Made by a program: the position numbers and the translations under genes. Positions 1 through 53,473 of a stretch of DNA of 53,473 nt are shown in pieces (the stretch's first letter is position 1; each line of letters starts with the position of its first letter). The stretch comes from Pseudobdellovibrio sp. (lineage in GTDB: Bacteria > Bdellovibrionota > Bdellovibrionia > Bdellovibrionales > Bdellovibrionaceae): the NCBI GenBank assembly GCA_023701385.1, contig JAMPXC010000020.1, positions 1 through 53,473 on the forward strand. Reading direction: 5' to 3'. The notes under the pieces are model-generated. The model was given only the letters and a program-made list of their open reading frames with translations. It made no database searches and was not told where the DNA came from.

Positions 1-225
1 ATTCACTGACGAATAAGTTTCAGAATATAAAATACAACTTCCCGCCGGATCTAAAATTGTAAATTTAAAATTTACAGTTGAAGCTTCAAGAGGATAGCCG
101 TCTGGTTTTACGATTTTTGCTTGATAAGTTGTACGATTTGGCCCGGCAAGCGCCGACAGCGCGTTTATTAAAATAAACACAAAAATAAATAAAATATTTC
201 TGAAATTGCAGCTTACGTCCTTCAC
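1..225 (-). CDS. Exported protein, N-terminal fragment (possible surface-fibre protein)
   Basis: The gene is cut by the left edge; 75 codons are visible. A hydrophobic stretch of about 17 residues ending in LSALAG looks like a Sec signal peptide. It is followed by a hydrophilic, beta-rich segment (TTYQAKIVKPDGYPLEAS, then FTILDPAGSC). From memory, this opening resembles the N-terminal domain of large Bdellovibrio surface and fibre proteins; I could not verify this. There is no ATG, so I chose GTG at 225, preceded by AGAAGG at very short spacing. The exact start is therefore uncertain. It is divergent from the gene at 443. Confidence 0.5.
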   Translation of the reverse strand, partial: MKDVSCNFRNILFIFVFILINALSALAGPNRTTYQAKIVKPDGYPLEASTVNFKFTILDPAGSCILYSETYSSVN

Positions 226-442
226 CTTCTACTTATCGGCAAACTCTTGAATTTATTGCGCTATTTTTTGACGATTTCTTAGATTTTTACCCGATCTGAG
301 ACGACTTAAACCGATCCTTAACAAATTCACCACCAGCTCCAATAAAGCGTCACTTTGTAAACTCACTTTACAGGACTTTAACCCCGAAACCCCGCCTATT
401 TTCTCATATTTAGGCATAATCCTGGCAACAGCTAGGACTAGA
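226..442. other. Divergent intergenic region
   Basis: These 217 bases separate two divergently read exported-protein genes and must hold promoters for both. I saw no convincing -35/-10 pair, hairpin or repeat. An ORF on the minus strand crosses the region, but it runs into the neighbouring gene and has no protein-like character. Confidence 0.5.
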
Positions 443-1303
443 ATGAAGACGTTTGTAGCCGGTTTATTAATTTTAGTAGGTTCAATTAGTGTTTGGGGCA
501 ACGCCACCAAATATCAAATTCAGCGCGCCCAAGAAGTTTTAAAAAGATCAATTTTACCAACACAGCTTGTGCACATGTCGCCGCAAAAGCTGAACACCTA
601 CATGCAAGAAGCTACTTACCAAGTGCTTCGCCCCCGCGACATTTTACTTTTAACTGAAGACCAACAAGTGGATTTCGAAAGAGGTTCACGCATTATCTAT
701 AACCGTGATGAAGGTTTTAGTTCTGACAAAAATATTACTCTGCGCAAGGGTGAATTTTTGCGAATTATTCAAATGTATAAATCCAACGACACTGACTTCG
801 GCGCAAAAAAAGATTTCTCAGGCGTACAAGCTGAATATATTGAAGTGCTTGAATTTAATGTCGTAAAACTTGATAAAAATTTTGAACCTGTCGGCCCTGT
901 TTTTCATCTCGTGGCACGTGGAAAAACCGATCGTAAAGTTCCAGGTGTTAAACGTTTTGATGGCGGCTTTATGGTGCGCAATCCTTCGTTATACTTTTCG
1001 CACGCAGGACTTGGCGATGTCATCGTCAACGCCCAAGCTGTTAAAACTCCGAAAGGCACAATCCCCGCATTTTCTCCAGCGATCATTGTAAAAACAGAAC
1101 GCACGCGAATGAAATGGACGATTTCAAACTACCGATACGTATTAACTCTACACTTAATAAACTGCCCAGAGCAGTTCAAAACACAAAAATGCGAAGTGCA
1201 AATTCCAGGTGTAAAATCTTATCCGGACCCCATCTGGGCCCGTTATGCTATGCCTGAAAATCGTCGCATCATAAAATTCTGGGGCGGCGAACTTCATTAC
1301 TAA
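443..1303 (+). CDS. Exported hypothetical protein
   Basis: This 286-residue protein begins with a clear signal peptide (MKTFVAGLLILVGSISVWG), so it is probably periplasmic or outer-membrane associated. The mature part is rich in charged and aromatic residues, with no membrane segment and no motif I recognise. AGGACTAG lies just before the ATG and supports the start. The stop is one base from the stop of the convergent esterase gene. Function unknown. Confidence 0.8.
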   Translation: MKTFVAGLLILVGSISVWGNATKYQIQRAQEVLKRSILPTQLVHMSPQKLNTYMQEATYQVLRPRDILLLTEDQQVDFERGSRIIYNRDEGFSSDKNITLRKGEFLRIIQMYKSNDTDFGAKKDFSGVQAEYIEVLEFNVVKLDKNFEPVGPVFHLVARGKTDRKVPGVKRFDGGFMVRNPSLYFSHAGLGDVIVNAQAVKTPKGTIPAFSPAIIVKTERTRMKWTISNYRYVLTLHLINCPEQFKTQKCEVQIPGVKSYPDPIWARYAMPENRRIIKFWGGELHY

Positions 1304-1304
1304 T

Positions 1305-2168
1305 TTATTTCGTAAAATTTAAAGTCCAACCAAGAAAAGCTTGAGTCGCTGACAAGGTGTCTGGAGACGTCGCTAAACTATTTTTATCGCCACCGCTGTA
1401 TTGGTGGCGCATTTTATGAATAGAAACAAAACGAACATGGGCCCCTGTGTGCATTTTAAAATCTGTGATCTTATCTTTTGGCCGATCGGTTGTTAATACT
1501 GTCACATCTTCGACTGCTGAATCATTTAATTCTTGGTCGTCTAATAAATCGTAAAAACCCAATACTTGCTTTAAGACTAATTCGTTATCGCGCGCCGTTG
1601 AAACTGGATCATGCGTGCCTGAAAAAATAATCACGTTATTTAATTTAGTTTTTTGATTGCGATCACCACAGTCGTAAGCCGCTTGCGCTAAATCGTCTTC
1701 ATTACCTAAAGTAAATAAGTTCTGCACAAATTTGTACGGAGCTCCCGAATGAAGAAGTGCACCTTTAAATACATCGGGATAACATACAGCAAAGTGAGTC
1801 GATAAAACTGAACCCGCCGAAAAACCACCGACGTAAATTCTTTCTTCATCAACGATACCTTGAGAAATTAAATCCTGAATTTGACCTACAACTGAAGCCA
1901 TAAATTCCGAGTTATCTTGAAGTGAAGGTAAAAACCAGTTCCAGCATTTTACCGGATTAGCAAAAATACTTTGTTCCGGAGCTAAGATCACAGGATTAAC
2001 TTCGCTCGTGATCTCTTCGATTTTAGATTGCGTGATAAATTGTTCTGGAGTTTGCAAACAACCATGGAGCCAAAGCACGAGTGGGCGTTTTGCTACCGGA
2101 GATTTCTTTTTTGCGAATGCGACGTTTACTGTTGTTAAGGTTAATAGAATTAAAATTAGCTTTTTCAC
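1305..2168 (-). CDS. Exported alpha/beta-hydrolase, PHB-depolymerase-like esterase
   Basis: This 287-residue protein has a signal peptide (residues 1-19), so it acts outside the cytoplasm. It has the alpha/beta-hydrolase order: an oxyanion-type HGCLQ at 35-39, the nucleophile elbow GFSAG with Ser117, an acid residue in SGTHDP, and a late His in HMRHQYSGG. The HGCLQ and GGFSAG pattern is typical of the extracellular PHB-depolymerase/feruloyl-esterase (LpqC-like) family, which hydrolyses polyester or ester bonds. The true substrate cannot be told. Its start overlaps the trmL stop by four bases (ATGA-type), so it is probably co-translated with trmL. Confidence 0.82.
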   Translation of the reverse strand: MKKLILILLTLTTVNVAFAKKKSPVAKRPLVLWLHGCLQTPEQFITQSKIEEITSEVNPVILAPEQSIFANPVKCWNWFLPSLQDNSEFMASVVGQIQDLISQGIVDEERIYVGGFSAGSVLSTHFAVCYPDVFKGALLHSGAPYKFVQNLFTLGNEDDLAQAAYDCGDRNQKTKLNNVIIFSGTHDPVSTARDNELVLKQVLGFYDLLDDQELNDSAVEDVTVLTTDRPKDKITDFKMHTGAHVRFVSIHKMRHQYSGGDKNSLATSPDTLSATQAFLGWTLNFTK

Positions 2169-2644
2169 AAATTGACCTGTCTAAACCCTTCATAGATCGT
2201 GATGGCCACAGCCGTTGCCAGATTTAAACTTCTGACAGGGCCCGTTTGTGGTATCATGTAGGCGCGATCTAGATTAGCCATTAGCAAATCTGGGTCCAAA
2301 CCTTTTGTCTCTTTTCCGAAAACTAACCAATCGCCTTTTTGAAATTTGGCATCAAAGATTGTTTGTTCGACTTTGTTTTCGATGTAAAAAATGCGGCTTT
2401 TATCTTCGACTGAATTATACCAGTCATTGAAACTTTCATGAATTTTCCAAGAAAGATATGGCCAATAATCAAGACCCGCGCGTTTAACTTGTGTGTCAGT
2501 GATTTCAAAACTCATCGGCTTAATTAAATGAAGTTCACATGTTGAACCCACACACGTACGACCGATGTTACCGGTATTTTGTGGAATTTCGGGTTCAACA
2601 ATAACAATTCTAAAAAGCGGATCGATTGGTTTTAAGTGGTCCAT
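2165..2644 (-). CDS. trmL: tRNA (cytidine/uridine-34 2'-O)-methyltransferase TrmL
   Basis: This 159-residue SPOUT-class methyltransferase has the usual length for TrmL. It methylates the ribose of the wobble nucleotide of tRNA-Leu isoacceptors using S-adenosylmethionine. Diagnostic motifs are PEIPQNTGNIGRT (18-30), FGKETKGL (109-116), and PQTGPVRSLNLATAVAI (132-148), which forms the knotted cofactor site. The gene sits immediately downstream of the GGCT-like gene (stop at 2645, start at 2644) and overlaps the esterase gene. This implies a three-gene minus-strand operon, although the three products have no obvious shared pathway. Confidence 0.95.
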   Translation of the reverse strand: MDHLKPIDPLFRIVIVEPEIPQNTGNIGRTCVGSTCELHLIKPMSFEITDTQVKRAGLDYWPYLSWKIHESFNDWYNSVEDKSRIFYIENKVEQTIFDAKFQKGDWLVFGKETKGLDPDLLMANLDRAYMIPQTGPVRSLNLATAVAITIYEGFRQVNL

Positions 2645-3247
2645 CTAAACGAGATGGTTATAAACATCTTTACCTAAAGAACTCAATGCTAAACGGCGGC
2701 CTTTATCCACGATTAATTCTAATTTCATTAATTCGCGGTAAAGAGCTAAGTCGTTGATAGGTACGATATCACGGCCTTTAACAGCACCTAATTTAAGCAC
2801 ATAGATTTTCTGTTTTTCAGTTAATTGCATTGGCAATGGTTGCTGAGCCTCTAAAGACTGCTTCCAAAGGCCATCAGCGATAACTGCTGCTTTTGCCGTC
2901 AATTTTTTAGGATTATAAAAATACACTTCAGCTGTGTCAGTCTGCCCCGACGCTTTCATTACAGTCGCCTGTGCTCTGTAATGTAAGCCCTTAGCGGGTT
3001 CTAAGGCTTTTACGCCGTGTAAAGTGTCCATTAAAGCTAATAGCGTGCTATCGGCTTTTAATTCAATGAACTGACCATGAATTGTGGCTGTTTTATCCTC
3101 TGTGATTACCGGAAACCCAATAGGTAAACGATAAGCTGTTGCTTGGATCGTTGCAGGCTCGTAAGACACAATAAAAGGCATTAATTTTTGAAAATGGAAC
3201 ATGCCTTCGGTCCAAGAACCGATCATAAAAAAACGCATTGTCGTCAT
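2645..3247 (-). CDS. GGCT/AIG2-like protein with a C-terminal helical or winged-helix segment
   Basis: This 200-residue protein has an N-terminal half (about 1-115) that fits the gamma-glutamylcyclotransferase fold. It opens with a strand and GSWTEGMFHF in place of YGSLxxGxxN, followed by a turn with GFPVIT, a HGQFIEL strand (like xGELY), a helix ending LMDTLHG, and closing strands YRAQATV and AEVYFYN. The usual catalytic Glu is not obvious, so activity is uncertain. Residues 140-200 look like a small helical or winged-helix domain. First gene of the operon with trmL and the esterase. The family call is inference from the pattern. Confidence 0.55.
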   Translation of the reverse strand: MTTMRFFMIGSWTEGMFHFQKLMPFIVSYEPATIQATAYRLPIGFPVITEDKTATIHGQFIELKADSTLLALMDTLHGVKALEPAKGLHYRAQATVMKASGQTDTAEVYFYNPKKLTAKAAVIADGLWKQSLEAQQPLPMQLTEKQKIYVLKLGAVKGRDIVPINDLALYRELMKLELIVDKGRRLALSSLGKDVYNHLV

Positions 3248-3411
3248 TCATCCCCCTCTGACTAGTGACTGCAAATAGTTTGTTTTTAGGCGAGTCTTCG
3301 ACTCGACTTCATTCTAAAGTGGGTGTGTTGTAACAGACACAATTGAACAAAAGCAATTTTTAAAATTTGCGTTAAGAAAATTTTTATCTTTTTGCCAAAA
3401 TTCGCCAAAAT

Positions 3412-3439
3412 TTGACCCTGTGAAAAAAATAGTTAAAAT
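3412..3439 (+). promoter_or_regulatory. Sigma-70-type promoter for the GcvH-like gene
   Basis: TTGACC (3412-3417) and TAAAAT (3434-3439) are separated by 16 bases, each matching five of six consensus bases. Transcription would start near 3446, leaving about 25 bases before the ATG at 3471, with AGGGAAA as ribosome site. Predicted by eye only. Confidence 0.6.
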
Positions 3440-3470
3440 GAATTTATCTTAAGCAATAATAGGGAAATAT

Positions 3471-3899
3471 ATGGCTGGAAAAATTAAGAATTTTAATCAC
3501 AACCTTTGGTATTCAGAAGAAGATGGCATCATCACCATCGGTATTAATGAAGATGGCTTAGAAGACATCACAGAAATCAACACGATTGATTTACCACCAG
3601 AACAAGAAAAAGTTGAAGCTGACACAGCTTTCGGCTCAGTTGAATCAGATGATGGAACAATTGATATCGTATCACCTTTTGATGGAACCATTATCGAAGT
3701 GAATTCACAAGTTGTAGATGATCCAGCTGTTCTTATGGAAGATCCCTATGAAGAAGGTTGGTTAGTGCGCGTTGAAGTTGCCGGCGAAATCGACGATGAA
3801 GAAGAAGACGAAGATTACGACGACGAAGACGATGAAGATGATGAGGACGACGAAGATTACGAGGATGAAGACGAAGACTCTGACAAAGATGAGGACTAA
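3471..3899 (+). CDS. GcvH-like protein without lipoyl lysine, with polyacidic tail
   Basis: This 142-residue protein has residues 1-105 that align with glycine-cleavage H protein: HNLWYSEEDGIITIGINEDG at the start, then VESDDGTIDIVSPFDGTI, and the end EEGWLVRVEV. In true GcvH the central segment reads ESVKA with the lipoylated lysine. Here it reads ESDDG, with Asp61 at the lysine position, so it cannot carry lipoate there. Residues 107-142 are almost only Asp and Glu. No gcvT or gcvP genes are adjacent. It probably has a structural or regulatory role, but the actual function is unknown. The gene ends inside the start of the EamA gene. Confidence 0.8.
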   Translation: MAGKIKNFNHNLWYSEEDGIITIGINEDGLEDITEINTIDLPPEQEKVEADTAFGSVESDDGTIDIVSPFDGTIIEVNSQVVDDPAVLMEDPYEEGWLVRVEVAGEIDDEEEDEDYDDEDDEDDEDDEDYEDEDEDSDKDED

Positions 3900-4818
3900 C
3901 ACCGTCTACTTTCTTATCTGTGCCATCATCTGGGGACTTACCTGGATAGCGATTAAATACCAACTTCCTTATGTTGATGGCACCGCGGCGGTTTTTTACC
4001 GTTTTCTTTTTTCAAGTCTCGTGATGTTTGGCATTTGCCTTGTTACGAAAACTTCTCTCTTTAAACTTTCACGCACTCAACATTTCAGATTTGCCTCTCA
4101 AGGCTTATTTATCTTTTCTATCAATTATCTTTTAACTTACTGGGCCACTTCAATGGCCACATCAGCATTAATTGCTTTAGCTTTCACTTCGCTGATTTTT
4201 TTCAACATGTTTGGTGCAAGATTGTTTTTAAATATTCCGTTCGAAAGAAAAGTTGTCTGGGGCGGGCTTTTAAGTTTGCTGGGAATGGTGTTTATTTCTT
4301 TTAATGAATATCAAAATATCGGGCTTCACCCAGGATCTCTGTGGGGATTTTTAATCGGCCTATTTTCAACGATATCAGCCTCAGCCGGAAATTTAGTTTC
4401 TTATTTAAATAAAAAAGATAATGTTCCCACATCAGCTAATAATTCGTGGGCGATGCTTTATGGTTCAGGCTTTTCTTTATTAGCTTGTTTGATCATGGGC
4501 AAATCACTGTATATCGAAGTGACCCAACCTTTTGTGATTTCTTTTTTCTATCTTTCAATTTTTGGAACTGTGATTTCGTTCTGGGCTTACTTTAAACTGA
4601 TTGAAAACATCGGTCCAGCCAAAGCGGCGTTCACAAGTATTGCATCTCCTGTGATCGCCTTAGTTGTTTCAACTTTCATGGAAGACTTAAGTTGGACTGT
4701 CTTCTTAGCTTTAGGATCTTTATTTTGCATTATGGGGAATGTTGTGGCTTTGGCTCGTGTTCCTCAGCCTCTGCTTCAGCGGCTGCTACTTGGTCGGCCA
4801 AAGAATTTCCGTTCATAA
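3889..4818 (+). CDS. EamA/DMT-family transporter
   Basis: This protein has about 309 residues and roughly ten hydrophobic segments in two repeated halves (IIWGLTWIAIKY at the start, KAAFTSIASPVIALV in the second half). This is typical of drug/metabolite transporters in the inner membrane; the substrate is not predictable. The frame stays open upstream to 3772, but that part is only the shadow of the acidic tail of the previous gene. I take ATG 3889, which gives the normal MxxNTVYF transporter start and overlaps the previous stop by 11 bases. The 3' end overlaps the convergent AI-2E gene by 89 bases. Confidence 0.85.
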   Translation: MRTNTVYFLICAIIWGLTWIAIKYQLPYVDGTAAVFYRFLFSSLVMFGICLVTKTSLFKLSRTQHFRFASQGLFIFSINYLLTYWATSMATSALIALAFTSLIFFNMFGARLFLNIPFERKVVWGGLLSLLGMVFISFNEYQNIGLHPGSLWGFLIGLFSTISASAGNLVSYLNKKDNVPTSANNSWAMLYGSGFSLLACLIMGKSLYIEVTQPFVISFFYLSIFGTVISFWAYFKLIENIGPAKAAFTSIASPVIALVVSTFMEDLSWTVFLALGSLFCIMGNVVALARVPQPLLQRLLLGRPKNFRS

Positions 4819-5824
4819 TTTTACCGATGGCGAAAGCTAATTCAGTCACAATCGGCCCTAAGAATAAGCCCGGAATTCCGAACATGGCCAAAGCTCCAAT
4901 TAAGGCCACCAACGAAACAAGAGGGTGCAGTGATTCTTCATCTGACGTCAGAATATAAGCTCTGATGATATTATCAATACTACCCGCAATACCTAAACCA
5001 ACTAACATAATAGCTCCGTCACCGGCTTCACCTTGTAAAAAGCTAAATAATGCCAAAGCCCCTGATACTGGAACTGAACCCACCACCGGTACAAACGCCA
5101 TAAAGAACGTCAGGATAAAGATCATCACAAGATTACCAAAACCTGCAATTGACGCAGCAACGGTAATGATCGTGGCCTGCACGGCAGCTACGACTAAAGT
5201 TGAAAATACAACGGTATAACAAACTCGTTGTAAAAGATCGACCAGCTTATGTAATGAATCTTCTGATAAAAGACGGCGATCCTTAAACCATTCTAAAAAT
5301 TCGCGGCGTTTTAATAAGAAGAAATACAAACTCGTCACAAAGATAAAAAGCTGTAACAAAAATTCTGGAAAATTTGTTACCAGCGCAGTTAACCACGGAA
5401 TCACCACTGATAAAACACGCGGAAGAAGTGATTGAACATCAAAGTCTTCGCGTAAATCAAAATTAAAACGCATCGATATATCTGATAAAAAATGCCATAC
5501 TTTGGTTAGCGTTTCTTCAACATTTTTATAAACCGGCATTTGCGCAATCGTTTCTTGCTGAAGCTGAGCTATATTTAAAATACCTTTGGTTATAATTAAA
5601 GTTAATGGCGCAATAATAATTAGAATCAAGCCCGAAACCATTAAGAAGATCAGAAGTTTTTCTTTTTTAGTTTTTTTAAGCCATTTGTTTAAAAGTGGTG
5701 TCATTGATAAGGCAAATAGCGAAGCTAATAATAGTGACGTTTTAAACGGCCAAAATAAAAATAAAAACGCAATATAAACGACACTTAAAATCGCATACTT
5801 AAAAATGAGCTCTCTATCGTTCAT
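4730..5824 (-). CDS. AI-2E-family permease (PerM/YdiK type)
   Basis: This 364-residue integral membrane protein has two N-terminal hydrophobic segments, a loop region (about 60-150), and a cluster of hydrophobic helices ending in the conserved PGLFLGPIVTELA. This is the AI-2E transporter superfamily, whose members export small molecules or act as Na+/H+ antiporters. The substrate here is unknown. The last 25 residues are Ala/Glu-rich. GAGG precedes the ATG. It lies 10 bases downstream of pbpC, so it is probably the last gene of the A2M-pbpC operon. Its end overlaps the EamA gene antisense. Confidence 0.85.
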   Translation of the reverse strand: MNDRELIFKYAILSVVYIAFLFLFWPFKTSLLLASLFALSMTPLLNKWLKKTKKEKLLIFLMVSGLILIIIAPLTLIITKGILNIAQLQQETIAQMPVYKNVEETLTKVWHFLSDISMRFNFDLREDFDVQSLLPRVLSVVIPWLTALVTNFPEFLLQLFIFVTSLYFFLLKRREFLEWFKDRRLLSEDSLHKLVDLLQRVCYTVVFSTLVVAAVQATIITVAASIAGFGNLVMIFILTFFMAFVPVVGSVPVSGALALFSFLQGEAGDGAIMLVGLGIAGSIDNIIRAYILTSDEESLHPLVSLVALIGALAMFGIPGLFLGPIVTELAFAIGKIMNGNSLADQVAAAEAEAEEHEPKPQHSP

Positions 5825-5834
5825 GATGACCTCG

Positions 5835-8078
5835 CTATTGACTTATCACTTTAACATTAAAATAACTGCTTTGTGAACGACCTAAATTGTCGCTGACCGA
5901 TACAGAATAGCGGCCTGGCACAGCGGTTTCAAAGAATAAAGGGTCATTTTTATAAGAACGACCTACATAATTCTTATTTACAAACCAGTCTAAGTATTGA
6001 CTATCTGATTCTGAAATTGCGCGTAATTGAATTTTTGGCTTTTTAATCTTTCCCTGCTGCGTCTGAATCATGTATTCGATATTTTCTTGGGGGCTTGTAA
6101 TATTGATTTGCCCTATGCGGCTTAAGCTGTCATCGCACGAAAATTTCTTCTCTGACAGAGTTACCTTCTTTAAACCCGCCTCTTTATACACCGCTAATAA
6201 ATCATCAGGCCACACTTCCATCACTTTACTTTGCGTGTGATTTAAAGCATCTGGCTTACACGACATTTTCTGTGTTACCGGATCAATATAAACTTTACGA
6301 TGAATGCTACATGTTTCAATTGATGAAACCGAGGGAATAAATAACGCTTCTTCAGTTCTATGACCGCAGTTTTCAGTGACTAACTTTTTTGAAACATTAC
6401 AGATATGAACTGTTTTTACATTTAAACCAACGCGCGAATCCCACCCTGGATTTTCATGGCCTTTTAAATGCTGTGGTTTATTTCTAAGATAGTCATAGAT
6501 CTGAAAATACAATGGAGCTGCCACATTTCGGCCGATTAAGGCTGGATTCATTTCGCGGTCATTATCACCAAACCAGATCCCTACCGCGTAATCGCCGATA
6601 AGCCCCAAAGTCCAAGCATCTTTATAAGATTTAGAAGTTCCTGTCTTCCACGCCAGTGGCATGGCTGTTTTTGTTAAATCTTGAAACGTTAAACTTTCCG
6701 TGCGCGGGTTCTTCTTTAACATCTGAAGCACGATGTACACTGATTCAGGTGTTAAAATTTGTTGGTACAAAGATTTTTGTTTTTCTAAAGTGACATTTAA
6801 ATCTGAATACTTACCTAAATGCGCAAGCGATGCATACATCTTCATAAGATCAAGCAGACTCATTTCTACGCCGCCCAGTGGAAGAGAAAGACCGTAGAAT
6901 TTTTCTTCTTTAAATTTTAAAGCGCTCTTGCCTTTCATAAAATCGTAAAAACTTGGGTTTTCTAATTTGCGGGCTAAATCTACCGCTGGCAAATTACGGC
7001 TTAGAATTAACGCCTGATCAGTTGCGAGAGGCCCTAAGAATTGTTCATCGAAATTTTCAGGATTTAATCCTGAAAATGTCATGCGTGTATCTTTAAGTAA
7101 GGTTTTTTCGTGAATTAAGCCTTGTTGTAAAGCTAAGGCATAGATAAAAGGTTTAAGTGTTGAGCCTGGCGGTTTAAGCGATCGATTCGCATCAATCTGC
7201 CCTTTGATTTCAGAATTAAAATAATCACGTGAACCGATATAAGTGATAATTTCATTTCTGGTCGTATCAACGACCACGAGCGAATAGTTTTTAATGCCGT
7301 GTCTTGCAATAGACAGAAAGTATGATCCCGCTAACTTTTCGATATTTTCTTGTAAGTTCAGATCAAGCGTTGTTTTAACGGCTTTAGCTTCTATTCCCCG
7401 CTGTTTTAAATATTCAATAAAATGGGGAACCCGAAAACTTAAGTTTTGTTTTTTCTCTATCGCCAATTTTGTGAACTTTTGTGGGTTCTGCGGAATCTGC
7501 ACTAAAAATTCGATTTGTTCACTGGTTAGTTTTTCACAGCTTTTATTAAAATAAAAAAAGCAGGCGGCGCCTACACCCTCTAAATTAGAACCAAAGGGCG
7601 CCCAGTTTAAATAAGCTAATAAAATTTCTTCTTTGCGGTACAAAGTTTCTAATTTTAAAGCCTGAAGAATTTGAACAAATTTTCCCGAAATAGATTTTGT
7701 CGTTTCAGGATATAAAAGGCGCACCACTTGCATGGTGATTGTTGAAGCCCCTTGCTTGCGCCCTTCAGTTAAATAAGTTTTATAAGCAGCACGGCTTAAA
7801 GCCAATGGGTTAAAACCAGGATGATAATAAAAAAACTGATCTTCTTTATTTAAAAACGCTTCAACAAGCTTGGGGTTTATTTCTTTATAGTCAGTGAAAA
7901 AACGATATTTTTCATCACCCGATAAAGTTAGGCGCAGCAATTTACCGTTACGGTCATAAAATTGCTGCGACCAAGTTTTTTCGGCTAACAATTTACCCGA
8001 AAAAAAATAAGGCAGAGATACGGTTAACCCGATCACTGCCCCTAAGATTAAAAAAGAAATCTTTTTATTTAACTTCAA
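5835..8078 (-). CDS. pbpC: Penicillin-binding protein 1C
   Basis: This 747-residue bifunctional peptidoglycan synthase has an N-terminal membrane anchor (9-28). The GT51 glycosyltransferase domain carries EDQFFYYHPG (Glu79 catalytic) and ASTITMQ (111-117). The transpeptidase domain carries SxxK at Ser306-Lys309 (GSTLKPF), SRN at 360-362, and KTG at 478-480. A C-terminal beta domain of the BiPBP_C type follows (about 650-747). It overlaps the upstream A2M gene by 14 bases. The A2M-PBP1C pairing is well known: the macroglobulin traps invading proteases and PBP1C is thought to repair the damaged wall. Confidence 0.95.
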   Translation of the reverse strand: MKLNKKISFLILGAVIGLTVSLPYFFSGKLLAEKTWSQQFYDRNGKLLRLTLSGDEKYRFFTDYKEINPKLVEAFLNKEDQFFYYHPGFNPLALSRAAYKTYLTEGRKQGASTITMQVVRLLYPETTKSISGKFVQILQALKLETLYRKEEILLAYLNWAPFGSNLEGVGAACFFYFNKSCEKLTSEQIEFLVQIPQNPQKFTKLAIEKKQNLSFRVPHFIEYLKQRGIEAKAVKTTLDLNLQENIEKLAGSYFLSIARHGIKNYSLVVVDTTRNEIITYIGSRDYFNSEIKGQIDANRSLKPPGSTLKPFIYALALQQGLIHEKTLLKDTRMTFSGLNPENFDEQFLGPLATDQALILSRNLPAVDLARKLENPSFYDFMKGKSALKFKEEKFYGLSLPLGGVEMSLLDLMKMYASLAHLGKYSDLNVTLEKQKSLYQQILTPESVYIVLQMLKKNPRTESLTFQDLTKTAMPLAWKTGTSKSYKDAWTLGLIGDYAVGIWFGDNDREMNPALIGRNVAAPLYFQIYDYLRNKPQHLKGHENPGWDSRVGLNVKTVHICNVSKKLVTENCGHRTEEALFIPSVSSIETCSIHRKVYIDPVTQKMSCKPDALNHTQSKVMEVWPDDLLAVYKEAGLKKVTLSEKKFSCDDSLSRIGQINITSPQENIEYMIQTQQGKIKKPKIQLRAISESDSQYLDWFVNKNYVGRSYKNDPLFFETAVPGRYSVSVSDNLGRSQSSYFNVKVISQ

Positions 8079-11000
8079 TCTGCCCCGATGCGCCTTGGCC
8101 CGCTAAATCAGTGCGGTATAAACCTTTGGCGTAAATACCTGGTACTTTAAAGCGACCTTTTGAAACCGCTTTAATTTTATAAGTGTATTCAGTCATATCT
8201 TTACCGATCTGCGCGTAAATATTTACACGATCTTCTCTGACATCGATAAGTTGTGTGAGCATCGGCATAACCGACGAAGTTTGTGCGTAGGCTTTATTGA
8301 CTAATAATTTAATTGGCCAGAAAGAAGCACCCTCGCCGCCTTCACCTTCGTATTCGTATTCGCCTTCTCCTTCGCCATTACTTTCATCTTGATACATTGG
8401 CGCTTCGCCGCCAGTGCCATCGTCTTCTGGCGCTGCTGAAGCTTTACGAACTGAATCCATCACCACTTCAAAACCGGCCGGTAATAAATCCATAATCACC
8501 ACTGATGACATATCATTCCGCGAAGCACGGGCTCTGATTTTAACAATAATTTCTTCACCAATCGCTGTTTCAGTCACAGGTTTACCTTCGACTGTTTCAA
8601 AGCTGCGTGAAATTTCTAAGCCTTGGTAACTTTGTTTCATGGTTTCATCTTTATTAAATCCACCATTTACATAAGTTAGTAAAACCGGGCTTCCCGCATT
8701 TTCAATCACAAGTTTTTTATAGCCTTCTAAAAGATCGATCTTTTTCTGTGATTTAATATCAGTTTTTTTATCGCTGCCATCAACTGCTGTGAATTTTAGT
8801 TTGTCGATATTTGCAGCAGCTGATCCTGATTTCATTAATGTATCTAAGCTCATTAATAGATAACTTGCCGAATACGTATTCATTTGGCCACGGTTAGCAA
8901 ATTCAATCACATTAAAGAAAGCTTTTGAGGTAAATACATCGTTAGCTTTATCTGGAAAGTGCTTGATAGCTACTGCGAAGTTTTCAAAAAGCTCTGATTG
9001 TGGAAAGATGTATGTATTTTCTAAAGTCACATCCTTATTATCTTTAACCAGCGCTAAAGCTTTTTGGCTTAAGTCATCTTGCATCGCCATTTTATAACTT
9101 GCGGCTAAATACTGAGCCGCTATCGGCGAGAAATCTTTTTTAGCCGTTTTATCTTTTAGTAACGTCGCCATATTCTTAAGATCTTCTTTAGGAATATATT
9201 GCGAACGCACTAGAAGATAAATTGCTTTTGTTTTACGGAATAAATCCATCTTAGACTGTGTTTGGTTATAATCTGCTTTTAAGCTTGTTAAATAACGCTT
9301 CCACATATCTTCAGGAATAGGTTCGCCTTTTTCCTGCATATATAAAAAGATCATGCCTAAGTGTAACGACACATCCCAGTTAGCTTGCACTTCATTCGGA
9401 TAAAGCGAAAAAGCACCTGTTGACTGCTGACGGGCACGTAATAACGCAATTAATTTATTCATTTTTTGCGTGTCATCTTTTGTTTTATCACTTTTTTGCA
9501 CTAAAGCTGTTAACTGGCTGGCAATCTGTTCTGAACATAAAAAGTCATTTAATTCATAAAACGAAGTAAATGGTTTTACTAAATCATTAATCGAAGTGTG
9601 CAGCTGAACAAAGTTTTTTCTAAACTCAGGCTTTTTATCATCTGCAAGAGCTAATTCAACCGGTTTATCTTGCACGATCATCCATTCAATTTTTTGCTGG
9701 TACGGAATCGCCGGGCGGTTTGAAACTTGAATTTCAACTTTCGCTTTTTTAGCACCAATGCCCGCCGTAACCGTGATTGGGTATGAACCAAGCTTGTCAG
9801 TTGCTTTTGCGCGGATATTAAAACTTTTTTCTTTATTTTCAGGAATTGCGATTTTTTCTACACCTTTATCCACAATCGTGAAACCTTCACCGCTTGTGAC
9901 ATTCATCTCAACTTGAGCTTCAGCACCGCTGCCTTTAAGTTGGTTTGCAACAATTAAACTTACTTCAAACTCATCGTTGGGAGCTGTGAATGTCGTGGCT
10001 GTGGCATTGATAATAAAATCACCGCGCACATTCACATCTAAGCTATCTGATCCAAGCTTTTTATCATCAGCTGCGACCACCATAACTTTTAAGTTACCGT
10101 TGAAATGATCTGGTACTTTATATTGAAAGTTTGACCACTTATCAGTTAATTCAACAACACCCATCCACTGAGCTACAGGAGGAAGATTTTTACGTTTAAA
10201 TGGATTTAAACTTCGACCTAAACTTGCACCCTCGTCACCACCGGCGGCTTTTGGTAGAATCGAGTTAAAGTCAGGCATCACTAAATCTAAAATTTGGTAT
10301 GTATTGACTTGTAAAGCTTTTTTCTGAAAGAAGTAATTTAAGGGCTGAGGTAACTTGTAATTAGCCACTTGTAAAATACCTTCATCTACCAAGTAAATGG
10401 CGGCTTTTGTGCTTTGATCCGCTTTTACTTTAAAGTTTAATGTTTCACCAGGCTTCACAACATCCGGTGCAGCAATTTGAACTTTAGATCTACGCGCTTC
10501 TAAATCAATCGCAAAAGTCGCAGCTCCATAAGCCAGAGGTGATGTATAAATCTCTTCAGATTGCGCATCACGAAGCATAGTCACTACGATATAGGCTTGG
10601 CCTTCTAAGCCTGCTGGAATCTGAATTTTTTCAACCGTGCTTTTTGAATTCGTTTTAAACCATTTACGCGCATAAACTTTGTCGCGCTCAATCGTGATTA
10701 AGCCTGCTCCCACATACGGTGATTTAATCTGCACTTCGATTTCTTCGTTTTGTTTATAATCTTTTTTGTTAAGACCCAGTTTTAAGATCGAAGATTTTTC
10801 TAAACCACGTTCAATATCAGCAGTGCCCACAATATTAAAAGCTAAACGGTTTAATTCGGTTTTTTGCGCGTCTTTAAAAACTAAGATATATTCACCGACT
10901 TGGTTGGTTTCTAATTTAAACTTCGTAGGCTTTGTTGTTGTTGCAACTTTATACGTTTTCAAAACATTTTGTTTGTAAACTGTTTGGTACGCGTAAGTTT

Positions 11001-13878
11001 CATTCGGTAATTTCATTAGAACCGACGTTGGTTTTTTCTCAACCAATTCAACTTGAATATCACCCACCGCCATGGGATCTAATTTTGAATCGACAGTTAA
11101 TAATTCAATCTGGGCATGAGTATCTTTTTTAATAAATGATAAATCCAGTAAATCAGAACGATAACCTAATAAATAATCCTGCTCAGAAATTAATTGGCTC
11201 AATTGCGCTTTAACGCTTTTGCCACCTTCAGTTTCAAAAACCTCTGAATCGACATACAGGCGGTATAAAGATCTCTCTAACTGGTCAAAACTTAATTTCC
11301 ATTCAGCTTCACCGTTCTCATTGGTTTTTACATCAGGAAGCGAATCATTAATTTCAATTTGTGTAGGTTTTGGAACATTAAAGTAATAGTCTTTCCACTT
11401 TTTAAAATACACGTCCGTGGCTTTAATGCGAATTTTTGAACGAGCCGTTCTATCTGAGGCTGGTTTTCCGTAAAGGTTAAAAGCTGTTAAATTTAGCTTT
11501 AAATCTTTAGGTTTAACCCAACCCTCTAGCTCAGTTTGTGATAGTGTTGTGCGTACTTTGATTTGATCGGGTTGAAATTCTTCGACTTGAAACGGCGTAC
11601 TTCCAATCATCACCTGTGATTTATCCGGCTGTTTAATATAAGCATATATGCTGTAACTACCGGTTTCAAAATAGTCTTCGGTTTTAAATGTTACATTTTC
11701 AATCGAGTTTGAGCTGACTTTAATAGTTTGCTTAAACACTTCTTGGCCTGTGGGATTAAGAATCGAAATATCAACCGGAATTTGTGAAAAAACTTTTCCC
11801 CAGTTTTTAGAACGCACGATAAGACCGAAGTCGGCCTTTTCGCCTGGGCGGTAGATTCCGCGGTCTGAGAACATATAAGCATTTAACTGATCTGATTCTG
11901 AAGAATCACGCGCGCCACCGATATCAAATGAAGTTAAATCTAACTCCCGTGAATACGAATTAAATGGAACAAACGAAATGCTTTCGCCTTGTACAGCTGT
12001 AAAAGCGATAGGTTCTTTATCGTAGTTAAAATCTTTTAAGTTTGGAAATTCAGCATAACCTTGAGCATTGGTATCGACACTTAAAACATTTAAACCATTT
12101 TGTCCGAGTACGCTGACTTTAGCGCCAGCCACTGGTTGGCCCGTACTTACATTTTGTACGAACACTTCATAACTTCCGGCCACTGTTTTTTTAACGATCA
12201 ACCCCAGATCAGATAAAATCACAAAACGGCGGTCATCCACATAAGCTGTTGAATCTTTTGATTGCACTGAAACTAAGAACAAACCTTTTTTGCCCGCTGA
12301 TAAAAAAGTTCCTAAATCAATCGAACTAAACTGCGTTTTCTGCGGATTTTTATTAATTAATGGAATATCACCAGTAAAACGTTCGGCAATACGGTCCGGG
12401 CGGATATCGTAAATATCAGGTTTCGTAAATTCATACACTAAAGATGGAATCAGATGATTCACATGCTCAGGGCGAATTTGGTGCACTTGATACGTGATTT
12501 TATTTAAATTACGCGAAACTAAAGAAAGCTGTTTGCTGCCTGTTAGCGGCAATAGCGAACCTTTGCCCATAATTTGTAAATCAGATGGGTATTGTGGAAC
12601 CGTAATCACTTTTTCAAAATCATCTTTTAATTTAAAACCACCAAAAGAGGTCGTATTACGCGGAATTTTTACATATAAACCACGCCCCGGTGTCGAAGTG
12701 AATTTATAAGAGTGTTCAAGTGATACCAACTGTTCTGAAGGAATTGTTGTGAGTTCCAGTTTTTTAGAACGTTTTAATTCAGCCTCTGTCACTTCTGAAA
12801 CGCTTGCCCAAGGGTACGGTTGTTTTTTCTTTTCTGCTGGATCTAACTGTAGCGGTAACTCATACACTTCAATAGATTTAAATAATTCTTCAGAGGCAAT
12901 TTCAGCGATATTTTCAAAACGTAAAATCTGCTCTGATTCAAACTTTTCATTACGTGCAATGACGATTGAAGCATTGGTGATTTTAAAATAATCGTAAAGT
13001 GAAGGTACTTTAATAACTGCATCTGCCGTATCAACAGCTTCGCCACCAAGTGGTGTGGTAAAACCATGATCTACCACGTAACGGTAAGTCATATTATTGT
13101 CGCCAATTTTTAAATTCGCCGATTGCACGTACATATTGGCTTTTAACTCATCAAACGAAACTGAAAATTCTAAATTTGATTTTTTCTCTAAGCCGCCGTC
13201 TGCTTTTTCCATTAATGTTAAACGCTTTTTTACTGATTCAGCATCAACCGGATAGTTAAAATGAAATGTCGCGATCACTTTTTTATTATCTGCAAAACGT
13301 GGATCTTGGTGAAAGGCAGAACTGATACTATAAGCCTTAAGATTCTCAACTTCAAATTTAAAATCGTAATCTTTAAGAATGATATTTGGCCCTAAGATTT
13401 TTTTCGCAATTCGGCCTTCAAATTTTTCGCCAATCGGCCAATCACTTTTGCCTTTTTCCATGATCGGGGTAAATTTTAATTCTTTATCTGAAATCCAAAC
13501 CCACTGACCGTTAATTTCTGGTTTTAATTTAATACCGTCAGCTAAGGGTTTACCGATCGCATCGACAGAAGCGGCTGATTTACTGAAAGTTAAATACAGC
13601 GCACGCACTTCTGGTTTTTCAAAATCGTACTTATAGATTTTTCCGACTTTAACAGTCACCGCATCAGGCTGTGGCAAATTGTCGTAATAATTTTTAGCCC
13701 ACAAGCCACCGATAACAACCGCGGCCAGCGCACCTAAACTAATAAACACTTTTTTAGTGCGCTCTGGATTTGCATTTAATTTGTTAAAAATTTTTTGTAA
13801 CCAACTAGGTTTTGTGTACTGAATGTCACCGAAAACTTTCGACAGTAGCTGACTAAAAACATAAAAGAATTTTTTCAT
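8065..13878 (-). CDS. Bacterial alpha-2-macroglobulin, thioester type, membrane anchored
   Basis: This 1937-residue protein is slightly longer than E. coli YfhM. One hydrophobic segment (about 42-63) anchors it, with the bulk in the periplasm. Macroglobulin-like beta domains follow (ISILNPTGQEVF, YSIYAYIKQPD, VYARKWF). The thioester motif CSEQ is present at Cys1448-Gln1451, inside the alpha-toroid region, so protease trapping should work. Near the C-terminus a Gly/Glu/Tyr-rich insert (about 1818-1850) interrupts the receptor-binding-like domain. There is no lipobox, unlike E. coli, where the protein is a lipoprotein. First gene of the operon with pbpC and the AI-2E permease. Confidence 0.93.
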   Translation of the reverse strand: MKKFFYVFSQLLSKVFGDIQYTKPSWLQKIFNKLNANPERTKKVFISLGALAAVVIGGLWAKNYYDNLPQPDAVTVKVGKIYKYDFEKPEVRALYLTFSKSAASVDAIGKPLADGIKLKPEINGQWVWISDKELKFTPIMEKGKSDWPIGEKFEGRIAKKILGPNIILKDYDFKFEVENLKAYSISSAFHQDPRFADNKKVIATFHFNYPVDAESVKKRLTLMEKADGGLEKKSNLEFSVSFDELKANMYVQSANLKIGDNNMTYRYVVDHGFTTPLGGEAVDTADAVIKVPSLYDYFKITNASIVIARNEKFESEQILRFENIAEIASEELFKSIEVYELPLQLDPAEKKKQPYPWASVSEVTEAELKRSKKLELTTIPSEQLVSLEHSYKFTSTPGRGLYVKIPRNTTSFGGFKLKDDFEKVITVPQYPSDLQIMGKGSLLPLTGSKQLSLVSRNLNKITYQVHQIRPEHVNHLIPSLVYEFTKPDIYDIRPDRIAERFTGDIPLINKNPQKTQFSSIDLGTFLSAGKKGLFLVSVQSKDSTAYVDDRRFVILSDLGLIVKKTVAGSYEVFVQNVSTGQPVAGAKVSVLGQNGLNVLSVDTNAQGYAEFPNLKDFNYDKEPIAFTAVQGESISFVPFNSYSRELDLTSFDIGGARDSSESDQLNAYMFSDRGIYRPGEKADFGLIVRSKNWGKVFSQIPVDISILNPTGQEVFKQTIKVSSNSIENVTFKTEDYFETGSYSIYAYIKQPDKSQVMIGSTPFQVEEFQPDQIKVRTTLSQTELEGWVKPKDLKLNLTAFNLYGKPASDRTARSKIRIKATDVYFKKWKDYYFNVPKPTQIEINDSLPDVKTNENGEAEWKLSFDQLERSLYRLYVDSEVFETEGGKSVKAQLSQLISEQDYLLGYRSDLLDLSFIKKDTHAQIELLTVDSKLDPMAVGDIQVELVEKKPTSVLMKLPNETYAYQTVYKQNVLKTYKVATTTKPTKFKLETNQVGEYILVFKDAQKTELNRLAFNIVGTADIERGLEKSSILKLGLNKKDYKQNEEIEVQIKSPYVGAGLITIERDKVYARKWFKTNSKSTVEKIQIPAGLEGQAYIVVTMLRDAQSEEIYTSPLAYGAATFAIDLEARRSKVQIAAPDVVKPGETLNFKVKADQSTKAAIYLVDEGILQVANYKLPQPLNYFFQKKALQVNTYQILDLVMPDFNSILPKAAGGDEGASLGRSLNPFKRKNLPPVAQWMGVVELTDKWSNFQYKVPDHFNGNLKVMVVAADDKKLGSDSLDVNVRGDFIINATATTFTAPNDEFEVSLIVANQLKGSGAEAQVEMNVTSGEGFTIVDKGVEKIAIPENKEKSFNIRAKATDKLGSYPITVTAGIGAKKAKVEIQVSNRPAIPYQQKIEWMIVQDKPVELALADDKKPEFRKNFVQLHTSINDLVKPFTSFYELNDFLCSEQIASQLTALVQKSDKTKDDTQKMNKLIALLRARQQSTGAFSLYPNEVQANWDVSLHLGMIFLYMQEKGEPIPEDMWKRYLTSLKADYNQTQSKMDLFRKTKAIYLLVRSQYIPKEDLKNMATLLKDKTAKKDFSPIAAQYLAASYKMAMQDDLSQKALALVKDNKDVTLENTYIFPQSELFENFAVAIKHFPDKANDVFTSKAFFNVIEFANRGQMNTYSASYLLMSLDTLMKSGSAAANIDKLKFTAVDGSDKKTDIKSQKKIDLLEGYKKLVIENAGSPVLLTYVNGGFNKDETMKQSYQGLEISRSFETVEGKPVTETAIGEEIIVKIRARASRNDMSSVVIMDLLPAGFEVVMDSVRKASAAPEDDGTGGEAPMYQDESNGEGEGEYEYEGEGGEGASFWPIKLLVNKAYAQTSSVMPMLTQLIDVREDRVNIYAQIGKDMTEYTYKIKAVSKGRFKVPGIYAKGLYRTDLAGQGASGQIEVK

Positions 13879-13933
13879 GCTACTATTTAATTACATCTTT
13901 AACGTTTCGGGTATCGGTACACCGGTCTTTTGT

Positions 13934-14536
13934 CTAGTGTGGTGAACGATGTAAATGTTCAGCTTTATCCGTCGGTACACCAATCGTTCGGCGATGTGGA
14001 CCTTCAGCAATTTCTTCCATCAGCTTTTTGCAAAACGCCGGAATGTCTGCTGGTTTTCGACTGGTCACTAAACCTTGATCGGCTACAACCTCTTGATCAA
14101 CCCATTTAGCTCCGGCATTGATCAGATCAGTTTTTAGCGAAGGCCACGATGTCACAACTCGCCCTTCTAAAATATTGGTTTCAACTAATGTCCATGGGCC
14201 ATGGCAAATAGCGCCGATAGGTTTTCCGCTGTCAACGAACTGACTGACAAAATGAACAGCCGCTTCGCTCGTACGTAAAATGTCTGGATTTATAACTCCG
14301 CCAGGAAGAACTAAAGCATCGTATTCTTCCGCTTGTGCATGAGGGACTGTCACATCCACCATGATTTCATCGTTCCAATCTTTATCTTTCCAGGTACGAA
14401 TGGTTCCCTGTTTTAACGAAACGATATCAACGATGGCTTCATAGTCTTCTAAAATTTCTTTGGGTTTAGTCAATTCAGAATATTCGACGCCATCAGTTGC
14501 AAGGATGGCGATTTTTTTGCCTTTAATGGGATGCAT
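13934..14536 (-). CDS. DJ-1/PfpI-family protein
   Basis: This 200-residue class I glutamine-amidotransferase-like protein belongs to the PfpI/YhbO branch. The nucleophile elbow is GAICHGPW with Cys111 and His112, and the early acidic residue lies in GVEYSEL (18-23). These proteins act as stress-related deglycases, chaperones or peptidases in the cytoplasm. An upstream in-frame start at 14563 exists, but the strong site GAAGGAGGT sits just before the ATG at 14536, so I use that start. It stands alone between the A2M gene and the small exported protein. Confidence 0.88.
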   Translation of the reverse strand: MHPIKGKKIAILATDGVEYSELTKPKEILEDYEAIVDIVSLKQGTIRTWKDKDWNDEIMVDVTVPHAQAEEYDALVLPGGVINPDILRTSEAAVHFVSQFVDSGKPIGAICHGPWTLVETNILEGRVVTSWPSLKTDLINAGAKWVDQEVVADQGLVTSRKPADIPAFCKKLMEEIAEGPHRRTIGVPTDKAEHLHRSPH

Positions 14537-14590
14537 AAGACCTCCTTCATGCAAATTACTCACAAGGAAGTCGCAAAAATTGTGCCCGTC

Positions 14591-14899
14591 CTATTGATTT
14601 ACAATCGCACAACCGACGCGATCACTTACAAATTTAGCCACAGAGGGTTTGAAGTCCATTCCCATAATGCCTGACGAAACAGATTTATTAGCAGCATCAA
14701 TATTAATGGTAAAAATCTGTGGTTCAACCTTACTGTAGTTGGTGCAGTAGTCTTGGTTCATTTTCATCACGTACAAACAGTTGCATGTGTGGAAGGCGCG
14801 GTATCGAGTCGCTAAAAAAGCCAACGGTGTTTTATACGGAGTCACGTTAAAAGCTTGGGCTGATAAAGCAAAAAGTAATGTCGCTAAAAATGTTTTCAT
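14591..14899 (-). CDS. Small exported protein
   Basis: This 102-residue protein has a signal peptide (MKTFLATLLFALSAQA). The mature part has four Cys, including a CNC pair, compatible with disulphides in the periplasm. I recognise no family. Its ATG shares one base with the stop of the upstream beta-lactamase-fold gene (TAATG), so the two are translationally coupled and may work together. Confidence 0.7.
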   Translation of the reverse strand: MKTFLATLLFALSAQAFNVTPYKTPLAFLATRYRAFHTCNCLYVMKMNQDYCTNYSKVEPQIFTINIDAANKSVSSGIMGMDFKPSVAKFVSDRVGCAIVNQ

Positions 14900-15960
14900 T
14901 ATTTAACTCCTCCAGCTTGATGTTCTTCGACGGCACGCACCGCTTTTTCAATCACATCCACCAGTTCAAAATTTGAAGTCGGATCTTGATTATTACCCAT
15001 GCGCACTAACACCATCTTTAATGACGGCACGATCACTAGGTACTGCCCCCAATGTCCGTTGGCAATTAACGTATCAGGAATTCTTCTCGCTTGAGCTATT
15101 TTTGGATTTAACGTCCACCAGCTTCGTTTTGAATATAAAACTTCATTGCCATACAGAGCTAGATCAAAAGCTTCAGGGCGTTGGTTCGTGTAATCAACCC
15201 AGGCTTCAGAAAAAATTCTTTTTCCGTTCCACATTCCACGCGCGATATAAAGTTCGCCAATTTTTGCAAAATCACGAGGGCGAATATACATTGAAGATCC
15301 ACCACCGAAGTTTCCGGCCTGGTCTTGACCGAAAGTCACATCGATTCCTAACGGATCAAAAAGGTATTTCCACGGAAATATCTGCTCTTCAACAACCGGA
15401 ACCGCCGCTCTGGCTAAAGCCATCACAAAAGTTGAATCTCCGGTCGAATAATTCCATTCATTTTTACCCGGAGTTTTTGAAGGGTGTGAAATAATAAAAT
15501 TTGAAGTGTTCGCGATACCATCGCCGTACAGAAGTTGTCCTACGGATGATTGTTCACGATCGCCACTTGGGTCTTCATACAATTCATTCCAGATTAAACC
15601 TGATGACCAGCTTAAAAAATCTGCCGTACGTAAATCACAGTGGTTAAAATTTTTCGCTTCAGGAATATAATCACAGATCGAACGCTGAATGTTAATCTGT
15701 TTGGCGTAAACTAAGGCTCCTACAATGGCGCTCGACATACTTTTTGAAGCTGACCAGGCCACATGTTTGTTATTCGCAGTGTAGCCATTATTATAACGCT
15801 CAAACAAAAGTTCTTTGTCAGAATATAACAACAACGAATCTGTTTCAGTTTTCGGAGCGAAAGCAATTTGCTCCATTTGTTGTAAAGATGTTGTGGTTTT
15901 GCCTGCCAGTGCAGAAACCGCGAATAACGACACTACAAATAAAACAATTTTATTTTTCAT
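14899..15960 (-). CDS. Exported serine hydrolase, beta-lactamase class C fold
   Basis: This protein has about 353 residues. The signal peptide begins at the ATG at 15960 (MKNKIVLFVVSLFAVSALAG); a GTG at 15981 is in frame but only adds residues before it. The active-site set of the serine beta-lactamase/penicillin-binding family is present: SASK (Ser70-Lys73), YST at 171-173 in place of YxN, and HWG at 303-305 in place of KTG. This combination is typical of EstB-like esterases and D-aminopeptidase-like proteins rather than true beta-lactamases. The substrate is unknown. It is coupled to a small exported protein downstream. Confidence 0.85.
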   Translation of the reverse strand: MKNKIVLFVVSLFAVSALAGKTTTSLQQMEQIAFAPKTETDSLLLYSDKELLFERYNNGYTANNKHVAWSASKSMSSAIVGALVYAKQINIQRSICDYIPEAKNFNHCDLRTADFLSWSSGLIWNELYEDPSGDREQSSVGQLLYGDGIANTSNFIISHPSKTPGKNEWNYSTGDSTFVMALARAAVPVVEEQIFPWKYLFDPLGIDVTFGQDQAGNFGGGSSMYIRPRDFAKIGELYIARGMWNGKRIFSEAWVDYTNQRPEAFDLALYGNEVLYSKRSWWTLNPKIAQARRIPDTLIANGHWGQYLVIVPSLKMVLVRMGNNQDPTSNFELVDVIEKAVRAVEEHQAGGVK

Positions 15961-16091
15961 AGTAAAACCAGCTAACGACACAATAATGCGCTTGTCACTA
16001 GCTTCATAAAAAAGTTGTTAAAAAGGGGTTAAAATGCCCCCTATTTTTCAAAGAAAGAAACGAATTCACTGCCATAGACACCGAAGAGTGT

Positions 16092-16120
16092 TTGCAACAC
16101 GTTATTTCCGTGATTAAATT
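16092..16120 (+). promoter_or_regulatory. Possible sigma-70 promoter of the two-component block
   Basis: TTGCAA (16092-16097) and TAAATT (16115-16120) have 17-base spacing; each hexamer matches four of six consensus bases. They lie 27 bases before the ATG of the receiver-protein gene, which has GAGGGG as ribosome site. Confidence 0.35.
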
Positions 16121-16146
16121 ATCTGCGCATATAGAGGGGCAGTTGC

Positions 16147-16515
16147 ATGCGATCAATATTTTTTTTAGACGACAGCGAAGAATATCTCGATGTCATGAAA
16201 GTATTCGTACAAGCGGCGTGTAATTTTGAAGCAATCACCTGTTCAAATATCGAAAGCATGCAAAACCAAATCGAAGAAATCTTAAAAAGTGAAATGGCTT
16301 TTTTAGATATTAATTTAGGCTTAAACCAACCCTCTGGAATTCAAGCTTACCGCTGGTTAAAAAGCCAAGGTTACAACAAGCCTGTTTTCTTTCTGACCGG
16401 TCACGCTAAAGATTCTGACGAAGCCCGAGAGGCTGCAATTTTTGAAGATGCACGTGTACTTCAAAAACCTATTCCGCCGCAAGATTTTCGCGCTTTAATT
16501 GAGTCAACCCCATGA
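16147..16515 (+). CDS. Single-domain response regulator
   Basis: This 122-residue protein consists of one receiver domain and nothing else. The acidic pocket is DD at 8-9, the phosphoacceptor Asp54 lies in FLDINLG, the switch Thr84 in FLTGHAK, and Lys107 in LQKPIPP. It has no output domain, so it probably acts by phosphotransfer or protein contact. It overlaps the next gene by four bases (ATGA) and heads a three-gene operon with a membrane pseudo-kinase and a 7TMR-DISM kinase, which is the likely partner. Confidence 0.9.
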   Translation: MRSIFFLDDSEEYLDVMKVFVQAACNFEAITCSNIESMQNQIEEILKSEMAFLDINLGLNQPSGIQAYRWLKSQGYNKPVFFLTGHAKDSDEAREAAIFEDARVLQKPIPPQDFRALIESTP

Positions 16516-17369
16516 ATAACCCACTGGCTTTAGATGACAATCAATTAGCGGCGCGATCGACTCGTTATTTTGCCGTTGTAACATTATGCCTTTTACCGTT
16601 GGCATTGATTATTCGTATCAACACCAAACTGCCGATCACATGGTTATGGTATGTGGCTTTAGCTGTTGTGGCTTTTTCATTTTTTGTAACCAGCAAACTT
16701 CCACGTCTTAAAGCCAAGTACTGCGTGATACTTAACACTTTTATGGCCTTATGTGTACTTCTGCCAAGCAGCCAAACAGCGACGATCGCAGCCCAAAAAA
16801 ATCTACCTATCTCTTATTTCGGTACTTATAAAGTGATGTCGGTGATTATTGCTCTCTTAGCGCCTTTTCCGCATTATGCAGGCTACCTTTTACTGAGCCT
16901 TTGCTTACTTGTTCCGCCAATCCAAGTTTTATTATTTTCACCAGAAATCATTCATGCCTCTGGTCATTATGAGCCGTGGATGACCATGTGCTACTCCTTG
17001 GTTGCTTTTTTAGTTCTACATCACCGTATAAGCACATTAAGACTGCATGCCAATTTAATTGAGTCACAAACCAAAGAAAAAAGTTTACGAGATTTTGCCG
17101 ATGTTGCGATGGCATTACGCGACCTGACAAACACACCTCTACAATCTCTGGATTTAATAACAGACTTACTGCGTGAAGAAAAAATTTCGCAAAAGCAAGC
17201 CAGCGAACTTTTAAGCCGAACAACTTACCGCCTGCGCGATCTGATGCAAGTTTTAAGCGAACAGCAGAAAAAAATTGCTCGTCAGCAAGTTCAAGAGTCG
17301 ATGAACTCAATGGATATTATTCGTCAGGCTTTTGGTTCGATAAATAATTACGGCAAAAAGGACGACTAA
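16512..17369 (+). CDS. Membrane protein with degenerate kinase dimerisation helix
   Basis: This 285-residue protein has five or six hydrophobic segments within residues 20-185, then a cytoplasmic helical tail. The tail (about 190-260) resembles a histidine-kinase dimerisation hairpin (ALRDLTNTPLQSLDLITDLL), but the phosphorylatable His is missing and no ATPase domain follows. It could be a sensor module that pairs with the neighbouring kinase; this is inference. It is coupled on both sides: ATGA with the receiver gene and TAATG with the kinase gene. Confidence 0.75.
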   Translation: MNNPLALDDNQLAARSTRYFAVVTLCLLPLALIIRINTKLPITWLWYVALAVVAFSFFVTSKLPRLKAKYCVILNTFMALCVLLPSSQTATIAAQKNLPISYFGTYKVMSVIIALLAPFPHYAGYLLLSLCLLVPPIQVLLFSPEIIHASGHYEPWMTMCYSLVAFLVLHHRISTLRLHANLIESQTKEKSLRDFADVAMALRDLTNTPLQSLDLITDLLREEKISQKQASELLSRTTYRLRDLMQVLSEQQKKIARQQVQESMNSMDIIRQAFGSINNYGKKDD

Positions 17370-19240
17370 TGCGTTGGTTTTACCCTATTCTTTGGACCGC
17401 GCTGACTATCGTGTGCAGCTTTCTATTGGCTGAGATGTCCACCGATAGCTACTTACGCATTGCTAATGTAGAGTATTTCACGGATCAAAGCGGCACTCAA
17501 ACAATTGAAGCTGTCAGAAACCAGCAATTTGTATCCTCTGAGAACAAAACAATCCCATCTACAGCCGAAGTTATTTGGTTAAAAATTACGATTCCGGAAA
17601 AACTACAAACTTGGGAACAAGATGCCGTTCTTTTTACCGGATCGAATGAAACTGCCCTGTCAATGGAAGGCTTTATCGCCCATGATCAAGGCGTAGAATA
17701 CTGGGGCTACTGCGACGTTGAAATAGATTCAACAAAATGCCCTATGCCGACTTTGCAATACACTTTTCCTGTTAAAAAAAGCGAATTTAAAAACCGTGTT
17801 TATTATTTAAAAGTTGTTCCTGGTGCCAGCGGGATCAATAACGAATTTTATTTCATGAAACAAAGCTACTTCAATAAGGCCACGATTTTTTTGGTACATT
17901 TTATCGGCCTCTCTACCGGAGTTTATCTTGTCGTAGCGTTGCTTGCGCTTATTTTTTTCAGCTCTTTCAAAGAGCCCAGTTTTTTGATTTATGCTTTATT
18001 TTATTTAAATCTGTTAGCTTCGATCACTATTAACCGTGGTATCTGGGATGCTTACCGCCCAAACGATATTGTTTTTACCGGTTCAACTTTAGTTTTCCCA
18101 GTGTTGATCTTAACGGTTTTTTTTGACTTACTTTTTATTCGCGCTTTTTTTGAAATTAAAAAACGTCATCCGCGTTTAAACTTAATTTACATGATTTTTC
18201 TAGCAGCCATCGTCGGCATTATCTTTTTAAGCTTTTTTCCCGAAACCCAAGTATTGGCGTGGAAAACTTTGACACCAGCTGTTTTTAGCTCGATGTTTTT
18301 AACAAGCATTTCTTTGGTTTATTTTATCTGGAAAAAGCGTCTGTGGGCTGAACAAATTGCCACAGCCTGGGGTGTAGCCATCGTATGTAATTTAATCTGG
18401 GCAGGTTATCGCGCCGGAGTCATTGAAGGCTTTTGGTTTTTTGGTTATTTCGCTATTTTCGGAAGAACCCTTGAAGGTTTAATACTAAACACAGTTATTT
18501 TTCAAAAGCTGCAGAAACTTACACTTAAAGTTGGTTTTGCCCAAGCCCTAGGCGAAGAAAGTAAAGTTGTTAAAACTCTGCTTCGCACCCTTTCACATGA
18601 TCTTTCCAATACGACTCAGTTAGTGAAAACTACGGCACAGGTGTTAAAAGAAAATACAGAAGATGCAAACATTATGCGAAATATCGACCGCATTTTGCAT
18701 GCAGCCCAAGAACAATCCGACATTATTGAAAATGCAAAAAATAGTTTTCTCGTGCGTGGAAAACACGTTTTAAATTTAGTTCCCGTGAATTTAAAAAAAT
18801 CAATCAACGAAGTGATAGAAATGTACCAGCCAGAAATTAAACGAAAAAATTTACTGGTTGTTGTAAACATTGAAGACAATCTGCAAGTCTTAGCCGAAAA
18901 AACCAGTTTAACTCACCAGGTTCTATCAAACTTAATCAGTAACGCCTGTAAGTTTTCGCATGACGGAAAAAGTATTCATATCGCAGCATCATTCCAGGAG
19001 CCATTCACCATTGAGTTAAAAATTAAAGATCAAGGCGTGGGTATTCCACATCAGCTATTAGATCGCATTTTCGATGATGAAGTGGATATTCGCCAAGTAG
19101 GAACCACAGGTGAAATGGGGACCGGAAGTGGTTTACTCATCGCCCGTGATTTTATGGCTGTCTATGGAGGCAATCTTCAGGTGGAATCAACTGTAGATAA
19201 GGGCGCAGAGGTTACTCTACGCTTCCAGAGCTTTAAATAA
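17369..19240 (+). CDS. 7TMR-DISM-type sensor histidine kinase
   Basis: This 623-residue protein has an N-terminal membrane segment (about 5-21), a periplasmic sensory domain (25-165), seven hydrophobic helices (about 171-380) of the 7TMR-DISM type, and then the kinase core. H-box TLSHDLSNT has His410; the N-box is NLISNACKF (Asn525); G1 is DQGVGIP; G2 is GTGSGLLIA. It probably senses a periplasmic ligand and phosphorylates the receiver protein encoded two genes upstream, or the convergent OmpR-type regulator. The final 24 bases overlap that regulator's gene antisense. Confidence 0.92.
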   Translation: MRWFYPILWTALTIVCSFLLAEMSTDSYLRIANVEYFTDQSGTQTIEAVRNQQFVSSENKTIPSTAEVIWLKITIPEKLQTWEQDAVLFTGSNETALSMEGFIAHDQGVEYWGYCDVEIDSTKCPMPTLQYTFPVKKSEFKNRVYYLKVVPGASGINNEFYFMKQSYFNKATIFLVHFIGLSTGVYLVVALLALIFFSSFKEPSFLIYALFYLNLLASITINRGIWDAYRPNDIVFTGSTLVFPVLILTVFFDLLFIRAFFEIKKRHPRLNLIYMIFLAAIVGIIFLSFFPETQVLAWKTLTPAVFSSMFLTSISLVYFIWKKRLWAEQIATAWGVAIVCNLIWAGYRAGVIEGFWFFGYFAIFGRTLEGLILNTVIFQKLQKLTLKVGFAQALGEESKVVKTLLRTLSHDLSNTTQLVKTTAQVLKENTEDANIMRNIDRILHAAQEQSDIIENAKNSFLVRGKHVLNLVPVNLKKSINEVIEMYQPEIKRKNLLVVVNIEDNLQVLAEKTSLTHQVLSNLISNACKFSHDGKSIHIAASFQEPFTIELKIKDQGVGIPHQLLDRIFDDEVDIRQVGTTGEMGTGSGLLIARDFMAVYGGNLQVESTVDKGAEVTLRFQSFK

Positions 19241-19924
19241 TCTTTTTTTCTCGACAGGGCGTAAGATATAACCGCTGCCGTATAACGCTTTAATATGGTG
19301 ATTAAAATCTTTCAACTTACGGCGTAATGAACTGATGTGCACATCCACAGTGCGCTCTTCAACACGCGTATCGTTCCAGATTGTTTTTAAAATTTCATCA
19401 CGAGTAATTTTTTTATTCGGATGAGTCAGAAAAATTCTAAGTAAGTTAAATTCAATTTCACTTAAACGTTGGCCTTTACCATCAAGTTCAACTTCAAGAC
19501 GCTCGGGATGTAATCTTAAATTACCAAAAATTTCAGCAGAATTTGAAAGCTCTTGCATACGGCGAAGACGCGCTAGCAATCGTGTTTTGATAATCACTAA
19601 ATCTGCAGGCTTTTCAATATAGTCATCAGCACCGCCATCGTAAGACTGTAACATTCTGTCAGTATTACCATGGCCCGTAAGCATAAGAATCGGAATATTT
19701 TTAGCTAATTGGTTTGCACGTAACTTTTTGCAAAGCTCGATACCGCAGCCAACGCCTAAATGCACATCAAAAAGAAGAATATCTGGCGGAGTACGCATAA
19801 TAATTCTGTAAGCAATGTCCGGATCGTGAGTGATCGTCACATCGAATTCATTTGATAAACCTTGAGCTAGAATCTCACAAAGTCGAACATCATCATCTAA
19901 AATTAAAAGTTTTTTTCTATTCAT
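19217..19924 (-). CDS. OmpR/PhoB-family response regulator
   Basis: This 235-residue protein has an N-terminal receiver domain with DDD at 10-12, phosphoacceptor Asp53 (LLFDVHLG), Thr in MLTGHG and Lys in YIEKP. The C-terminal winged-helix DNA-binding domain (about 138-230) shows LSEIEFNLLRIFLTHP and VDVHISSLRRKL. It is a DNA-binding regulator. It lies 36 bases downstream of cheB in the same direction, so it may be transcribed with the Che operon, while its tail overlaps the kinase gene. Either CheA or that kinase could be its phosphodonor. No Shine-Dalgarno is obvious before the ATG. Confidence 0.93.
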   Translation of the reverse strand: MNRKKLLILDDDVRLCEILAQGLSNEFDVTITHDPDIAYRIIMRTPPDILLFDVHLGVGCGIELCKKLRANQLAKNIPILMLTGHGNTDRMLQSYDGGADDYIEKPADLVIIKTRLLARLRRMQELSNSAEIFGNLRLHPERLEVELDGKGQRLSEIEFNLLRIFLTHPNKKITRDEILKTIWNDTRVEERTVDVHISSLRRKLKDFNHHIKALYGSGYILRPVEKKRLFKALEA

Positions 19925-19960
19925 CTTGTTTATTTACATTAAGATGTGGTTAAAAAAAGT

Positions 19961-21016
19961 TCAACTCGCCTGGCCTTTTTTTGGACTCAACAAAGCGGTA
20001 AAACCCTGATGGATATTGCTTCCCATTTCGTGTAAGCCGCACACTTTAACTGCTGCGTTACGCTTAATCGCTTCACGCGGCATTCCAAATACAACAGAAG
20101 TTTGTTCATCCTGTGCAATGGTATGGGCTCCACCCGTTTTTAGCTTCAATAAACCTTCAGCGCCATCAGCACCCATTCCCGTTAATAATACACCGACTAC
20201 TTTAGAACAGTCGTACTCACGTTTTACTGAATCAAATAAAAAATCCACCGATGGTTTATGGCGGTTAACAGGTGCACTATCTTCAATCGCCACGAAATAG
20301 TCTTTCCCTTTTTTGATGAGCTTCATTTGCATTCCACCGGGAGCAATCAGCACACGGTTTTCTTGAACGCGGTCTCCGTTTTTGGCCTCTTTCACTTCAA
20401 ACGGAAATAACTTATTCAAGCGCTGAGCGAAGGCTTCACTGAAAAATGGTGGAATATGTTGAACGATAAGTGTTGGTGGAATATTTGCACCTACTTGCTC
20501 TAACACTGTTTTGATGGCTTCAGTTCCGCCCGTTGAGGCGCCAATCACCAATAGACTTTGCTGGTTGTGACCCAAAATTGTCGCTTGTTTAATTTGCTGT
20601 TTTTTCTGGACAACAGATTTAGCTTGAGAGGCTTGGTACAAACGATCCAAAATTTCAACCCGTTTAGCCAGAATCGTTTTTTGATCGGGCTTTTGAATGT
20701 AATCAACGGCGCCGTTCTCTAAACTTTCTAAAACTAAGTGCGATTCTTCAGGGCTTAAGGAACTAATCACCACTGTTGGAATCGGGCGGATTACCATATA
20801 TTCTTTAATTAAATCAGCACCCGTCTTTTGCGGTAAATGTAAATCCATCGTAACTAAATCAATCTGTTTTAAACGAATTTCTTTCATCGCCTCAGTCGGA
20901 TTAGCGGCTTCAGCGACAACTTCAAAACGCGGATCAGAATCCAAAAGATGACGAATCACTTTTCTAATTGTTACTGAATCATCAACAATTAAGGTTTTGA
21001 TTTTACTTTTTATCAT
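19961..21016 (-). CDS. cheB: Chemotaxis protein-glutamate methylesterase CheB
   Basis: This 351-residue protein demethylates or deamidates receptor glutamates. Its receiver domain has Asp58 (VTMDLHLP) and Lys109. The methylesterase domain has the catalytic triad Ser161 (GASTGG), His187 (VQHIPP) and Asp284 (GMGADG). The frame opens at 21031, but ATG 21016 follows TAGGGA at good spacing and gives the usual MxKxKIKTLIVDD start. The start overlaps the cheR/REC stop by 14 bases. Fourth gene of cheA-cheW-cheR/REC-cheB. Confidence 0.95.
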   Translation of the reverse strand: MIKSKIKTLIVDDSVTIRKVIRHLLDSDPRFEVVAEAANPTEAMKEIRLKQIDLVTMDLHLPQKTGADLIKEYMVIRPIPTVVISSLSPEESHLVLESLENGAVDYIQKPDQKTILAKRVEILDRLYQASQAKSVVQKKQQIKQATILGHNQQSLLVIGASTGGTEAIKTVLEQVGANIPPTLIVQHIPPFFSEAFAQRLNKLFPFEVKEAKNGDRVQENRVLIAPGGMQMKLIKKGKDYFVAIEDSAPVNRHKPSVDFLFDSVKREYDCSKVVGVLLTGMGADGAEGLLKLKTGGAHTIAQDEQTSVVFGMPREAIKRNAAVKVCGLHEMGSNIHQGFTALLSPKKGQAS

Positions 21017-22712
21017 TTTGTTCCCTAACATATCGGCTTACCGCATAGCCAAGACTCGCCATGGGATACAATTCAAAATCTTTAATTAAAGCTGCTTTTC
21101 CGCTGCCGTAAACGTCTTCTGAAAGATAAACTTTTTTACCGGTTTTTTTGATCTGCTCCAGTACATGTGAAGGAAATAAACTTAACACCACAATTGCATC
21201 AGAAGTTTTTAATTCTAACGGTAATAAAAAACCTTGAAATGATAAAACTTTATTCTGCAATAAAGCTGACGCATTGCTTGTGACGTACGACTGAGCTCTG
21301 GCTAAATCATTTGGCGCATGAAGAATCGCCACTTGCCCCGTGGCTTTAGCTGCGATTACTTTACCACCAAAAACTTTATCTAATGAATGATTAAAATCAG
21401 TTGATTTATTTTCAACAGCTAAAGTGCGCGCTTTAAATAAAATTTCTTCGCGGCTTGAATCAAAAGTTTTTAGACTTGGCTTTTCAACGTAATCTTTAGC
21501 ACCCAGCTTTAAAGCTTCAAGTGCTAAGCTTTGCTCTTGACGATCTACCGAACTGATCACGATCACCGGCGGGCGGTTTAAATTTTGGCTGCTTTTTAAA
21601 AATTCAATACCATTCATAATCGGCATGTGAATATCTAAAGTAATCAGGTCATATTTATTGTTTTTAATTTTTTCTAAAGCTTCTTGTCCAGTGGTCGCTG
21701 TATCAGCGACCGTAAACCCGTCGGCTTTCGTAAACATTTGTTTTAATAACGCCAAGATCGTTGGCGAATCATCCACGCAAAGCACACGGCGTATAACTTC
21801 TTTAGGCTGCTGAGCCACAAACGCCGGCCCTGAAGTCGGCACTGTGTTTCGCACAACGGAAAGGTGCGGAGCTACGGATTTGTCTTTTGGTAAACTATAA
21901 ACTGAAGGGCCCGTTAATTTTAAATTAACATTTAAGCCATTTAAAGTTTCTGTTAGACCTAAAAATAAAGCGCCACCGTCATTTAATCTTTTTTGAAAGT
22001 TGCGCGCTGTTTTTTCCATGTCGTGGCCCGTAAAATAAATAAAAACATTACGACAGAAAATAATATCAAAATTTTGCTTCGGCCAAGTTTTCGCATCAAC
22101 TAAGTTGGCCACATCAAATGAACAGCGTTCATGTATTCTTTGATGCACGCGTGTATAATCAGAATATTGGCCACGACCGCGGATAAAGTTCCCCGTTTGA
22201 TAAGCTAATGGAACAGAATCTGTTTCTTTTTTTGGAAAAACGCCGTTTTTTGCAAATTCGACTGAAATGGCATCGATGTCTGTTCCATGAATATGATAAT
22301 TTAAATCTGGAGCGATCTCTTTTAGGCAAAGCTCAAGAAAGATCGCTAATGAATAGACCTCATGGCCACGGCTGCAGGCCGCCGACCAAAGGTGAATCGT
22401 TTTATCCGCTCTTTTACGAACCAGCGGAATTAACTGTGGGAGTGTTTGCTGTTTTAAAATTTCAAAGTGCTTAAATTCACGAAAGAAATAAGTGTGATGT
22501 GTTGTGAATAAAGAAATTAATTCACGAAATTCATCGTCGCGGTTATTCTGGTAATACGCGATATACTCAGCTTCGTTTTTTAAGCCGAGTAAAGTCATTC
22601 TACGGCGCAGGCGCTGCACCACCATGTCCTGTTGCTTTTCACCCAACTGAACGCCAGAAACCTCTGAAACCTCAGAGGCCAATAACATAATAGCCGACCT
22701 ATTGTCTTTCAT
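21003..22712 (-). CDS. CheR methyltransferase fused to a receiver domain and an unknown C-terminal domain
   Basis: This protein has 569 residues, about twice the length of a usual CheR. Residues 1-275 are CheR: the SAM-binding segment SAACSRGHEVYSLA (110-123), GTDID (143-147), and FDIIFCRNVFIYF (215-227). Residues 308-430 are a receiver with phosphoacceptor Asp360 (ITLDIHMP) and Lys411. Residues about 440-569 (QVAILHAPNDLARAQ onward) match no family I know. The fusion ties receptor methylation to phosphorylation by CheA. The start shares a base with the cheW stop (TAATG). Confidence 0.92.
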   Translation of the reverse strand: MKDNRSAIMLLASEVSEVSGVQLGEKQQDMVVQRLRRRMTLLGLKNEAEYIAYYQNNRDDEFRELISLFTTHHTYFFREFKHFEILKQQTLPQLIPLVRKRADKTIHLWSAACSRGHEVYSLAIFLELCLKEIAPDLNYHIHGTDIDAISVEFAKNGVFPKKETDSVPLAYQTGNFIRGRGQYSDYTRVHQRIHERCSFDVANLVDAKTWPKQNFDIIFCRNVFIYFTGHDMEKTARNFQKRLNDGGALFLGLTETLNGLNVNLKLTGPSVYSLPKDKSVAPHLSVVRNTVPTSGPAFVAQQPKEVIRRVLCVDDSPTILALLKQMFTKADGFTVADTATTGQEALEKIKNNKYDLITLDIHMPIMNGIEFLKSSQNLNRPPVIVISSVDRQEQSLALEALKLGAKDYVEKPSLKTFDSSREEILFKARTLAVENKSTDFNHSLDKVFGGKVIAAKATGQVAILHAPNDLARAQSYVTSNASALLQNKVLSFQGFLLPLELKTSDAIVVLSLFPSHVLEQIKKTGKKVYLSEDVYGSGKAALIKDFELYPMASLGYAVSRYVREQNDKK

Positions 22713-23164
22713 TAAGCTGCGCTCGTAGCCTGTGTGACTTTGATATCGCGGCCAATAACTTTTTCTACATCTAACATCAGGATTAATTCATCTTCTTGTG
22801 AATAAATGTTTGTAATAAAATCGTGATTGGCAGCACGTGATCCCGGAGGCACTTCAGAAATTTGTTCTGATTCTGCTGATAATACGCTTGAAACCATATC
22901 AACGATCATACCCATTTGCCCAAATGGCATTTCACAGATAATCACTGTGGGCTGTTCACCCTTTGTTCCAGATCCTAAACGTGAGCGTAAGTCAAAAATA
23001 GTAATAATTTGGCCACGTAAATTAATAATTCCCACGACATGTGCAGGAGCTTGCGGAATCGCTGTCACTTCTGGCATACCGATAACTTCACGAACTTTTA
23101 ATAACGGCACTGCGAAACTTTCACTGCCAACTATAAAACTTAAAAACTTTTGAGAGTCTTTCAT
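22712..23164 (-). CDS. cheW: Chemotaxis coupling protein CheW
   Basis: This 150-residue single CheW domain is the scaffold that joins CheA to chemoreceptors in the cytoplasmic array. Typical features are FIVGSESFAVPLLKVREVIG at the start, VVGIINLRGQIITIFDLR in the middle, and MGMIVDMVSSVL near the end. The start overlaps the cheA stop by four bases (ATGA), and the stop overlaps the cheR/REC start. The coupling suggests fixed stoichiometry. Confidence 0.95.
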   Translation of the reverse strand: MKDSQKFLSFIVGSESFAVPLLKVREVIGMPEVTAIPQAPAHVVGIINLRGQIITIFDLRSRLGSGTKGEQPTVIICEMPFGQMGMIVDMVSSVLSAESEQISEVPPGSRAANHDFITNIYSQEDELILMLDVEKVIGRDIKVTQATSAA

Positions 23165-24765
23165 TCTACATCCTTTACTCTTTTTAATTCTTCATCTGCT
23201 AATTGTGCTAAATCTAAAATAAGCGCGGGCTTTCCATCGCCTAAAACACCGCTTCCAATAAAACGTTTGTATCCGGCTAATTCTGCACCTAATGGTTTTA
23301 CGACGATTTGTTGCTGGCCAACGACATCATCTACAAGAACGATAAAATCGACGCGTGATGATTTGGCAATAATACCGATACCGTTTTTCTTTTCAGCTTT
23401 TTTATCACCCAGTAATTCACGTAATGAATACACCGGCAAATAACGACCACGCAGATTTAGCAATGTTCCTGACTCCGAACCTTTTTTCAGGCCGTCATCA
23501 GTGATTTTCACTGTTTCAGAAACTTGCGTGAACGGAATAATAAAATTTTCTTTCGTGGTTTTTACAACCATGCCTTCAATAATTGCCACTGTCAGAGGTA
23601 ACGAAATCGTAAACTCTGTGCCTTTATGAAGTTTAGACGTAATGTCAATTTGACCACTTAAAGCTTCTACACTGGTGCGAACTACGTCCATACCTACGCC
23701 GCGGCCTGATACTTCAGTCACAGCAGCTTTCGTTGAAAAACCTGGAGCAAAAATTAAATCAAAGATTTGCTGCTCACTCATGCCTTCGCCAGTTTTAATA
23801 AGTTCTTTTTCAATGGCTTTAGCAACGATACGCTGTTGATCTAAACCTTTACCATCATCTCTTAGACGAATAACAAGTTTACCACCCTCTTGCGAGAAGC
23901 TAAGCTCAAGAAAACCCGCAACAGGCTTTCCTTGAACAACGCGTTCTTCAGGTGCTTCGATACCATGATCAATCGCATTTCTTACGATATGAACTAACGG
24001 ATCACTGATACTATCAAGAATCGTTTTATCAATTTCAAGATCTTCACCGACAACGCGGAAATCAACACTTTTTTCAACAGCAGTTGAAGTGTCACGGCTG
24101 ATACGTTGTAACTTTTGAACTAATGGTTTTACAGGAACCATGCGCAGACTCATTGATAGATCCTGCACTTCTCTGATAATTTTGCTGGCCTGTTCAACAG
24201 TTTTTAAGATTGTTTGCTCCATCGCTTTGATGGATTGTTGGCGTAACACAGAATCTAAAACGACTAACTCACCAACGGCATTAATTAATTTATCAACACG
24301 CTGAAGATTTACACGCACTGATCCGTCATTGCTGCTAGTTGCTTTTTTACCAACAACTAAGCCTGGGCCACCAGCATCTGCTGAAGCCTCTTCATCACCC
24401 GATCCCTCGGCACCAAAATCCGCATTAAAATCAAAAACGGCGTTCAAATCTTTTTTATAAACATTAAAGGCCGCCGCGATAATATCACGCGATTTTAAAA
24501 GACGATTGATAACTTCTCTCGTTACTTCTTGTTCACCGTTTTTATAAACTAACAAATAAGTTTCTAATTCATGGCAAAAGGCACCTAGTGCATCAAAGCC
24601 AACTGCTCTGGCACTGCCTTTTACATTGTGAACTGTACGAAATATTCCATCAAAAGTTTCTTTTTTGTCAGAGGCCTGTTCGAGATCTAAGAGCAAAGTT
24701 TCCATTTCTTCAATGACTTGCTCGCCTTCTTCTAAGAAACATATTTTTATTTCATTATCTTCCAT
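23161..24765 (-). CDS. cheA: Chemotaxis histidine kinase CheA (short form)
   Basis: This protein has 534 residues, shorter than E. coli CheA. The P1 phosphotransfer domain carries His46 in TVHNVKGSA. A linker of about 45 residues replaces the P2 domain that binds CheY. Then come the P3 dimerisation domain (VRVNLQRVDKLINAVGELV), the P4 ATPase (IVRNAIDHG, DDGKGLD, GRGVGMDVV), and the P5 CheW-like domain (about 400-534). It phosphorylates receiver partners in response to receptors. Lack of P2 fits the absence of a CheY gene here. First gene of the minus-strand che operon. Confidence 0.95.
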   Translation of the reverse strand: MEDNEIKICFLEEGEQVIEEMETLLLDLEQASDKKETFDGIFRTVHNVKGSARAVGFDALGAFCHELETYLLVYKNGEQEVTREVINRLLKSRDIIAAAFNVYKKDLNAVFDFNADFGAEGSGDEEASADAGGPGLVVGKKATSSNDGSVRVNLQRVDKLINAVGELVVLDSVLRQQSIKAMEQTILKTVEQASKIIREVQDLSMSLRMVPVKPLVQKLQRISRDTSTAVEKSVDFRVVGEDLEIDKTILDSISDPLVHIVRNAIDHGIEAPEERVVQGKPVAGFLELSFSQEGGKLVIRLRDDGKGLDQQRIVAKAIEKELIKTGEGMSEQQIFDLIFAPGFSTKAAVTEVSGRGVGMDVVRTSVEALSGQIDITSKLHKGTEFTISLPLTVAIIEGMVVKTTKENFIIPFTQVSETVKITDDGLKKGSESGTLLNLRGRYLPVYSLRELLGDKKAEKKNGIGIIAKSSRVDFIVLVDDVVGQQQIVVKPLGAELAGYKRFIGSGVLGDGKPALILDLAQLADEELKRVKDVE

Positions 24766-24971
24766 TACTCAATGATCGACGTGAGTACGAAAAAATTAAA
24801 CTGACCCGGCCTTCGTTTCACATTCTCTTAATATTTGAACTTCACAATTTCTTCATAATTAGAATTTGCCTTATTCTTTCAGGCACTTAGCAGAAGAACT
24901 CTCATTCAACAGATTTTTTCTAACCGACATGTTTGATGAAAATTATGAAATCTACTTGAGGCACGTAAACG
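24766..24971. other. Divergent promoter region between cheA and the STAS-CheX gene
   Basis: These 206 AT-rich bases lie between two divergent chemosensory genes and must hold both promoters. I looked for the flagellar sigma-28 pattern (TAAA and GCCGATAA) and found no good match on either strand. No clear hairpin was seen. Confidence 0.4.
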
Positions 24972-25796
24972 ATGAATACTGTGATTAACGGTCCAATCAT
25001 GTCTGTTGAGTTTCCGGAACATTTGGACACAGATTTTGCCGATCTTTTACAAACAAAAGCAAAAGACTGGCTAGCGGCCAATGTCGAGCTATACGCTTTT
25101 AACTTTAAAAAAACTGTCAGTTGTAAACAGACAACCTATCGTTCACTTTTAGCTGTTACGCAGCAGATTCGCAAAGCTGGACGTAGTCTGGTTAGCCACA
25201 ATGTCGAATCCGAATTAGGCCAACAATTTAAAATGGCCGGAATTTCAGACGCGCTGAATGTCACGGCCGATTTCGAAGCTTATCTTAAAAAAGCCACCAA
25301 CACTAAAAAGTCTGGCCTTGATGTGCAGATGATTAATCCCTTTTTAGAAGCCACATTAATGACACTTGAGGGACAAGCTAATACCAAGTGCGAAGCGCAA
25401 AAGCCGCAATTAATTAGCCTTGATGATAAATCAAGATCGGACGATATCGCAATTGCCGGTGTTATTTCTTTAAGTACCGAACAATTCAGCGGCTCTATCA
25501 CTTTGGCTTTTCCTGAAACTGTATTTCTTAAAATTTACGAATCGATGTGCGGTGAAACTGTGACAAAAATTAACGAAGAAATCGAAGATGCCGCCGGTGA
25601 ATTATTAAATATCATCTACGGAAGTGCGAAAACCAAACTTAATGAACAATGTAACTACAAGTTAGCGCCCGCTTTACCCACAATTCTTTCCGGAGAAAAA
25701 ATAAAAATTCGTCAAACCACTTACCAAAAGATCATTGTCTTGCCGTTCAAAACAGATTTTGGCTTATTTCGAGTCGAAATTTCGTTTGATCCCTAG
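24972..25796 (+). CDS. STAS-CheX fusion protein (putative CheX-type phosphatase)
   Basis: This 274-residue protein has residues 1-108 that look like a STAS (anti-anti-sigma-like) domain: alternating strands and helices, including FADLLQTKAKDWLAANVELYAF and a helix ending KMAGISDAL. Residues 115-274 match CheX: VQMINPFLEATLMTL at the start and the phosphatase motif ExxN at Glu210-Asn213 (GELLNIIYG). CheX removes phosphate from CheY-like receivers. Here it may reset the receiver domains of CheB, CheR/REC or the OmpR-type regulator. Divergent from cheA and upstream of the receptor gene. Confidence 0.8.
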   Translation: MNTVINGPIMSVEFPEHLDTDFADLLQTKAKDWLAANVELYAFNFKKTVSCKQTTYRSLLAVTQQIRKAGRSLVSHNVESELGQQFKMAGISDALNVTADFEAYLKKATNTKKSGLDVQMINPFLEATLMTLEGQANTKCEAQKPQLISLDDKSRSDDIAIAGVISLSTEQFSGSITLAFPETVFLKIYESMCGETVTKINEEIEDAAGELLNIIYGSAKTKLNEQCNYKLAPALPTILSGEKIKIRQTTYQKIIVLPFKTDFGLFRVEISFDP

Positions 25797-25892
25797 ACCT
25801 TGCTTCATAATCTCTTAACTTTTTAACAAAAAAATTTACCGATATTAAAACTGACATTAAATAAAAAATCAAAACACTCTAAAGGAGCACGT

Positions 25893-27602
25893 ATGTTTAA
25901 AAAATTTGGCCTGAAAGCAAAACTTATAACAATGTTTTCTTTCAGCGCAGTCTTACTTCTTGTTGTCGGCGCATTAGGAGTAAATGCATTAAAAACAACC
26001 GACAATTATTATTCGCACATCGTTCATAGTAATTTCCCGAACGCGATTTCTGTAGCAACAATGCGATTCACAAGTGTTGAGAGTTTGCGTTTACTCACAC
26101 AAATGACATTGCCTGCAAATGATGACAAAGAACAAGCTCGACTGATAGCAAGAATCGAAGAAGAAAGAAAGAAATTCGATGCAGCTAAAGCTGCATACGA
26201 AGCCATCGAGTTTGTTCCCGGCGAAAAAGAAATTTACGACTCATTTATAGAAAGTTATCAAACACTTGAAAAAAAGGTCGATGAGTATATTCCGCTATTA
26301 GCTTCCAGATCACCTGCTGACCGCATGGAATTTTCTCATCATTACAACACCGATTTCAGCAAGATACGTAACGAGTTCTACGCTAAAACTAAAGCACTTT
26401 TTGTATTTCACCAAACTGAATCAGCAAAGTGGACAAAAGCTGCCGAAGAAACAAGTAAAGCCCAATCAATGTTAGCTATTTTATTAGTAGCTGTTGGTTT
26501 TATTTTATCATTAACAATGGGTATTATCTTTGCCCGTGGTCTTTCAAATAGCTTAGTTTCTGTATCGAAAAACTTAGTTGAAGGTGCAACACAGTTAAAT
26601 TCAGCGGCAACAGAAATCGCAACTGGCAGCGAAAGTTTATCAAGCTCTGCTTCTGAACAAGCGGCAGCTGTTCAAGAAACTTCATCAGCAGTTGAAGAAT
26701 TATCAGCCATGGTTTCTAAAAACTCTGATAATGCTGAAAAATCTCGTGATAAAGCTGCTGTCAGCCAACAAGTGGCGCAAAAAGGTCGTACTGTTGTCAC
26801 TGAAATGATGTCAGCGATTTCTGATATTAATGAAAGTAACAACCAAATTATGGGTGCTGTTGAAGAATCAAATAAAAATATCGCAGAAATCACACGCGTT
26901 ATTATGGATATCGGTGCTAAAACGACTGTGATCAAAGATATCGTATTCCAAACTAAACTTCTATCATTTAATGCTTCAGTCGAAGCAGCCCGTGCCGGTG
27001 AACATGGTAAAGGCTTCTCAGTAGTTGCTGAAGAAGTTGGTAACTTAGCGCAAATGAGCGGTAATGCAGCTCAAGAAATTTCTAGTACTTTAGAAGAAAG
27101 TATCAAAAAAGTTAACCACATCGTGGCTGAAACAAAAGAGCGCGTTGAAAGTTTAATCCTTGTTGGTAAAGACAAAGTTGAACGCGGTCACACAATTGCT
27201 ACTCAATGTGGTGAGATCCTAGAACAAATCGTAGCTGAGGCTTCTGATGTAAGTTCAATGGTTGTTGAAATTTCTAGTTCATCGAAAGAGCAATCAATCG
27301 GTATTCAAGAAATCACAAAAGCTATGTCACAAATGGATACTGTTACCCAACAAAATGCTTCGATTTCACAAACATCAGCTTCAGCTTCTGTTGAGTTAGC
27401 GGCACAAGCAGAATCATTAACATCGTTAGTGAGCGAAATGCAGTCTATCATTTATGGTTTAAACCAAGCTCCGGCAGCAGCTCCAAGCCGCTCGCCTCGT
27501 AAATCAGAGCAACCTACTAATAAAGTAGTTAATTTTAAACATAAGAAAAATGGTTTAGACGTTCCGTCATACCACGATCTAAAAGCTAGCGGTGACGACT
27601 AA
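25893..27602 (+). CDS. Methyl-accepting chemotaxis protein
   Basis: This 569-residue protein has a first membrane segment (about 14-32), a helical periplasmic four-helix-bundle sensor (about 35-185), and a second segment (about 191-213). The cytoplasmic coiled coil has the tip VFQTKLLSFNASVEAARAGE. The stretch between the second membrane segment and the methylation helices is short (about 35 residues), so a full HAMP domain seems to be missing. The C-terminus has no CheR-binding NWETF-like pentapeptide. AAAGGAGC is the ribosome site. The porin gene starts one base after the stop codon. Confidence 0.93.
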   Translation: MFKKFGLKAKLITMFSFSAVLLLVVGALGVNALKTTDNYYSHIVHSNFPNAISVATMRFTSVESLRLLTQMTLPANDDKEQARLIARIEEERKKFDAAKAAYEAIEFVPGEKEIYDSFIESYQTLEKKVDEYIPLLASRSPADRMEFSHHYNTDFSKIRNEFYAKTKALFVFHQTESAKWTKAAEETSKAQSMLAILLVAVGFILSLTMGIIFARGLSNSLVSVSKNLVEGATQLNSAATEIATGSESLSSSASEQAAAVQETSSAVEELSAMVSKNSDNAEKSRDKAAVSQQVAQKGRTVVTEMMSAISDINESNNQIMGAVEESNKNIAEITRVIMDIGAKTTVIKDIVFQTKLLSFNASVEAARAGEHGKGFSVVAEEVGNLAQMSGNAAQEISSTLEESIKKVNHIVAETKERVESLILVGKDKVERGHTIATQCGEILEQIVAEASDVSSMVVEISSSSKEQSIGIQEITKAMSQMDTVTQQNASISQTSASASVELAAQAESLTSLVSEMQSIIYGLNQAPAAAPSRSPRKSEQPTNKVVNFKHKKNGLDVPSYHDLKASGDD

Positions 27603-29006
27603 ATGAAACAATTAGTGACTTTAACGTTTCTAGGCCTGGCATTTGCTCTTCCAGCAAGTGCCAAACCTGAAAAAAATTGCGCGTTGGCTTATGCCGCCGG
27701 TGATTCCTGCAAAAACCTTCGTGTTGATTTCGATTTAAAAAAATGTGGTGTTACGACAAGTAAAAAACCTAAAATTTCTTGCGGCGGCAGTTCAGCTACA
27801 GCTACCGTTGAAGCCGAAAAATGGATTTTTAAAACAAAATTAAAACACTACGTCGGCCAAAACAGTTCTATCTGGGATGTAAATGGCGACGTGCAGTTTT
27901 TTGAAAAATCAGAACCTGCTCTTCGTAAAGTAGCTACTGAATCCCCTGCTCCAGTGAGTGTTTCAGCTACAGCCGTCACATCAGCTCCACAAGCTCCGGT
28001 ATCAGCGCCAGCCCAAGTTGTTGAAACTAAGTCTGATTTTGTTCCGACTGGGAAAAACAATGCTTTGGTTCAATTTTGGTATGTAGAAGACCAAACTCAA
28101 TATGCTACCGCTGCGGATAAAAATTTTCGCGTGCGCCGTGCAGAATTAAAATTAACAGGATCAAGTGCTGAAAATACACGTTGGTTTTTAGTGGCTGACT
28201 TTGCAAAAAGTTTAGCAACAACTACGACTTCGGTTGTAACATCGGCTCCATCTACAAAAACCAATGTGACTGGCATTAACACTGATGGCGATAACAAAAT
28301 TCTTCAAGATATGGGTATTGCGCTTAAGTTAGTTCCTGATCTTGAATTAACATTAGGGCAATTTAAATTGCCGACGACAGCTGAAAGTATGCAATCAACC
28401 AGCGAACTTTTATTTGCCGAAAGATCACTTTTAACCAGAACTTACGGTGAACGCCGTGATCCAGGTGCGATGCTTTCGTATAAATACGATAAAATCAAAG
28501 CCTCAGTAGCGATGTCGAATGGTCAAGGTCCAAATGTGGATGAAAAAAATGATCGTAAAGACTACACTGGCCGCTTAGAAGCGACCTTGCCGTGGGGCTT
28601 TAATGTTGGAACTTTTGCTTTATGTAAAGAAGCCATTTGTTACGATCTTAACCGCTACGGTGCGAATTTAGGTTGGACTTATTCTGACTTTAACTTTCGT
28701 GCTGAATACGTCAATTCAAATATCAGTTCTGTACGCGCAACGACTTATATGGTTGATGCGGGTTACAAGCTTTCTGATAAATGGCAAGTGGCCACTCGTT
28801 ATGAGTCGTTACAGCCAAACGTATCAAGCAGCTTTAAAAGTTCTGCAGCTACTGTGGGTGTAAATTATTTTCTTTCAAAACAGAATTTAAAATTTCAATT
28901 AAACCACACGCAATTATTCAATATGCGCGGAAACAACGGCAGCTATTCAAGTAGCGCTGATCAAAAAGGTTCCTTAATTATTTTTGCCATTCAAAATAAT
29001 TTCTAA
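27603..29006 (+). CDS. Outer-membrane porin, OprO/OprP-like
   Basis: This 467-residue protein has a signal peptide (1-20, ending ASA). Next comes an N-terminal Cys-containing domain (about 21-110), a Pro/Ala/Ser/Val-rich linker (about 110-145), and then a beta-barrel of the phosphate-selective-porin type (NNALVQFWYVEDQTQY, FRVRRAELKLTG, LKLVPDLELTLGQFKLP). It ends in Phe, as outer-membrane barrels do. It directly follows the chemoreceptor gene (stop codon then ATG), so it is translationally coupled. Its ribosome site lies inside the receptor gene. Confidence 0.87.
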   Translation: MKQLVTLTFLGLAFALPASAKPEKNCALAYAAGDSCKNLRVDFDLKKCGVTTSKKPKISCGGSSATATVEAEKWIFKTKLKHYVGQNSSIWDVNGDVQFFEKSEPALRKVATESPAPVSVSATAVTSAPQAPVSAPAQVVETKSDFVPTGKNNALVQFWYVEDQTQYATAADKNFRVRRAELKLTGSSAENTRWFLVADFAKSLATTTTSVVTSAPSTKTNVTGINTDGDNKILQDMGIALKLVPDLELTLGQFKLPTTAESMQSTSELLFAERSLLTRTYGERRDPGAMLSYKYDKIKASVAMSNGQGPNVDEKNDRKDYTGRLEATLPWGFNVGTFALCKEAICYDLNRYGANLGWTYSDFNFRAEYVNSNISSVRATTYMVDAGYKLSDKWQVATRYESLQPNVSSSFKSSAATVGVNYFLSKQNLKFQLNHTQLFNMRGNNGSYSSSADQKGSLIIFAIQNNF

Positions 29007-29056
29007 GGCATTTTGCCTCGAAACTGACCGGAAGAGTTTTTGCACTGTAACTCTAC

Positions 29057-29878
29057 ATGCAAAAACTCGTTCGATTAATCATAACTTGTTTATTGATTGT
29101 TATCGCGATTCGATGCGCTCCCCTTCGCGATTCACCTTATTCTTCTCGCTTACTGCGTGACGAGCGCGATCTGAACAATTTAAATATTGCGGCACTTTCG
29201 GACATTGATGCCGATACCAAAATGAACATTGCGGTATTTGCCGATAGCCATCAAAATTACCGCGATTTGCGAAATACAATTACCCACATTAACCGTACAC
29301 CCAGCATCGATTTTGTGGCTAACTTAGGTGATTTTACGAACCAAGGCTCAAATATGGAATACGATCACTTTGCAAAATCGTATGAAGAAATCCGTTCGCC
29401 TAAATTTACTGTCATCGGTAATCACGATGCCCTCGGTGCGGGACTATTTTTATTCGATAAAATGTTTGGTCGCTACGATTATTACTTCGAGTCGTCTTCA
29501 CATCGTTTTATCTTTTTTAACTCTAATAATTGGGAGACTCCACTAAAGTTTCAATCCTTATGGTTGCGCGATACAGTCAGCGCCTCAGCAAAGCCAGTCA
29601 TTATTTTTAGCCATATTAGCCTGGTGGATCCTGAACGCTTTAGTAACGCCGACGGAGAAATTTTTAAAACTGTTCTTTCCAATCCCAAAGTTCGGCTGGC
29701 TGTACATGGCCACAATCACACTTATCGAACTTACGCCGTGAGCAGCACGTGGATTGTTCAAGCACCACGTATTGAAGGCTTCGGCTGGATCATGTTAGAA
29801 GTTCAGGGCAATGATCTCTCTGTCTCTTTACCAAAAACAGGACACAGAGAATGGTATACATTAAAAACTGGATTTTAA
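29057..29878 (+). CDS. Calcineurin-like metallophosphatase, probably membrane attached
   Basis: This 273-residue protein has all metal-binding motifs of the family: DSH (Asp63, His65), GD (91-92), GNHD (121-124), a single His in FSHISL, and GHNH near residue 220. An N-terminal hydrophobic stretch ends at Cys20 (IAIRCAP). It may be a lipoprotein, but Arg at -1 is unusual for a lipobox, so an uncleaved anchor is possible. It probably hydrolyses phosphoesters outside the cytoplasm. The next gene starts 28 bases before its stop. Confidence 0.83.
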   Translation: MQKLVRLIITCLLIVIAIRCAPLRDSPYSSRLLRDERDLNNLNIAALSDIDADTKMNIAVFADSHQNYRDLRNTITHINRTPSIDFVANLGDFTNQGSNMEYDHFAKSYEEIRSPKFTVIGNHDALGAGLFLFDKMFGRYDYYFESSSHRFIFFNSNNWETPLKFQSLWLRDTVSASAKPVIIFSHISLVDPERFSNADGEIFKTVLSNPKVRLAVHGHNHTYRTYAVSSTWIVQAPRIEGFGWIMLEVQGNDLSVSLPKTGHREWYTLKTGF

Positions 29879-30387
29879 TTTTCTGTTTGTGTTTTTTCTA
29901 TGAAAAAGCCAAGGCCTTTTGGAACCCTATGATTGCCCACGCCGGTTTTCTTGGACAATTTAATGCCGGTGGAATCTTTCATTTTGACGACAATCACAGT
30001 GTTGAACTCAATATGGGATCTTACGAAATGGATCGCCGTAATTTTATACAGATTAACTTTGGTTATGCTTATTCACCTTGGCTGCTTAAAATAAACAAAT
30101 TTGCTATCGAACCTTTTCGCTTTGGCCCTTACGCTTTATATGCTTTAGATAATAATAATTATTTCCTACAGGTACCGGATCGTTATGTCGCTCGTAATTA
30201 TTATAAACAAAACGGCCTGCATCTGGCCCTGCATTTCGGAGCTGCCGTTAAATATAAAGAAAACTTACGTTTCATTCTGTTCACTATGATTTTAGACGAT
30301 GCCCTTGTTATTATGTATAACAATCCCGGAGAAAGAATTGACCAGACCTTTATATCGACCGGAATCATTCTCGAGTGGATGTTATAA
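29851..30387 (+). CDS. Exported hypothetical protein, possibly beta-rich
   Basis: This 178-residue protein has a short signal peptide (about 1-22, ending AKA). The mature part alternates aromatic and polar residues (FIQINFGYAYSPWLLKI, LHLALHFGAAVKYKEN), which suggests beta strands and perhaps a small outer-membrane barrel. The C-terminal residue is Leu, not Phe, so this is uncertain. It overlaps the metallophosphatase gene by 28 bases, which implies co-translation. Confidence 0.65.
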   Translation: MVYIKNWILIFCLCFFYEKAKAFWNPMIAHAGFLGQFNAGGIFHFDDNHSVELNMGSYEMDRRNFIQINFGYAYSPWLLKINKFAIEPFRFGPYALYALDNNNYFLQVPDRYVARNYYKQNGLHLALHFGAAVKYKENLRFILFTMILDDALVIMYNNPGERIDQTFISTGIILEWML

Positions 30388-30410
30388 CTAAGTTATGTTT
30401 TAATGATTTT

Positions 30411-30899
30411 ATGAAAAAGATCGACAAAGCGGCGTTAGTGCAACAAATCCAAAAAGAATTGCAAGAAACTTTTGAAAAGTTAAAGGCAGCCGCTTTAGCT
30501 ACTTATGAAGATGCCACTCACGAAGAATCAAAACCAGAAAATGAATACGATACGCGTGGTTTAGAGGCGTCTTACTTAGCTGGGGCTCAAGGTAAACGTT
30601 TAGCCGAAGTCGAAGAAGTTTTTGCGATGTACAAGTTTTTACACTTAAAAAACTTAGCACCTGACGATGCTATTGAACTTTCAGCGCTGATCGAAGTGAG
30701 TCACAATAATAAAACATTACATATTTTCTTAGTTCCAAAAGGCGGCGGTATGACCGTGCAGTTTGATGGACTCAATATTCAAATTGTGGCCAGCGGTTCA
30801 CCTTTAGGCGAAAGTTTACTGGGCTTACACGTCGATGATATCGCTATCGTTGAAAATCCAAACCGCACTCTTGAATACGAAATTCTTTCGGTACAATAG
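30411..30899 (+). CDS. GreA/GreB-like protein
   Basis: This 162-residue protein has an N-terminal helical half (about 1-85) containing KPENEYDTRGLEASYLAGAQ and a C-terminal FKBP-like domain ending SPLGESLLGLHVDDIAIV and LEYEILSVQ. These are hallmarks of the GreA/GreB/Rnk family, which acts in the secondary channel of RNA polymerase. The usual acidic coiled-coil tip of GreA is hard to identify, so transcript-cleavage activity is not assured. I choose ATG 30411; the frame is open from 30375, but that part overlaps the previous gene. Confidence 0.75.
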   Translation: MKKIDKAALVQQIQKELQETFEKLKAAALATYEDATHEESKPENEYDTRGLEASYLAGAQGKRLAEVEEVFAMYKFLHLKNLAPDDAIELSALIEVSHNNKTLHIFLVPKGGGMTVQFDGLNIQIVASGSPLGESLLGLHVDDIAIVENPNRTLEYEILSVQ

Positions 30900-30945
30900 T
30901 TTCTAATTGCCTCCTAACGCGGGGACCATCGCCCCATGGCATAGG

Positions 30946-30972
30946 CATTGCTTTACCGATTCTAAAGCAATG
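30946..30972. repeat. Perfect inverted repeat upstream of a lipoprotein gene
   Basis: CATTGCTTTA (30946-30955) and TAAAGCAATG (30963-30972) form a perfect 10-base inverted repeat with a 7-base centre. No T-run follows, so it is not a standard terminator. It ends 11 bases before the AAAGGAGGA ribosome site of the lipoprotein gene. It could be an operator or a 5' leader hairpin. Confidence 0.6.
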
Positions 30973-30995
30973 TAAAATAATTCAAAGGAGGAATT

Positions 30996-31670
30996 ATGAA
31001 TATACGATATGGACGTGCTCTGAAAATATTTGCTCTGACGTCACTCTGTGCATCTCTTCTTACAGCTTGTAATCAAAGCTTTTCCGAAAAAAGAAGTCCC
31101 GCAGCTGAAGCCATTGTTGAAGCCACTGCATCTAATACAGTAAAAAGCACTTCAAAAGTCATCGATTTTAAAATTGTCGCAAATCAGAATCTGAGCCATC
31201 GTGGTCCGTTATCTTTAAACGATATAGCTAAAGATTTTCCGCAGTTGAACGAACGCGCTCAACTACTGGCTTCTGTTGATAACATTATTCAAACAGAATC
31301 AGGCCACTGGCAATTTTTTGCGAACTACAAAATGTTATTCACATTGGTTTCTATTGATGGAACAACTATGCAAGTCATCAACGCCCAAGATCCAATGTTT
31401 AATACAATTACTTTAAGCGTGGATCAGCAGACGAAAGTAGTTAATGCTATTCGTTTTAACTTATCTGACTGCCAATACGCTTCAGCTGAAGCTTGTGATT
31501 CTGTAGATGCAATTATCTACGTTCAAACGGTCGACGGAACTCCTCGTACTGATCAAGATCAGGACCAGGATCAATCGCAAGATAAGGATCAAGATAAAGA
31601 TCAGGATAAAGACCAAGACACTGATCAAGATCAAGACGTTACGTCAGGCACCACTACCGTTCGTTTTTAA
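30996..31670 (+). CDS. Lipoprotein with DQ/DK repeat tail
   Basis: This 224-residue protein has a signal peptide with lipobox LLTAC; Cys25 would be lipidated. The central region (about 45-180) has no motif I recognise. Residues about 186-213 are a run of Asp-Gln and Asp-Lys dipeptides, followed by a short tail, VTSGTTTVRF. A strong ribosome site (AAAGGAGGA) predicts high expression. A strong terminator follows at 31699. It is a single-gene unit of unknown function. Confidence 0.8.
   Translation: MNIRYGRALKIFALTSLCASLLTACNQSFSEKRSPAAEAIVEATASNTVKSTSKVIDFKIVANQNLSHRGPLSLNDIAKDFPQLNERAQLLASVDNIIQTESGHWQFFANYKMLFTLVSIDGTTMQVINAQDPMFNTITLSVDQQTKVVNAIRFNLSDCQYASAEACDSVDAIIYVQTVDGTPRTDQDQDQDQSQDKDQDKDQDKDQDTDQDQDVTSGTTTVRF
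31551..31636 (+). repeat. Hexanucleotide-type coding repeat (Asp-Gln/Asp-Lys)
   Basis: A degenerate 6-base period (GATCAA, GACCAG, GATAAA and variants) runs for about 14 units inside the lipoprotein gene. It encodes alternating Asp and Gln/Lys. Codon variation between units suggests it is kept by selection or is old, rather than a fresh slippage expansion. Confidence 0.85.
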
Positions 31671-31698
31671 TTAATTTCAATTCCCAAATCCGTTGTTG

Positions 31699-31742
31699 GT
31701 AGCATGTGAATAGCCGAGCGTTATTCACATGTTACTTTTTTT
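31699..31742 (+). terminator. Intrinsic terminator after the lipoprotein gene
   Basis: A 14-base-pair stem (31699-31712 with 31722-31735, including one G-T pair) with a 9-base loop is followed by seven T at 31736-31742. It lies 29 bases after the lipoprotein stop. Confidence 0.85.
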
Positions 31743-31830
31743 AAGGCGAATATTTTAAAAAATTGGCTTCAGAGTCAGGTTGACCTAAAGGAATTAATTT
31801 TTCTTCAAAGGGAATTTCAAAGTGTTTCAT
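31741..31830 (-). CDS. Possible 29-residue small ORF
   Basis: The ORF runs from ATG 31830 to TAA 31741 and encodes MKHFEIPFEEKLIPLGQ and 12 further residues. The composition looks protein-like, but no ribosome site is visible. It lies 22 bases after the stop of the minus-strand peptidase-like gene. It may be a small gene, a remnant of a longer one, or chance. Confidence 0.22.
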   Translation of the reverse strand: MKHFEIPFEEKLIPLGQPDSEANFLKYSP

Positions 31831-31852
31831 CAACACGATCATCGCTCATATC

Positions 31853-33487
31853 TTAATTTGAAAGATACTTAACAACATCAACATCTGGGGGATTCGCAAC
31901 ACCAACTCCTGGTTTCGGGCCAGTCAGTTCAGATAAGCGATAATCCATACGCACATCGTACACGCGGTCGATTTGATTTCTTAACCAAACTTCCCGTTTG
32001 AACCATTCACGTTTTGTTGCATCATCTTTACAACCTTTAAGCTCCGCTTCACTTGAAGCACCCCAACGCAATTCTGGGCAGTGGTAAGGATCAAAACTTA
32101 AAGCGAACAATCTTTGACGAACAGTTTCTAAGTTTAACGCCACAGGTGTGCCATCAGTTTTTTTGTAAGCTACTTTACATGTTTGCGCAATTTTCCAATA
32201 TGAATTTAACATATCAGCTTTAATATTGGCGCCACTGTAATCGATTTGTGGATCACCTTTTTGATACATATTAAAGATTTTTTCTACGCGGTCGCGCAAC
32301 TCTTTAAACGAAGTTTTAAAACGCGCATCACGAGAAGGCGTTGAGAACTCTTCCCACTCGCCACTTGTGCCGTAGATATTTACAGGTAATTTTTCGGGAT
32401 GAATTTTGTTATGAATTCCCGCTGAGATTGCACCTTGAACTGAATCTACGCGGTCTTGGGCTGCCGAACAAAGATCATTTGTTAAAGCTTTTACCTCTTC
32501 AACCGGATTAATTTTTAAATTACCTTTCGACATTTTTGCACGAAGGTAATCGTAATAATCTAATTTCACACTAGCTAAGATAAACGCGCCGTCTTTCCAG
32601 TTAGCTAAAGGTTTATTATCAGTACCGTACTTTTGCACAAGGCTATAGTCTTTATGGGCATTTACAGAAGCTACTGCCATTTTACCACCCACGTAAGAAC
32701 CTAACTTAGAATCAAATGTAGCGCCGACTAACTCTTGTTTTCTGAAGTTTTTAAAGCCCGCACCTTGTGTTGGACGACTGCGCACGAATTTAGTTCCGTA
32801 CATGCCTGTAGTTAATGAATTATCTGGATGTGCATCAATGAAATAGATTTTTCCGTCGTCAGTGATTTTGTACACGATAGCTACATGGCCAGCCGGATCG
32901 TAGATTGATGTACCGGGACGAATCGCTTCACGAGAAATATCTGAAGGATAAAAATCTGATTCTAAACCTGGGCGGTTTTCAGTTTCATCTTCTAAACGAA
33001 ACACTGCTGTATAAACAGACTTCATTAATTTTTCAGTGATATATTTTGGTCCGTCCGCAAGCGTAGCTTTTGCTGAGAGCATACTAGATCTTGTAGAAAC
33101 GATATTTCCGTTTTTAGTATAACGTAAGTTATCTTTCTTATCAGCTTCAGCACGAGGTACAACTAAGCTCACATGCGAAAATGGAAGACCGTTCTTCCAG
33201 GCAAAGTAAGCACGCAGCGCGTACGCTAAACGGGCGCAGTCCACGTGAATATCTAACTGCGCTGCATCTGACCCTTTATACGGATTTGTCGGATGCTGGA
33301 TACATTCTTTAAACGACTTACATTCTCTTTTTTCAACGGCTTTACCCATAATGGTCACAAACTCTGAATAAGAACGTTCATCAGCTTCAGACCACGTGGT
33401 TTTTTTGATTTTCCATGACGTATCGGCGGCCTGAACAAATGACACTAATAACAAGTTTGCAAGCATAACCATTGCTGCTGGTTTCAT
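31853..33487 (-). CDS. Exported protein with cysteine-peptidase-like core
   Basis: This 544-residue protein has a signal peptide (1-20, ending VQA). The N-terminal half has an arrangement like NlpC/P60 or CHAP peptidases: Cys84 at the start of a helix (DCARLAYALRAYF), His201 at the start of a strand (AGHVAIVYKI), and a third polar residue after the next strand (IYFIDAHPD, Asp218 or His220). The C-terminal half (about 290-544) is helical and unrecognised. A periplasmic peptidase or amidase is a reasonable inference, unproven. GAGGAAA precedes the ATG. Confidence 0.65.
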   Translation of the reverse strand: MKPAAMVMLANLLLVSFVQAADTSWKIKKTTWSEADERSYSEFVTIMGKAVEKRECKSFKECIQHPTNPYKGSDAAQLDIHVDCARLAYALRAYFAWKNGLPFSHVSLVVPRAEADKKDNLRYTKNGNIVSTRSSMLSAKATLADGPKYITEKLMKSVYTAVFRLEDETENRPGLESDFYPSDISREAIRPGTSIYDPAGHVAIVYKITDDGKIYFIDAHPDNSLTTGMYGTKFVRSRPTQGAGFKNFRKQELVGATFDSKLGSYVGGKMAVASVNAHKDYSLVQKYGTDNKPLANWKDGAFILASVKLDYYDYLRAKMSKGNLKINPVEEVKALTNDLCSAAQDRVDSVQGAISAGIHNKIHPEKLPVNIYGTSGEWEEFSTPSRDARFKTSFKELRDRVEKIFNMYQKGDPQIDYSGANIKADMLNSYWKIAQTCKVAYKKTDGTPVALNLETVRQRLFALSFDPYHCPELRWGASSEAELKGCKDDATKREWFKREVWLRNQIDRVYDVRMDYRLSELTGPKPGVGVANPPDVDVVKYLSN

Positions 33488-33674
33488 ATTTTCCTCTTCT
33501 AAATTTAACAGAAAGTTATACCCAGTTTTAAGAATAAACTAAACTCCCTTTGAAAAAAGGCAATGGGTGTCTAACTTGCACACAGCTTTTAACCATAAGC
33601 AACCAATTCGCTACCATGTCGAAAACGGTCTTTTTACTGACTTTAAGCCACTCCCAGCCTTATGCTGATATCCT

Positions 33675-34265
33675 ATGAGTCACGATATTTTTAACACAGA
33701 ATACGAGTTTACTGACCGCACATTTGAAGAACTGGATTTCCGCAACCAGTCTATCGAAAACCGTATTTTCGATGGCTGCACCTTCTCTCGTGTAAATTTC
33801 AACGGAAGTAGCTTTAAGCGCTGCAGATTCTTAGACTGTACCTTTGAACAAAGTGACCTGAGTAATATTGTATTAACAAGCTCAGACTTAAGAGATGTGA
33901 AATTTAAAGAGTGTAAGCTTGTGGGTGTAAATTGGATCAACGCTTCATCGCTTATGCATTTATCGTGGGATAACTGCGCTTTAAATTATGGTAATTTTTC
34001 AGGCTTAGATTTACGTAAATCATTAATGCAAAACTGTGTAGCCCGCGAAGTCGATTTTGCTGAGACCAACTTTAGCGAGGCAAATTTACGTGCAACAGAT
34101 TTTACGGCGGCCCGTTTTGCCAATACCAATCTAACGAAAACTGATCTGCGCCAGGCTAAAAACTATTCGATTCGACCTGACAGCAATAAAATCAAAAAAG
34201 CGAAGTTTTCTTTACCAGAAGCGATGTTACTGCTGTACAGATTAGATATCGAACTTGAGGAATAG
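33675..34265 (+). CDS. Pentapeptide-repeat protein
   Basis: This 196-residue protein is built almost wholly of five-residue repeats A(D/N)LxX or variants (FDGCTFSRVNF, FKRCRFLDCTF, FSEANLRATDF, FANTNLTKTDL) over about residues 15-165. This folds as a right-handed square beta-helix. It resembles the Qnr/McbG branch, some of which mimic DNA and protect gyrase. There is no signal peptide. Quinolone protection is only a family possibility. Confidence 0.87.
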   Translation: MSHDIFNTEYEFTDRTFEELDFRNQSIENRIFDGCTFSRVNFNGSSFKRCRFLDCTFEQSDLSNIVLTSSDLRDVKFKECKLVGVNWINASSLMHLSWDNCALNYGNFSGLDLRKSLMQNCVAREVDFAETNFSEANLRATDFTAARFANTNLTKTDLRQAKNYSIRPDSNKIKKAKFSLPEAMLLLYRLDIELEE

Positions 34266-34310
34266 CGCAGTAATTCTTGTATATCAATCTAAGCGACGTA
34301 TGATTTTTAT

Positions 34311-34688
34311 ATGAGAAAAATTTTATTACTTATTAGTTTTTTATTTTCGACAACGGTTTTGGCTGATGTGCTTACCTGGGACCAACTAGAAACTGCTAAT
34401 ACTTATTCATTAGCCAATGATATTGAATTTGCTGAAGGCTTAACTTTAAAAGCCGGAAGCTCACTTTATTTTAATGAGCTAATCACAGGCCAAGTGCCCG
34501 TCATAATTTTTTCATTTAGCGACCCAAACTGTAAAGATGCTAGTTTTGAATCTGAAATAATTCTTTTTAACCCAGAACCTGAAGACACAGACCATAATAA
34601 AGAAATTGGTCTTCAGTATTCTGAGTGCAGCTTCGATGTTTATGTCGAGCCTCAGTATTACTACGGCAAAAGTATTTTCAAAAATTAG
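34311..34688 (+). CDS. Small exported hypothetical protein
   Basis: This 125-residue protein has a signal peptide (MRKILLLISFLFSTTVLA). The mature part is acidic with two Cys (DPNCKDA, YSECSFD) that could form a disulphide. I recognise no family. It is 45 bases after the pentapeptide-repeat gene and ends five bases from the convergent FemAB-like gene. Confidence 0.68.
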   Translation: MRKILLLISFLFSTTVLADVLTWDQLETANTYSLANDIEFAEGLTLKAGSSLYFNELITGQVPVIIFSFSDPNCKDASFESEIILFNPEPEDTDHNKEIGLQYSECSFDVYVEPQYYYGKSIFKN

Positions 34689-34693
34689 TTTTT

Positions 34694-35620
34694 CTATTTT
34701 AAAGTCACAAGCTGGCTTACGGTTCCACCTAACCCCAGCTTAAAATGGCTAAAGCCTGAAGGCTCATCTAATAATAATCCACCGACATCGAAAGCAGCCA
34801 AGCCTTTTTCTTTACTTAAAACCAGCGCCTGCCACAACAAAGCATAGTGTGCGTTGTATTTGCGGCCCACATCGGTTGTCCAGCCTAAACGGTAACAGGC
34901 CGTCTGCCCTTGCGTAACGACGGCAATAGCGGCCACGGGTTCAGCGTTAACATAAGCCCAGATAAAATACTGATCAGCTTGGCGACTTAATTCTTTAAAT
35001 TCGATTTGTAAAAAACGTTCACTCGGTGCCTGGTATTTTTTAATACGCACATGCTGTTTAAAATACTCCATAAAAAGTAAAAACTTTTGGTTTGTATTTT
35101 CAACCTTGATTTCAAGAGGTGAACGTAAGGATTTGTTTAAGCAATTACGCCATTTCTGGTGTAAATTTTTACGAAGTTCGTCTTCACTTTGTGAAAGATC
35201 AATCCACGAGGTCGTAAAAGTATGGCGGTGCAGTTTAAAACCAATATCTTTAAGTACGCTCAATGTTTCTTTTTTTATTTCAAATTCAGGAATCCAGCGC
35301 AAACGTTGCCCCAAAGATTTCGGAAATTCTTTACGAAAAGCTTTAGCAAATTCTAAAAACATTTCTTCAGTCGGTTTTTCAAACCATAAGGGTCCACGCT
35401 TAAGATTTACAAAGTGTAGAGGCCCGATTTTGATTTCTTGCACACTCATCATCGCCACAGGTTTTTCTTCGTGGATGATAAGGGCGATACGAGTTCTAAA
35501 ATACTCCGTTGCAAAAGTAGCTTGTGCATAAGCCCAGCTTTGCATCCAGTTCGTATTTTTTGCGCGCACTAAATAACCGCGCCACTCTTTTAATGTGCGA
35601 GAGGTCCAATCAAATTGCAT
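34694..35620 (-). CDS. FemAB/GNAT-like protein
   Basis: This 308-residue protein has the pattern of FemAB-type aminoacyl or acyl transferases, a double GNAT fold. The first half carries WMQSWAYAQATFA and the second half FMEYFKQHVRIKKY, AIAVVTQGQTACYRLGWTTD, HYALLWQALVLSKEKG and FDVGGLL. In Gram-positives these enzymes add amino acids to the lipid II stem; in Gram-negatives related proteins modify wall or exopolysaccharide. The substrate is unknown. There is no signal peptide, so it acts in the cytoplasm. Confidence 0.8.
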   Translation of the reverse strand: MQFDWTSRTLKEWRGYLVRAKNTNWMQSWAYAQATFATEYFRTRIALIIHEEKPVAMMSVQEIKIGPLHFVNLKRGPLWFEKPTEEMFLEFAKAFRKEFPKSLGQRLRWIPEFEIKKETLSVLKDIGFKLHRHTFTTSWIDLSQSEDELRKNLHQKWRNCLNKSLRSPLEIKVENTNQKFLLFMEYFKQHVRIKKYQAPSERFLQIEFKELSRQADQYFIWAYVNAEPVAAIAVVTQGQTACYRLGWTTDVGRKYNAHYALLWQALVLSKEKGLAAFDVGGLLLDEPSGFSHFKLGLGGTVSQLVTLK

Positions 35621-35694
35621 AGTTTTATGATAGCAAAAAAACCTATACTAAGAGGACCAGATAACACAAGGCCTAGACCAACGTGCTACGTTGA

Positions 35695-36156
35695 CTAAAT
35701 CAAAGTTGTGCGTGAAAGCCACTCTTCGTCGACCAAATCATCTAAAGACAGCAAATTTGAGTTTTCTGCTTCGTCTGAAAAACGAAGAAAAGCTTTTAGA
35801 ATGTCTTCAGATGTTAAAATACCAACCGCAGCTTCTTGGTCAGCGACAATGACCGAGTTAATTTTTTTCTGAACAAACATTAAAGTCACATCAGTGATTT
35901 TTGCATAACGGTCTACAACTTTAACCGGAGAGTTCATAAACTCTCTGACAACGAGGGAATCTAAGCGTACACCCACTTTTTTTAAAGCGAAATAATCATG
36001 ACTTGATAAAATTCCTACTAAGATATCATTTTCATCAACAACCGGAAGATGTCTTATATTATAGTTATTCATAAGATCGTCGGCTTTGCCGATATCTTCG
36101 CTATCTTTGATAGTAATTAGATTTTTAGACATAAAATATTTAACTTGTTTTTCCAT
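35695..36156 (-). CDS. CBS-domain pair protein
   Basis: This 153-residue protein has two CBS domains (about 6-62 and 72-130) and little else: NYNIRHLPVVDENDILVGILS in the first repeat and KKINSVIVADQEAAVGILTSEDIL in the second. Such Bateman modules bind adenine nucleotides and sense energy or redox state. It is the second gene of a two-gene operon behind an FNR-like site, 14 bases after its partner, which suggests induction at low oxygen. Confidence 0.92.
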   Translation of the reverse strand: MEKQVKYFMSKNLITIKDSEDIGKADDLMNNYNIRHLPVVDENDILVGILSSHDYFALKKVGVRLDSLVVREFMNSPVKVVDRYAKITDVTLMFVQKKINSVIVADQEAAVGILTSEDILKAFLRFSDEAENSNLLSLDDLVDEEWLSRTTLI

Positions 36157-36170
36157 AAAATTACTCCTTA

Positions 36171-36551
36171 TTACATTGCCTGCAAAAGTTCTTGAGCCTG
36201 TTTCAATTCGTTTTTAGAGAACAAAAAAGCTTCCGGCTTCAATTGCAGCAACTGAAATTCCTCTTCAGGAAGAACTCGATGAGCCGCTTTTAAACACTTT
36301 TTAAATGCCGCTAAGCGAGATTGCTCTAGATGTTTGTCACCATTTTCTTTATCCATGATCATATGGACATATTTAGCGCCATCAGGGCTAGTCCATAGCC
36401 AGACATCTCCTGTTTTAGGATTTTCTTGATGGCAATAATGCCTAAAATCTTTTGCTAAAGCGGGCCAATCCTCTTTCAAAGATTTTAGAAATTGAGTTTT
36501 GTAATGTTCGTCTTGAGAAACTTCGATAGCGATAATGTTTTTAATAGACAC
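36171..36551 (-). CDS. Conserved-looking hypothetical protein, partner of the CBS gene
   Basis: This 126-residue soluble protein has no signal peptide. It has an alpha/beta character (VWLWTSPDGAKYVHMIMD, then SRLAAFKKCLKAAHRV). I cannot name a family; a distant resemblance to part of a macro domain was considered and is weak. It starts at GTG 36551 after a strong site, CAGGAGGT. First gene of the FNR-box operon with the CBS protein. Confidence 0.75.
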   Translation of the reverse strand: MSIKNIIAIEVSQDEHYKTQFLKSLKEDWPALAKDFRHYCHQENPKTGDVWLWTSPDGAKYVHMIMDKENGDKHLEQSRLAAFKKCLKAAHRVLPEEEFQLLQLKPEAFLFSKNELKQAQELLQAM

Positions 36552-36572
36552 TGAATACCTCCTGATAGCTTG

Positions 36573-36612
36573 ATCATACGCTTCTCAGAATGTAAAAATA
36601 TGATACAAATCA
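36573..36612 (-). promoter_or_regulatory. FNR/CRP-family site with class II promoter
   Basis: On the minus strand TGATTTGTATCA (36612-36601) matches the FNR pattern TTGAT-N4-ATCAA at the core TGAT-N4-ATCA. A -10 hexamer TATGAT lies at 36578-36573, which puts the start near 36566 and the site centre about 40.5 bases upstream. This is the class II activator position. It is followed by the GTG-started gene at 36551. Confidence 0.65.
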
Positions 36613-36805
36613 TAATCCAGCCGATTTAAAATTTAATTTGGTTTTCAATGCTGAATATAAGCGACTTGAGCTTACCGCTGGTAAAAGAAAAAATAGTTGA
36701 TCAAAAAAAGTGGTAGGGAGACATTCAATCAGGCTAAGAACTCCACTTGCTGCTGATTAAGTGTTTCTGTTGGCACTGAACCGAATATAAACTATAAGTT
36801 AAGCT

Positions 36806-37738
36806 ATGAAAAAGACCAGCCCAACTAAAGATAAAATGAACGTTAAAAAATTTTTGAGCGATGTTGATAATGTATGCGCTGTACCTGTTCAGAAGTCTTA
36901 TCAGAAATGGGTTTTACCCGAATACCCTTTCGATCATCAGCTGCTTTCACTAAGTTCGATTTATCGCAAAAGTCGCCAAACTTATTTAAAAATAGGTGGA
37001 CGCTTTCAACCCCGTGTTTGTTCAACGATGCGGGGTCTTAGCACCCAGGATCTTTTTAAAAATGAAATCGATTTCACGCCGGCCCTATCCGAATTGATGT
37101 GGTTTAAAGACTATGGCAGGTACATCGCAAATGCGACCGAAATGCTTGAAGCCCTAACCAGCTTCACCGAAATCTCTATCTTCCATGAGCAGAATCACCG
37201 TATCCTGTGGCAGCTTCTGCCGCCTGCGCCCAAAGACAGAGAAGGTGTTTGTCGTTATCTTAATTTTGCCGAAAGCCTGGTTGTCACACTTGATCTGGCG
37301 ATGACCGATCAAATCGGAAAAAAACTATCAGCACCACTTGAACGCTTAAAAGTTATCTATCGCCCCGCCGGTAAAGATAATTATTCTGAACAATCTAAAG
37401 AAACCTACCGAAATTATTTGTTAGCGACGTTAGTGACAACTTACTGCGCGATGGAACGCATTCACCATGACGATATTTTAAATGCGCTCAACTACGTATT
37501 ACCGGGCCAAAAAGCAATGAACAAGGTCGCGCATCGCCGAGGCATGGAACTCAGTGAGACTTTTACCCAAATCACAAACCCCGAATGGCAGGCCCTTTAC
37601 TGGAAATCTGCTGAAATAAAACTAAGTCATATTCACAAAAAATCAAAACAACCCATTCTTAACTTACCAAAAGAGGTTTTAGATTTAGATACGGAATTAG
37701 GTCTGGCGTTAAGAGTTTTTGAATTTTACGACATCTAA
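36806..37738 (+). CDS. Hypothetical protein with an HExxH motif
   Basis: This 310-residue protein lacks a signal peptide or membrane segments and is mostly helical. A single HEQNH (127-131) within ISIFHEQNHRILWQL could be a zinc-protease-type motif in a helix, but I see no downstream third ligand that fits a known clan. Cys residues are scattered. The upstream region has no strong ribosome site; ATG 36836 is an alternative start. It stands alone between the FNR-box operon and the tRNA gene. Function unknown. Confidence 0.7.
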   Translation: MKKTSPTKDKMNVKKFLSDVDNVCAVPVQKSYQKWVLPEYPFDHQLLSLSSIYRKSRQTYLKIGGRFQPRVCSTMRGLSTQDLFKNEIDFTPALSELMWFKDYGRYIANATEMLEALTSFTEISIFHEQNHRILWQLLPPAPKDREGVCRYLNFAESLVVTLDLAMTDQIGKKLSAPLERLKVIYRPAGKDNYSEQSKETYRNYLLATLVTTYCAMERIHHDDILNALNYVLPGQKAMNKVAHRRGMELSETFTQITNPEWQALYWKSAEIKLSHIHKKSKQPILNLPKEVLDLDTELGLALRVFEFYDI

Positions 37739-37760
37739 TTGGGCGATTTACAATCGAAAA

Positions 37761-37837
37761 TGGTAGGGGCACAGGGACTTGAACCCCGGATCCATCGGTT
37801 ATGAGCCGATTGCTTTAACCAACTAAGCTATACCCCC
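37761..37837 (-). tRNA. tRNA with CAU anticodon (Met or lysidine-modified Ile2)
   Basis: The gene has 77 bases with encoded CCA. It begins GGGGGTA, then a D-arm with AGTTGGTTAAAGC, the anticodon stem ATCGG/CCGAT around CTCATAA, the T-loop TTCAAGT, and the 3' acceptor strand TGCCCCT-ACCA. The anticodon CAU lies at 37803-37801. It is not an initiator type: the first pair is G1-U72, not C1-A72. Elongator Met and Ile2 cannot be separated by eye. Confidence 0.93.
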
Positions 37838-37953
37838 ACCGGATATATGATTAAAACGATGCTTAAAGCCTACCAAAACGAATATAGGAGATCAATCAGC
37901 GACGCTGATAAAAAACCTTGATCAGATCACTTATTTTGCGAAATACTTCGCCT

Positions 37954-38697
37954 ATGCCAATCTCTTTTAATTTTTTTGTTCTATCTATCATCATTTTATT
38001 GCAATCAGCGTTAGGGCAAGCAGCACCCGCACAACACTCCGAAGCCGTTGACCCTGAAAAATACCGTTGGCTATATGAACAATTAATTCCAGCACAAGAT
38101 CGCGCAAGTCAGCCTGATCGTGCGTTTAAATCGTTTCGCGTGCACTTATTGGATTCTCTGCAATACTTTCCGCAGCCCAGTTATTTAAGTGTGACGCACT
38201 TTAACCGCAAAACTGAAATCGCCGGAAATATCACTTACATCGGTTTTATTCCTAAAAAATATAATTACGATGTGATTTTCAACAGCGCTAATGATGTGAC
38301 TTTAAAAGTAAAAGTGTTCTTCATTGATCCAGAAGGCCAAGATAATGAAAACTTTAAAGCCAAATTCGCTCAAGCTGAAAAAATCTGGAACACCAATCTT
38401 TTGCCACTAGATTTTAAATATAAATTTCAGTTTCAAGTGGTGAATAATCCCTTTGTAGCGCACTACTCGGTTCTTCTTCAAGACGACACACGCGGACCTT
38501 ACGATACACAATGGAACCGCAACTGGAGTGCCACTTCTGTGGCCCATGAACTTGGTCATATGCTGGGTTTAGGTGACGAATACGAAACAATTAGTTCTGA
38601 ATCAGACTGCCTACCTAAGTCATTAATGTGTGAATCGTTTAAAGGTCTTCCGACTCGTTCACACTATTATTTTATTTTACGCCGCTTAATGAAATAG
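37954..38697 (+). CDS. Exported zinc metalloprotease, metzincin-like
   Basis: This protein has about 247 residues. The signal peptide (1-24) starts at ATG 37954; an in-frame TTG at 37918 would only add a poor leader. The zinc site is HELGHMLGLGDEY: His198, Glu199, His202 and Gly205, with Asp208 as the likely third ligand (HExxHxxGxxD). Two Cys follow (219 and 226). Compared with matrixins the C-terminal part is short. It is probably a secreted or periplasmic endopeptidase. Confidence 0.83.
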   Translation: MPISFNFFVLSIIILLQSALGQAAPAQHSEAVDPEKYRWLYEQLIPAQDRASQPDRAFKSFRVHLLDSLQYFPQPSYLSVTHFNRKTEIAGNITYIGFIPKKYNYDVIFNSANDVTLKVKVFFIDPEGQDNENFKAKFAQAEKIWNTNLLPLDFKYKFQFQVVNNPFVAHYSVLLQDDTRGPYDTQWNRNWSATSVAHELGHMLGLGDEYETISSESDCLPKSLMCESFKGLPTRSHYYFILRRLMK

Positions 38698-38700
38698 GGA

Positions 38701-39423
38701 TTAGCCGACTTTAGTTTGACCTTCGCGGCGGTACGTTGCCTCGCGCAGATTCAAACGAACTTCTTTCATCATGTTTAGCTGCTTTTCAACCATTGAATCG
38801 AACACTTCAAGTAAGTGATCATGCTTGCGTGGAATCACTGACTCCCCATGAAACAGATCCATCGTGTGATGAATCGCTTCGATGGTCGAATAACAAAAAT
38901 CCTTAGGCTGTTTGCGCACCCGAAAGTTCGAAGGCTTCGCTGGGCTAAAACAAACACGCGGAAGCTTTTTTAAATTCTCACTTTGGTTAAGCATTTTACG
39001 AGCCGTAGCCCAAGTGCCATCAATCACTAGAATTCTTAATTTTTTACCCGTTAAAAACTGTTCTTCGCGTTTTTCGTGCGAAAGTGAAGAAATATTCACA
39101 GATTGCTGTCCTGGATACATGATCACCGTGTGATATTCAGGATCAGCGATTAAAGTATTAAGCTCGTCATTGTGAGTGTAGTTGATTCCCTTGATCAGAT
39201 ATGAACCCTTAAGACAAAGATGCGCCATACGGCCCGTAGCGATTCTTCGTTTGGCTTCTATAGGATGAATTAAAATAACAAAATTAATAACGCTATCGAT
39301 GGGTTTTACAAGCTGACAGTAACAACCAAAATCAGGCTGCAGGCATGTGGTGCAAAGATTTCTATAGGTCGGCTGCAAGGCCAAATGTTCGTCTTTTTTA
39401 CGGCGATAGTCGTTTACATTCAT
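38701..39423 (-). CDS. DTW-domain tRNA-uridine aminocarboxypropyltransferase
   Basis: This 240-residue protein has an N-terminal zinc-type motif (CTTCLQPDFGCYC), then FVILIHPIEAKRRIATGRM, the DTW-family core VIDGTWATARKML (DGTW here), and FRVRKQPKDFCYSTIEA. DTW proteins (TapT/TuaA and YfiP) transfer the aminocarboxypropyl group from S-adenosylmethionine to a tRNA uridine, making acp3U. It converges on the protease gene, three bases apart. Confidence 0.9.
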   Translation of the reverse strand: MNVNDYRRKKDEHLALQPTYRNLCTTCLQPDFGCYCQLVKPIDSVINFVILIHPIEAKRRIATGRMAHLCLKGSYLIKGINYTHNDELNTLIADPEYHTVIMYPGQQSVNISSLSHEKREEQFLTGKKLRILVIDGTWATARKMLNQSENLKKLPRVCFSPAKPSNFRVRKQPKDFCYSTIEAIHHTMDLFHGESVIPRKHDHLLEVFDSMVEKQLNMMKEVRLNLREATYRREGQTKVG

Positions 39424-39507
39424 TTGTCTATCATAACAAACGACACCCCAGTGAATAGCGTAAGGCCGTTTTAGACCGCATAAATAAGACTATGGTTGAG
39501 TGAAGAA

Positions 39508-39711
39508 CTAGTGGCTCTTATCAAACGCCGGAATATCTTTCTTACGTTTGCTACGAGGCTCTTCTTCAGGATCGTAGTTAATCCCCATTTCAACTTCTAG
39601 GTTTTGATTAGCAGCCGAATCACCCGGACTATCACGCTGTGGAGACTTAGGCACATGGCCCGCTGTCTTTCTTGTGAAATCTTCTTCGGTGATTAAATCT
39701 TTGGGTTTCAT
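39508..39711 (-). CDS. Small hydrophilic hypothetical protein
   Basis: This 67-residue protein is highly charged and likely disordered (KTAGHVPKSPQRDSPGD, EEEPRSKRKKD). The strong ribosome site GGGGAGGTG lies just upstream of ATG 39711, so this start is preferred over 39732. No family recognised. It lies between the DTW gene and the rpoD terminator. Confidence 0.6.
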   Translation of the reverse strand: MKPKDLITEEDFTRKTAGHVPKSPQRDSPGDSAANQNLEVEMGINYDPEEEPRSKRKKDIPAFDKSH

Positions 39712-39790
39712 GAAACACCTCCCCAAAGCCAAGGCTGCAATTTGCTACTCCATGTTTTCTGGGACAATTTAGGAACAACGAACTGCTGTT

Positions 39791-39820
39791 TAAAAAAGGG
39801 AGATCTTTCGATCTCCCTTT
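39791..39820 (-). terminator. Intrinsic terminator after rpoD
   Basis: An 11-base-pair stem (39795-39805 with 39810-39820) has a loop that reads GAAA on the minus strand. A run of six T on the minus strand overlaps the end of the stem (39797-39792). It lies about 53 bases downstream of the rpoD stop. Confidence 0.88.
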
Positions 39821-39872
39821 AAATATATAATAACAATTTTAAATGTAGCAAAAAAGGCCTGGCACCCTATTA

Positions 39873-41681
39873 CTAGCTATCAACAAAAGTTTTAAGCTTA
39901 TTCGAACGAGAAGGGTGACGTAATTTACGTAAAGCCTTAGCTTCGATCTGACGGATACGCTCACGAGTTACGTTGAAATCCTGACCTACCTCTTCAAGAG
40001 TGTGATCCGATTCTTCACCGATACCAAAACGCATACGTAAAACTTTTTCTTCACGCGGAGTTAAAGTCGATAACACACGACGAGTTTGCTCAGCTAAGTT
40101 TAAGTTCACAATCGCTTCAGCAGGATTGATCACTTTTTTATCTTCGATAAAATCTCCTAAGTGAGAATCTTCTTCTTCACCCACTGGAGTTTCTAAGCTG
40201 ATTGGCTCTTTCGCAATTTTTAATACTTTGCGAACTTTATCTACCGGCATATCCATACGATCTGCGATCTCTTCAGGAGTTGCCTCACGGCCTAACTCTT
40301 GGATTAATAAACGTTGTGTTCTAACAAGTTTATTGATCGTCTCGATCATGTGAACTGGAATACGGATAGTTCTAGCTTGGTCGGCAATCGCGCGAGTGAT
40401 CGCTTGACGGATCCACCAAGTTGCATACGTCGAAAATTTGTAACCACGACGGTATTCGAACTTATCAACGGCTTTCATAAGACCGATATTACCTTCTTGG
40501 ATTAAATCTAAGAATTGTAAACCACGGTTCGTGTATTTTTTCGCGATAGAAACAACTAAACGTAAATTCGCTTCAACTAATTCAGATTTGGCTAAGTCAG
40601 CTTCGCGCTCACCTTTCCAAATAGCTGTGTAAGTTTCTTGAATCCAACGGAAGTTCATCTCTGTATCGTCATGTAAACGTTTAAGACGCTCTTCAGCTTC
40701 TTGCGCTTGTAAAGCATAAGTACGGAAACGACCGTAGCTTAAACCTGTATCGCGAGTTGTTTTTGTTAATTCTTTTTCATTCGTTTCGATCACTTTTAAA
40801 CGCTCAACTAATGTTGCCACGTCTTTAGAGAAAGTTTTTTCAACGCCATCTTTAATACGACGACGTAATGTACCCATGCGGTTTACTAAGTTTTTGAACT
40901 TAATAACAACACGGTTGATCGTTTTACGGTTGAAGTTAATTGATTCAAAGTTCGCCATCAACGCTTCGTTGATTACGCGAGTTTCATCAGTCAATTTCGC
41001 TTTAACATCAGCCTTAATGTTTTCATCGCGTAAAGCGGTGAAAGCTTTCTCTGTGTCTTTTTGGTATTTTGTAACGATACCGATTAATTGGTGAATTTTT
41101 TCGATGTACTCTTTTTCGTCGTACTGAGTATCTTCATCTTCTAAACCACGGAAGATCGATTTAACTTTGATACGGCCTTGATCAAGACGTTTACCTAAGT
41201 TGATGATTTCCCATGTGCCTAGTGGCGACATTAACATCGCACGAACGATCTCGCGCTCACCTTTTTCGATACGGCGGGCGATCTCCACTTCACCTTCACG
41301 AGTCAGTAATGAAACCGAACCCATTTTGCGTAGGTATAAACGAACAGGGTCTGAACCCTTAACGTCTTCAGCTTCTTTTAATTCTTCTTCGTCTTCTTCC
41401 TCGTCGTCTACTTTTGACAGGAATTCGTCTTTATCATCTTCGCGAGCCGCTTCAGTGTGCTCAGTGATAACCACGCCGTTAGCTTCAAGGGTTTGCATTA
41501 AACCATCAAGAACGCTAGCTGCGATAATTTCTTGCGGAAGAGATTCATTGATCTCTTCGATTGTTAAGCGGCCTTTATCTTTAGCCAGCTTCAACAATTT
41601 TTGAACTTCTTCTTTTGCTAACACTTCTTGTTCAGCAGCAGTTAAAATTCTTAATTCATTTTTGTCTTGGTTATTCGTCAT
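39873..41681 (-). CDS. rpoD: Primary sigma factor RpoD (sigma-70)
   Basis: This 602-residue protein has region 1.1 (about 1-80), an acidic stretch ([14 protein letters not shown]), region 1.2 ([13 protein letters not shown]), and a non-conserved insert (about 180-350). Region 2 carries [18 protein letters not shown] and [10 protein letters not shown]; region 3 carries HMIETINKL; region 4 ends with [21 protein letters not shown]. It directs housekeeping transcription. Last gene of the macromolecular-synthesis operon, 100 bases after dnaG. Confidence 0.98.
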
Positions 41682-41781
41682 CTGTCCTCAGCTACTTATG
41701 ACTTATTGCTAAGCCATCTTTTTAAAAAACTTAAAAAACAAAAAAGCTTTATGTGATTTGCGTTCCGCAAACCTTGTAAGT

Positions 41782-43692
41782 TTATTTTTTAGATTCGCTC
41801 TTTAAAGCGAGACGGCTTTTTTGCAACTCAGAAAATTGTCTGAGCTTTTCGGCGTCATTCATGTTTGATCTTAAATCCAACGCCAATTTTTTTGCCTGAT
41901 CTTTTATAAACTCTTGCTGAATTCTAGAAATCAAATCAACGATAAGTTTTTTTTCTTTTTCTTCGTCGAATTCACCGATTTGGGCGATGTCGAGTTTTGA
42001 ATTTTGAAAAAGCAACTCAGGTTTATCAATTTTATCAATCAGCTGACTGACCAACCTATCAAACTTTTCAGCATCTTGTCTATAAACTTGCTCTGCATTT
42101 TCGAGGATTTGCCTAACACCTAAGTGTTTGATTTGGCTTAATAATTGCGTGAAAGTCAGAGGCTCCTGCAGGTCACTCATCAGAGCGAAATTGGCACGAC
42201 TCTTGAGGGTATTTTGCAATAACATCAGCTCAACTTTAGAGGCATCTGAAATTTTAATTTGTGCATTTTCTTCTAATTTTGCAGCTTCGGTAGCTGCCGA
42301 AAGCGCAGGCGCCGGAGTCTCTGTCACGAAATTTCTTTGTGTATTTGCATTCGCAAAAGAGCCAAAACCTTGGCTGCGCCCTGCGGCATTACCCTGAAAA
42401 GAATTCCTAAGCCAGTCTTTATTGACTCCCATAATCTGACAAAGATCGTCGGCATACAGGCTTTTTAAGCGCTGATCGGCCATCACATCAAACACCGGTT
42501 TGATCTTATCAACCAGTTTTACTTTGTCAGAAGCTTCACCCCGGTATTCGGTCATCCACGATTTAAGAATGACTTTGAACAGGTCAGGCGCTTTTTCGAT
42601 TTCTTTTTTTAAAGCGTCTAAGCCGAATTTAATAACAAATTCATCAGGGTCTTTCGCTTCGGTTAGGGTGATCCCACGCGGAAATAAACCTTGCGACAGT
42701 AGAATAGGAAGACTGCGTTCTGCGGCCATTTTACCAGCGTCATCTCCATCAAATAGAACAACAACGTTGTTCGTTAATCGTTTGATGAGTTTCGCGTGGT
42801 CTGGGGTTAATGCCGTACCCATAGTTGCGACAACATTTTTAATTCCCGCTTGAAAAAGCGAAACTAAATCCATGTAGCCTTCAACAACTAAAACTAAATC
42901 TTCAGAGCGAATGTGTTTTGCCGTCTGTGCAAGACCATACAAAACACTGCCTTTATGAAACACTGGCGTTTCCGGAGAGTTTAAATATTTTGGTTCGCCC
43001 TGTTCGATGATACGACCACCGAAGGCTAACACTTCACCAGTTGGTGAATGAATCGGAAACATTAAACGGTCACGGAACAAGTCAAAGTAACCTGTTCCTT
43101 CTTTACGTTTTTTCAACAACTGTGCTTCTTCAGATACCGCGTGCGGAATCGAACTGCGATTCAGTTGGCCAGCCAAGGCTTCCCATTCATTCGGCGCATA
43201 ACCGATTTGAAATTCTTCTAAAGTTTCAGGATTTAATTTTCTTTTTAAAACATATTGGCGAACCGGAGAATCGGTCGCTTGGCGTTTTAAAGATTCACGA
43301 AAAAATTCAGCGGCAATTTTATTGGCGTGCAATAAAGTTTTTTTGTGATCTTTGTTTTCTAATGGCTGATCCGGACGATTATTTTCATAACAGTCGTCAG
43401 TGATCACAATACCGTTTCGCTCAGCTAAATATTCGATCGCTTCACGAAAATTCATGCCGTTGAAATCACGCAAAAACGAAACCACATTGCCGGATTTTTT
43501 ACAGCCGAAACAATGGTAAACGCCTTTGAATTCGCTCACCGAAAATGAAGCCGTCTTTTCCTGGTGATCAGGAAAAGGACAACGCCCCATATGGCCACGG
43601 CCACTGGGTTTCAATGTTGTGTATTGTGAAATGATCTCGACAAGGTTTGATGCTTGCGTAACCTTGTCGATGAATTCTTGCTTAAATCCCAA
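41782..43692 (-). CDS. dnaG: DNA primase DnaG
   Basis: This 636-residue protein makes RNA primers at replication forks. The N-terminal zinc domain has CPFPDH and HCFGCKKSG (about 38-64). The catalytic core has the Toprim signatures VVEGYMD and LFDGDDAG. The C-terminal helical part (about 440-636) would bind DnaB. The start is TTG at 43692, one base after the yqeY stop, with no clear ribosome site, which suggests translational coupling and low output. The start fits the family's usual N-terminus. Confidence 0.97.
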   Translation of the reverse strand: MGFKQEFIDKVTQASNLVEIISQYTTLKPSGRGHMGRCPFPDHQEKTASFSVSEFKGVYHCFGCKKSGNVVSFLRDFNGMNFREAIEYLAERNGIVITDDCYENNRPDQPLENKDHKKTLLHANKIAAEFFRESLKRQATDSPVRQYVLKRKLNPETLEEFQIGYAPNEWEALAGQLNRSSIPHAVSEEAQLLKKRKEGTGYFDLFRDRLMFPIHSPTGEVLAFGGRIIEQGEPKYLNSPETPVFHKGSVLYGLAQTAKHIRSEDLVLVVEGYMDLVSLFQAGIKNVVATMGTALTPDHAKLIKRLTNNVVVLFDGDDAGKMAAERSLPILLSQGLFPRGITLTEAKDPDEFVIKFGLDALKKEIEKAPDLFKVILKSWMTEYRGEASDKVKLVDKIKPVFDVMADQRLKSLYADDLCQIMGVNKDWLRNSFQGNAAGRSQGFGSFANANTQRNFVTETPAPALSAATEAAKLEENAQIKISDASKVELMLLQNTLKSRANFALMSDLQEPLTFTQLLSQIKHLGVRQILENAEQVYRQDAEKFDRLVSQLIDKIDKPELLFQNSKLDIAQIGEFDEEKEKKLIVDLISRIQQEFIKDQAKKLALDLRSNMNDAEKLRQFSELQKSRLALKSESKK

Positions 43693-43693
43693 C

Positions 43694-44140
43694 TTAGTTC
43701 AGTTTTGATTTAATCACTTCGCTAATTGTTTTACCGTCAGCAGAACCAGCTGTTTTAGCTTGAACGGCTTTCATTACAGTGCCCATATCTTTGATTGATG
43801 AAGCGCCTGTTTCTTTAATAACGTCAGCAACAACTTGTTCAATTTGTTCACGTGACATTTGTGCCGGTAAGTAAACTTCCATCACTTTTAATTCAGCTGT
43901 TTCTTGGTCAACTAAATCAGTGCGACCTGCATTGGTGAATTGGTCGATAGATTCTTTACGTTGTTTAACTAATTTTTTTAGAACGGCCATAACGTCGTCA
44001 GCTGTTAATGGATTCGGACGTGAATCGATTTCTTTTTGTTTGATAGCTGCGTGTAAAAAACGAAGTGTGTTTAACTTTACTGAATCTTTGGCAATCATTG
44101 CGGCTTTGATATCAGCCATTAATTGGTCTTTAAGTTCCAT
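43694..44140 (-). CDS. yqeY: GatB/YqeY-domain protein
   Basis: This 148-residue protein matches the stand-alone YqeY family, related to the tRNA-binding tail domain of GatB. Signatures are LRFLHAAIKQKEID, VLKKLVKQRKESIDQF, and MGTVMKAVQAKTAGSADGK. The family may interact with tRNA, but its role is not settled. It often lies between rpsU and dnaG, as here. GGAG is the ribosome site, just after the internal terminator. It is probably co-transcribed with dnaG and rpoD. Confidence 0.95.
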   Translation of the reverse strand: MELKDQLMADIKAAMIAKDSVKLNTLRFLHAAIKQKEIDSRPNPLTADDVMAVLKKLVKQRKESIDQFTNAGRTDLVDQETAELKVMEVYLPAQMSREQIEQVVADVIKETGASSIKDMGTVMKAVQAKTAGSADGKTISEVIKSKLN

Positions 44141-44156
44141 GAGCAGGCTCCTTTTT

Positions 44157-44200
44157 TAAAAATAAAAAGAGCTCTTAAGAAATAAATCCCTAAGAGCTCT
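44157..44200 (-). terminator. Internal terminator/attenuator between rpsU and yqeY-dnaG-rpoD
   Basis: A perfect 10-base-pair stem (44168-44177 with 44191-44200) has a 13-base loop. On the minus strand it is followed by TTTTTATTTTT (44167-44157). It lies just after rpsU, in the place where the E. coli operon has its partial terminator. Confidence 0.8.
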
Positions 44201-44224
44201 ATAAGCTGTAAATTAATTTACAAA

Positions 44225-44431
44225 CTAGTCGCGGTCTCTGAAACCACCACGAGTTTTTTTCGTAGCGCGTTTGCGAGCAGCGATAGATTTTTTCTTAGCA
44301 GATACGCTTGGTTTTTCGAAGTGTTCGCGTTTTTTAACTTCTGAAAGGATACCAGCTTTCTCACAAGACTTTTTGAACTTTCTGAATGCTGATTCGAAAG
44401 ATTCGCCGTCTCTGATTTTAACTAATGCCAT
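44225..44431 (-). CDS. rpsU: 30S ribosomal protein S21
   Basis: This 68-residue protein matches S21: it starts [19 protein letters not shown], continues with [12 protein letters not shown] and KREHFEKPS, and ends in a basic tail rich in Lys and Arg. S21 helps the 30S subunit bind mRNA at initiation. The frame is open up to 44545, but the start at 44431 fits the family and has GGAAGGCGGG upstream. First gene of the macromolecular-synthesis operon. Confidence 0.97.
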
Positions 44432-44544
44432 AATTGAATTCACCCGCCTTCCGGAATAGATTTTTTGAATTTCTTCAAAATGAATAGAAAGTATTAACAA
44501 CCGAGGACTGTATTTACACTTAATGACTGACCGCAGCAAGACCA

Positions 44545-44573
44545 TTTAGTTAAATATTTCAAGCTTTTATACT
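44545..44573 (+). promoter_or_regulatory. Possible promoter of tadA
   Basis: TTTAGT (44545-44550) and TATACT (44568-44573) are 17 bases apart. The -10 element is good and the -35 weak. Transcription would begin about 10 bases before the tadA ATG, leaving almost no leader; no ribosome site is visible there. Confidence 0.4.
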
Positions 44574-44589
44574 AAGACTGAGCCAGTAA

Positions 44590-45066
44590 ATGGATCAATT
44601 CACCGAACAAGACCTTAAATTCATGCAATTAGCCTTCAAATTGGCCAAAAACGCCCAATTAAAAGGCGAAGTGCCGATCGGCGCCGTAGTGGTCGATGCC
44701 GAAGGCAAGGTCATCGGAAAATCCGGAAACAAGCGCGAACAACTAAATACTGTTTTAGGCCACGCCGAACTAGTAGCTCTTCACAGAGCCTGCAAAACCA
44801 AAAACTCATGGCGCTTAATCGACTGCACTCTATATGTAACTCTTGAACCCTGCTACATGTGCGCCGGCGCCTTAGTGCAATCACGAATCAAACGCGTCGT
44901 GTTTGCAACTCACGACCCAAAAGCCGGAGCCATGGGCTCCTTAGAAGATTTATCAAAACACACCAAACTAAATCACCGATTCACAGCCGAACACGGATTA
45001 ATGCAACACGAGTGCAGCACATTACTTAAAGACTTCTTCAAACAAAAACGCACAGAAAAAAAATAG
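44590..45066 (+). CDS. tadA: tRNA-specific adenosine deaminase TadA
   Basis: This 158-residue protein is the usual length for TadA. It converts the wobble adenosine of tRNA-Arg(ACG) to inosine. The zinc-dependent deaminase site is complete: HAE with His58 and catalytic Glu60, and PCYMC with Cys88 and Cys91. MGSL near the end is also typical. Divergent from rpsU and convergent with the M48 lipoprotein gene, three bases apart. No Shine-Dalgarno is seen, so translation may be leaderless-like. Confidence 0.96.
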   Translation: MDQFTEQDLKFMQLAFKLAKNAQLKGEVPIGAVVVDAEGKVIGKSGNKREQLNTVLGHAELVALHRACKTKNSWRLIDCTLYVTLEPCYMCAGALVQSRIKRVVFATHDPKAGAMGSLEDLSKHTKLNHRFTAEHGLMQHECSTLLKDFFKQKRTEKK

Positions 45067-45069
45067 ACG

Positions 45070-45888
45070 CTACTTAATCGTAGCACCTAAGCCAAATTTT
45101 TGCGGAGCCGCTTGATAACGAGCTTGTGCCGCTGGTAACCAAGAAGTTAAATTTCCGCGACGGCGTTCGTCCGATGGATGTGTTGATAAAAGTTCCGGTG
45201 GCTTTCCGCCACCTGCTGCCCCCATGCGCTCCCATAATTTAATAGATTCACTCGGCTCGTAACCCGCATCAGCCATATAGATTTGACCTTCTTTATCGGC
45301 TGAAGATTCATCTTCACGCGAAAATTTCATATCAAAGAAAGCCACCGCAAATCCACCAGCAATCCCACCGAGTTGCGCTAACTTTTTACAATTGTCTGTT
45401 TTACAGAGAAGCTCACCACCAACTGTTGAGGCAATAGCTATACCCAAACCCCATAGATTATTCTGTTTGGCACGCGCATAGTGAGCCATACCATGCCTTA
45501 ATGTTGCATGCGCTACTTCGTGCCCCATAACCGCAGCTAAGGCAGCTTCAGTTTTAACAACTGGTAAAATTCCCGTATAAACGGCCATCTTACCACCTGG
45601 CATACACCAAGCGTTTACCTGCGGATCATCAATCAAGATAACTTCCCAGTTGTAGGGTTTACCTGAAGCTAAAGCGATACGTTTAGCCACGCGGTTAACC
45701 ATCGCGGTCCATTCTTGGTTGGTTGAGATTTTAGATTTAGCTTTAACTTCGGCGTAAGCTTTAGCAGCTTCAACGTTGATTTCGTCTTCGCTAATACCTG
45801 CAGATTCAGGATTCGTTTTGCAACTTACGATTAAAAATGAAAAGGCGATAAGAAGTAGTTTTGTAGTTATTTGTTTAGTATTTTTCAT
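45070..45888 (-). CDS. M48-family metallopeptidase lipoprotein
   Basis: This 272-residue protein has a signal peptide with lipobox IVSC; Cys23 would be lipidated. The zinc site is HEVAH (His123, Glu124, His127), and the third ligand Glu194 lies in ESSADKEG. A hydrophobic loop (about 145-185) lies between them. It resembles LoiP/BepA-type periplasmic proteases of outer-membrane quality control, but lacks TPR repeats, so it is closer to LoiP. Confidence 0.92.
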   Translation of the reverse strand: MKNTKQITTKLLLIAFSFLIVSCKTNPESAGISEDEINVEAAKAYAEVKAKSKISTNQEWTAMVNRVAKRIALASGKPYNWEVILIDDPQVNAWCMPGGKMAVYTGILPVVKTEAALAAVMGHEVAHATLRHGMAHYARAKQNNLWGLGIAIASTVGGELLCKTDNCKKLAQLGGIAGGFAVAFFDMKFSREDESSADKEGQIYMADAGYEPSESIKLWERMGAAGGGKPPELLSTHPSDERRRGNLTSWLPAAQARYQAAPQKFGLGATIK

Positions 45889-45964
45889 TGCTACAATACT
45901 AACTAAATTTGCGCTACGAGATCAACCCTGATTGACCCGTAGCAAATAGCCCCAGGTTATGAGG

Positions 45965-46672
45965 CTACATTTTATAATCTAATCGGTAACCGAAACTTGG
46001 TACTGCTGTGATAATGCCCTGAAATCCTTCAATTTTCTTTTTCAGGTAGTTGATTTGTGAATCCACGTTTCTTGGAGTCACTTCGAAATGCCCCCACACT
46101 TCTTCCATAAAAGTGCTGCGGGATACCAGATGGTTCTGGTTTTCAATCAACAGCTTTAAAATTTCAAACTGTTTTGGAGTTAACGTGATTTCACGTTCAT
46201 TCACATACACTAAACGTGAATTCAGATTCATTTTTAAGTTACCCACAGCCAGTGTCGATGCATTTACATTAGCAATCACTGCATTGTTATCAATCGGCGG
46301 TTTAACTGTGTAACCTTGAATTCTTTTTTTAAGTCTTAAAATTAACTCTTTAGGGTGAAAAGGCTTAGCAATAAAGTCATCGCCGCCTAATTCTAAAGTT
46401 TCTACACGCTCATCTTCCGTCGCTACACCCGACATAAAAATAATTGGGATATCTTTAGTTGCTGGGTTTTCTTTTAACGATTTACAAAGCTCTGCACCGT
46501 TCACACGCGGCATTTGGTAATCCATTAAGACGATGTTTGGTTTAAACTCTAAAATAAGGTCTAACGCTGAGTGCGACTCAGAAGTTGCTTTACACTCAAA
46601 ATAAGGACTAAGGATTTCTGAGATCACTGAGCAGCTATCCACCAGATCATCTATGATGACGACTTTATTCAT
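45965..46672 (-). CDS. OmpR/PhoB-family response regulator
   Basis: This 235-residue protein has a receiver domain with DD at 8-9, phosphoacceptor Asp51 (LMDYQMP), a Ser in MSGVA and Lys in IAKPFHP. The C-terminal winged helix (about 140-235) has LTPKQFEILKLLIENQ and VDSQINYLKKKI. No kinase gene is adjacent, so it is an orphan. The start lies three bases after the stop of the SUI1-like gene, which implies co-translation. Confidence 0.93.
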   Translation of the reverse strand: MNKVVIIDDLVDSCSVISEILSPYFECKATSESHSALDLILEFKPNIVLMDYQMPRVNGAELCKSLKENPATKDIPIIFMSGVATEDERVETLELGGDDFIAKPFHPKELILRLKKRIQGYTVKPPIDNNAVIANVNASTLAVGNLKMNLNSRLVYVNEREITLTPKQFEILKLLIENQNHLVSRSTFMEEVWGHFEVTPRNVDSQINYLKKKIEGFQGIITAVPSFGYRLDYKM

Positions 46673-46675
46673 TTA

Positions 46676-47041
46676 CTAGGCCCCTTTATACTTCATGGTT
46701 TTAACATCCAATATCTTTTTTATCGCATCCCGCTTATCACCCTGAATTTCAATGCAGCCCCTATTTCCTTCGATGAAATAACTTCCACCAACGCCGCACT
46801 TCGCTTTCAATTCTTTGGTTAAATCTTTGAGGAAAGGATCGTAGGCCGGTAATTGATCTAAGACAGTCACCGTCTTGCCACCGCGGCCATTCTTCTCGAT
46901 GCGAAAAACGACCACAAATTTTTTATCAGCAACTAGGGCTTTTTGTTCGGTCTCGAAAGCTTGTCTTTCGTGTTCACCAGACATTTTCGCCTGATCCTTC
47001 GGATCATCGCTGTAGACTAAGACGCGGTTTTTATTATCCAG
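46676..47041 (-). CDS. YciH/SUI1-family translation initiation factor, probable CTG start
   Basis: This protein has about 121 residues from CTG 47041. The C-terminal part is the SUI1/eIF1-like domain (FRIEKNGRGGKTVTVLDQL, KCGVGGSYFIEGNRGCIEIQGDKRD with insertions). Starting at the first ATG (46984) would give 102 residues and lose KNRVLVYSDDPKDQAK, which aligns with the E. coli YciH N-terminus (NSRLVYST). No ATG, GTG or TTG lies between that region and the upstream stop. CTG at 47041 has GAGGAA seven bases upstream and aligns exactly with the E. coli first residue. The role is in start-codon fidelity (family knowledge). Confidence 0.8.
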   Translation of the reverse strand: MDNKNRVLVYSDDPKDQAKMSGEHERQAFETEQKALVADKKFVVVFRIEKNGRGGKTVTVLDQLPAYDPFLKDLTKELKAKCGVGGSYFIEGNRGCIEIQGDKRDAIKKILDVKTMKYKGA

Positions 47042-47176
47042 ATTACGTTCCTCACACTCCGCACAACGAACCCTCGCTCGTTAAGATTAATATTACACTA
47101 TTTCGTCAAATAGCTATGCGAAAAAATGAGAAATCTGCTAATCCGAATATAGTTGAAGCGATAATGTTAAGGTTTC

Positions 47177-48703
47177 TTAACTTCCCGATTCTTTATGAGA
47201 CGGCTCAGCTTGAGAATTCGTTTTTTCCGATAAGCTGTGTTTTGTATATTCTTTACCGTCGAATCTGAAAAGCTGCGGCTCGTTATCCATAACTGTAATT
47301 ATATTTACCGGACGCTTCCACAGTTTATTTAAGTTTTTCATTGTGGCATCCATATAATTAGGCTGTAGATCTAAACCTTCATGAACATGTCTTAATAAAA
47401 GTTCTCCACGATTTTCGAAGTTGGCGTTCTCGATTTTAATGATCGGTTGGCCAAAATTAGCTAATTGGAACAGGAGCTGCGCTTTAATTGCTTTAAAGTC
47501 GCGCGTATCGACTTCAAATTTGCCGGTTTCTTTATTCATTTTATAAACAAACATCTTATTACGAACGCAGAAGTCCTCTGTTAAAAACTCGTCAATAAAT
47601 GTTACGTCATTATAAAGCTTACGAACCTCAAAGATCTTCTCACGCCCTAAATTGAGCTTACGGTCCCAATTTTTTCGTTCTTTAACATCGTCGCACTCAT
47701 CCCACTCGCGGCCAAATTTTCCTTTATTCCATCTTTCTTCGATGTCTCTCATCAACTCGATGCCCACTTTATAGGGGTTATACCCCCCCATTTTCATAAA
47801 CATAGTGCCAGCATGGTGGTCGGCAAAGTCGATGATTTCGGAGTCATTAAGAATATATTTAGTCATAATGTGCGAATGCCAATATGAAGCCCAGCCTTCG
47901 TTCATTGTTTTGGTCATGCCTTGCGGGGCAAAATAGTAGGCTTCATCTTTAACGATCGATAAAACATCTTGCTGCCACTCTTCTAACGGAGCGTAGTGAA
48001 TTAAAAATGTTAAGATATCGCGAACCGGGTCAGCCGGGAACTGCGCTTTGTCTTGCAGTTTTTGCATTTGGTCTTTTTTAAACTCTGCAACCACATCTGG
48101 CGGGTTGATGTAGTTTTTCATGTAAGACTTTTCCACCTGGAACACGAAATCAGCTTCACGCACCTGAGGTTTTTTCTCAGTAAACTGAGTTGGCCCATTT
48201 AAAATTGAATATCGATCAATTAAATTCTCTAAACTTAAACAAGTATCAATAAAACGTTCAACTTCTTCATAGCCATAACGATCAATATAACGGCGAATGC
48301 GGGTCGCATGGTTCGCCATTTGATCCATCATTTTACGATTGGTTTTTGAAAACCAGATATTGTTCTTAAAAAAGTCACAGTGACCGTACACGTGGGCCAT
48401 CACCAGTTTTTGATCCATCATGGAATTGCCTTCCATCAGGTACGCATAACAAGGGTCAGTGTTAATCACCATTTCGTAGATTTTTGATAAACCATATTCG
48501 TACGATTTTGAAAGTTGCTCGTACTCCATACCGAATTTCCAGTGTGGATAACGTACGGGAAAACCGCCGTAGCTGGCGAATTGGCTGATTTGATCGTAGC
48601 TAATCAGTTCGAAAATAGTTTCAAAACAATCAAGGCCGACGTTTTTAGCGACTTGGCAGATCTTTTTTCTTTCTGTTTCAAGTTCTAGAGTTAAATTTGC
48701 CAT
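47177..48703 (-). CDS. spoVR: SpoVR-family protein
   Basis: This 508-residue protein is the full length for SpoVR/YcgB. Family signatures include HVYGHCDFFKNN, MNEGWASYWH and YNPYKVGIELMRDIEERW. The biochemical role is unknown. In Bacillus the homologue acts in spore cortex formation. In Gram-negatives it goes with PrkA and YeaH in stress and stationary-phase responses. It is 17 bases after yhbH, with GGAGG before the ATG. Confidence 0.95.
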   Translation of the reverse strand: MANLTLELETERKKICQVAKNVGLDCFETIFELISYDQISQFASYGGFPVRYPHWKFGMEYEQLSKSYEYGLSKIYEMVINTDPCYAYLMEGNSMMDQKLVMAHVYGHCDFFKNNIWFSKTNRKMMDQMANHATRIRRYIDRYGYEEVERFIDTCLSLENLIDRYSILNGPTQFTEKKPQVREADFVFQVEKSYMKNYINPPDVVAEFKKDQMQKLQDKAQFPADPVRDILTFLIHYAPLEEWQQDVLSIVKDEAYYFAPQGMTKTMNEGWASYWHSHIMTKYILNDSEIIDFADHHAGTMFMKMGGYNPYKVGIELMRDIEERWNKGKFGREWDECDDVKERKNWDRKLNLGREKIFEVRKLYNDVTFIDEFLTEDFCVRNKMFVYKMNKETGKFEVDTRDFKAIKAQLLFQLANFGQPIIKIENANFENRGELLLRHVHEGLDLQPNYMDATMKNLNKLWKRPVNIITVMDNEPQLFRFDGKEYTKHSLSEKTNSQAEPSHKESGS

Positions 48704-48720
48704 CGGTGGCCTCCAAAGAG

Positions 48721-49830
48721 CTACTTGCCCTTGCCTAAGAAATCTTTGATAGAGTCTAAAATTTTATCACGCGATTCAATTTGGCTTAACGTCACTTGCT
48801 CGTCTTCACCGAATTCTTTTTGCAGGTCTTTTAAGAACTGCCCTGAACCGTATTTACTTTCAACCTGACCGTATGAAAATACATTCACGCGCGGTAAAAA
48901 GTATTCTTTGATCAACTGAATACATAATCTTGTATCTTCACCTGACCAGTTATCGCCGTCTGAAAAGTGAAACGGATAAATATTCCATTCGTCAGCTGGA
49001 TATTCGGCATCAATAATTTGCTGACACATTTTATAGGCCGAGCTGATTAACGTACCGCCGGATTCAGAAGTTTTAAAGAAAGTATCTTCATCCACTTCTT
49101 TCGCGGCTGCATCGTGGATGATGAACCTAGTATCTAAGCCTTTGTAGTGCTTCTTTAACCATGTGTTGATCCAAAAAGATTCTAAACGCACGATCTCTTT
49201 TTGTTCCTCACCCATCGAACCCGACACGTCCATCATGTAAATTACGACGGCTTTAGTGTGCGGTTTTTGCGTTTTTTTAATCGTGCGGTACTGGTAATCT
49301 GAACGAATCGGCACAATCACTGGGTCATTTGGATTATACGTTCCCGAAGAAATGTAACGGGCTAAAGCTTTTTTATAAGTTTGTTTAAATTTGCGAAGTC
49401 CTTCTGGTCCAACCGGTGCAATACCTGAGTAACGAGTTTTCTCCGTCACTAAGTTCGCAGTGCCTTTAGGTAAAATACGTGGCAGTTGTAATTTTTCACC
49501 AAGAATTTCAGCTAACTCTTCTAAACTAATTTCGACCTCAAGCATATGCTCGCCAGGATTTTCGCCCGCTTCGCCTTTGCCAGAGCCCTGTTCGCCTTGG
49601 CCTTGTGATTGTTGCGGATCTCCGTCGCCTTCACCTTGGCCGACACCTTGTTGATCTTGCTTAGGACCGTAACGAAACGTAGGGATATCAATACGCGGAA
49701 GCGGAATTTTTACGAACTCATCTTCGCGTTTGCCGATCAGTTCCCCATTCGTGACATATTTCTTAAAATCGTCACGGACCTTCCCCTTAATAATATTTTT
49801 AAATCGGTTTTGGTCCTCGCGTATCGGCAT
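48721..49830 (-). CDS. yhbH: YhbH/YeaH-family protein (DUF444, VWA-like)
   Basis: This 369-residue protein has an N-terminal basic part, a Gly/Gln-rich low-complexity linker (about 57-95), and a von Willebrand A-like domain with the metal-site motif DVSGSMG (201-207). Its partner is the PrkA kinase. The order prkA-yhbH-spoVR is conserved across many bacteria. It is 11 bases after prkA, so the three form an operon. Confidence 0.95.
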
Positions 49831-49841
49831 AGGGCAATCCT

Positions 49842-51920
49842 CTACTGTTTCTTCACATCTCCGCGGGCGAAGATGCTAGCTACGTAATGTAACACGTCGG
49901 TTGCAGAAATTTCGTCGTAACCGAAGTCTTTGATAAGACGTGATTTAACGATTTCAATTTTCTCTTGTGTATCTTTATCAGTAACTGAGCTAACTAACGA
50001 CGTTAACTTGATACTGTCTTTTTGATCTTCGAAAAGCTTTAATTCTAAAGCTTTATGAAGACGCTCGTTCATTTTATAGTTAAATTTCTTACCATCCAGC
50101 GATAAAGCTCCGATATAGTTCATAATCTCTCTACGGAAGTCGTCTTTGCGTGATTCAGGAATTTCGATTTTTTCCTCAATCGCGCGCATTAAACGCTCAT
50201 CTGGATCGTCATCCTGTCCCGTAAACTGATTACGAACTTTTTCTTTTTGTGTGTAAGCTTTAACATTATCGATGTAATTTCCGCATAAACGCTGTAACGC
50301 ACCTTCATCGGCACTGATCGCACGCTGAACTTCACCTTTAATGATTTCTTCGTACTCTTGTTTAACCACGCTTAATAATTCGCGGTACTCTTGTTTGCGC
50401 TCTTCATCTGAAATTAACGAGTGGTGTTTTAAACCACTTTCTAATTCATTCATCACCATGAACGGGTTCACCGAACCTTTATTCATCTGCTGGGCCATAA
50501 CAAGCGCGTTTGATAATTTATCTTGGATATAACGAGGCGAAATACCGTCTAAACCTTCGCGAAGAGTTTCTTTACGTAATTCTTTAACGTTATCTTCTGT
50601 GTAATTCGCTAATGTTTTACCGTTATATAGTTTTAGTTTTTGTAAACGTGTAAGGTTTGCTTTTTTAGGTTTTTCTAAACGAGTTAGAATCGCCCACATC
50701 GCTGCCATCTCAATCGTATGCGGCGCAATTGAAATTCCACGTAATTTTTGTGAGTTAAAATCTTTTTTATAGATATTCACTTCTTGTTTTAAGCGTGTGA
50801 TGTACGGAATATCCACTTTCACCGTACGATCGCGTAAGGCTTCCATGAATTCATTATCTTGTAATCTTCTGTACTCAGGCTCATTCGTGTGACCAATAAT
50901 CACTTCATCAATGTATGTTTGCGCGAATTTTTTAGGTTTAATTCTGTGTTCTTGCGAAGCGCCTAATAAATCGTATAAGAAAGCCACATCAAGTTTTAAA
51001 ACCTCAACGAATTCAATCATCCCGCGATTAGCCACGTTGAATTCACCATCGAAGTTAAACGCACGAGGGTCTGAATCAGAACCGTATTCAGCGATCTTAC
51101 GGTAATTGATATCACCCGTTAACTCTGTTGAATCCTGATTTTTTTCATCTTTCGGTTGGAAAGTACCAATACCCACGCGGTCAGCTTCAGAGATAAACAT
51201 ACGTTTTACACGCACGTGATTTAATACTTTCATTAAATCACCCTCGTAGTAATCCATTAAACCTTTAAAAATAAAACGTGAAGGCGGGCATAATTCACCA
51301 GAAATTTTCACGCGGTAGTCGCCATCCTGCGAACGGTTGATTTCATCTGCCACCACTTGGCGCATCTCATCCGGAATTAACCATAAAGGCTCTTCATTCA
51401 TTGGCGTGTGATAAACTTTCACATCCTTACCTAATAAATGTTGGATTTTTGAATCTTCAATAACCCATTCAAAAGTAAATAGCGCGCCCTGATCCGTTCT
51501 AGAATAATCTTCTAAACCTTTTTTTAAGATACGGCAGATTGAAGATTTTGCCGAACCTACGGGGCCGTGAAGTAAAATCACACGTTTTTCAGTTCCGTAC
51601 CCTAAAGACGCCGCCTTTAAGATATTTACGAATTTCATTAATTGAACATCTAAACCGAAGATCGCATCTTTACCATTATTTTGTTTATCATCGAAAAACT
51701 TATAACGAATAACATGCTTTTTAAAATCAACATACTCTTCCGTACCAGATTCCATGATCATGTCATACATACGCTGGTAAGAATTTCTAGCTAACTTAGG
51801 ATTCTTCTTCACTAGCTCCAGATACTCATTGAAAGTACCTGTCCAATGCATAGCTGTTTTCTTGTTGCTGCCCTGTTGGTGCTTTTCAACGATAGAGCGA
51901 AGATTGATAGAAGACGACAT
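49842..51920 (-). CDS. prkA: Serine protein kinase PrkA
   Basis: This 692-residue protein has a AAA+ core with Walker A GPVGSAKS (119-126), an [11 protein letters not shown] context, and a long helical C-terminal kinase-like part. E. coli YeaG and Bacillus PrkA are involved in nitrogen starvation or sporulation; Lon-type protease activity has also been proposed for the family. ATG 51920 follows GGAGGAGA, so it is preferred over the ATG at 51947. First gene of prkA-yhbH-spoVR. Confidence 0.95.
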
Positions 51921-52013
51921 AGTGATTCTCCTCCATAAGTGCCCCAATTTGAGAAAAAGTGAGGGCTTCTTACTTAGATTATGCCTCTTGTTATTTCGGT
52001 TAGCGAAGTAAAA

Positions 52014-52667
52014 TTATTTTATAGTGATTAGACGATATTCTTCTGGCTTATTCAGGACAAAGGTCTCGTTATAAGACTTATTATGTTTCCTAATAGCTTT
52101 ATACAACCAAACGAACTTTAAATTTGCATTTTCGATGGTGATCTTCTTTAAACCGCTATTTGGTGTTTCACCCATTTGTTGAACGATCACCGTCACCCCT
52201 TGGGTAGCCCCACTCCCCTGACAAGTGTTCGTACGTAAAACCGCATCACTGCAGGTAAACCCAAAAGCGCGAAGATCACGGTCAAACACCACAGCCCAGA
52301 TTAATTTCGGGTCTAAATCCTGACGAAAAAGCGGTTTCATCGTGCGCGCTGCAAACGGGCCTTCAACAAACGCTTTTTGCGGATGAAGGGCATAAGATAC
52401 TTTTTGTGAATTCATCACTAAACTGCCAAGACGGTAACCTAATAAAGCTGTGACTTCCATGCGGATCACATCATTTTGCAGGTAAAACAAATCAATTGAA
52501 GCTGAGTTTGAAGAGTTTTTCGTTTTATCTTCGATTAAAGCCTTACTTTCAACATACTGAATATCACCGGCTTGTGACTTTTCTTGCGTTCCCGCACAAC
52601 CAGCCATAAAAAACGCGCCAAGACCCACGAACACTAAAACAAGATTTGTGAATGAATATTTTTGCAT
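52014..52667 (-). CDS. Lipoprotein of unknown function
   Basis: This 217-residue protein has a signal peptide with lipobox MAGC, giving lipidated Cys24. The mature protein (about 25-217) is mostly beta-like, with segments such as VIRMEVTALLGYRLGSLVMN and KITIENANLKFVWLYK. The pattern is reminiscent of LolB- or LolA-like lipoprotein carriers, but this is weak. Two Cys (in FTCSDA and NTCQGS) may pair. Divergent from the membrane protein at 52684, 16 bases apart. Confidence 0.75.
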   Translation of the reverse strand: MQKYSFTNLVLVFVGLGAFFMAGCAGTQEKSQAGDIQYVESKALIEDKTKNSSNSASIDLFYLQNDVIRMEVTALLGYRLGSLVMNSQKVSYALHPQKAFVEGPFAARTMKPLFRQDLDPKLIWAVVFDRDLRAFGFTCSDAVLRTNTCQGSGATQGVTVIVQQMGETPNSGLKKITIENANLKFVWLYKAIRKHNKSYNETFVLNKPEEYRLITIK

Positions 52668-52683
52668 ATAGTATTTAGTGTAA

Positions 52684-53253
52684 ATGAGAGAATTAAAAAT
52701 AAAACATTATTCTTTATTTGCCGCAAGTTTTCTTGTTCTGTGGTTTACCGATATCCCCGGAGGCTCGATTTTATTGCTTTTGTTATGGCAACAGATGGCC
52801 CTGTATTTATGGCAAACAGAGTTTAGCAAAAAATCACAAATTAACTGTTTAGCTCACTCACTGACACTGCTTCCGATGTTTTTCTTTTTAGGCGCCGTTT
52901 CTTCGTTTACACATATCTATTTGAAAGAATTAAATTGGACCCTATTACTCTTTGCAGGTCTCGTAAGCTTTATCATGTCGTATTTAGTTCTGGTATTTGG
53001 AATATCTTTTTTCTTAGATTACAGAAAAGATGTAGATCTTATGAGTGTGTATGTTGAAAATATTCAACAAATCAAAAATCGTAAATTTTATTTTTTGAAG
53101 TTAGCTGTATTTTTCTTACTCACCACATTAGCGCTGCAACTTTTCAGCATAGATTACGCGATCGTTGCAGCCTATGTGTTATGTCATATCACGGGTAAAA
53201 AGTATCAGACGAAGCTGGGCTACGTTGAGAATCAGTCTTCTCAAGCGAAGTAA
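52684..53253 (+). CDS. Integral membrane protein of unknown function
   Basis: This 189-residue protein has about five hydrophobic segments (near 12-40, 58-75, 86-110, 140-160, 160-175) and a short polar C-terminus. I recognise no family. It begins only 16 bases from the divergent lipoprotein gene, so promoters must overlap the genes or be very compact. The last 65 bases overlap the convergent TPR gene. Confidence 0.7.
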   Translation: MRELKIKHYSLFAASFLVLWFTDIPGGSILLLLLWQQMALYLWQTEFSKKSQINCLAHSLTLLPMFFFLGAVSSFTHIYLKELNWTLLLFAGLVSFIMSYLVLVFGISFFLDYRKDVDLMSVYVENIQQIKNRKFYFLKLAVFFLLTTLALQLFSIDYAIVAAYVLCHITGKKYQTKLGYVENQSSQAK

Positions 53254-53473
53254 TTTTACCGTCTAAAGCTTTTAAGCGTGCCGAATCTTTTTCTTCTTTG
53301 CGCGCTTTTAAATAAGCGTTACGGGCCTTATCATCTTTTTTAAGTTTTAAGTACACATCACCTAAATGCTCTGCGATCACTCCTACATCCGGAGCAAATT
53401 CATGAGCCTTTTCTAAGTAAGTTAACGCTTTAGCGTATTCACCTTTTTTAAAGTAAACCCAACCTAAAGTATC
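53189..53473 (-). CDS. TPR-repeat protein, C-terminal fragment
   Basis: The gene continues beyond the right edge; 94 codons are visible. Two tetratricopeptide units can be read: LGWVYFKKGEYAKALTYLE with a following helix, then LGDVYLKLKKDDKARNAYL. A lysine-rich stretch and a Ser/Pro-rich end follow. Such repeats mediate protein contacts. The visible frame is continuous with no start inside the window. It overlaps the membrane-protein gene antisense. Confidence 0.88.
   Translation of the reverse strand, partial: DTLGWVYFKKGEYAKALTYLEKAHEFAPDVGVIAEHLGDVYLKLKKDDKARNAYLKARKEEKDSARLKALDGKITSLEKTDSQRSPASSDTFYP

Follow-up and report, generated by a model that had tools for sequence, protein, structure and literature searches.

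A SUI1/YciH gene of Pseudobdellovibrio that very probably starts with CTG, best read as local drift from TTG

Initiation factors may control their own synthesis through poor starts: IF3 does so at an AUU codon, and eIF1 by means of a poor initiation context. An eIF1-type (SUI1/YciH) gene found in 53,473 nucleotides of Pseudobdellovibrio sp. (contig JAMPXC010000020.1, analysed at its full length and called the window below) has no canonical start codon at its conserved N-terminus, which raises the question of whether its translation begins at a CTG and, if so, whether this codon serves a similar autocontrol. The gene occupies positions 46676–47041 of the (−) strand and would encode 121 amino acids from the inferred start CTG 47041 (47039–47041) to the stop codon TAG at 46678–46676. 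An in-frame TAA (47083–47081) bounds any upstream extension, and the codons that follow it are CGA GCG AGG GTT CGT TGT GCG GAG TGT GAG GAA CGT AAT CTG GAT AAT AAA AAC CGC GTC TTA GTC TAC AGC GAT GAT CCG AAG GAT CAG GCG AAA ATG, the last being the first in-frame ATG (46982–46984). Between this TAA and ATG 46984 there is no ATG, GTG or TTG in frame, exactly as the first-pass annotation had read it, and no ATT, ATC or ATA; the only one-base neighbours of ATG are CTG 47041 and one AGG far upstream. The CTG is the sole near-cognate codon in place and the only plausible near-cognate start 5′ of ATG 46984. The protein contains the SUI1 domain PF01253 (53.9 bits, cut-off 25.5) with the N-terminal LVYS motif ahead of it and scores 64.3 bits with the NCBIfam YciH equivalog TIGR01158, below its cut-off of 111.65, so that it is filed with the SUI1 domain family and not as a YciH equivalog. 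It is the only SUI1 gene in the assembly of this genome. In this assembly neither the RNA polymerase beta domain PF00562 nor the 16S 3′ end pattern was found, which means that it is incomplete.

The segment between the CTG and the first ATG, DNKNRVLVYSDDPKDQAK (46985–47038, (−) strand), was compared with relatives in 13 genomes belonging to the genus, in further genera of its family and order and in other phyla. SUI1 loci were gathered with an alignment query of the genome contigs, which gave 80 of them, while a single-protein query returned no relative; judging by the relatives obtained, the genome belongs to a genus close to Bdellovibrio. The motif N-x-R-V-L-V-Y-S-x-D-P-K-D is common to these relatives and partly to E. 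coli YciH. In the form N-K-[ND]-R-V-L-V-Y-S-[DT]-D-P-K-D it is found, with small variations, in every congener that was read with its upstream DNA, and V9 and S11 do not vary when E. coli YciH or enterobacterial and other relatives are included in the alignment. Between the window and G013, the nearest species, whose SUI1 protein is 84% identical, codons 3–18 differ by three synonymous and no non-synonymous changes. The retention of the motif and the absence of non-synonymous changes indicate that the segment 5′ of ATG 46984 is protein-coding. A match of this segment to the N-terminus of E. coli YciH had been reported before; the segment is retained in congeners and partly in E. coli YciH, and the opposite outcome, its lack of conservation at the protein level, was not observed. 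The segment is predicted to be disordered: AlphaFold2 models residues 1–22 with low confidence and without secondary structure, helices and strands following from residue 23 on.

The start column can be aligned without gaps across the window, six congeners (G013, G008, G002, G003, G007 and G001) and E. coli. It reads CTG-GAT-AAT-AAA in the window and CTG-AGT-AAT-AAA in G013; TTG-TCT-AAT-AAA, TTG-TCT-ACC-AAA, TTG-TCC-ACA-AAA and TTG-TCT-ACT-AAA in G008, G002, G003 and G007, respectively; ATG-TCG-AGC-AAA in G001 and ATG-AGT-GAT in E. coli. CTG 47041 is thus homologous to the starts of relatives and stands where E. coli YciH has Met1, as was claimed for it at the outset. Across the genus the putative SUI1 start codon is CTG in the window and in G010, CTG or ATG in G013, TTG in G008, G002, G003, G007 and G012, GTG in G004 and ATG in G001, G006, G009 and G011. 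The string GGAACGTAA-N-CTG is conserved between the window and G013, and the DNA directly upstream has diverged. Four codons ahead of its CTG, G013 carries a further ATG in frame, without a good Shine-Dalgarno sequence, which leaves its start ambiguous and its use of CTG uncertain. The start region reads AAAGG-N9-CTG-Ser in G010 (L007) and AAAGG-N9-GTG-Ser in its sister G004; 11 codons downstream of its CTG, G010 also has a GTG in frame that no Shine-Dalgarno sequence precedes. In the rpoB tree, where G013 stands in for the present genome, whose assembly is without rpoB, G010 and G004 group together (support 100) and G013 falls with the ATG species G001 and G009 (clade support 80). Since the tree separates G010 from G013, the CTG of G010 and that of G013 and the window look independent. 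The residue at the position of ATG 46984 varies among the other congeners between Leu, Ile and Met, being Leu or Ile in most of them and Met in G013, so that this Met is not a conserved or ancestral start.

A Shine-Dalgarno-like GAGGAA (47048–47053, (−) strand) precedes the CTG; it had been reported seven bases upstream, and its presence is confirmed with a spacing of 6 nt instead. A simple duplex calculation gave −7.0 kcal/mol at CTG 47041; for the five congeners with TTG the values lie between −7.3 and −9.1. The 16S end, with the anti-Shine-Dalgarno sequence, was found only in G002. The values for G004, G009 and G011 are slightly affected, because their start codon was taken one codon off. 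ATG 46984 is preceded by an AAGGA of its own at a spacing of 10 nt, with a duplex energy of −5.9; this AAGGA is absent from G013. Weak starts tend to accompany stronger Shine-Dalgarno sequences (PMC5622118), and the sequences found at the CTG and in the TTG congeners are in line with this reported compensation. An inverse rule between start codon and Shine-Dalgarno sequence within the genus was considered and rejected: the ATG congeners G001, G009 and G011 are without one, but AAGGA is present in G006, whose start is also ATG, and across TTG genes as a whole the Shine-Dalgarno sequences are no stronger.

To our knowledge, CTG starts in bacteria have almost never been annotated or shown. Start codons of the genus are about 84% ATG, 8% GTG and 7% TTG. 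Screening of about 730 distinct genes (591 orthologous genes from the four genomes G013, G008, G002 and the window, together with a further set of 180 from this genome, of which about 0.98 Mb was read; 39 window genes were in both sets) revealed no other real gene in which a canonical start is missing close to the conserved N-terminus. This screen was run with overlap filtering against antisense ORFs, and the orphans that remained were rejected by their appearance, which was that of a contig end, a frameshifted response regulator, a conserved leader or antisense ORFs. In 519 ortholog triples with aligned starts there was no genuine CTG at the start column except in the SUI1 gene of G013, other near-cognates being codons inside genes or at misaligned gene ends. 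A genome-wide habit of CTG starts was rejected on the basis of both screens. The background count must be taken as a minimum, since a CTG gene with a canonical codon nearby escapes the screen, as the SUI1 gene of G010 would. Switches to CUG are very rare also on a larger scale, with one UUG-to-CUG per 2,468 ancestral UUG and two AUG-to-CUG per 61,358 (Belinky et al., PMC5622118). The CTG start is rare, and more than chance. As the gene was chosen for the first case, the CTG of G010 should not be over-counted.

The gene stands in an operon-like row of PrkA, DUF444 (YeaH type), SpoVR, SUI1 and a response regulator. The SpoVR gene (47177–48703, (−) strand, PF04293) lies upstream, and most loci of the genus and family that were checked have a SpoVR-like end immediately before SUI1. 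The OmpR-type response regulator (45965–46672, (−) strand, PF00072 and PF00486) begins with an ATG 3 nt past the stop codon of SUI1. A similarly close junction is present in G013, G008, G004, G010, G003, G012, G007 and G001; downstream of SUI1 in G009 and G011, both with an ATG start, the regulator is absent. Translational coupling of the two genes is possible, and with the regulator starting 3 nt after the SUI1 stop weak SUI1 translation could limit it. The gap between SpoVR and SUI1 measures 135–152 nt in the window and G013, most congeners having 28–77 nt; there is none in G025 and the Bdellovibrio-type genomes (g6), where SUI1 and SpoVR overlap by 1 nt. Within the gap of the window a block of about 36 bp, TCATTTTTTCGCATAGCTATTTGACGAAATAGTGTA (47094–47129, (−) strand), is nearly identical in G013, the rest being diverged. 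It may be a promoter or a regulator binding site; no sigma-70 consensus match was called at 47094–47129 on the (−) strand. A leader element for SUI1 was sought in Rfam and set aside, as the search matched only a tRNA elsewhere.

Taken together, these observations make it very probable that translation of this SUI1/YciH gene starts at CTG 47041. The first-pass annotation had suggested such a start, and it finds agreement in the start column, the Shine-Dalgarno sequence, the conserved N-terminus, the CTG of the nearest species and the apparently independent CTG of G010. The explanation we favour, with a probability of about 0.82, is that of an ordinary SUI1/YciH protein whose start drifted from TTG to CTG, with a retained Shine-Dalgarno sequence and low translation that IF3 can repress. 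The TTG (or ATG) of the congeners' column would have been replaced by CTG, the initiator fMet-tRNA would read the CUG, and the Shine-Dalgarno sequence at normal spacing would sustain initiation, the rate of which we infer to be low at CUG and lowered further by IF3, much as at the non-canonical starts of infC (ATT) and sigR (GTC). The infC gene of this genome starts with ATT, and the discrimination exerted by IF3 is therefore presumably intact; among the 13 congeners infC has ATT in 12, this genome included (L046–L057), and ATA in G013 (L058). Such a change would represent drift or the setting of low expression rather than a sensor loop.

Against initiation at the CTG one can put ATG 46984 with its AAGGA, the product of which would retain the complete SUI1 fold, as well as the upstream ATG of G013 and the downstream in-frame GTG of G010. 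If translation went from ATG 46984, the CTG and the N-terminal segment would be a decayed remnant and the protein would have 102 residues and no N-terminal tail, or both forms would be made. The ribosome binding motif 10 nt upstream, the Met at the same position in G013 and the location of the SUI1 fold wholly downstream speak for this variant; because residues 1–22 have no predicted structure, a shortened protein could be functional and could occur together with the full-length one. Yet the motif is intact and free of non-synonymous change over codons 3–18 in comparison with G013, most congeners have Leu or Ile where the rival start is placed, the AAGGA is missing in G013, and it is the CTG that retains both the homologous start column and the Shine-Dalgarno sequence. 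We consider a start at ATG 46984 distinctly unlikely. A base or assembly error that turned a canonical start into CTG might be suspected in a draft of 96 contigs, but CTG also occupies this column in G013, whose genome is independent and consists of a single contig, and this makes such an error extremely improbable.

The idea that the bad start serves autoregulation, put forward for this gene by analogy, would require the SUI1/YciH protein to repress initiation at its own CTG in a loop like that of IF3 or eIF1, and we regard this as very improbable. Weak starts (TTG, CTG, GTG) do occur in eight of the 13 genus members, or nine if the CTG of G013 counts, mostly with strong Shine-Dalgarno sequences, and by its title Lomakin 2006 reports an in vitro fidelity activity of YciH. 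The title of Osterman 2015 disagrees: according to it, E. coli YciH, the bacterial homologue studied best, probably has no part in the fidelity of initiation. The poor start is also not kept in the wider family: in an automatic survey of 89 SUI1/YciH loci the codon nearest the motif was ATG in 77, GTG in nine, TTG in two and none in one (the window), which rejects a family-wide poor start, and four congeners as well as almost all of the Bdellovibrio loci read have ATG. Since a non-ATG start is conserved in about 8% of genus ortholog pairs anyway (18/227), the run of weak SUI1 starts is not by itself remarkable. Alignment of homologues had been proposed as a check for a conserved poor codon, and the CTG turned out to be sporadic in the genus, where CTG, TTG, GTG and ATG all occur, and a poor start is not conserved across the 89 loci. 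Autoregulation of SUI1/YciH through a bad start is thus not supported. Were it real, the genus would have an eIF1-like factor that rejects its own poor CTG/TTG start, a second autoregulated bacterial initiation-fidelity factor beside IF3; there is little reason to expect this. Another possibility, which goes further than the favoured explanation but is compatible with it, is that CTG was selected because it keeps SUI1, and the response regulator coupled to it, at a low level controlled by IF3. It has a precedent in Streptomyces, where the GTC start of sigR is repressed by IF3 (PMC5472188), and is consistent with the stress-type operon, the 3-nt junction and the distribution of the regulator, which directly follows SUI1 in weak-start species and is missing in the ATG species G009 and G011. 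However, G001 retains the regulator with an ATG, the genomes are few, and the CTG is not conserved, while sigR has GTC in 32 of 34 Streptomyces genomes and GTT in two (PMC5472188). Such selection seems to us doubtful. The best reading thus stays local drift of the SUI1 start from TTG, not a conserved self-regulating switch.

For practice this means that a gene caller limited to ATG, GTG and TTG would cut the protein at Met 46984 and lose the conserved N-terminal motif. Two apparently independent CTGs among TTG and GTG orthologues offer a compact test case for start-codon drift under the proofreading of IF3, and the same set of orthologues may be used to ask whether YciH-type proteins touch start selection at all.

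In comparison with known systems, the gene shares with the YciH/SUI1 family (PF01253; E. coli YciH, PDB 1d1r) the domain, the LVYS motif and a CTG aligned with Met1, but E. coli and nearly all other members start with ATG. With infC it has in common that a translation-factor gene carries a non-canonical start and a Shine-Dalgarno sequence. The poor start of infC, however, is kept in all 13 congeners as ATT or ATA, which is how conserved autocontrol would look at the level of sequence, unlike SUI1, the start of which varies. The nearest precedent that has been worked out is sigR (PMC5472188), which likewise combines a non-canonical start and a good site for ribosome binding with a closely linked partner gene in a stress-related operon, but the sigR start is conserved in Streptomyces, whereas the CTG of SUI1 is sporadic. 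A further counterpart is offered by the switches to CUG described by Belinky et al. (PMC5622118), which are likewise single-base changes of the UUG-to-CUG or GUG-to-CUG type with a good Shine-Dalgarno sequence, but here the switch has apparently occurred twice in one gene of one genus. The CTG start of SUI1 is a further instance of this known, rare type of start.
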